From: a virus
Virus record (IMG/VR): IMGVR_UViG_3300009074_000861
Coordinates: 1-28,762 of that record
Direction: 5' to 3' (one strand)
Length of the DNA: 28,762 nt
This document shows, in pieces, positions 1 through 28,762 of this stretch. The stretch's first letter is position 1; every line of letters starts with the position of its first letter. Both the position numbers and the translations under genes were made by a program. Below the pieces are notes generated by a model. The model was not told where the DNA came from. It made no database searches and saw nothing but the letters and a program-made list of their open reading frames with translations.

Positions 1-123
1 CTTGAGGCTGATAATAGTAGGCTGCGGGAGAACATAGAGACTTTAGCTATTGATTATCTCAATAACTGCCCTGACGCCTACATGCGTTTTGTCCACAAAG
101 TAATAGATGAGAATGACGAATGA
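1..123 (+). CDS. Partial hypothetical protein, C-terminal 40 residues
   Basis: An open frame runs from the first base of the window to a TGA at 121-123, so only the C-terminal end of this gene is present. The visible 40 residues are mostly charged and probably helical, ending V-I-D-E-N-D-E. The stop overlaps the start of the next small gene in an ATGA arrangement, typical of translational coupling in this genome. I do not recognise the family and no function can be given from this fragment. Confidence 0.6.
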   Translation, partial: LEADNSRLRENIETLAIDYLNNCPDAYMRFVHKVIDENDE

Positions 124-224
124 CGGACGCACTTGAGGCTAAGTATCTTGCCAGCCTTATTGAGAACGCCAAGCTGAAAGAGGCTTTGGAAGACATTGCT
201 AATATATTGCAAAGAACGCACTAA
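120..224 (+). CDS. Small hypothetical protein, 34 aa
   Basis: A 34-residue frame starts at an ATG overlapping the previous stop (ATGA) and ends at TAA 222-224. The product is predicted to be largely one amphipathic helix rich in Ala, Leu, Glu and Lys. The evidence for a real gene is the tight overlap and the fact that the frame ends just before the promoter at 232, so it would be the last gene of the upstream operon. No family is recognised. Confidence 0.45.
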   Translation: MTDALEAKYLASLIENAKLKEALEDIANILQRTH

Positions 225-231
225 AAAGGGC

Positions 232-260
232 TTGACATCACCAAGACACTTTGCTATAGT
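232..260 (+). promoter_or_regulatory. Sigma70-type promoter, copy A of a duplicated cassette
   Basis: TTGACA at 232-237 and TATAGT at 255-260 are separated by exactly 17 bp. A leader follows with the RBS AAGGAGA, then the ATG at 287. The 50 nt from 232 to 281 recur at 21576-21625 with only two differences that I can find by eye. It should drive the genes at 287 and 694 and is likely read by host RNA polymerase with its vegetative sigma factor. Confidence 0.85.
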
Positions 261-286
261 GTATGAGTAAGCAAAGGAGATAAGAC

Positions 287-694
287 ATGGGAATTTACTA
301 CCGCGGAATTAGCGTTCGTCACCTACGGGCAGGCGAAGATGACATTTTGTACACAAACTTCTGGGGCAAAGCACCTGGCATTTTTACCGAAAACACCGGG
401 CGGTGGGATGCGTTCCTTACCCGTAGTGGTAAAGCTGCTGATAAACTTGCTGGTCCAGGCTGGTGCCCGTCGTATGTTGCAATGTGCAACGATGGCGCAG
501 AGTTGCGTAAATATGGCGAAGCATGTGTTGCAGTTTATAACGGCCAGGCAACGATGGATGATCAGTTTTGGGACAACAACACTGTTGGCACTGTCAAAAA
601 AGTTGAAGGGCGCTGGAAGTTGGTCATTGACCAGGATCTAGTTGCCAAGCGTGATGCACGTATTGCAGCTCGTGAAGCACGGTTTGCAGCATAA
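287..694 (+). CDS. Hypothetical protein, 135 aa
   Basis: The ATG at 287 follows the RBS AAGGAGA at good spacing and lies directly behind promoter copy A. The 135-residue product is soluble, with no signal peptide or membrane segment. It is rich in Trp and Gly in the first two thirds (for example F-W-G-K, P-G-W-C-P) and ends in a basic, Ala/Arg-rich helix (A-A-R-E-A-R-F-A-A). It overlaps the next gene by one base (TAATG). I do not recognise the family. A strong own promoter at the head of a short operon suggests expression early in infection, but that is inference. Confidence 0.75.
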   Translation: MGIYYRGISVRHLRAGEDDILYTNFWGKAPGIFTENTGRWDAFLTRSGKAADKLAGPGWCPSYVAMCNDGAELRKYGEACVAVYNGQATMDDQFWDNNTVGTVKKVEGRWKLVIDQDLVAKRDARIAAREARFAA

Positions 695-921
695 TGTGTG
701 AAATGTGCGCAACAAACGAATACCGTATGCTAGGGCAAACCCTCCAGCAATATCTACGCCCTGGCATACGTGTTGCTGTCAAATATGCAATTGATGATCA
801 TGACGCAGAAGAGATCATCCTTGTTGATGACGAAGCAGGAACTAACGTGACCCTTTCAACTGACAGTGTTTTTTGTTGGGAAGCGGAAAACCGTGGTAAC
901 GTGGTAAAGTTTCCTGGATGA
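694..921 (+). CDS. Hypothetical protein, 75 aa
   Basis: The start ATG overlaps the stop of the upstream gene (TAATG), so translation is probably coupled. The 75-residue product begins M-C-E-M-C, a CxxC-like pair with no second pair nearby, so a zinc site is not supported. The rest alternates hydrophobic and acidic residues, consistent with a small beta-rich fold (R-V-A-V-K-Y, E-I-I-L-V-D-D). It is the last gene before the promoter at 931. Family and function are unknown. Confidence 0.65.
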   Translation: MCEMCATNEYRMLGQTLQQYLRPGIRVAVKYAIDDHDAEEIILVDDEAGTNVTLSTDSVFCWEAENRGNVVKFPG

Positions 922-930
922 AATAACTCA

Positions 931-959
931 TTGACAACTTATAGAAAAGTTGTTATCTT
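931..959 (+). promoter_or_regulatory. Sigma70-type promoter upstream of dsbA
   Basis: TTGACA 931-936 and TATCTT 954-959 are 17 bp apart. The expected start site is about 966. A hairpin (GGGCAGT 964-970, ACTGCCC 977-983, 6-nt loop) would sit at the extreme 5' end of the transcript. The -35 box lies about 10 bp after the stop of the preceding gene. Confidence 0.75.
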
Positions 960-963
960 AGTA

Positions 964-983
964 GGGCAGTGTTACAACTGCCC
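964..983 (+). promoter_or_regulatory. Hairpin at the 5' end of the dsbA leader
   Basis: A perfect 7-bp inverted repeat with loop GTTACA lies at or next to the predicted transcription start. There is no T-run after it, so it is not a terminator. It could protect the mRNA 5' end or be a protein-binding operator. A similar arrangement is seen upstream of the clamp gene. Confidence 0.5.
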
Positions 984-1007
984 TTACCCACATTTAAAGG
1001 AATAAAA

Positions 1008-1265
1008 ATGACTAGACCATTTTCTACTACCGAAGTTAACAAACTCAAAGAATTGATTACTGAAGGCATTCAAGTCTGTACAGAAGTCGATACATTGAAA
1101 GAAGCACTGACTGATACTGTTAAGGCGATCTCCGAAGAAATGGATATCAAGCCTGCCGTGCTAAACAAGGCTATCCGCACTGCATATAAAGCTGACCTTG
1201 AAAACAAGCGCGAAGCCCTAAGCGACCTGGAAGACATTCTTGTTGCTGTTGGTCGCGACTTCTAA
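1008..1265 (+). CDS. dsbA: DsbA-like double-stranded DNA-binding protein
   Basis: The 85-residue product resembles T4 DsbA, a small helical dsDNA-binding protein linked to late-promoter regions. The shared features are a helical N-terminal half, then an I-K-P-A-V-L-N-K-A-I segment, then Y-K-A-D-L-E-N-K-R-E-A matching the T4 pattern of Y-x-K followed by a charged R-x-x-F/A-E-A helix and an acidic C-terminal helix. Length is close to the T4 protein (about 89 aa). I chose the ATG at 1008 because AAAGGA precedes it at 6-7 nt. An in-frame start at 969 would lie inside the leader hairpin. It has its own promoter at 931. The family call rests on remembered pattern similarity, so a generic small helical protein remains possible. 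Confidence 0.6.
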   Translation: MTRPFSTTEVNKLKELITEGIQVCTEVDTLKEALTDTVKAISEEMDIKPAVLNKAIRTAYKADLENKREALSDLEDILVAVGRDF

Positions 1266-1279
1266 TATAGTTGTAACTA

Positions 1280-1531
1280 ATGTCATTTGAAAAAGGTGAT
1301 ATTGTTGCTCTAACGCATGTCCTGTTGGGATCGATATATGTAAAAATAGTAACCAAACTGGCGCTAGAAGACGGTTGGATTGTTTCAGAACTAAATTTAC
1401 AATCGACTATTTACGGTAAACAGTATATGGTCTACACTAGCGAACTTTCAGAACTTACTGCGGATGAAGCTGAAGACTACGTTATGGCCAAATTAGAAGG
1501 CCGTAAAGATATGATAATCAGGAGAAAATAA
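1280..1531 (+). CDS. Hypothetical protein, 83 aa, possible small beta-barrel
   Basis: The 83-residue frame starts 14 nt after dsbA and ends at TAA 1529-1531. Its opening F-E-K-G-D-I-V-A-L-T and alternating hydrophobic strands look like an SH3/KOW-like barrel, followed by an acidic helix (T-A-D-E-A-E-D-Y). No family is recognised. The gene matters for its neighbour: its last codons contain the AGGAGA that appears to be the ribosome binding site of the polymerase gene. Its stop AAA-TAA-C also sits exactly where the polymerase frame takes over, so the two reading frames are translationally linked. Confidence 0.7.
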   Translation: MSFEKGDIVALTHVLLGSIYVKIVTKLALEDGWIVSELNLQSTIYGKQYMVYTSELSELTADEAEDYVMAKLEGRKDMIIRRK

Positions 1532-1535
1532 CATT
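1520..1535 (+). promoter_or_regulatory. RBS and probable AUU start of the DNA polymerase gene
   Basis: AGGAGA at 1520-1525 is followed after 7 nt by ATT at 1533-1535. The polymerase frame is open from just after TAA 1515-1517 and contains no ATG, GTG or TTG until TTG 1758. AUU at ideal Shine-Dalgarno distance is the best-supported start. The alternative is a +1 frameshift from the upstream frame at AAA-TAA-C. Confidence 0.6.
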
Positions 1536-4196
1536 TACGTTGATGCATTACATGATCGCGAACGCGATACAATCTATGTAGTAGAACGTGACGAGAATGG
1601 TAAGCGTGTACACACGCAATACCCTGCTCGTTACGTTTTTTACTACCCTGATCCGAAAGGACAGTACACTAGCATTTATGGTGACAGTCTTGGGCGATAC
1701 AGCACTACCAGCGGGAAAGCATTTAACAAAGAGAAAAAGTCGTTCTTCGGCAAACGTTTGTTTGAGAGTGACATGAACACTGTCTTCCGTTGCATATCTG
1801 ATTACTACCTAGACGCACCAGTACCTAAGTTAAATATTGGCTTCTTCGATATTGAGGTTGACTTTAATAAGGACCTGGGTTTTGCTCCGCCACACGATCC
1901 GTTTAATATGATTACGGCAGTTGGCGTACACCTTAACTGGCTAGACAAGACTATCTGTCTCGTTATCAAGCCTAAGGGTATGAGCCAAGAAGAAGCAGAA
2001 GAGATTGTAGGGACATTTGATGACGTTATCTTAATGGATAGCGAAGAAGAGTTGCTGCAAACCTTCCTAGATCTGATTGACGACACTGATATTCTTAGTG
2101 GCTGGAACAGCGAAGGCTTCGACATTCCCTACATCACTAACCGTATTGCACGAGTGCTAGGCAAAGACTACACTCGTAAACTTTGCTTGTGGGATCAATT
2201 TCCTAAAAAGCGCAAGTACGAAGCATATGGTAAGGAGCAAGAAACATACGATCTAACAGGTCGCGTACACTTAGACTATTTGCAATTGTATCGCAAATAC
2301 ACTTACCACGAGATGCACAGCTATTCGCTTGACGCAATTTCTGAATACGAACTTGGCGATAAGAAAATAGATTACGAAGGTACGTTAGACCAGCTCTACA
2401 ACAACGACTTTAAGAAGTTTATCGAGTACAATATACAAGATACGGATCTACTGCGCAAGCTAGACGACAAGTTACAGTTTATTGACTTGAGCAACGTGCT
2501 TGCACATGCTAATGGTGTGCTGTTGCCCAATACAATGGGCGCTGTGGCACAAACCGACCAAGCTATTGTTAACCACGCGCACGGACTAGGACTAATTGTT
2601 CCAGACAAAGTTCGCGGGCAAGAGCATGAGAAGGCAGCAGGCGCATATGTTGCGAACCCCGTCAAAGGTATGCACGATTGGATTGGTAGTATGGACCTCA
2701 ACTCATTGTATCCATCAATCCTTCGTGCCTGTAATATGAGCCCTGAGTGTATTATTGGTCAAGTACGGCAAACACTTACAAATGTAGAGATAGAGGCATT
2801 CCGTAAACGCTTTAAGGAAAATCCAATTGCGAGGCACTGGGAAGGCAAATTTGCTTGTCAGGAATACGAACTTGTTATGGCAAGAGATCGCGAAGTAGAT
2901 TTAATTATTGACTTTGAGGATGGAAAGAGCTATACTGCGAGCGGCGCTGAGATCTATGATCTTGTCTTTCAAAACGGTAAGCCTTGGTGTATTACAAGCA
3001 ATGCAACTATCTTCACGTTTGAGAAGCAGGGTGTCGTTCCTGGATTACTTGAGCGTTGGTATGCAGAACGTAAAGAGCTGCAAGCCAAAGCAAGTGTATT
3101 TAAAGGCGACAGCGATAAGAAGGAAGAGTTTGCGTTTTGGGACAAGCGCCAATTGGTTAAGAAGATTAACCTCAACAGCCTTTATGGTGCGTTGCTCAAT
3201 CCGGGCAGTCGGTTTTTTGACCAGCGTCTAGGGCAATCTACAACGTTGACTGGACGTACTATTGCGCGTCACATGTCAGCAGCATGTAATGAAGCAATTT
3301 CAGGTGAATATGATCACACTGGCCTGGCTATCATTTACGGTGACACTGACTCTGTTTACTTCAGTGCGTATCCAGTGTATGCTGATCAAATAGCTAGTGG
3401 CGAGTTTAAATGGGACAAAGATACAATTGTAGAGCTTTACGACGCTGTTGGTGAATCTGTCAATGCAACATTCCCAGACTATATGGCTCGTGCCCACAAT
3501 TGTCCTGACAAATACGGACGTATTATTGCTGCGGCGCGTGAGACAGTTGCAGAACGCGGTATCTTTATCAGCAAGAAGCGTTATGGTATTCTTGTGTATG
3601 ATGACGAAGGAACTCGTGTTGACACTGACGGTAAGCGCGGCAAACTCAAAGTTATGGGACTTGAGATTAAGCGCAGTGACACACCTGACTATATGCAGGA
3701 ATTCCTAAAAGAGATCCTACTGTCAACACTAGAGGGTGCGACGGAAGAAACAATTATCGACCGCATCCGTGAATTCCGTATGGAGTTTCGTGACATGAAG
3801 CCTTGGGAAAAAGGGACGCCAAAGCGCGTTAACAACCTGACTAAGTACACAAAGGAATTCAAGAAAAACGGTAAGTGTCGTGTTGGTCACGTTCTGGCAG
3901 CAATTAACTACAACCGCCTACGTGAGATGCATGACGATGCCTACAGCCTAGAAATTGTCGACGGAATGAAGACTATCGTGTGCTCACTTAAACATAACCC
4001 GATGGGCATGACATCTATTGGTATTCCAACTGATGAAAAGCGCATCCCGTCGTGGTATAAGGATCTGCCGTTTGACGATGCAGATATGGAAGAAAAGATC
4101 ATTACCAAGAAAATTGGCAACTTGCTTGGTACACTGAAATGGGACTTAACCCGCGCCGAAAGCAAGACAACATTCAATGACTTATTCGACTTTTGA
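1533..4196 (+). CDS. 43: T4-type family B DNA polymerase (gp43)
   Basis: This replicative polymerase has 887 residues if read from the AUU at 1533, close to T4 gp43 (898). Exonuclease motifs: D-I-E at 106-108, W-N-S-E-G-F-D ending at D197, and Y-N-I-Q-D with D303. Polymerase motifs: D-L-N-S-L-Y-P-S-I with D388 (A), K-x-N-L-N-S-L-Y-G around 544-552 (B), Y-G-D-T-D-S with D604 and D606 (C). K-K-R-Y-G and M-G-L-E-I-K-R-S follow in palm and thumb. The C-terminus F-N-D-L-F-D-F resembles the T4 clamp-binding tail, fitting the clamp gene downstream. A start at TTG 1758 or ATG 1773 would remove about 75 residues, including N-terminal sequence (I-Y-V-D, R-D-E-N-G-K-R, S-I-Y-G) that parallels T4/RB69 gp43. 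The exonuclease motif positions also fit the longer form. Identity is near certain; the start is not. Confidence 0.95.
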   Translation: MYVDALHDRERDTIYVVERDENGKRVHTQYPARYVFYYPDPKGQYTSIYGDSLGRYSTTSGKAFNKEKKSFFGKRLFESDMNTVFRCISDYYLDAPVPKLNIGFFDIEVDFNKDLGFAPPHDPFNMITAVGVHLNWLDKTICLVIKPKGMSQEEAEEIVGTFDDVILMDSEEELLQTFLDLIDDTDILSGWNSEGFDIPYITNRIARVLGKDYTRKLCLWDQFPKKRKYEAYGKEQETYDLTGRVHLDYLQLYRKYTYHEMHSYSLDAISEYELGDKKIDYEGTLDQLYNNDFKKFIEYNIQDTDLLRKLDDKLQFIDLSNVLAHANGVLLPNTMGAVAQTDQAIVNHAHGLGLIVPDKVRGQEHEKAAGAYVANPVKGMHDWIGSMDLNSLYPSILRACNMSPECIIGQVRQTLTNVEIEAFRKRFKENPIARHWEGKFACQEYELVMARDREVDLIIDFEDGKSYTASGAEIYDLVFQNGKPWCITSNATIFTFEKQGVVPGLLERWYAERKELQAKASVFKGDSDKKEEFAFWDKRQLVKKINLNSLYGALLNPGSRFFDQRLGQSTTLTGRTIARHMSAACNEAISGEYDHTGLAIIYGDTDSVYFSAYPVYADQIASGEFKWDKDTIVELYDAVGESVNATFPDYMARAHNCPDKYGRIIAAARETVAERGIFISKKRYGILVYDDEGTRVDTDGKRGKLKVMGLEIKRSDTPDYMQEFLKEILLSTLEGATEETIIDRIREFRMEFRDMKPWEKGTPKRVNNLTKYTKEFKKNGKCRVGHVLAAINYNRLREMHDDAYSLEIVDGMKTIVCSLKHNPMGMTSIGIPTDEKRIPSWYKDLPFDDADMEEKIITKKIGNLLGTLKWDLTRAESKTTFNDLFDF

Positions 4197-4428
4197 TCTT
4201 GATGATGCAATTAACCATGCATTTCGAGAATTTGAATCAGAATCGGCCTACGCTTTCTCCGAGAATTTCATCCAAATGATGTATACAAATTGGGGGATTA
4301 AAGTTTATTACAAGCCGAAGTTACATGGCGACAAGTATCATTGGCCCAACCGTAATTACTATTATTGGGCCGTGGAAAGCATCTGTGACTTAGAGAAAGC
4401 CACCATGTTTAAATTAAAATATGCATAG
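4177..4428 (+). CDS. Hypothetical protein, 83 aa, C-terminal MFKL motif
   Basis: The frame starts inside the last 20 nt of the polymerase gene and runs 83 residues to TAG 4426-4428. It is rich in aromatic residues (N-Y-Y-Y-W) and ends E-K-A-T-M-F-K-L-K-Y-A. That tail resembles the C-termini of the proteins at 23532-23927 (E-E-H-L-V-M-F-K-L) and 23918-24244 (E-E-H-Y-V-F-F-K-L). No catalytic motif, signal or membrane segment is visible. It ends just before the clamp promoter, so it closes the polymerase operon. Function unknown. Confidence 0.65.
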   Translation: MTYSTFDLDDAINHAFREFESESAYAFSENFIQMMYTNWGIKVYYKPKLHGDKYHWPNRNYYYWAVESICDLEKATMFKLKYA

Positions 4429-4435
4429 AAAACAG

Positions 4436-4464
4436 TTGCTAAACACAAAAACCTATGCTATACT
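4436..4464 (+). promoter_or_regulatory. Sigma70-type promoter of the sliding clamp
   Basis: TTGCTA 4436-4441 and TATACT 4459-4464 are 17 bp apart. The block T-G-C-T-A-A-A-C at the -35 is also found at the candidate pstS promoter. The predicted start is near 4471, immediately before a small hairpin (AGAGT 4474-4478, loop ATTAC, ACTCT 4484-4488). Confidence 0.75.
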
Positions 4465-4519
4465 AATGCAATAAGAGTATTACACTCTATCAACAAAACC
4501 AATTAAGGACAAATATTTA

Positions 4520-5266
4520 ATGGATATCAAAAGCGTTCTTCTCGATGTGATCAAGCATACAAACGGCCTTGGCATTATTGAGAACATTAAAGTAACTGGA
4601 ACAGACAGCGGCACAGAGCTTGCTGCAATGGATCCTGACAAGACTGTTATTATGACAGCAAAACTACACGGACCCGTTCCTGAGTTTGAGGGCGAGTTTG
4701 GTATGGGCAGTCTAGGACTACTCAGTAGCCTTACGCGCCTCAGCAACTATCAGGACCCAAGTGCAACAATCGAAGTCAAGCGTGAAGAACGCAATGGCGA
4801 AGAGCTGCCAACCACACTGTTGTTTAAGGACACGGACGGCGGCAAGGACCAATATCGCTTTATGAGCAAGAAGGTCGTTGATGATGTTATGAAGGTTGCT
4901 ACATTTAAAGGCGCAGCCTGGCAGGTAGAAATCCAACCAGCACAAAAGCGTGTTGCACAACTTGCAGAAGTTGCAGGCATCTACAGCGGCATTGATCCAG
5001 CGTTCAGCGTAAAAACTGAAGACGACAAGTTGATCTTTGAGGTTGGTAGCACTGAAGGTGGTGTTATTGGTCGCCGTGTGTTTGCTGAAAACGTAGGCGG
5101 AACCCTAGGTACAACCTGGCGTTGGCCACTTAGCCAGTTCTTGAGCATCCTCAAGCTGGGAGGCACACAGATTGTTCGCTTTAGCGACCAAGGTGCTTGT
5201 GAGATTGAAGTAGACAGTGGACTAGGCATTTACAAATATATCATGCCTGCAATGAGCGGCGCATAA
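4520..5266 (+). CDS. 45: Sliding clamp, DNA polymerase processivity factor (gp45-like)
   Basis: At 248 residues it is slightly longer than T4 gp45 (228). In T4 this protein forms a trimeric ring that tethers gp43 to DNA and activates late transcription. The pattern L-G-L-L-S-S-L-T-R-L-S in the first third matches the gp45 L-x-G-F-L-G-I-L-S-L-V helix and is followed by an acidic/basic strand pair. The C-terminal W-P-L-S-Q-F-L-S-I-L-K and Y-K-Y-I-M-P-A correspond to the last helix and strand of the family. The ATG at 4520 follows AAGGACA. It has its own promoter and leader hairpin and lies just downstream of the polymerase, whose C-terminal tail would bind it. No clamp-loader genes (44/62) are in the window. 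Confidence 0.85.
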   Translation: MDIKSVLLDVIKHTNGLGIIENIKVTGTDSGTELAAMDPDKTVIMTAKLHGPVPEFEGEFGMGSLGLLSSLTRLSNYQDPSATIEVKREERNGEELPTTLLFKDTDGGKDQYRFMSKKVVDDVMKVATFKGAAWQVEIQPAQKRVAQLAEVAGIYSGIDPAFSVKTEDDKLIFEVGSTEGGVIGRRVFAENVGGTLGTTWRWPLSQFLSILKLGGTQIVRFSDQGACEIEVDSGLGIYKYIMPAMSGA

Positions 5267-5279
5267 AAAGGACAATCAA

Positions 5280-5519
5280 ATGGTCAAGAAGATTAGACTA
5301 ATTGAAGACGAAACTACAGCTGACGACCTGGATCAAAGTGAATACCAGGCTAAGATGTTGGAGTATCAACAAGCAATCGACTGGAAACTCTGGGAGATGC
5401 TAAAAATTGCGCAAGCTTGGGCTACGCAGGAAGGTCTTATTGCGCCTGAGGCAGACAACGTCGCCGTGCGCAAAAAGACTAGTAAAGTAAAACCTGTTAT
5501 CGTTGATGAGGGCGAATAA
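5280..5519 (+). CDS. Hypothetical protein, 79 aa
   Basis: The ATG at 5280 follows AAAGGACAA 13 nt after the clamp stop. The 79-residue product has an acidic N-terminal region, a central helix rich in Trp, Met and Gln (E-Y-Q-Q-A-I-D-W-K-L-W-E-M-L) and a basic/acidic tail. It overlaps the next gene by one base (TAATG). It is probably co-transcribed with the clamp and could be a replication accessory protein. That is context only; no motif supports a function. Confidence 0.7.
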   Translation: MVKKIRLIEDETTADDLDQSEYQAKMLEYQQAIDWKLWEMLKIAQAWATQEGLIAPEADNVAVRKKTSKVKPVIVDEGE

Positions 5520-5950
5520 TGGTACACACCCTAAAATTAACAGACACTAAGATCTGGGTTACCTTTTCTAAAGAAGGTATTCACAAATATCCCGCAGCAC
5601 TTACAGACAAGATGCTGGCAACGGGTGACGAATATGACGTAAGCTTTTTAGGCTACCCACATCGTCATATATTCCACTTCCGCGTAGGCATTACAGTATT
5701 CCACGATGACCGTGACATTGAGTTTATTCAGTTCAAAAGATGGTTGGAAAAGCTGTATGCTGAAAAGACGCTGGAATTGGATTACAAGAGTTGCGAAATG
5801 ATTGCTACTGCCTTGGCAGAAACAATACACGCAACCTATCCAGGGCGCGCCATGGAAATTACTGTCAGTGAAGATGGCGAAAATGGCGCAACACTAAACT
5901 TCCTTTCAACAAATAATAACGACAATAACGTCGTAACACTTAAGGACTAA
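5519..5950 (+). CDS. queD: QueD/PTPS-fold protein, likely 7-deazaguanine pathway
   Basis: The 143-residue product matches the layout of 6-carboxytetrahydropterin synthase. A zinc-ligand set is visible as H22 (K-E-G-I-H-K-Y-P), H48 and H50 (Y-P-H-R-H-I-F-H-F). It is followed by I-E-F-I-Q-F-K-R-W-L where QueD has I-I-D-F-x-x-L-K, then S-C-E-M-I-A and V-S-E-D-G-E-N-G-A near the C-terminus, equivalent to the substrate-binding glutamate strand. The usual catalytic cysteine before the H-x-H pair and the L-D-H histidine are not seen, so activity may differ from canonical QueD. The presence of folE, queE and a dpdA-like gene supports the assignment. Translation is coupled to the upstream gene (TAATG). 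A diverged phage PTPS-fold protein of other function is possible. Confidence 0.6.
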   Translation: MVHTLKLTDTKIWVTFSKEGIHKYPAALTDKMLATGDEYDVSFLGYPHRHIFHFRVGITVFHDDRDIEFIQFKRWLEKLYAEKTLELDYKSCEMIATALAETIHATYPGRAMEITVSEDGENGATLNFLSTNNNDNNVVTLKD

Positions 5951-5954
5951 CCCA

Positions 5955-6242
5955 ATGATTAAAACTATCAGCCTTAACGACATCAAATATGACCTACTCA
6001 AAATCATTGAGCCATGGGATGGTTTGCTAGAAGCTAATAACCCGCGTCCCGTGCGCAGTTTGTTCATTCAGTATTTGAATGATCTACAGAAAGAGAAGTT
6101 GGTCTACGATTTCTCTATTGACACAACGGATCGGGAGAACGCTGTTACATTCGATGTAAATGTGCGTATGAGCCCTACTCGTAGCCCGAAAAAACTCAAG
6201 ATTCACGTGGGTATGTTCACCCATCCTTGGGTTACTGCATAA
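5955..6242 (+). CDS. Hypothetical protein, 95 aa, faintly tail-sheath-like
   Basis: The ATG at 5955 is 4 nt after the preceding stop. The 95-residue protein contains P-R-P-V-R-S-L-F-I-Q-Y-L, then V-Y-D-F-S-I-D-T and V-T-F-D-V-N-V-R-M-S-P. This order (helix, Y-D-F-x-V/I strand, D-V-x-V-x-x-P strand) recalls the C-terminal domain of contractile-tail sheath proteins, but the gene is far from any visible structural gene and too short to be a sheath. I give no function. It could be a small protein that shares the fold or a chance resemblance. Confidence 0.65.
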   Translation: MIKTISLNDIKYDLLKIIEPWDGLLEANNPRPVRSLFIQYLNDLQKEKLVYDFSIDTTDRENAVTFDVNVRMSPTRSPKKLKIHVGMFTHPWVTA

Positions 6243-6243
6243 T

Positions 6244-6693
6244 ATGCAAGGTATAGGATATAAGGGAGTTCGTAAACTATTATCTGAAGCCGGGGTCCCT
6301 GGAGGCAAGATGGAAACTGACGAATATGCTGAATATCTTGTTTACTTTGCACGGGCGCACGTAGTGGACCACGAGACTGGAATTGAGTCTCGTGGTCCAC
6401 TAAAAATCGGGCGCGCCAAATATAAAACCGCTCTGATGCGTGGCAGAAACCAGCCTGGTGTTGATTTCAGAGTTTATGCTGAAATACTTGTACCTGACGA
6501 TTATTGGTCTAGACAGGCCGAAGATATCGTTGGAAAATTAGTACGGCAACACAAGGTTACCGGACCTCAGTGTCAAACAGAACTATATGCAATACCAGAT
6601 AACCAGTTGCGTAACACAGTTGATTTTATATCAGATCGCTTTGATACCATGCAATTACCATATACCAAAGTAAACTTCTATGGTGATTTTTAG
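6244..6693 (+). CDS. GIY-YIG-like protein of the T5orf172 type
   Basis: The 149-residue product has Y-L-V-Y-F, then L-K-I-G-R-A, an Arg-containing helix (A-L-M-R-G-R-N-Q), V-Y-A-E-I strand, Q-A-E-D-I-V helix with a candidate metal-binding Glu, and Q-T-E-L-Y-A-I near the end. This is the order expected of a T5orf172-type GIY-YIG nuclease domain. Residues 40-53, in the loop before K-I-G, are encoded by a perfect 17-bp inverted repeat (6362-6402), unusual for coding DNA. The start at 6244 has a weak RBS. An in-frame ATG at 6310 lies 4 nt after GGAGG and could be the true start. Nuclease activity is inferred; substrate unknown. It is the last gene before the dpdA promoter. Confidence 0.65.
   Translation: MQGIGYKGVRKLLSEAGVPGGKMETDEYAEYLVYFARAHVVDHETGIESRGPLKIGRAKYKTALMRGRNQPGVDFRVYAEILVPDDYWSRQAEDIVGKLVRQHKVTGPQCQTELYAIPDNQLRNTVDFISDRFDTMQLPYTKVNFYGDF
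6362..6402. repeat. Perfect 17-bp inverted repeat inside a coding region
   Basis: The left arm TAGTGGACCACGAGACT (6362-6378) and right arm (6386-6402) are exact reverse complements around a 7-nt loop GGAATTG. It lies in the GIY-YIG-like gene in frame and without a stop. There is no T-run after it on either strand, so it is not a classical terminator. Confidence 0.95.
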
Positions 6694-6696
6694 TGT

Positions 6697-6725
6697 TTGA
6701 CACGAACGCCGCAACCTGCTATAAT
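6697..6725 (+). promoter_or_regulatory. Consensus sigma70 promoter of the dpdA/heptose operon
   Basis: TTGACA 6697-6702, a 17-bp spacer, and TATAAT 6720-6725 form a perfect consensus promoter. It lies between the stop at 6693 and the dpdA-like start at 6751. No terminator or further promoter is seen until the queE/metK region, so it may drive the whole dpdA, glycosyltransferase, heptose and folE block. Confidence 0.9.
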
Positions 6726-6750
6726 CATTAAATAATTCCAAGGATAATAC

Positions 6751-8253
6751 ATGACAAAACACACAGTTGATCTGAATGAATCTAACCGAGATTATTCAAT
6801 CTTTTTGCCTAGCATCAGTAGCTTTTACACAGGCACAATTGACAATCCAGACACACGAACACCTCCAGGCTTTGAGCTAGGACTTGATGGACTTGATTTC
6901 CTCAAGCCAAAAGACAATTACTTTAGCTACAAGTATGGTCTTTACTCAGCTGGACATGCACAACTTGACTTGGCCAAAACAGACGCTGCTGAAGCTATGG
7001 TACAAAAGCGTGATCGCAACCATAGCTTCATCCTAGGCGACTCAGGTGGGTTTCAAATCATTACTGGTATCATCAAGCAGGACTGGAATAACTTCTATAC
7101 AGATGATACGCTACGCCATAAAATTCTTAACTGGCTAGAACATACTGCTGATTACAGCATGGGACTTGATGTTCCGACACTAGCTGCAAGTGAACCATAC
7201 AGTTCACGTAACGGTATTAAAGACTTCCAGCAGTGTTTGGACTATACAAAGTTCAACAATGACTGGTTCATTAAAAACCGTAAGCACCAAACAAAATTAC
7301 TAAACTCGATGCAAGGACGTACAACTGACGAGGCTCGCATTTGGTTTGATCAAGTTAAAGACACTCCGTTTGAGGGCTTTGGCTTTGGAGGATCAACTAG
7401 TAAGAACTTGGTTGTTGTACTCAAACTATTGGTTTGGATGCGTGATCATGGACTTATGAAACAGGGTGAGCAAGATTGGTTGCACTTCCTAGGTGTTAGC
7501 CGTGTTGAGTATGCAAGCTATTACACCACAATCCAGCGTGTACTGCGACAGACTGTTAACCCAGACATCAATGTAAGCTATGACGCGGCAAGTGCATTTA
7601 TCATGGCAACAAAGGGTCAGCATTATGACAACATCTTGCTTAACAACAAGAAGTTTATTGCCTCATCCAATGCTGTTATTGATGACAAGCGATTTGCTGG
7701 CAGCGACATGCCTATGCCCAATATGAGTCCAATTTACAACCGTTTGACGGCTGGTGACTTGTGCGTACACAGCCACGGTGTGCCTGATTTGAGTGCACTC
7801 GAAGCAGCAGGTATTGACATTGAAGAAGCAATGTCTAATAAAGAAATGCTAAACAATCCTGAACTTTGGATTGAGCAAGGCACCATGAACAGGATCAACA
7901 AAGTAGGCAAAACTAGCTGGGATACGTCAAGCTATCTATATGTCATGGCGCACAACGTCTACAAAACAATTGAGACACTACAACAGGTTAACCAAACTGT
8001 TGACCTAAGTCGTGTTGATGCTGGTGATTTTGATTATCATGACTTTACTGCAATGTCAGCGCGTAAAGGCAAGCTAGATCTTAGTTACTGGACGCCCACA
8101 CATGTATTGGTTATAAACAAAATTATTGAAGAAGCCCTTACAAGTGAGACTCCAATGGATGTAATTAATGGTGCTCAAAGTTATTTAGATAGCAAAAGTA
8201 TTGTTAAAGGACATACTGACAATACATCGACATTCAACAGCCTCTTTGACTAA
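6751..8253 (+). CDS. dpdA: DpdA-like guanine transglycosylase (7-deazaguanine DNA modification)
   Basis: The 500-residue product carries the TGT-superfamily signature G-D-S-G-G-F-Q at 96-102, G-L-D-V-P-T at 138-143, M-Q-G-R at 187-190 and G-F-G-F-G-G near 209-214. H-F-L-G-V and S-Y-D-A-A-S (276-281) follow, with D278 a candidate nucleophile. Tail-end zinc cysteines of bacterial tRNA TGT are not evident, and the protein is longer than Tgt (about 375 aa). Both points favour a phage DpdA-type enzyme, which exchanges guanine in DNA for a 7-deazaguanine. A consensus promoter and RBS AAGGATAA precede it. folE, queE and a queD-like gene in the same window fit precursor synthesis. A tRNA or other nucleic-acid substrate cannot be excluded. 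Confidence 0.8.
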   Translation: MTKHTVDLNESNRDYSIFLPSISSFYTGTIDNPDTRTPPGFELGLDGLDFLKPKDNYFSYKYGLYSAGHAQLDLAKTDAAEAMVQKRDRNHSFILGDSGGFQIITGIIKQDWNNFYTDDTLRHKILNWLEHTADYSMGLDVPTLAASEPYSSRNGIKDFQQCLDYTKFNNDWFIKNRKHQTKLLNSMQGRTTDEARIWFDQVKDTPFEGFGFGGSTSKNLVVVLKLLVWMRDHGLMKQGEQDWLHFLGVSRVEYASYYTTIQRVLRQTVNPDINVSYDAASAFIMATKGQHYDNILLNNKKFIASSNAVIDDKRFAGSDMPMPNMSPIYNRLTAGDLCVHSHGVPDLSALEAAGIDIEEAMSNKEMLNNPELWIEQGTMNRINKVGKTSWDTSSYLYVMAHNVYKTIETLQQVNQTVDLSRVDAGDFDYHDFTAMSARKGKLDLSYWTPTHVLVINKIIEEALTSETPMDVINGAQSYLDSKSIVKGHTDNTSTFNSLFD

Positions 8254-8261
8254 GGACAGAT

Positions 8262-9326
8262 ATGACACAAACATTTATATTCGCACTCGAACCACTAGAT
8301 TCTCGTTATACTAAACAGTGGTATGATGAGGTTCCTAAGCAATTAGACATTCACACAGGCGCTGACCGTATGTTGGCGCCTGAATCTATCACAGTTGCTG
8401 GTAAACAACGTTGCGCCTATGCTACCCCAGGAGCCTTCCTGGACTTTACTGACACTAATTACTGGAAGAGCACCCAGCTAGCAGAGTTCACAGACATGAT
8501 GCGTAGGGATGAAGTGCCTGATGACGCAGTGATATTGTTTACGGACTTCTGGAACCCTGCGCTAATTCAAGTCGCCTACATGCGTGACTTGCTAGGGAAG
8601 AATTGGAAAATACACGGCATTGCTCACGCAGGCGCGTATGACCCAAGCGACATCCTAGGTTACAAGATGGGTAGCTGGAGTCATGATTTTGAACTCAGCT
8701 TATACTTTGCGAGTGACAAAACATACTTTGCAACCCAATTCCACCGTGATATGTTCATAGCAAGTTTGGACATTAAACCTGAGCAACAAGCACGGGCAGT
8801 GGTAGCAGGGCAACCTTATCAATATTTGAATACAGCTCTTGCAGAATTTGATAGCACAGATAAAACTGATACAGTAATGTGGCCTCACCGTTACAATGAT
8901 GATAAGCAACCAGAGATCGCTGAGGACTTAGCAAGTAACTTTGATGTGTTTATTACACAAAAACATCAGTTGAATAAAGATGAATACTATGCTAAACTAG
9001 CTAAAAGCAAGGTAGTATTCAGTTGCAGTTTGCACGAGAATCTAGGTATGAGTATGATTGAAGGCACCATTGTCGGCTGTCTTCCTATTGCTCCTGATCG
9101 TGCAGCGTACAGTGAAATTTATCTAGATGAGTTTCTCTACCCTAGCGTATGGACAGAGTCTTATGCACAGTATGAAAAGCATAAGGATTTGATGCATGAG
9201 TTTATACAAAAACGTATTGACAATTATGATATGTATTCTGAACTATTACCGGAACAGGTAGAACGAATTCAGAAGTTTATTGATCCGACACTTATGTTCC
9301 AACACATGGTAGGAGAAAAACTATGA
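8262..9326 (+). CDS. GT-B fold glycosyltransferase
   Basis: The 354-residue product has the group 1 glycosyltransferase signature H-E-N-L-G-M-S-M-I-E at 258-267 (E-N-x-G plus downstream E), preceded by K-S-K-V-V-F-S-C-S and followed by G-C-L-P-I-A-P. That is the nucleotide-sugar site in the C-terminal Rossmann half of GT-B enzymes. The N-terminal half (F-I-F-A-L-E-P-L-D-S-R) is the acceptor domain and shows no family I recognise. No membrane helix is visible, so it acts in the cytoplasm. It starts 8 nt after the dpdA-like stop behind AAGGACA and overlaps gmhA by 4 nt, so the sugar donor is most plausibly GDP-heptose. Acceptor candidates are modified DNA, LPS or a virion component; the sequence does not decide. 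Confidence 0.8.
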   Translation: MTQTFIFALEPLDSRYTKQWYDEVPKQLDIHTGADRMLAPESITVAGKQRCAYATPGAFLDFTDTNYWKSTQLAEFTDMMRRDEVPDDAVILFTDFWNPALIQVAYMRDLLGKNWKIHGIAHAGAYDPSDILGYKMGSWSHDFELSLYFASDKTYFATQFHRDMFIASLDIKPEQQARAVVAGQPYQYLNTALAEFDSTDKTDTVMWPHRYNDDKQPEIAEDLASNFDVFITQKHQLNKDEYYAKLAKSKVVFSCSLHENLGMSMIEGTIVGCLPIAPDRAAYSEIYLDEFLYPSVWTESYAQYEKHKDLMHEFIQKRIDNYDMYSELLPEQVERIQKFIDPTLMFQHMVGEKL

Positions 9327-9886
9327 GTATGATTACAGACTACATTACAAAGACACAAACTACAATTGGTGACATTGCAAGTATTGAAAGTTCAATTCAA
9401 GACTTTGCTAATGTTTGTATTGAAGCATTATCACATGGCAACAAAGTTATATTTTGTGGCAACGGTGGTAGCGCAGCAGACAGTCAGCATCTATCTGCAG
9501 AACTGATGGGGCGTTTCCTTAAAGATCGCGCACCATTAGCAGCGTTGGCACTCACAGTAGACACCAGTGCACTCACTGCAATTGGTAACGACTACGGTTA
9601 TGAGCAAGTATTTGCTCGCCAGTTGGGCGGCATTGGTCATACAGGTGATGTGCTCGTGGGACTCAGCACAAGTGGCAACAGTGCCAACATTGTGAATGCG
9701 TTTCACAAAGCAAAATCTATGGGCATACTGACAGTTGCAATGACAGGCCATCGCGCAAGCGCATTGAGCACACTTGCAGATATTACAATCTATGCGCCTA
9801 GTGACGAAACAAATCACATCCAAGAGTGTCATATCACTATTGGTCATCTGGTATGTAAGATTGTTGAAGAGGAAATGTTCCCTTGA
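9323..9886 (+). CDS. gmhA: Sedoheptulose-7-phosphate isomerase (phosphoheptose isomerase)
   Basis: The 187-residue length is close to GmhA (192). The SIS fold shows C-G-N-G-G-S-A-A-D-S-Q-H at 45-56 with E60, S-T-S-G-N-S at 115-120 for phosphate binding, and Q-E-C-H at 167-170, which carries the catalytic Glu/His region. The enzyme converts sedoheptulose 7-phosphate to D-glycero-D-manno-heptose 7-phosphate, the first step of heptose synthesis. The start overlaps the glycosyltransferase stop (ATGA) and the stop overlaps the next start (TGATG), so it belongs to one translationally coupled cassette. Family members that isomerise other sugars (DiaA-like) lack these neighbours; confidence is high. 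Confidence 0.92.
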   Translation: MSMITDYITKTQTTIGDIASIESSIQDFANVCIEALSHGNKVIFCGNGGSAADSQHLSAELMGRFLKDRAPLAALALTVDTSALTAIGNDYGYEQVFARQLGGIGHTGDVLVGLSTSGNSANIVNAFHKAKSMGILTVAMTGHRASALSTLADITIYAPSDETNHIQECHITIGHLVCKIVEEEMFP

Positions 9887-11037
9887 TGCGCCAAGCAGTT
9901 ATACTATGTGGCGGACAAGGTACACGGTTAGGTGACCTGACAACAGAGACACCCAAACCATTATTGCCAGTCGGCGATCGTCCTTTTATTGAGCACTTGA
10001 TCCAAGAAGTTACACGTTATGGCTTTGACGACATTATACTATTGACTGGGCACTTAGGTGAGCAGTTTGAATCATATGATGGCACAACAATCAATCGTGC
10101 AACAATACGTGTTAGCAGAGAACCAGAACCATTGAATACTTGGGGCGGCGTTGCGCTTGCACATGACCTCCTGGACGACTACTTCCTACTATTGAATGGT
10201 GATAGCTGGTTGGATTACGACCTTACACATTTGCGCAGCATGGAACCTGATGGGATCCATATGATTGGGCGTTATGTTAAACAAGCTGATCGTTACGAAA
10301 CACTAAACATTAATAAGTCAAGTGTCAAGCAGATTGTGCCCCGTGGCGATGCTGCACACGGATTTATTAACTCTGGTGTCTATGTCGTTAACAAGGTTGT
10401 CGCGACAGATATTCTTCCTGACGCAAGGTCATTAGAACAAGAAGTGCTGCCGCATCTAGCAGACATCTGTACACTCACAGTTGAAACCTGTCAGAGCTCA
10501 ACATTTTTTATTGATATTGGTATTCCTGATGACTATGAACGTGCACAGGTTGCAGTGATGCAACAGAGGACACGTCCTGCATTATTCATTGATCGTGACA
10601 ATACGCTCACAGTTGACGAAGGATATACACATCACCCAGACGACATGGAGTTTAAGGACGGTGCAATTGATTTAATCAAGTATGCCAACCATATGGGCTA
10701 CTATGTTTTTGTTGTAACAAACCAGGGTGGTGTAACAAAAGGTAAGTATGAAGAGCATTATATACTTGATTTCCATCGAAAGATGCAGTATACTTTAATG
10801 GAGCATAGCGCACACCTGGATGCAGTAGAATACGAGATAGGGCTAGACAGCCCGCGTCGTAAGCCTCAGCCAGGGATGCTATTAGATCTTATGCGGGATT
10901 GGCCTATTGACATAGGCAAAAGCATAATGATCGGTGACAAAGAAGCGGATGCGCAAGTCGGATACAATGCAGGCATTGTTGGCCACCAATATCTAAGTGG
11001 CAACATATTTGAACTATTTGGAGAATATATAACTTGA
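9886..11037 (+). CDS. hddC-gmhB: HddC-GmhB fusion: heptose-1-P guanylyltransferase and heptose bisphosphate phosphatase
   Basis: Two complete enzymes are fused in 383 residues. Residues 1 to about 225 form a nucleotidyltransferase: L-C-G-G-Q-G-T-R-L at 7-15, K-P-L-L-P-V-G at 24-30, N-G-D at 104-106. This is the HddC type that makes GDP-heptose. Residues 230-383 form a HAD phosphatase of GmhB type: D-R-D-N-T at 236-240, V-T-N-Q-G-G at 277-282, R-K-P-Q-P-G at 325-330, I-G-D-K-E-A-D at 349-355. The zinc-binding cysteine loop of E. coli GmhB is absent. Consecutive reactions are joined, though the phosphatase step precedes guanylylation. I chose ATG 9886 (TGATG overlap with gmhA); TTG 9883 is an alternative. 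The natural order in bacteria is separate genes. Confidence 0.88.
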   Translation: MRQAVILCGGQGTRLGDLTTETPKPLLPVGDRPFIEHLIQEVTRYGFDDIILLTGHLGEQFESYDGTTINRATIRVSREPEPLNTWGGVALAHDLLDDYFLLLNGDSWLDYDLTHLRSMEPDGIHMIGRYVKQADRYETLNINKSSVKQIVPRGDAAHGFINSGVYVVNKVVATDILPDARSLEQEVLPHLADICTLTVETCQSSTFFIDIGIPDDYERAQVAVMQQRTRPALFIDRDNTLTVDEGYTHHPDDMEFKDGAIDLIKYANHMGYYVFVVTNQGGVTKGKYEEHYILDFHRKMQYTLMEHSAHLDAVEYEIGLDSPRRKPQPGMLLDLMRDWPIDIGKSIMIGDKEADAQVGYNAGIVGHQYLSGNIFELFGEYIT

Positions 11038-12074
11038 TGTATGTTAGCAAGACCCCTTTACGTGTTAGTTTGTTTGGTGGGGGCACGGATTATCCAGAAT
11101 ACTTTGAAAACAATCCTAGCGCAGTGTTAGGCGGAACAATCAACAAATACATTTACACCACGGCGCTTGACTTAGCACCATTTGCAGAGCAACGTTTCCG
11201 TGTAAGCTACAGGGTGGTCGAGGACTGCAATACAGCAGACGAAATTAGCCATCCAGTAATACGTGAAGTGCTCAAAGAAGCAAACTATAATGCACCTACT
11301 GGCTTTTACACTGTAAGTGACTTGCCTGGCAGCACAGGACTTGGTAGCAGCTCTAGCTTTACAGTTGGATTTATCCAGCTAATCCAGCAGATATCAAATT
11401 CTCCCCCTCATCCTTATTCTCGTGCTGCACTCGCATCACAAGCAATTAGAATTGAGCGCGACGTGTTGGGTGAAAATGTTGGTGTACAGGACCAAACACA
11501 TGCCGCCTTTGGCGGGCTAGCGTGTTATGATTTTGGCTATATGGATTATGAGCTGTTTGGTGATGAGAGACATGAAATTGTTATGGAGCAACAGCCAATT
11601 GAACTATCAGAATCTCGCATGACACTACTAAACCAGTCTATGGTTCTTGTCTATACAGACATACAGCGCCATGCTAGTGAAGTAGTTTCATCACAAATTG
11701 AGCAAACTATCAAAGGTTCCAACGCAGATTATCTAAATACAATGTATGAGATGGTAGGCGAAGGGAAAAATATACTCGAGCGCGAAGGCAATGATGCCCA
11801 AGCATTACGTGACTTGGGTGCCTTACTAAATCAAAGCTGGGCACTAAAACAAAATCTCGGCAAGGGCGTTACAAACGCAACTGTTAATGATATATACAAC
11901 ACAGGTAGGGATATAGGAGCCTGGGGCGGAAAGCTCTTAGGCGCTGGAGGGGGCGGCTTTGTTATGTTTCTTCTCACTCCTGAATTAATTCCAAACTTTC
12001 GCGCTGAATTTGGCGCTAACAATGTCATCCCCGTAGAGTTTGTGAGCCAAGGCTCTCGGATTCAAGCGGTATAA
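11037..12074 (+). CDS. hddA: D-glycero-D-manno-heptose 7-phosphate kinase (GHMP family)
   Basis: The 345-residue product has the GHMP kinase layout. It starts K-T-P-L-R-V-S-L-F-G-G-G-T-D-Y at 5-19, has the ATP loop G-L-G-S-S-S-S at 101-107, and the C-terminal G-A-G-G-G-G-F at 302-308. The F-G-G-G-T-D start is typical of HddA and related sugar kinases. It phosphorylates heptose 7-phosphate at C1 between the GmhA and GmhB steps, completing the route to GDP-D-glycero-D-manno-heptose. The ATG at 11037 overlaps the upstream stop (TGATG). GGAGA lies 12 nt upstream, 9 nt before an alternative TTG at 11034. Fucokinase-like family members are similar, but the neighbours decide the call. Confidence 0.9.
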   Translation: MYVSKTPLRVSLFGGGTDYPEYFENNPSAVLGGTINKYIYTTALDLAPFAEQRFRVSYRVVEDCNTADEISHPVIREVLKEANYNAPTGFYTVSDLPGSTGLGSSSSFTVGFIQLIQQISNSPPHPYSRAALASQAIRIERDVLGENVGVQDQTHAAFGGLACYDFGYMDYELFGDERHEIVMEQQPIELSESRMTLLNQSMVLVYTDIQRHASEVVSSQIEQTIKGSNADYLNTMYEMVGEGKNILEREGNDAQALRDLGALLNQSWALKQNLGKGVTNATVNDIYNTGRDIGAWGGKLLGAGGGGFVMFLLTPELIPNFRAEFGANNVIPVEFVSQGSRIQAV

Positions 12075-12087
12075 GGAAGGGACTAAA

Positions 12088-12765
12088 ATGACAAAATCAA
12101 ACGAACTTAAGAAACGACTACAAGATTCAGGGAAGCGATTCCATGCTAACGACAACATCAGCGAATATATCGAAGATGGTGACTTGGACGCCCTGCAAGC
12201 AGAAGTACAAATTGCTATGCAAAGCGTATTGGAAGCTCTTGTAATCGACACAGAGAATGACCACAACACACAAGAGACTGCTAAACGAGTGGCCAAAATG
12301 TTTATACGAGAAACATTTGGTGGACGCTACGTTCCAGCACCACGTGTTACAGCATTTCCAAATATGGGATACAAAGGCCTATACACAAGTGGACCAATCT
12401 CAGTCCGCTCAACATGCGCACACCATTTTCAAAACATTGTAGGTAAATGCTGGATTGGTATTGTCCCTAATGGTGAAGTTATTGGACTTTCAAAGTTCAA
12501 TCGCATTGTGCATCACATTGCAGAACGTCCGCAAATCCAGGAAGAAATGACAACTGAGATTGCTAATGCGTTGCAAGAACATGCAAAGACTGATAACATT
12601 GCAGTGGTTCTTAAAGCAGAGCACCACTGTATGACACACCGCGGAGTTAAGGAACATGAAAGCGACATGACTACAAGTGTTATGAGCGGCCAGTTCATGG
12701 ATGATCCTACACTACGCAAGGAGTTCTATGATATTTGCTTTAGCATGAAGGGCCACGGAAGGTAA
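12088..12765 (+). CDS. folE: GTP cyclohydrolase I
   Basis: The 225-residue product carries all FolE landmarks: N-T-Q-E-T-A-K-R-V-A-K at 60-70, S-T-C-A-H-H-F at 108-114 with zinc ligands C110 and H113, G-L-S-K-F-N-R-I-V at 133-141, and H-H-C-M-T-H-R-G at 179-186 with C181. It makes 7,8-dihydroneopterin triphosphate from GTP. In this phage that most likely feeds QueD and QueE toward 7-deazaguanine; a folate role with the DHFR downstream is possible but less direct. AAGGAAGGGA precedes the ATG. It sits immediately after the heptose genes, and its stop overlaps the next start (TAATG). Confidence 0.95.
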   Translation: MTKSNELKKRLQDSGKRFHANDNISEYIEDGDLDALQAEVQIAMQSVLEALVIDTENDHNTQETAKRVAKMFIRETFGGRYVPAPRVTAFPNMGYKGLYTSGPISVRSTCAHHFQNIVGKCWIGIVPNGEVIGLSKFNRIVHHIAERPQIQEEMTTEIANALQEHAKTDNIAVVLKAEHHCMTHRGVKEHESDMTTSVMSGQFMDDPTLRKEFYDICFSMKGHGR

Positions 12766-12947
12766 TGTCCGTGATGTCTGACGAGGAATGTCGCAAAAAG
12801 ATTCTAGAGCTCGACGCCCAAATGTCAGAACTTGCTGACATTCTTAGTATAATGGTTGACAAAATGGATCGAATCGAACAAGCCACTCACCAAATGAAAA
12901 CCGAAGTTATTCAAGACCTAGGTAAACTAAAGGACCCGCCGGAATAA
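12765..12947 (+). CDS. Small coiled-coil protein, 60 aa
   Basis: This 60-residue frame is coupled to folE upstream (TAATG) and to the 50-residue gene downstream (TAATG). Heptad-like spacing of Leu, Ile and Met through E-L-D-A-Q-M-S-E-L-A-D-I-L-S-I-M predicts a single coiled coil, ending in a short proline tail (K-D-P-P-E). It could be a small oligomerising or adapter protein. No family is recognised. Confidence 0.65.
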   Translation: MSVMSDEECRKKILELDAQMSELADILSIMVDKMDRIEQATHQMKTEVIQDLGKLKDPPE

Positions 12948-13099
12948 TGGACAACCTTAAAGATGATATTAAGATTATGCGTGGTGATAAGGCAACTATG
13001 CGCAAAGCAAAATGGTCTATTATTAAACGCAAGATAAATGACGAATGGCAACACAGAAAATTTCAAATACTACTAATAATGAATGGATTTAAATTCTAA
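12947..13099 (+). CDS. Small basic hypothetical protein, 50 aa
   Basis: The frame begins at the ATG overlapping the previous stop (TAATG) and ends at TAA 13097-13099, which overlaps the next start in the same way. The 50-residue product is strongly basic (K-A-K-W-S-I-I-K-R-K) with a hydrophobic C-terminal stretch. The exact tiling between two genes is the main evidence that it is translated. Function unknown; nucleic-acid binding is conceivable from charge only. Confidence 0.6.
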   Translation: MDNLKDDIKIMRGDKATMRKAKWSIIKRKINDEWQHRKFQILLIMNGFKF

Positions 13100-13884
13100 T
13101 GGAAAATAACTTTTCTTTAAAGGGACCTAAAATCTTAATTATTGGTTATGGTACTGTAGGTCAGGCAGTAGCACAAAGTCTAAGTAAGCATTACGAGCTG
13201 GAAATTAAAGACAAAAAGAGTGCTCCTATTAACATAACAAATGACGATCCTGACGCTGTAATTGTTTGTGTCGATGCTGATACAATGGCTGACGGTAGCA
13301 TTGACACCACCAATATTGAAGCCGCATTGGCAAGTATTCGTTCAGAACTTGGTGCGCCTCCTATCATGGTTAAAACAACACTAACCCCTAACCTTATGCA
13401 TTTGCTACCAGACAACGCCGTCTACAGCCCAGAGTTCTTAAGACAGAATATTGCTGCCGTAGATTTTCAACAACAACCATTTATGTTGTTAGGTGGCGAT
13501 CCAGAATTTACTATTTTCTGGCGAAATGTGTTCAAATATCTGAGCACTCGATTTGTTGAAACAACACCTGAAGCTGCAAGTTGGACTAAATACCTTCACA
13601 ACGCATACTTAGCAAGTAAAGTGTCCTGGTTTCATGAAATGGATGAACGGGCAGCGGCTGTTGGCGACCTGCAAAACTATTCTGCAGCCTTAGGTATTAT
13701 CGATCTTTATGATGATGCTATAGGTAGCAGTCACCTGTCTGCACCTAATACAGAAGGAACATATGGATATGCTGGACGATGCTTCCCTAAAGACATGGCA
13801 GCATTCCAACACTATCTCAACAGCGATTTACTTCACCGAATAATGGAACACAATAATGAACAACGAAACAGAACTCCAAATTGA
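13099..13884 (+). CDS. Short UDP-glucose/nucleotide-sugar 6-dehydrogenase
   Basis: Family motifs in the 261 residues are the NAD loop G-Y-G-T-V-G at 16-21, S-P-E-F-L-R-Q at 110-116 with the active-site Glu, K164 and N168 in the central helix (K-Y-L-H-N-A-Y), and G-Y-A-G-R-C-F-P-K-D at 223-232 with catalytic C228. The enzyme class oxidises UDP-glucose or GDP-mannose to the uronic acid. Bacterial enzymes have about 390-450 residues. Here the C-terminal UDP-binding domain is missing, although the catalytic residues are kept, so the protein ends right after the central domain. No frameshift remnant is seen downstream, since peptide deformylase begins within its last 29 nt. Substrate is unknown; it sits near the heptose genes. 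Confidence 0.8.
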   Translation: MENNFSLKGPKILIIGYGTVGQAVAQSLSKHYELEIKDKKSAPINITNDDPDAVIVCVDADTMADGSIDTTNIEAALASIRSELGAPPIMVKTTLTPNLMHLLPDNAVYSPEFLRQNIAAVDFQQQPFMLLGGDPEFTIFWRNVFKYLSTRFVETTPEAASWTKYLHNAYLASKVSWFHEMDERAAAVGDLQNYSAALGIIDLYDDAIGSSHLSAPNTEGTYGYAGRCFPKDMAAFQHYLNSDLLHRIMEHNNEQRNRTPN

Positions 13885-14422
13885 TCTAGATATAGCAGCA
13901 CATCAACTTGTTTATGTGCCAAACCGCGCACTTGATACAAGGGCTGCACCGTTTCCTGAAGATAACTCAGAATATCGTCAGGCTGTTAGCAAGCACATGC
14001 AATCAATGTGTGAAAAACATCGTGGGCTAGGGTTGGCTGCAAACCAAGTAGATCTTGATGCTGCCGTGTTTGTAACCCACATCCAAAAAGACATGGTCAC
14101 TTGCTTTAATCCTACCATTCACGAAGTAAGTAATCATAAGGTTTTGATGAGTGAAGGGTGTCTAAGCGATCCTGGTCTATATCTCAAAATCAAACGTCCA
14201 GACATGATTAAAGCAAGCTGGGAAGACGAGGCTGGAGTTCGCTCACAAGCCACACTGTATGGGATGGATTGCCGTGTATTTTTGCACGAATATGATCATC
14301 TCCAAGGAATTCTCTTTACAAATCGTGTCGGAGATGTTAAACTAAAGATGGCACGTAAAAAGCAAGCCCAGCGCATGGAAGATGCTATGCAACGTATTAT
14401 GAAGAATATAGGTGGAGTATGA
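13856..14422 (+). CDS. def: Peptide deformylase
   Basis: The three PDF motifs are intact: G-L-G-L-A-A-N-Q at 57-64, E-G-C-L-S at 100-104 with metal-binding Cys102, and H-E-Y-D-H at 144-148 with the metal-binding histidines and catalytic Glu145. At 188 residues it is slightly longer than bacterial Def (about 168), with an N-terminal extension of roughly 15 residues. It removes the formyl group from nascent proteins. Marine phages, including cyanophages, carry such genes, thought to help translation of phage or host photosystem proteins. It overlaps the sugar dehydrogenase by 29 nt and the next gene by 4 nt (ATGA). Confidence 0.92.
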   Translation: MNNETELQIDLDIAAHQLVYVPNRALDTRAAPFPEDNSEYRQAVSKHMQSMCEKHRGLGLAANQVDLDAAVFVTHIQKDMVTCFNPTIHEVSNHKVLMSEGCLSDPGLYLKIKRPDMIKASWEDEAGVRSQATLYGMDCRVFLHEYDHLQGILFTNRVGDVKLKMARKKQAQRMEDAMQRIMKNIGGV

Positions 14423-14706
14423 CAAAAGCATTACAAGTTGTTGGACATTATTACCGACACAAAGACAAACCATATACAATTGTAGCTGGGGCAGAAGATC
14501 CTGAACAAATAATTGAAAATGGCGATAAATGGGAAGATGTGCGTGATGGACTCTGTCGTTGGTTTATTAATAACGAAGGGTTCACATTTGAGAGCCTAGT
14601 TGTTCGTAGACCTGATTCCAATAAAGATACTAATGATTTATCTGCCGAGATTGAGTTTGTTGACGATGGTATTGTAATGGCCAAGCTACGGGGATATATA
14701 GATTAA
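14419..14706 (+). CDS. Hypothetical protein, 95 aa
   Basis: The start overlaps the deformylase stop (ATGA, with GGTGGAG upstream) and the stop overlaps the queE start (TAATG). The 95-residue product looks like a mixed alpha/beta fold: a Y-Y-R-H-K-D-K-P-Y-T strand region, a Trp-rich central helix (W-E-D-V-R-D-G-L-C-R-W-F) and an acidic C-terminal strand pair. No family is recognised. Coupling to queE hints at a shared transcript rather than a shared role. Confidence 0.65.
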   Translation: MTKALQVVGHYYRHKDKPYTIVAGAEDPEQIIENGDKWEDVRDGLCRWFINNEGFTFESLVVRRPDSNKDTNDLSAEIEFVDDGIVMAKLRGYID

Positions 14707-15620
14707 TGTTCGGGACTAACCAAATTGTAGGCAAGAAATACTTTAAGGATGCGGCAGCGGATCAGATGTTTGTTACATCTATGTTCATGACACTGCAAGG
14801 GGAAGGTCCCTTTCGCGGTGAACCTGCGTTCTTTATACGTCTAGCTAAGTGCAACCTGGACTGCCAGTTTTGCGACACGTTCTTTGATGATGGCGATTGG
14901 TTAACATTCGACCAGATTGAAGAGCGAGTGGAAGAGACTATTGAGCAGTTCTATGTTGATCAAGGCATGGAGCGTCCAGATTGGACAAATTCTACTACGG
15001 AAGAATTAAGCGGCGGGTATGGCATGTCTGCCAGGACCAAATATACCAAGAAGAAAATGGTACTTGTTATGACTGGCGGCGAACCAATGCTGCAAAACAA
15101 TATCAATCCATTCCTTGAGCGCATGGGGCAGATTTTTGCAAAGACACAGATTGAAAGCAACGGCACACAGGCAACTGATATCCCTGCAGGCACAACACTT
15201 GTTTGCTCGCCAAAGTGTTTGGAGAAGAAGAAGGTTGCAGTGCGTTACCTTAAGCCGCGTCCAGAAATCTTGAAGCGAGCAGACTGTTTAAAATTTGTCA
15301 TGGAAGCTGATCCAGACAGCCCATACTCAGACATTCCAGACTGGGCGCATGAGTGGGCTGCTGAAACAGGCAAAGACATCTACATCAGTCCAATGAACGT
15401 TTACAACTCAGTACCACTTGAGAGCAAGAAGCTACGTTTGAATTCAAACAGCACAACACTTGCTGAGCGCAGCACAATTGATGAGATTGTAAGCTTTTGG
15501 GAACCTGATCTACTAGATATGGGTGCAAACCAAGTTAATCACGAGTATGCTGCAAAATTCTGTGTTAAGCATGGATTCATCCTTAATTTACAGATACATT
15601 TATATGCGAGCCTAGCATGA
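14706..15620 (+). CDS. queE: 7-carboxy-7-deazaguanine synthase, radical SAM
   Basis: In 304 residues it has F-M-T-L-Q-G-E-G-P-F-R-G at 27-38, the QueE hallmark, followed by the radical-SAM cluster motif C-N-L-D-C-Q-F-C (C49, C53, C56) and T-G-G-E-P at 123-127. QueE converts 6-carboxytetrahydropterin to 7-carboxy-7-deazaguanine using SAM and a 4Fe-4S cluster. It is longer than E. coli QueE (223) because of inserts near 75-118 and in the C-terminal half. With folE and the queD-like gene it forms the early 7-deazaguanine pathway; metK follows after the micro-ORF array and may supply SAM. The start is coupled to the upstream gene (TAATG). Confidence 0.92.
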   Translation: MFGTNQIVGKKYFKDAAADQMFVTSMFMTLQGEGPFRGEPAFFIRLAKCNLDCQFCDTFFDDGDWLTFDQIEERVEETIEQFYVDQGMERPDWTNSTTEELSGGYGMSARTKYTKKKMVLVMTGGEPMLQNNINPFLERMGQIFAKTQIESNGTQATDIPAGTTLVCSPKCLEKKKVAVRYLKPRPEILKRADCLKFVMEADPDSPYSDIPDWAHEWAAETGKDIYISPMNVYNSVPLESKKLRLNSNSTTLAERSTIDEIVSFWEPDLLDMGANQVNHEYAAKFCVKHGFILNLQIHLYASLA

Positions 15621-15715
15621 TTGTATTCACTGAGCTCAAATTGAAATCATCATTCTGGTCATCAACTCAGGTAATGTATTCGTTTGTCAAAAATGAATGG
15701 AAAATTGATGATTAG
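15617..15715 (+). CDS. Micro-ORF 1 of a tandem family, 32 aa
   Basis: This is the first of five consecutive micro-ORFs between queE and metK. It starts M-I-V-F-T-E-L-K and is 32 residues long. Its ATG overlaps the queE stop (ATGA) and its TAG lies 8 nt inside micro-ORF 2. After the conserved start the sequence is its own (S-S-F-W-S-S). Repeated start sequence and exact tiling argue for translation; function unknown. Confidence 0.65.
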   Translation: MIVFTELKLKSSFWSSTQVMYSFVKNEWKIDD

Positions 15716-15818
15716 ATTCACAGCGCTCAAACTAGAGATAGAATATGAGTTAACACGGCGCCGGGCAATAACACTTCAACGCCGTCGGATACGCAAATCT
15801 TTTCTAAGAAAAATATAA
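15708..15818 (+). CDS. Micro-ORF 2 of a tandem family, 36 aa, basic tail
   Basis: It begins M-I-R-F-T-A-L-K and is 36 residues long. The C-terminal two thirds are very basic (R-R-R-A-I-T-L-Q-R-R-R-I-R-K), which could bind nucleic acid. It overlaps micro-ORF 1 by 8 nt in another frame and abuts micro-ORF 3 with no gap (TAA then ATG). The first 24 nt are closely similar to those of copies 1, 3 and 4. Confidence 0.65.
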   Translation: MIRFTALKLEIEYELTRRRAITLQRRRIRKSFLRKI

Positions 15819-15908
15819 ATGATTATATTCACTGCACTCAAACCAGAAACAGAAATTGCTGCACTGCTTCGTGCGTTAGATTACGAAATAAAAAAGAAGA
15901 TTGATTAA
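15819..15908 (+). CDS. Micro-ORF 3 of a tandem family, 29 aa
   Basis: It begins M-I-I-F-T-A-L-K-P-E and has 29 residues, mostly one predicted amphipathic helix (A-A-L-L-R-A-L-D-Y-E-I-K-K-K-I-D). It starts directly after the stop of copy 2, and AAGAAA shortly upstream may serve as a weak RBS. Eleven nt separate its stop from copy 4. Confidence 0.65.
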   Translation: MIIFTALKPETEIAALLRALDYEIKKKID

Positions 15909-15919
15909 CGCCCGAGCAA

Positions 15920-16012
15920 ATGATTATATTCACGAAACTTAAATTAAACAAAGAAGCCGATGACTGGAGTCGTTTCTTGGCTCATGCAGTAAAGATAAAA
16001 TGGATGAAATAG
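15920..16012 (+). CDS. Micro-ORF 4 of a tandem family, 30 aa
   Basis: It begins M-I-I-F-T-K-L-K-L-N and has 30 residues ending H-A-V-K-I-K-W-M-K. Its first 14 nt are identical to those of copy 3. GAG 5 nt upstream is the only RBS-like signal. The stop TAG at 16010-16012 directly abuts the ATG of copy 5. Confidence 0.65.
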   Translation: MIIFTKLKLNKEADDWSRFLAHAVKIKWMK

Positions 16013-16120
16013 ATGGCCATAGAATTTACAAGGATGATACACTGGTACAGGTTTGAAGTAGAAGCCCTGGTAAAAATCCTTTCCGAGGAGATTGCGGTTG
16101 AAGTGGAAAAGGAAATATGA
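16013..16120 (+). CDS. Micro-ORF 5 of a tandem family, 35 aa, diverged
   Basis: It begins M-A-I-E-F-T-R-M, a diverged form of the M-I-x-F-T-x-L start with one extra residue, and has 35 residues ending in an acidic/basic helix (E-V-E-K-E-I). It is the last of the array. Its stop is followed by GAAAGG and then the metK ATG 14 nt later, so ribosomes passing through the array would be delivered to metK. Confidence 0.6.
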   Translation: MAIEFTRMIHWYRFEVEALVKILSEEIAVEVEKEI

Positions 16121-16133
16121 GAAAGGTTAAATA

Positions 16134-17234
16134 ATGACTAGAAACTATACATTCACATCGGAGAGCGTAAGCCGTGGCCATCCAGATAAAGTTGCCGACC
16201 AAATTTCAGATGCATTACTCGATGAGGCCCTTAAACGTGGGGACCAAACGACGCGATGCGCGATCGAAACGCTTGTTACAACAAATATGGTCACACTTGC
16301 GGGTGAGGTCACTAATTTCAATCTTACAAAGCTCGAGGTCGAGCGAATCGTTCGTAGTGTCGTCGAATCCATCGGATATCCAAGCGGCGGCGGTTTCGAC
16401 TGGGCTACACTCAATGTATACAACGAATTACACGCGCAAAGTGCAGACATTCGATTGGGCACGGATACCTTCGGCGCAGGAGACCAGGGAATCATGTTTG
16501 GTTACGCAAGCAATGAAAACCCTGACTTTATGCCCATGCCTATCTTCCTCGCGCACGGGCTCTTACAAGAGCTTGATGGATTGCGTAACAACGGACATGA
16601 CTGCCTCCTTCCGGATTCTAAAAGCCAGATCTCCGTCGAATATGAAAACGACACTCCCCGGCGGGTCAAGTCTGTCGTTTGCTCACACCAGCACACACAA
16701 GGTTCAATCGATCAAGTCCGTGAAACCATCAGGGGCGCCGCCATGGACTTCGCGCCCCTTGGGCGACTAATTAATAATGACACACAATGGCACATCAACC
16801 CAACAGGAAACTTCGTAATTGGAGGGCCCGACGGTGATGCAGGGCTAACAGGACGTAAAATTATTGTAGACACTTACGGCGGCTGGGCCCCACATGGTGG
16901 CGGCGCGTTTAGCGGCAAGGACCCAACAAAGGTCGATCGTAGCGCAGCATACATGGCACGGTGGTTAGCTAAGAATGTCGTTGCAGATGATATGGCCGAT
17001 TGGTGTCAAATTCAGCTGTCTTATGCTATTGGTGTCAAGGAGCCAATAAGTATATATGTAGACAGTAACGGACACAACAGAACTATCGAAAAGTTCATCT
17101 GTGATAATATAGACCTTACACCTAAGGGCATCATTGATCGTTTCGATTTGTTCAACTTCACTGAGTACAGTGCAAATTGTGTTTACGGCCATTTTGGTAA
17201 CAAACAGGTTCCTTGGGAAAACGTCGGATGGTAA
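16134..17234 (+). CDS. metK: S-adenosylmethionine synthetase
   Basis: The 366 residues cover the whole family (E. coli 384). Landmarks: S-E-S-V-S-R-G-H-P-D-K at 9-19, G-A-G-D-Q-G at 114-119, N-P-T-G-N-F at 222-227, G-G-P-x-x-D-A-G-L-T-G-R-K at 230-242, and G-G-G-A-F-S-G-K-D-P-T-K-V-D-R-S at 255-270. It makes SAM from ATP and methionine, in the cytoplasm. In this phage it could supply QueE or a methyltransferase outside the window. RBS GAAAGG lies before the ATG. By eye the first two thirds use more C-ending codons (TTC, CTC, ATC, GTC, TCC) than neighbouring genes, and the last third looks like the neighbours. That suggests recent acquisition or recombination but was not computed. Confidence 0.95.
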   Translation: MTRNYTFTSESVSRGHPDKVADQISDALLDEALKRGDQTTRCAIETLVTTNMVTLAGEVTNFNLTKLEVERIVRSVVESIGYPSGGGFDWATLNVYNELHAQSADIRLGTDTFGAGDQGIMFGYASNENPDFMPMPIFLAHGLLQELDGLRNNGHDCLLPDSKSQISVEYENDTPRRVKSVVCSHQHTQGSIDQVRETIRGAAMDFAPLGRLINNDTQWHINPTGNFVIGGPDGDAGLTGRKIIVDTYGGWAPHGGGAFSGKDPTKVDRSAAYMARWLAKNVVADDMADWCQIQLSYAIGVKEPISIYVDSNGHNRTIEKFICDNIDLTPKGIIDRFDLFNFTEYSANCVYGHFGNKQVPWENVGW

Positions 17235-17273
17235 CATATGATACTAGACGATTAGATATAACTAGGAGAGATA

Positions 17274-17555
17274 ATGTTTAAGTGGTATAAAAAATGGCGT
17301 GCAGGTAAAATTCAAGATGAAACCATGCGCGAAAAAACAATCGCAGATATAGACGGCGAACCTTGGGTTAAGGTTGTTAACGTACAGTTTGAGGATCCAC
17401 AGAAGCCTAGCACAGGCTTTATGGAGCTCGACTGGAATAAACCCTTTGTTGCAAGTCTGGTCGAGGCTGGCTACAGTGGTCGCACAGATGAAGATGTTGT
17501 TGATATGTGGTTTACAGATCTTTGCAGAGGTGTGACTAAGGAGATACCGGAGTAA
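17274..17555 (+). CDS. Conserved phage hypothetical protein, 93 aa
   Basis: The ATG at 17274 follows TAGGAGAG. The 93-residue product opens with a basic Trp-rich helix (F-K-W-Y-K-K-W-R-A-G-K). It then has G-E-P-W-V-K-V-V, F-M-E-L-D-W-N and D-M-W-F-T-D-L-C-R-G, an arrangement I associate with a small protein common in T4-like marine phages but without known function. No signal or membrane segment. It starts a group of three small genes between metK and pstS. Confidence 0.75.
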   Translation: MFKWYKKWRAGKIQDETMREKTIADIDGEPWVKVVNVQFEDPQKPSTGFMELDWNKPFVASLVEAGYSGRTDEDVVDMWFTDLCRGVTKEIPE

Positions 17556-17560
17556 GGTAA

Positions 17561-17752
17561 ATGTCTCAGCTACCAGAACGTGACTATAATAATTGCACAG
17601 ACTACAGTAAAGAATTAGGGGCAGATTATCGCCGCCTCTACCAACTAAAAGAAGCAGGATCTTCTAAACAAGAGATCCAAGCAGCCAAAGCAAAAATTAA
17701 ATCAGACAAGAGTCGTTTACAGAATGCTGTTAAACGACTGAACAATGGATAA
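17561..17752 (+). CDS. Small basic helical protein, 63 aa
   Basis: The ATG at 17561 has GGAGTAAGG upstream. The 63-residue protein is helical and Lys/Ala/Gln-rich (K-E-A-G-S-S-K-Q-E-I-Q-A-A-K-A-K-I-K) and likely forms a helical hairpin or coiled coil. Its last 8 nt overlap the next gene. No family recognised. Confidence 0.65.
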   Translation: MSQLPERDYNNCTDYSKELGADYRRLYQLKEAGSSKQEIQAAKAKIKSDKSRLQNAVKRLNNG

Positions 17753-17954
17753 ACGAATCATGAGAATCTTCCACACATTCACACAAGCATACACAAACTG
17801 GGACGAGGGCACTGTCTTCGACCAGTTTAATTGTCGCGTCAATACATTTGATATTATGGAGGCAATGGACTTGCTAGAAACGGAAGTTTACCGAGATAGA
17901 GATTTCACATTAGCGGCAGAAATGTTGGGGGACATTAACATTTCTGTTACATAA
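17745..17954 (+). CDS. Hypothetical protein, 69 aa
   Basis: The frame begins 8 nt before the upstream stop and has 69 residues: a short basic start, an aromatic segment (F-H-T-F-T-Q-A-Y-T-N-W), then D-I-M-E-A-M-D-L-L-E-T-E-V-Y-R-D-R-D, a probable amphipathic helix. No family recognised. It is the last gene before the pstS control region. Confidence 0.6.
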   Translation: MDKRIMRIFHTFTQAYTNWDEGTVFDQFNCRVNTFDIMEAMDLLETEVYRDRDFTLAAEMLGDINISVT

Positions 17955-17956
17955 GT

Positions 17957-17990
17957 GTGCTAAACTTAACAAACAAAGATAGACTTTGTT
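17957..17990 (+). promoter_or_regulatory. Candidate pstS promoter with overlapping dyad operator
   Basis: GTGCTA 17957-17962 and TAGACT 17980-17985 are 17 bp apart, a weak sigma70 match that shares T-G-C-T-A-A-A-C with the clamp promoter. A perfect 7-bp dyad (AACAAAG 17972-17978, CTTTGTT 17984-17990, 5-nt spacer) covers the -10, and TTAACAA occurs as a direct repeat at 17966 and 17989. I do not see a canonical Pho box (CTGTCAT repeats). The dyad could be an operator. Confidence 0.5.
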
Positions 17991-18005
17991 AACAAGGATT
18001 TTACA

Positions 18006-18974
18006 ATGAAACTTATTACTACCCTTGCGGCTATTTGTTTGGCCGCAACTCCAGCCTTAGCACGAGATAATGTGCAAGTTGCTGGTTCATCTACCGTTCT
18101 ACCATATGCTAGCATAGTAGCAGAAGCATTTGGTGAGAATTTTGACTTTCCAACACCAGTTATTGAAAGCGGAGGCAGCTCAGCTGGCTTGAAGCGTTTC
18201 TGTGAAGGCGTCGGTGAAAGCACAGTTGACATTGCAAATGCCAGCCGTGCAATGCGGGACAGCGAGCGCGAGGCTTGTGCAGTAAACGGTGTGACTGACA
18301 TCGTTGAAGTGCGTATTGGTTATGATGGTATTGTATTCTCAAGCCAGGTTGATGGATTTAACTTTGCGTTTGACCAAAAGGATATCTACCTTGCACTCAA
18401 TGCTGCATCAACAGCAACAACCTGGAACGAAGTAAACCCAGCATTTCCTGAGCAGGAAATTCTAATGTTTGTGCCAGGCACCAAGCACGGAACACGTGAA
18501 GTGTTTGAAGAGCAGGTTATGCTAGTTGGTTGTGAAATGGTTCATGGTGCACCAGCAGACGATGCAGCAGAAGACGCTTGCATGGACTTGCGTACAGATG
18601 GTCGCAGTGTAGACATCGATGGCGACTACACAGAAACACTTGCTCGTATCAACAGCAACCCAGATGGCATTGGCGTGTTTGGTCTTGCGTTCTACGAGAA
18701 CAACACTGCCAAGCTTCAAGCTGCAACAATGGCAGGTGTATTCCCTACAACTGAAACCATTGCATCAGCAGAGTATCCTGTCAGCCGTCCACTGTTCTTC
18801 TATATCAAGGCAGCGCACGTTGGCGTGATCCCTGGTCTGCATGAATTTGCGCAGTTCTTTGTAGCTGACGAGATTGCTGGTCCAGACGGTCCATTAGCAC
18901 AGTATGGCTTGGTATCAGACCCAGAACTAGCCGAGACACAAGATCGAGTTCTAAATCTTGACATAATGCAATAA
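18006..18974 (+). CDS. pstS: PstS-like periplasmic phosphate-binding protein
   Basis: A Sec signal peptide covers residues 1-19 (M-K-L-I-T-T-L-A-A hydrophobic core, cleavage after A-L-A). The mature protein starts near R-D-N-V-Q-V and has the PstS-type phosphate-site motifs G-S-S-T-V at 27-31 and S-G-G-S-S-A-G at 55-61, then D-I-A-N-A-S-R-A-M where bacterial PstS has S-R. In 322 residues the family is full length. It would bind phosphate in the host periplasm and feed the host PstCAB transporter, raising phosphate supply during infection. pstS is a known auxiliary gene of marine phages, there under host phosphate control. AAGGATTTTACA precedes the ATG, and a terminator hairpin follows the stop. 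Confidence 0.9.
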   Translation: MKLITTLAAICLAATPALARDNVQVAGSSTVLPYASIVAEAFGENFDFPTPVIESGGSSAGLKRFCEGVGESTVDIANASRAMRDSEREACAVNGVTDIVEVRIGYDGIVFSSQVDGFNFAFDQKDIYLALNAASTATTWNEVNPAFPEQEILMFVPGTKHGTREVFEEQVMLVGCEMVHGAPADDAAEDACMDLRTDGRSVDIDGDYTETLARINSNPDGIGVFGLAFYENNTAKLQAATMAGVFPTTETIASAEYPVSRPLFFYIKAAHVGVIPGLHEFAQFFVADEIAGPDGPLAQYGLVSDPELAETQDRVLNLDIMQ

Positions 18975-18978
18975 GGTA

Positions 18979-19007
18979 TTGACAAACAAGCTGAAATCCT
19001 GCATACT
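18979..19007 (+). promoter_or_regulatory. Promoter of the RNase H gene, overlapping a terminator
   Basis: TTGACA 18979-18984 and CATACT 19002-19007 are 17 bp apart. The -10 lies in the left arm of the hairpin at 18995-19025. A transcript starting near 19014 would contain only the right arm and escape termination, while read-through transcripts from pstS would fold the full hairpin. Confidence 0.65.
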
Positions 19008-19030
19008 GTAATGGTATGCAGGATTCTTTT
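18995..19030 (+). terminator. Rho-independent terminator after pstS
   Basis: A perfect 12-bp stem (AATCCTGCATAC 18995-19006, GTATGCAGGATT 19014-19025) with loop TGTAATG is followed by CTTTT. It starts 20 nt after the pstS stop and ends 12 nt before the next ATG. Confidence 0.8.
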
Positions 19031-19041
19031 AAGGACAAATA

Positions 19042-20031
19042 ATGACTTATATTCTAGTAGATGCGGCTAATATGTTTTTCAGAGCTCGACACGTAGTACG
19101 TGGTGACACTGAAACTAAAGTTGGCATGGCAATGCATATTATTTTCTCAAGTATCAATAAATGTTGGCGTGACTTAGATGGCTCCCACGTTGTGGTGTGC
19201 TTTGAGGGTAAAAGCTGGCGTAAAGACTTCTATGCCCCGTATAAAGCACACCGCCGTGAAAAAAGTGCACAAATGTCGCCTGCAGAAGTTGAGGAGGACA
19301 GAGCATTTTTTGATGCATTTGATGCTTTCCGTGAATTCCTACATGAAAAGACTAACGTTACAGTATTGCAGGCACAGGGCTGTGAAGCTGACGACTTTAT
19401 TGCACGTTGGATACAAACACATCCAAATGATGACCATGTTATTGTATCATCAGACAGCGACTTTTATCAGCTTATCAGTGAAAATGTCAAGCAATATAAT
19501 GGTGTATCTAACCAGCTTATGTCAATTGATTCAATTATTGACGACAAAGGCAAGGCAGTAATTGACAAGAAGACAGGCGAACCAAAACAAGTTGGTGATC
19601 CAGAGTGGTTGCTATTTGAAAAGTGTATCCGTGGCGATACTAGCGATAACATCTTCTCTGCATTTCCTGGGGCGCGAAAGGTTGGCACGAAAAACAAGAT
19701 AGGTATGACAGAAGCATTTTCTGATCGTAACGATAAAGGATTTAATTGGAATAACTTTATGCTGCAACGCTGGACAGATCATGATGGCGAAGAGCATGTT
19801 GTGCGTGATGATTATAAACGTAACCAGCATCTTATTGATCTTACCAAACAACCAGACAATATCAAGGCAGTGCTTGACGAGGCAATTGTCGAAGCAGTGC
19901 AAGCAGAGCATAAGCGACAGGTTGGAATACACTTGATGCGTTTCTGTGGCGCGAACAACTTATTTCGTGTTAGCGACAACGCAGATGACCATGCTCGTTA
20001 TCTAGGAGCGAGCTATGCCGAAAAAGCTTAG
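19042..20031 (+). CDS. rnh: T4-type RNase H, FEN-family 5'-3' exonuclease
   Basis: The 329-residue length is close to T4 RNase H (305). FEN/PIN-like acidic sites are visible: D7 (L-V-D-A-A-N), the R-K-x-x-Y-x-x-Y-K-x-x-R helix (K-D-F-Y-A-P-Y-K-A-H-R at 61-71), C-E-A-D-D at 114-118, S-S-D-S-D at 136-140, and R-G-D-T-S-D-N at 197-203. In T4 the enzyme removes RNA primers from lagging-strand fragments. There is an insert with F-P-G-A-R-K-V-G-T-K before the C-terminal helices. RBS AAGGACA precedes the ATG. Its own promoter is embedded in the pstS terminator. The last 17 nt overlap the next gene. Confidence 0.85.
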   Translation: MTYILVDAANMFFRARHVVRGDTETKVGMAMHIIFSSINKCWRDLDGSHVVVCFEGKSWRKDFYAPYKAHRREKSAQMSPAEVEEDRAFFDAFDAFREFLHEKTNVTVLQAQGCEADDFIARWIQTHPNDDHVIVSSDSDFYQLISENVKQYNGVSNQLMSIDSIIDDKGKAVIDKKTGEPKQVGDPEWLLFEKCIRGDTSDNIFSAFPGARKVGTKNKIGMTEAFSDRNDKGFNWNNFMLQRWTDHDGEEHVVRDDYKRNQHLIDLTKQPDNIKAVLDEAIVEAVQAEHKRQVGIHLMRFCGANNLFRVSDNADDHARYLGASYAEKA

Positions 20032-20488
20032 AGCTGTTGAAGTAATTTTAAACCAACTGTGGATCACGTATAATGAGCAAGGCAACAAGTCAGGTACACT
20101 GGCAAAGCAAGAAAACGGATTTACTTGGCTAAAGGCAGATGGGGATAAACTCAATTTACGTGGTAGTGATGCTGTGTTGACCTTTGAGTTTGAGGGGAAG
20201 CCTGAGCTGTCAAGCTGGCACCAACAACATGTTTTTGGATATCCTGTCATTAAAATTGAAACATTCAAAATACAAGAAAAAGACAACCTTCCCTGCTTTA
20301 CCAAAACGCCAAGCAGTAAGGTGTTCTTCGCTGCTGGTTATTACGGCATCAATTTTGAAAACGGCGGTTGGATGGAAAGCTTTTGTCCTAAGCTTGCAAC
20401 CCTACGCAAATATGAGCACATGGGACCATTCAAAACTGAAGTAGACATGCAGATTGCAATCCAAAGAAAAAAACGTAACTATGAGTAA
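20015..20488 (+). CDS. Conserved phage hypothetical protein, 157 aa
   Basis: The ATG at 20015 lies inside the RNase H gene behind TAGGAGCGAGC. The 157-residue protein has S-S-W-H-Q-Q-H-V-F-G-Y-P, then N-L-P-C-F-T-K-T-P-S-S-K-V, A-A-G-Y-Y-G-I-N-F and F-C-P-K-L-A-T-L near the end, a motif set I associate with an uncharacterised protein of T4-like marine phages. No catalytic residues, membrane segment or signal peptide stand out. Its place after RNase H suggests DNA metabolism, but this is context only. Confidence 0.75.
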   Translation: MPKKLRAVEVILNQLWITYNEQGNKSGTLAKQENGFTWLKADGDKLNLRGSDAVLTFEFEGKPELSSWHQQHVFGYPVIKIETFKIQEKDNLPCFTKTPSSKVFFAAGYYGINFENGGWMESFCPKLATLRKYEHMGPFKTEVDMQIAIQRKKRNYE

Positions 20489-20494
20489 TAGAAA

Positions 20495-20596
20495 ATGAAG
20501 AAATATATTGTGATAGGACTATTGATTATAATAGTTGCTACTGTACTATTTGGAGCACCCACTATAGGGTTATTTGAACTAAACTGGACTTGGTAA
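20495..20596 (+). CDS. Single-span small membrane protein, 33 aa
   Basis: The 33-residue frame (ATG 20495, TAA 20594-20596) starts M-K-K-Y and continues with a hydrophobic stretch of about 18 residues (I-V-I-G-L-L-I-I-I-V-A-T-V-L-F), then a short tail ending N-W-T-W. This is a typical small inner-membrane protein. The RBS is weak. Function unknown; small phage membrane proteins can affect lysis or host envelope proteins. Confidence 0.5.
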   Translation: MKKYIVIGLLIIIVATVLFGAPTIGLFELNWTW

Positions 20597-20607
20597 AAAA
20601 TCTCCTT

Positions 20608-20631
20608 TCTAGCTAAATAATTAAAGCTAGA
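20608..20631 (+). promoter_or_regulatory. Hairpin with a late-promoter-like TAAATAA loop
   Basis: TCTAGCT 20608-20614 and AGCTAGA 20625-20631 are inverted repeats around AAATAATTAA. CTAAATAA at 20613-20620 resembles the T4 late promoter TATAAATA. It stands 29 nt before the next ATG. Either a late promoter or a structural element; unproven. Confidence 0.4.
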
Positions 20632-20648
20632 CTTAATTGGAGAATAAT

Positions 20649-20975
20649 ATGGCGCGACCAAAGCCAACGGTGCTGTTAGAGCACACTGACCAGAACTTTC
20701 GCAGCGAGCAGGTACTCGACGCAGATGCTATTTACGCGGTATTCCTAAAGGATGCACCTATTAATCTTAAAAGCTTTAACAGCCTAGTGGACGCGCCTGG
20801 TGCTAAGTACAAGAAGACCAGCTTTAGTAACCCTGGTCATGCATTTAACTTATGTGAACGTCTAAACAAAAAGTTTAAGACAGAAGATTTTAAGGTGGTT
20901 AAACTTGACAACGGTGAGCGAATCCAAGAAGATCCTGACAGAACAGATTACGGATTGGCTGCAAAACGAACTTGA
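20649..20975 (+). CDS. Conserved phage hypothetical protein, 108 aa
   Basis: I chose ATG 20649 because TTGGAGAA (the RBS) is just upstream; an in-frame TTG at 20637 would include the RBS itself. The 108-residue product has M-A-R-P-K-P-T-V-L-L-E-H, Y-A-V-F-L-K-D-A-P-I-N-L-K-S and K-Y-K-K-T-S-F-S-N-P-G-H-A-F-N-L, followed by L-N-K-K-F-K-T. I associate this pattern with a small uncharacterised protein conserved in T4-like marine phages. Its 3' end overlaps the next gene by about 70 nt in another frame. Confidence 0.75.
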   Translation: MARPKPTVLLEHTDQNFRSEQVLDADAIYAVFLKDAPINLKSFNSLVDAPGAKYKKTSFSNPGHAFNLCERLNKKFKTEDFKVVKLDNGERIQEDPDRTDYGLAAKRT

Positions 20976-21282
20976 CAACTGCGAAGATCATGTCATTAAA
21001 AAGACATTTGGTGGCAAGAAATATAAGAGCAGTGACTATTTCCACCAACCCGACAGCCTGCGCCTTCGAGCAGCGGGCTATCAACTACTCAAAACGTATT
21101 TTGATCATGAAGAATTCGTTCACGATAGAGAATTCTACACAGGCGAGATACTCACCCTCAGCAAACATATGAACGCCCCGTTCTTCATCAACCGCGAGAA
21201 GATTGTGCTGTTCAGTCACGAGCATATAGTGATGTGCAAAATAGCTGGAAGCGTGGCGCTTTGGCTGAATAATTTTCCTTGA
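20905..21282 (+). CDS. Conserved phage hypothetical protein, TTG start
   Basis: The frame is open from TTG 20905, which lies 6 nt after AAGGTGG (20892-20898). GTG 20914 is the next candidate, and no ATG exists before residue 30. The protein has 125 residues with D-Y-F-H-Q-P-D-S-L-R-L-R-A-A-G-Y, Y-F-D-H-E-E-F and I-V-L-F-S-H-E-H-I-V-M-C-K-I-A-G near the end. It resembles a small T4-like marine phage family of unknown role. It overlaps the upstream gene by 71 nt, a long overlap for this genome, so the start is uncertain. Confidence 0.65.
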   Translation: MTTVSESKKILTEQITDWLQNELDNCEDHVIKKTFGGKKYKSSDYFHQPDSLRLRAAGYQLLKTYFDHEEFVHDREFYTGEILTLSKHMNAPFFINREKIVLFSHEHIVMCKIAGSVALWLNNFP

Positions 21283-21318
21283 CCTCTCTAGTCCTAACGT
21301 GTATCGTAAACTAAATAT
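21279..21318 (+). promoter_or_regulatory. Sigma70-type promoter plus a late-like box
   Basis: TTGACC 21279-21284 and TATCGT 21302-21307 are 17 bp apart. The -35 overlaps the stop codon of the preceding gene. CTAAATAT at 21311-21318 is a second, late-type candidate. Either could drive the 57-residue gene at 21353. Confidence 0.5.
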
Positions 21319-21352
21319 CATATGCAGCTGAGCATACAATGGGAGAAACAAG

Positions 21353-21526
21353 ATGAACGCAGAAACTAATTTCGAGACCTTTGCTAAGGCATTGATTCCT
21401 TCCCAAGCTACTGTTGACCCAGAAACTCTTCGCCAGGCGCTTAACTGGTACAAGGCGTTTGCAGGTAGTCATGCAGTAAAAATGAATGATCGTGATCTAG
21501 TTGAGATTTATCAAGAACTCAACTAA
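21353..21526 (+). CDS. Hypothetical protein, 57 aa
   Basis: The ATG at 21353 follows GGGAGAAA and the frame ends at TAA 21524-21526. The product is soluble and helical, with N-F-E-T-F-A-K-A-L-I-P, then T-L-R-Q-A-L-N-W-Y-K-A-F-A and a C-terminal D-R-D-L-V-E-I-Y-Q-E-L. It is a monocistronic unit, with a promoter before it and a strong terminator after it. No family recognised. Confidence 0.65.
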   Translation: MNAETNFETFAKALIPSQATVDPETLRQALNWYKAFAGSHAVKMNDRDLVEIYQELN

Positions 21527-21547
21527 GTTATTGAAATCTAACAAAAC

Positions 21548-21573
21548 AAAAACCGGCCTTTGCGCCGGTTTTT
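21548..21573 (+). terminator. Rho-independent terminator
   Basis: AAAAACCGGC (21548-21557) and GCCGGTTTTT (21564-21573) form a perfect 10-bp stem with a 6-nt loop; the second arm ends in the T-run. It closes the 57-residue gene, and 2 bp later the -35 of promoter copy B begins. Confidence 0.93.
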
Positions 21574-21575
21574 CC

Positions 21576-21604
21576 TTGACATCACCAAGACACCTTGCTA
21601 TATT
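21576..21604 (+). promoter_or_regulatory. Sigma70-type promoter, copy B of a duplicated cassette
   Basis: TTGACA 21576-21581 and TATATT 21599-21604 are 17 bp apart. The 50 nt from 21576 to 21625 repeat 232-281 with two mismatches, through the RBS AAGGAGAT. It drives the genes at 21629 and 21913. Confidence 0.88.
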
Positions 21605-21628
21605 GTATGAGTAAGCAAAGGAGATGTT

Positions 21629-21913
21629 ATGAACACTGCCCAAATTATACTCAGCCAGATCAAGCGACTGGACCCAATGGCAACGTTTGCATGGGGCGCC
21701 AAGGACTTGATTAACATGGGAGACGGTGTTAAGTTTAAGTCAACTGGCATGGTAAAGTGGAAGGGCTACGTTTACATCAAGTATGACGAAGGCCAGGACC
21801 TTTACAACATCGACTTCTTCCAAATCCGCAAGATGGAGATCAAATACACCAAGCAACTTAAAGGTGTATTTGCTGAAGAGCTTGTTCTCCTTATAGACGA
21901 GGTAGTAGGCTAA
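21629..21913 (+). CDS. Conserved phage hypothetical protein, 94 aa
   Basis: The ATG at 21629 has RBS AAGGAGA within the duplicated cassette. The 94-residue product starts M-N-T-A-Q-I-I-L-S-Q-I and has A-T-F-A-W-G-A-K-D-L, V-K-F-K-S-T-G, Y-N-I-D-F-F-Q-I-R-K and L-K-G-V-F-A-E-E-L near the C-terminus. I associate this with a small family of phage and plasmid proteins of unknown function. It is unrelated at protein level to the gene at 287 that shares its promoter and leader. It overlaps the next gene by one base (TAATG). Confidence 0.75.
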   Translation: MNTAQIILSQIKRLDPMATFAWGAKDLINMGDGVKFKSTGMVKWKGYVYIKYDEGQDLYNIDFFQIRKMEIKYTKQLKGVFAEELVLLIDEVVG

Positions 21914-22278
21914 TGAGCACGAATTCATACATTGGAATTGAAAACGAGGACGCATCAGTGTCCTACATCTATTGCCACCAAGATGGCTATATTGCTGGCG
22001 TTGGCGCTGGGTTGCTAGATGGGTATAACACTCGTGAAGCTGCTCAGGCGCTTGTAGAGAGCGGCGACCAAAGCGCTCTAGGCGAGCCATACTCGGCGCG
22101 TCCGGGAGAATTATGGGAAGACATCAAGCCCCTAAAGGCGCGTGGCGCAGACTTCCCCAGCGCGGTTGGCAGCAACTATGCCTACATATTTTCTGCAAAA
22201 ACAAATAGCTGGGTGGTACGCCGTCCAGGAAGTGTAGTAATGGTGGGCCTCCGCCGCGCACTTCAAAAAAATCTATAA
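21913..22278 (+). CDS. Conserved phage hypothetical protein, 121 aa
   Basis: The start overlaps the upstream stop (TAATG). Features in the 121 residues are Y-I-G-I-E-N-E-D, V-S-Y-I-Y-C-H-Q-D-G-Y-I at about 16-27, then A-A-Q-A-L-V-E-S-G-D-Q-S-A-L. The I-Y-C-H-x-D-G-Y motif is a hallmark of a small phage protein family without known activity. C-terminal Y-A-Y-I-F-S-A-K-T-N-S-W-V-V-R looks like a beta hairpin. It shares a transcript with the 94-residue gene under promoter copy B. Confidence 0.75.
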   Translation: MSTNSYIGIENEDASVSYIYCHQDGYIAGVGAGLLDGYNTREAAQALVESGDQSALGEPYSARPGELWEDIKPLKARGADFPSAVGSNYAYIFSAKTNSWVVRRPGSVVMVGLRRALQKNL

Positions 22279-22293
22279 ATTGTAATTTAATTG

Positions 22294-22323
22294 TTGACAA
22301 CCCCGCTATTATTATTGTAAAGT
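22294..22323 (+). promoter_or_regulatory. Sigma70-type promoter of the MoxR gene
   Basis: TTGACA 22294-22299 and TAAAGT 22318-22323 are 18 bp apart; TGTAAA with a 16-bp spacer is an alternative -10. It stands between the stop at 22278 and the MoxR ATG at 22359, whose RBS is CCAGGAG. Confidence 0.6.
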
Positions 22324-22358
22324 GATAGCATACACAACACAGAGACCAGGAGTTATAA

Positions 22359-23468
22359 ATGACCGATATTGAACAGCACAAGATCCGCCTCAGCGAGGCT
22401 AAAAAGTATATCCTTCACGCCAGTGTCAAGCGCAAGCGGCCGGTGTTTATTTGGGGACCCCCAGGCGTTGGTAAGTCCGACGTTGTTGAGTCCATTATTG
22501 CGGACGCGCAAGCGGCTGGCAAGACTGCCAAGCTTTACGATATGCGTTTGAGCATGTGTGAGCCCACAGATATTATGGGTATTCCATACTTTGACAGCGT
22601 ATCGCAGACTATGAAATGGGCGCCGCCTAGCTTGCTGCCTACTGCTGAAGATGCAGACTTGGATATTGTTATCCTCTTCCTCGACGAGATGAACGGTGCT
22701 GCGCCGGCTGTGCAAGCCGCTGCTTATCAGCTTGTTTTGAACCGCCGCGTTGGCGAATACAAGTTGCCTGACAATGTGGCAGTTGTTGCTGCTGGTAACC
22801 GCGAAACTGACAAGGGCGTTACTTACAAGATGCCTAAGCCGCTTTCCAACCGCTTTATCCACTTTGAAATTCGCGTCCACTTTGATGACTGGGCTGAATG
22901 GGCAGTTGAGAATGGCGTTGATGCTGACGTTGTTGGTTACTTGACTGCTAAGAAAGTTGACTTGTTCAAGTTCGACCCTACGCTCAAGGATCACGCTTTC
23001 GCAACACCACGTAGCTGGGTATTTGTTTCCGACATCCTTAAGGACTCGGAGGAGTTCAGCGAAGGCGAAATCACTGACATGGTGATTGGAACTATTGGGC
23101 AGGGTACTGCACTCAGCTTTGCTGCACACCGCAAAACCAGCGCACTGTTGCCTGATCCAACACTGATCCTTAAGGGTCAAGTTAAAGAGCTCAAGACCAA
23201 AGAGATCAGCGCAATGTATTCGCTGGCAACTAGCCTGGCATACGAGCTTCGGGCAATGAAGGACGAGATTGGTCGCAGCATTGACGACGCGAAGATGCAA
23301 GACTACATCAACAACACAATCGGGTTCTGGATGGACCACTTCGAGCCCGAGATGGTTGTAATGAGCTTCCGGATGGTCATTAAATATGACATCAAGATCG
23401 ACATGAAGCGTATTGCAAACTGGAAAGAGTTCTACAAGCGTTACGGCACCCTGGTCCGTGCCGCATAA
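22359..23468 (+). CDS. MoxR-type AAA+ ATPase
   Basis: The 369-residue product has Walker A G-P-P-G-V-G-K-S at 33-40, Walker B L-F-L-D-E at 106-110, sensor 1 A-A-G-N at 144-147 and an S-N-R-F arginine-finger region at 163-166, in the order typical of MoxR ATPases. The M-G-I-P segment at 73-76 and A-P-P-S-L-L-P at 88-94 are typical of the family. These ATPases usually pair with VWA proteins to remodel or insert cofactors into target proteins; the VWA partner lies at 24296. Cyanophage CobS is a related ATPase and could be confused with it. It has its own promoter, and tandem hairpins directly follow the stop. Confidence 0.88.
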   Translation: MTDIEQHKIRLSEAKKYILHASVKRKRPVFIWGPPGVGKSDVVESIIADAQAAGKTAKLYDMRLSMCEPTDIMGIPYFDSVSQTMKWAPPSLLPTAEDADLDIVILFLDEMNGAAPAVQAAAYQLVLNRRVGEYKLPDNVAVVAAGNRETDKGVTYKMPKPLSNRFIHFEIRVHFDDWAEWAVENGVDADVVGYLTAKKVDLFKFDPTLKDHAFATPRSWVFVSDILKDSEEFSEGEITDMVIGTIGQGTALSFAAHRKTSALLPDPTLILKGQVKELKTKEISAMYSLATSLAYELRAMKDEIGRSIDDAKMQDYINNTIGFWMDHFEPEMVVMSFRMVIKYDIKIDMKRIANWKEFYKRYGTLVRAA

Positions 23469-23516
23469 GGCTTAGGCCTTATGCAAAGGTGGGGCGGTCC
23501 TGCGCCCCACCATTTT
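23463..23516 (+). terminator. Tandem hairpins after the MoxR gene
   Basis: Hairpin 1: GCATAAGGC 23463-23471 with GCCTTATGC 23476-23484, spanning the stop codon. Hairpin 2: GGTGGGGCG 23488-23496 with CGCCCCACC 23503-23511, followed by ATTTTC. The second resembles a rho-independent terminator with a short T-run. No promoter is visible before the next gene, so termination is probably partial. Confidence 0.65.
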
Positions 23517-23531
23517 CATTCGAGGACTACA

Positions 23532-23927
23532 ATGAATCCTGAACTTCGCAACAAAACACTACTAACCTGGGAAAGATTTTATCCAGGTTGCACTGAAGAT
23601 ATTGTTGAGATCTTCGGGACTGCCAGGCCCAACATCGGAAGAGTTGCAAAATGGAAGAATAAATGGTACCAAACCACACCATACCAATTTGCACTCAGCG
23701 GAGTCGACTACGAATGGGGGCATAAACCTAATGATAAAATCAAGGAAGAAATTGAGGTTACTGCACGCCGCGTAGGCATACACCAATATTTTTGGGACTT
23801 TTATGTTGACCGTTGTAGTGATAAGGTTGACCATGGCACATCAATCACGATCACATCCTGGACAACGCCCACTGTAAGCTTTTACAAAGAGGAACATCTT
23901 GTGATGTTTAAACTTGCATGGCGATGA
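23532..23927 (+). CDS. Hypothetical protein, paralogue of its downstream neighbour
   Basis: I chose ATG 23532 because CGAGGA precedes it and an upstream in-frame ATG at 23481 lies in the hairpin region. The 131 residues contain D-I-V-E-I-F-G-T-A-R-P and V-A-K-W-K-N-K-W, which match V-F-K-T-P-R-P and V-I-R-W-K-D-T-W in the next gene. Both proteins end with a K-E-E-H-x-V-x-F-K-L segment. They are tandem paralogues of unknown function lying between the MoxR and VWA genes. The gene overlaps the next by 10 nt. Confidence 0.75.
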   Translation: MNPELRNKTLLTWERFYPGCTEDIVEIFGTARPNIGRVAKWKNKWYQTTPYQFALSGVDYEWGHKPNDKIKEEIEVTARRVGIHQYFWDFYVDRCSDKVDHGTSITITSWTTPTVSFYKEEHLVMFKLAWR

Positions 23928-24244
23928 AACATAACAGATATAGTGAAGAAGCACTTATGGAAGTGTTCAAGACGCCGCGTCCAGATAACACTTCTGTGAT
24001 ACGTTGGAAGGACACATGGCGTGACGATACAGAGCGACGCTACGAAGTTAAAAATTTCACTGCCGCTGTAGCACTGTTAACTGCTAATGATGTAGACCCA
24101 CTGTTTTATCAATTACATAGCATACCATATCCATTAGGCAGCGGTCACAGCGGCAGAGCCGTGTTTAGTGTGGAGAAACATTACATTGTATTCTTTAAGG
24201 AAGAGCACTATGTTTTCTTTAAACTACATCAAGGTTTAGCTTGA
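23918..24244 (+). CDS. Hypothetical protein, paralogue of its upstream neighbour
   Basis: The frame has 108 residues from the ATG at 23918 (a second ATG at 23924 is possible). It shares the R-P-x-x-x-x-V-x-R/K-W-K-x-x-W block near residue 21-32 and the ending F-K-E-E-H-Y-V-F-F-K-L with the gene at 23532, with lower similarity in the middle. Its stop TGA lies inside the -35 of the next promoter. Function unknown. Position between the MoxR and VWA genes could mean an accessory role, or simply insertion by duplication. Confidence 0.72.
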   Translation: MAMKHNRYSEEALMEVFKTPRPDNTSVIRWKDTWRDDTERRYEVKNFTAAVALLTANDVDPLFYQLHSIPYPLGSGHSGRAVFSVEKHYIVFFKEEHYVFFKLHQGLA

Positions 24245-24269
24245 CATGCAAGGCATTTTGCCTTATTAT
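24241..24269 (+). promoter_or_regulatory. Sigma70-type promoter of the VWA gene
   Basis: TTGACA 24241-24246 and TATTAT 24264-24269 are 17 bp apart. The spacer contains a 6-bp dyad (AAGGCA 24250-24255, TGCCTT 24259-24264), a possible operator. The downstream ATG is at 24296 behind TTAGAGG. Confidence 0.75.
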
Positions 24270-24295
24270 AAAATAGAACGCATTAGAGGTATGAC

Positions 24296-25624
24296 ATGAC
24301 TCAGAAAGCTAACGAAGACCTGAAGCTGCATGAAGGCAAGGCCTACATGACTAAAGAGATTGACGAAGAGTTGATCCAAAAAGCACATGACACCCTTGTT
24401 AAATCTCGTATGACTTTGCTCTTTAAGCATCCATTCTTTGGGCAACTTGCCCTGCGCTTGACGCTTACTCCAGCTGACCGCTCGTGGTGTGCCACTGCGG
24501 CAACTGATGGTCGCAAGTTCTATTACAACCCAGCCTTTATTACAGAGTTAGATGACAAGGAAAATGTCTTCCTTGTTGCACACGAACTTGGACACTGCAT
24601 CTACGAACACTTTTTGCGGCGTGGAGATCGCGACGGCAAGCTGTTTAACATTGCTGGTGACTACATTATTAATAACGTCCTTGACAATGAATTGGTGAAG
24701 AATGGCGATTATGCGCGTGTAATTACATACGTTAAGCCATACTTGAACCACAAATATGATGGCTGGACAACTGAAGAAGTTTATGACGACCTCCAGCAAC
24801 AGCAGGACGCAGGCGGAAAGCCTGAAGATGAAGGTGATCTTATCGACGTTCACATTGACATGTCCGGCGGTGGCGGCGGTGAAGATGGTGATGAAGGTGA
24901 CGGCGTTGAGGTTGATGGACAAGGACTTGCTGGTAAGCCTAAGCCGCTCAGCGAAGAAGATCAGAAGCAACTAGGCAACGAAATGAAGGACGCTATGATA
25001 CAGGCAGCCGCTAGCGGCGGTGCTGGCAGCGTACCTGGCGATATGAAGCGTATGATTAAAAGTCTGCTCGAGCCTGAAATGGACTGGCGCGAAATTATCC
25101 AGTCGCAAGTCCAAAGCTCGTTGAAGTCAAACTTCTCGTTTATGCGCCCTAACCGTAAGGGTTGGCACATGACTGCAATCCTGCCGGGCATGGATCGTGA
25201 TGTAATGATTGACGTTGCACTTGCAATTGACACGTCAGGCTCCATTAGCCAGACTATGCTTACAGAGTTTGTAAGCGAAATTGCAGGCATGATGGAACAG
25301 TACGAAAACTACCGTATCCGTATTTGGCAGTTTGATACCCGTGTATATGGTTTTGATGAGTTCACACATGATGACGGTCGTGACATCCGGGAGTATGAAA
25401 TCAAGGGTGGTGGCGGCACTGACTTTATGGTTAACTGGACCTATATGGAAGAAGAAGAGATTGATCCTGACCAGTTCATTGTGTTTACAGATGGTATGCC
25501 ATACGGCAGCTGGGGTAACCCAGACTATTGTGACACTGTATTCCTTATCCACACACAATACGGGCGCCCTGAGGCACCGTTTGGTCAGAGCGTTTACTAC
25601 GACTCTAAGAAAACTAAAAAATAA
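24296..25624 (+). CDS. Metallopeptidase-like/VWA-domain protein (DUF2201 type)
   Basis: The 442-residue protein has two parts. Residues 90-130 carry H-E-L-G-H (96-100, HExxH), then C-I-Y-E-H-F-L-R-R-G and F-N-I-A-G-D-Y-I-I-N, the predicted zinc-peptidase-like domain of this family. A Gly/Asp/Glu-rich linker spans about 170-215. From residue 300 a VWA domain has the MIDAS D-T-S-G-S (312-316), T375 (G-G-T-D) and T-D-G (398-400), all intact. Such proteins pair with MoxR ATPases; the partner at 22359 is in this window. The peptidase activity is predicted only. Biological role in phages is not established. The stop overlaps the next start (TAATG). Confidence 0.87.
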   Translation: MTQKANEDLKLHEGKAYMTKEIDEELIQKAHDTLVKSRMTLLFKHPFFGQLALRLTLTPADRSWCATAATDGRKFYYNPAFITELDDKENVFLVAHELGHCIYEHFLRRGDRDGKLFNIAGDYIINNVLDNELVKNGDYARVITYVKPYLNHKYDGWTTEEVYDDLQQQQDAGGKPEDEGDLIDVHIDMSGGGGGEDGDEGDGVEVDGQGLAGKPKPLSEEDQKQLGNEMKDAMIQAAASGGAGSVPGDMKRMIKSLLEPEMDWREIIQSQVQSSLKSNFSFMRPNRKGWHMTAILPGMDRDVMIDVALAIDTSGSISQTMLTEFVSEIAGMMEQYENYRIRIWQFDTRVYGFDEFTHDDGRDIREYEIKGGGGTDFMVNWTYMEEEEIDPDQFIVFTDGMPYGSWGNPDYCDTVFLIHTQYGRPEAPFGQSVYYDSKKTKK

Positions 25625-25902
25625 TGCGGTGGACCAAACATAAAGAACTGAGTACAAACGATCTAGATTATCTGATCGGATCGTTTGTACTCACCGAAAT
25701 GATGAGAAACAAACTTGTCGTGAAGTTCCACGAGGATGAAAGAGTGGCGCTGCCTTCTGAAATGGGTTTACTTGAATGTAACGGCCTATATCATATACGG
25801 CGTGTTGCTGACAATCCAAAAATTCAAGAGATTTTGTTTGAACTCATAGATGATCGAGACGCTGTTGAGCAACACCTTATCCAATACAAGATGGGTCTGT
25901 AA
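25624..25902 (+). CDS. Hypothetical protein with a 15-bp inverted repeat near its start
   Basis: The ATG overlaps the VWA stop (TAATG). The 92-residue product is soluble, with L-V-V-K-F-H-E-D-E-R-V-A-L, C-N-G-L-Y-H-I-R-R-V and a C-terminal acidic helix ending Q-Y-K-M-G-L. Codons 9-24 are encoded by a perfect 15-bp inverted repeat (25649-25693), so the mRNA forms a strong hairpin 25 nt after the start. That could block translation initiation or elongation. No family recognised. Confidence 0.7.
   Translation: MRWTKHKELSTNDLDYLIGSFVLTEMMRNKLVVKFHEDERVALPSEMGLLECNGLYHIRRVADNPKIQEILFELIDDRDAVEQHLIQYKMGL
25649..25693. repeat. Perfect 15-bp inverted repeat in a coding region
   Basis: TGAGTACAAACGATC (25649-25663) and its exact reverse complement (25679-25693) flank a 15-nt loop. 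It begins 26 nt into the gene at 25624 and is in frame without a stop. No T-run follows. Confidence 0.95.
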
Positions 25903-25921
25903 TTAACTGCTATGTTTATAA

Positions 25922-25929
25922 GATAAATA
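25922..25929 (+). promoter_or_regulatory. Candidate T4-type late promoter
   Basis: GATAAATA differs by one base from the T4 late consensus TATAAATA and lies in the 104-nt gap before the gene at 26007. A weak sigma70 alternative is TTGAAG 25957 with TAACCT 25980 (17 bp). A hairpin ACACTAC 25963-25969 / GTAGTGT 25974-25980 lies in the leader. Confidence 0.55.
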
Positions 25930-26006
25930 AACGTAACATGATATCCCAACATTGTATTGAAGACACTACATTAGTAGTGTAACCTATTTACAGGAGAAAT
26001 ATTAAC

Positions 26007-26261
26007 ATGACAAAAACAGAAAAAGCTGAAAAAGTAGACGAAATACTTGAAGCTGAAGTTATCCAAGAACCAGAGGCGTCACCGTCACTGGATCTAAACG
26101 ACCTAGCACTTGCGCTAAACCTCGTCAATGTGGCGATCAAGCGTGGTGCATACGAGAGAGCAGAGCTACGTAATGTACTAGACGTTACGGACAAGCTAGA
26201 AGCCTTCCTACAATACCAAGCGAAGGCACAGGCAGCGGCTGCGGAAAAAGGAGAAGCCTAA
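26007..26261 (+). CDS. Conserved phage hypothetical protein, 84 aa
   Basis: The ATG at 26007 follows CAGGAGAA. The 84 residues start with an acidic/basic low-complexity region (K-T-E-K-A-E-K-V-D-E). It then has L-D-L-N-D-L-A-L-A-L-N-L-V-N-V-A-I-K-R-G-A-Y, a pattern I associate with a small T4-like cyanophage protein (L-x-D-L ... D-x-A-x-x-R-G-A-F). It ends in an Ala/Gln-rich helix. Function unknown. First gene after the candidate late promoter; overlaps the next gene by one base (TAATG). Confidence 0.75.
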   Translation: MTKTEKAEKVDEILEAEVIQEPEASPSLDLNDLALALNLVNVAIKRGAYERAELRNVLDVTDKLEAFLQYQAKAQAAAAEKGEA

Positions 26262-26926
26262 TGGCAGTACTCAAGCACGTCGGAAGAGTTAAAAATACAG
26301 GGCGCCGTTGCGTCATAGTTTTCCGTCAAATGTATGACGATAAAGGACATGTTGTTGATGAAGATCACTGCCTTGTCTTTGAAACTGAAAATCTTCCTGA
26401 TGCAGAACATCAGGACCTTATGCGCATTATTGAAAGCGACCAAGCACAGACAACTGGCGAACTGTACAATGTACTATCTCGCTCACGTTTAGGCTCAGGT
26501 GTCCAGGCATTGAACTGGCTTGCTAGCTCAAACCGCCTACGCAAGTTCCCTACATCAAATATTGAGCTCACACCCGATTCTCGCACTGTTTTGGGGCTTG
26601 ATAAGCTAAATAAGATTGTGAAGATGCAAAACTCAGGTGCATCAGAATCTGACATTAATAATGTCTTACGCGATGACACTGATTCGCCACCACGTGAAGG
26701 TGCAGTATCAGAGTTAACAGATTCTAATGAGCCAGTACAGGCAGAAACTCAGCCAGCCGATGGTGTTCTTGATGACGCTGCGATCGCAAAGCAACGTATA
26801 GAGCAAGCGGAAACATTTGAGTCAGAAGCTCAGACATTGCGTGAACAAGCGTATTTGTTGGATCCAACACTCAAGCCCAAAGTGCGTAAAACTCGTGCTG
26901 CACCAAAGAAATCGACTGCCAAATAA
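26261..26926 (+). CDS. Conserved phage protein, possibly late-expressed, 221 aa
   Basis: The start overlaps the upstream stop (TAATG; GGAGAAGCC upstream). The N-terminal half (M-A-V-L-K-H-V-G-R-V-K-N-T-G-R-R-C-V, then E-N-L-P-D-A-E-H-Q-D-L-M and E-S-D-Q-A-Q-T-T) resembles a conserved uncharacterised protein of T4-like cyanophages. The C-terminal half is low-complexity: acidic around 145-175, then a helix and a K/R/A-rich tail (K-V-R-K-T-R-A-A-P-K-K-S). The basic tail could bind DNA. Location after a late-type promoter hints at a virion or late function, not proven. Confidence 0.75.
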   Translation: MAVLKHVGRVKNTGRRCVIVFRQMYDDKGHVVDEDHCLVFETENLPDAEHQDLMRIIESDQAQTTGELYNVLSRSRLGSGVQALNWLASSNRLRKFPTSNIELTPDSRTVLGLDKLNKIVKMQNSGASESDINNVLRDDTDSPPREGAVSELTDSNEPVQAETQPADGVLDDAAIAKQRIEQAETFESEAQTLREQAYLLDPTLKPKVRKTRAAPKKSTAK

Positions 26927-26941
26927 TAAGGCTAAAGCCAC

Positions 26942-27241
26942 ATGGCAATCTATCAACGTGACCGAGACTTCCACAGACTGTTCTCAGAAATCAACGTTGA
27001 TGTAGTTCCCCTTAAGTTCGTCAGAGACATCACCTGCGTATTGGTTGATGGTTCCAAAGTTGTTATCAATGAAAGCGACTTTGCTGACGAAGCTGAACAG
27101 GGCGACCACATCGAACAATTACTGAGAGGATTAACTTTCTACGAGGATCTGTGCGATTTACAGATTCGAATCAACTACGAACGAGTTGAAGAAGATGTAG
27201 TAATTGATGTCGAAAAAATACTTAAAAATATAGGCAAATGA
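26942..27241 (+). CDS. Conserved phage hypothetical protein, 99 aa
   Basis: The ATG at 26942 follows AAGGCTAAAGCC. The 99-residue protein opens M-A-I-Y-Q-R-D-R-D-F-H-R-L-F and has V-P-L-K-F-V-R-D, V-L-V-D-G-S-K-V-V-I-N-E-S-D-F and R-I-N-Y-E-R-V-E-E-D-V near the end, consistent with a small alpha/beta domain. It overlaps the DHFR gene by 4 nt (ATGA). I recognise the pattern as phage-conserved but cannot give a function. Confidence 0.72.
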   Translation: MAIYQRDRDFHRLFSEINVDVVPLKFVRDITCVLVDGSKVVINESDFADEAEQGDHIEQLLRGLTFYEDLCDLQIRINYERVEEDVVIDVEKILKNIGK

Positions 27242-27747
27242 TTAAAGCAATAATGGCCTGCGATTCGCAGGGAGGAGTTGGAAGAGATGGCAATCTTCCT
27301 TGGCCTCACAACAAAAAAGATCTCATGCACTTCAAGGAATTGACGTCTGGGCATACAGTAGTAATGGGCAGCGGCACCTGGAATAGCGGGATGCCAAAAC
27401 CTCTTCCTAACCGCAGAAACGTTGTAGTGTCTCGCAATCCTGAGTTTGAAGTGCAGGGTGGTGAACTCCTAACTGGTGATATCAGTCAGGGCTTGACAAA
27501 TCTGTCAGGAAGTAATACAGTATTTGTAATAGGCGGTGCTATACTGTTTCGTGAATTGATTAATGAAATATCAATTTTACATCTAACACGCATTGCCGGA
27601 AGTTATGATTGCGACGCATTTATTTCACTAGATGAAATTGCGTCTAAATTTGAAATTATTGATCGTGTCGAAGTTGACTCGATGACTACATTTGAAACCT
27701 ACTTTGCAAGGAAACTGCATGACATTTCTATCGACACAAAGTTTTGA
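27238..27747 (+). CDS. folA: Dihydrofolate reductase
   Basis: The 169-residue product starts M-I-K-A-I-M-A-C-D and has G-G-V-G-R-D-G-N-L-P-W at 12-22, K-D-L-M-H-F-K with D28 at the folate site, and V-M-G-S-G-T-W at 42-48 for NADPH binding. The second conserved block I-G-G-A (V-F-V-I-G-G-A-I-L-F) follows. This is the T4 frd counterpart. It regenerates tetrahydrofolate consumed by thymidylate synthase, whose gene lies 600 nt downstream, matching the T4 pairing of frd and td. The start overlaps the preceding stop (ATGA). Confidence 0.92.
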   Translation: MIKAIMACDSQGGVGRDGNLPWPHNKKDLMHFKELTSGHTVVMGSGTWNSGMPKPLPNRRNVVVSRNPEFEVQGGELLTGDISQGLTNLSGSNTVFVIGGAILFRELINEISILHLTRIAGSYDCDAFISLDEIASKFEIIDRVEVDSMTTFETYFARKLHDISIDTKF

Positions 27748-28348
27748 TGATGACGGTAAAATTAACGTTATCGTAAAGAAGCGCAAAATCCTGGAATCAG
27801 GTGAGCGACAAGAAGACGGTAGCATTAAAGGTAAGGCACGTATCAAATTTGAATACGGTGAACTGACCCGTGATGACTTAGTTGCTGTAGGGAATCTTAG
27901 AGCCGCTGAAGTAATGGCAATGGAAGAAGGCGAAATCTTTTGGGGGTATAGCTGTCCTCCACTAAATGGTGTTGACGACGATTGTAAACTTGCTCATATG
28001 ATCAGTATGGCGGCGAGCAACATTGCAACACATAGCAAGCGCGGGTTTGGTAATACTGTTGTGTGTCATCCAAGTATTGCTGATCAAATTCGTGAATCAT
28101 TCACTAAGCAAAAGACAGTTGAAGAATACAATGAAGAATCAGAAAATATGGTAGAAGCAAAAATACCATATTTTCCTAAAGAACCAGAGTTGTTCGAAGA
28201 TGACGCAATGGATAACACCCAAGTGCTGGTACTATACCGCGGCGAGGACGACGGAGACCAACCACTCATTTACGTTGAAGGTGAAGGTCTGTTGATGAAT
28301 AACAAGATTGCTCACGTAGAACATTACGGAAAGTTTGTGGACGTTTGA
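27719..28348 (+). CDS. Hypothetical protein, 209 aa, between folA and thyA
   Basis: I chose ATG 27719, 6 nt after AAGGA and inside the end of folA; an in-frame ATG at 27692 lacks an RBS. The 209-residue product has G-E-I-F-W-G-Y-S-C-P-P-L, then M-I-S-M-A-A-S-N-I-A-T-H-S-K-R-G-F-G-N-T-V-V and an acidic C-terminal part with Q-V-L-V-L-Y-R-G. The R-G-x-G-N-x-V-V-x-x-P segment faintly recalls T4 capsid proteins (gp23/gp24) but is too weak to call. A 12-bp inverted repeat lies at 28142-28175. Its stop overlaps a TTG start of thyA. Confidence 0.72.
   Translation: MTFLSTQSFDDDGKINVIVKKRKILESGERQEDGSIKGKARIKFEYGELTRDDLVAVGNLRAAEVMAMEEGEIFWGYSCPPLNGVDDDCKLAHMISMAASNIATHSKRGFGNTVVCHPSIADQIRESFTKQKTVEEYNEESENMVEAKIPYFPKEPELFEDDAMDNTQVLVLYRGEDDGDQPLIYVEGEGLLMNNKIAHVEHYGKFVDV
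28142..28175. repeat. Perfect 12-bp inverted repeat in a coding region
   Basis: GAAAATATGGTA (28142-28153) and its exact reverse complement (28164-28175) flank a 10-nt loop in the gene at 27719, in frame. The second arm ends TTTTC, so the hairpin could act as a weak terminator, but the stem is A/T-rich. Confidence 0.9.
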
Positions 28349-28762
28349 AACAATATCATGATCAATTAAAGGAAATTCTAGCAAACGGAGAAATTCGCAG
28401 CGATAGGACAGGCGTTGGCACCAAAAGTATTTTTGGTATGCAAGCCCGATACAATTTGCGCGATGGGTTTCCTGCTGTTACTACAAAAAAGCTTGCTTGG
28501 CGAAGTGTCGTCAGCGAGCTCCTCTGGTTTTTAGAGGGTAGCACAGACGAGCGCAGGCTGGCTGAGATACATTACGGTACTCGTGATCCTAGCAAAACAA
28601 CTATCTGGACTGCTAATGCCAATAAACAAGGTGTCGCCCTTGGTCATCGTAACGATGATGAGGTTAAAGAACTAGGACCAGTATACGGCAAGCAATGGCG
28701 TGATTGGGGATGCGGTATGGAACGGGAGGGCGTTCATTGTGATCAAATACAGGCGCTCATCA
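28345..28762 (+). CDS. thyA: Thymidylate synthase, N-terminal part, cut by the window end
   Basis: The frame opens at TTG 28345, which overlaps the upstream stop (TTGA), and runs off the window after 139 codons. It shows ThyA landmarks: Y-H-D-Q-L-K-E-I-L, then R-S-D-R-T-G-V-G-T near 20-28, F-P-A-V-T-T-K-K-L near 44-52, E-L-L-W-F-L-E-G-S-T-D and G-P-V-Y-G-K-Q-W-R. It makes dTMP from dUMP using methylene-tetrahydrofolate and works with the DHFR upstream. The catalytic Cys (P-C-H region) lies beyond the end. The start must be TTG, because no ATG precedes the conserved block. Confidence 0.92.
   Translation, partial: MKQYHDQLKEILANGEIRSDRTGVGTKSIFGMQARYNLRDGFPAVTTKKLAWRSVVSELLWFLEGSTDERRLAEIHYGTRDPSKTTIWTANANKQGVALGHRNDDEVKELGPVYGKQWRDWGCGMEREGVHCDQIQALI

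Follow-up and report, generated by a model that had tools for sequence, protein, structure and literature searches.

Initiation codons of the AUU type are known from a few cellular genes. For infC, E. coli uses ATT and Streptomyces ATC (PMC5472188), whereas S. aureus uses AUA (PMC13009471). Such variation among AUU, AUC and AUA between bacteria (PMC5472188; PMC13009471) resembles that at the start of the phage polymerase gene described here. However, infC is cellular and autoregulated, since the IF3 that it encodes reads its start codon, while a phage polymerase cannot itself discriminate start codons. In S. aureus, the AUU start of cvfC1 and the AUA start of ccpN follow an extended Shine–Dalgarno (SD) sequence (PMC13009471). 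The AUU start of E. coli pcnB, as cited in PMC13009471, keeps the expression of a nucleic-acid enzyme low; it resembles our case in being an AUU start on the gene of such an enzyme, but it concerns a single cellular gene, whereas here a phage lineage keeps the trait on its replicative polymerase. The GTC start of Streptomyces sigR and its strong SD are conserved across species, and the gene is repressed by IF3 (PMC5472188). A rare start joined to a strong SD is conserved there as in the phage clade, but the sigR codons are GTC or GTT and were demonstrated experimentally, while the starts of the clade are predicted from sequence.

Polymerase synthesis is also controlled at translation in T4, where gp43 controls its own translation and the operator bound by the protein includes an upstream hairpin and the ribosome-binding site (PMC3014915). 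Control of a family B polymerase at translation initiation, as for gene 43 of T4 and RB69, is what we propose for the clade; unlike T4, which has an upstream operator hairpin, the clade had no common one in single-sequence folds. No AUU, AUA or AUC start on a phage polymerase was found in the open literature searched, subscription journals being largely outside it.

The polymerase start site in the window and its relatives

The window, that is, the whole 28,762-nucleotide stretch of viral DNA that was analysed, encodes on the plus strand a T4-type (gp43-like) family B DNA polymerase at positions 1533–4196 (887 codons counted from ATT 1533, with the stop TGA at 4194–4196). Exonuclease and polymerase domains of family B (PF03104 and PF00136, both above cut-off) extended along its full length, and it matched PHROG 262 at 8e-201. 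A profile of the clade matched RB69 gp43 (PDB 1clq) at 2e-76, with position 30 of the query corresponding to RB69 residue 34; an N-terminus encoded at 1533 is thus what one would expect. Two in-frame stops on the plus strand, TGA 1512 and TAA 1515 (1512–1517), close the polymerase frame 5' of the SD, and the frame open from 1518 reads TCA GGA GAA AAT AAC ATT TAC GTT GAT GCA. The SD, AGGAGA (1520–1525, plus strand), is separated by a 7-nt spacer from the near-cognate AUU at 1533–1535 (plus strand), the putative site of fMet-tRNA initiation. The first canonical codon in frame is TTG 1758–1760 (plus strand), 75 codons past ATT, and the first in-frame ATG lies 80 codons past it. Upstream, an 83-aa open reading frame (ORF) without a family match (1280–1531, plus strand) ends in AGG AGA AAA TAA; only 1 nt separates the end of its TAA (1529–1531) from the AUU, and the two genes may therefore be translationally coupled in the window. 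On re-reading the sequence, we found all coordinates of the original prediction to be right, namely the frame open from 1518 without ATG, GTG or TTG until 1758, the AGGAGA 7 nt before ATT 1533, and the AGG-AGA-AAA-TAA end of the upstream gene.

Relatives were gathered by scanning viral contigs with the 887-aa protein, which gave twelve close loci, and then by further scans. Among the matches listed, at least 15 distinct members of the clade, a group of uncultured phages that includes the window, were obtained, with 61–100% amino acid identity to the window polymerase. The clade was supported by an SH-aLRT of 100 in a tree of 125 full-length sequences (13 rows), and by UFBoot/SH-aLRT values of 99/92 in a tree of 51 N-terminal sequences when L236 (61% identity) was included. 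The codon aligned with ATT 1533, hereafter codon 1, was non-AUG in all 15 members: ATT in six (the window, L003, L110, L120, L121, and L236), ATA in five (L005, L011, L012, L088, and L089), ATC in L112, CTG in L115, GTG in L111, and TTG in L084. Each of these six variants is a single mismatch away from AUG. AUH or CUG therefore occupied codon 1 in 13 of 15 members, and the ordinary starts GTG and TTG in two. In 11 of 15, the interval from the stop to the conserved Tyr2 contained no ATG, GTG or TTG at all; L120 and L089 have an in-frame canonical codon 17 and 24 codons upstream of codon 1, respectively. With a reservation for these two on account of their upstream codons, a near-cognate start without a usable canonical in-frame start was found in the window and 12 other distinct members. 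The polymerases of L089 (3948–7585) and L236 (5548–8396) are interrupted: in the former the frame stops after 130 residues and the match runs on over about 900 extra bases, and in the latter it stops after 539 residues and the match resumes about 200 bases on. These interruptions are possibly introns or homing-endonuclease insertions.

All 13 AUH/CUG members carry AGGAGA or GGAGA 6–7 nt 5' of codon 1, and the GTG (L111) and TTG (L084) members carry AGGAA 8–9 nt 5' of it. The SD was kept while the remaining upstream sequence diverged, and its mean duplex energy was -7.3 kcal/mol in the clade versus -3.6 to -4.9 kcal/mol in AUG-starting relatives. Considering that 14 further distinct sequences have a one-mismatch non-AUG codon at the same site and an equally spaced SD, the pattern goes beyond chance. 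The AUU start at 1533, which had been suggested by analogy with infC and pcnB, was thus borne out by a comparison of related phages, one of the checks proposed with it. From these sequences, we are highly confident that the polymerase starts at the non-AUG codon 1 site.

A candidate hairpin further downstream, ATCGC GAAC GCGAT (1555–1568, plus strand; 22–36 nt past the A of the AUU), is tentative. It occurs in most clade members, L088, L012 and L236 being without it, and is rare in other relatives; the region folds with a mean of -5.2 kcal/mol in the clade versus -1.4 kcal/mol in the others. In a synonymous-codon control, the mean z was only -1.3, and similar peaks appeared at codons 24 and 44. 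We do not claim this hairpin (+22 to +36), because of the weak control z, the other peaks and the three members lacking it, and because the coding sequence explains much of the fold.

Outside the clade, canonical starts prevailed. The comparison set comprised 134 distinct loci, of which 120 were non-clade polymerases, and 119 of these have ATG, TTG or GTG either immediately ahead of the conserved Tyr or one codon further upstream. The single exception was L072, which reads AAGGAGAGAATT-ATC-AGT-TAC and has no canonical in-frame start. This polymerase (match at 1455) is of the Met-Ser-Tyr type, with ATC, preceded by AAGGAGAG, in place of ATG, and judging from its sequence it probably gained a near-cognate start independently. 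Three cultured jumbo-phage relatives, Vibrio phage 2.275.O, Xanthomonas phage XaC1 and Escherichia phage 121Q, have ATG-Tyr at the equivalent residue, and a fourth, Agrobacterium phage Atu_ph07, has ATG-Pro-Phe. Taken together with the ATG, TTG and GTG starts outside the clade, these cultured relatives suggest that the ancestral start was probably AUG. In Vibrio phage 2.275.O (L342, 272–401), the deposited polymerase CDS begins 43 codons 5' of the conserved ATG, which follows AAGGAG; this annotation is probably over-extended.

Alternative explanations of the start region

A lost base or a substituted start codon arising from sequencing or assembly had been named as the trivial explanation, and one base change would indeed make an ATG in what is a metagenomic contig. 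Nevertheless, ATT, ATA, ATC or CTG recurs at the site in 13 distinct related sequences, 12 relatives other than the window combining a codon that is not ATG, GTG or TTG with the same SD, and L001, from another contig though perhaps not from an independent sample, is identical to the window at the start site. An error of this kind is barely conceivable. The true start might instead be a downstream canonical codon (1758 or 1773), as standard gene callers would report, with the preceding region a conserved noncoding or regulatory element. We found, however, that from codon 2 onward positions 1 and 2 diverged little and position 3 much in pairwise comparisons, whereas the 12 codons 5' of codon 1 showed high, even divergence across positions and were not conserved. 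Coding constraint starts at the codon 1 site. Codons 2–75 evolve as protein-coding sequence, continue into ATG-started homologues and match the N-terminal domain of RB69 gp43, upholding the earlier statement that a start at 1758 would cost about 75 gp43-like residues; TTG 1758 was rejected as start for the loss of these 75 family-conserved residues. The place of the first canonical codon also varies among members (codon 5 or 6 in some), and a downstream start is extremely improbable.

The other route proposed at first was a +1 frameshift of the RF2 type, in which AGGAGA would stimulate ribosomes translating the 83-aa ORF to slip at AAA-TAA-C into the polymerase frame. As in RF2 (prfB), an SD-like sequence precedes the stop of the upstream ORF in the window, and this ORF overlaps the opened polymerase frame there (1518–1531) and in L110. 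Unlike in prfB, no conserved overlapping upstream frame exists in the clade, most relatives lacking it: the upstream stop precedes the SD (-14) in L003, L005, L089, and L104, the upstream ORF shares the polymerase frame in L011, L105, and L087, it ends more than 110 nt away in L121, L088, L012, and L112, and a divergent gene takes its place in L084. Since these arrangements differ, no single recoding event fits all of them, and the absence of conservation in the 12 codons ahead of codon 1 also speaks against a frameshift, which we therefore exclude as highly improbable. Stop readthrough from the upstream ORF was ruled out as well, as the upstream frames are not conserved.

The remaining alternatives concern why the codon is what it is. 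If only an aliphatic residue were kept at position 1, Ile, Leu and Val codons would likewise be expected; however, the Leu and Val codons there are all NTG (P ~0.03, a value that assumes independence and overstates the case). Moreover, codon 1 does not behave like an ordinary Ile codon: AUA supplied 5 of the 12 AUN starts, against 8% of Ile codons in the same genes overall. A near-cognate start might also have no regulatory role, its weakness being balanced by the strong SD and its identity drifting neutrally. The stronger SD of the clade relative to AUG-starting relatives and the wandering of the codon among six near-cognates are consistent with such drift. On the other hand, AUG was regained in 0 of 15 members, although it is one change from all six codons and accounts for 29% of the ATN codons in these genes. 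Its absence from 12 ATN codons has P ~0.017 if these are independent, which is overstated because the lineages share descent; the missing ATG therefore hints at selection against AUG but does not prove it. In seven contigs, moreover, no gene other than the polymerase clearly showed a near-cognate start. The survey took in 374 ORFs with homologues from the window and six contigs of the clade, and in 25 of them the conserved N-terminus extended at least 6 residues ahead of any canonical codon. Clear near-cognate cases among these 25 were the polymerases; the others were antisense shadows, ATG-after-AGGAG genes with conserved upstream DNA, and a small number of short ORFs with low scores. We rejected a genome-wide use of AUH starts, as antisense shadows and ATG genes largely explained the candidates. 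Neutral drift without regulation is, on this evidence, unlikely.

Proposed control of polymerase synthesis

The reading that we prefer, and regard as very likely overall, is that a strong SD allows fMet initiation at a near-cognate codon, and that the lineage retains this codon because it limits, and possibly gates, the synthesis of the polymerase. The identity and position of the codon, its SD, their conservation and the onset of coding are directly observed, and from them we infer fMet initiation at codon 1 and selection for weakness. The strong SD would position the 30S subunit over AUU 1533, where initiator tRNA-fMet would pair with the codon despite one mismatch. The lineage would keep a weak start while drifting among AUU, AUA, AUC, CUG, GUG, and UUG, and the weak codon would keep initiation low and sensitive to initiation stringency, which involves host IF3. 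Such low, stringency-sensitive initiation would cap or gate the synthesis of the replicative polymerase, replacing or adding to autogenous repression of the T4 gp43 type; in members whose upstream stop is nearby, translational coupling may contribute too, and overexpressed IF3 is known to inhibit re-initiation and the growth of M13 (PMC2268962). That the near-cognate start limits polymerase expression is probable, although the strong SD may offset the weak codon, so that net expression might not be low.

More tentatively, host IF3 might hold the polymerase down until initiation stringency changes during infection, a gate that we consider possible but doubtful. If true, the moment at which the phage replicates its DNA would depend on the state of the host initiation machinery. 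No phage IF3 (PF00707) was found in the seven contigs searched, and no tRNA, initiator or other, in the window or in the two largest contigs (159 kb and 168 kb).

The clade suggests a second phage route to control of the polymerase at translation. The trait extends to at least 13 distinct sequences plus the separate case of L072, and the natural series AUU, AUA, AUC, CUG, GUG, and UUG in homologous contexts provides material on near-cognate initiation. In addition, as many as 80 residues are lost from the products of such genes when a gene caller accepts only ATG, GTG and TTG.

Other genes in the window

At 9323–12074, a SIS-domain protein, a nucleotidyltransferase with a HAD domain and a GHMP kinase are encoded in a row, resembling a phage-carried sugar (heptose) nucleotide pathway. 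The 500-aa protein at 6751–8253 had no Pfam or PHROG match; its GDSGGFQ motif is reminiscent of tRNA-guanine transglycosylases. The gene of a radical SAM protein lies at 14706. The S-adenosylmethionine synthetase (16134–17234), the phosphate-binding-protein-like PBP domain protein (18006–18974) and the dihydrofolate reductase (27238–27747) are host-like metabolic genes in a phage.
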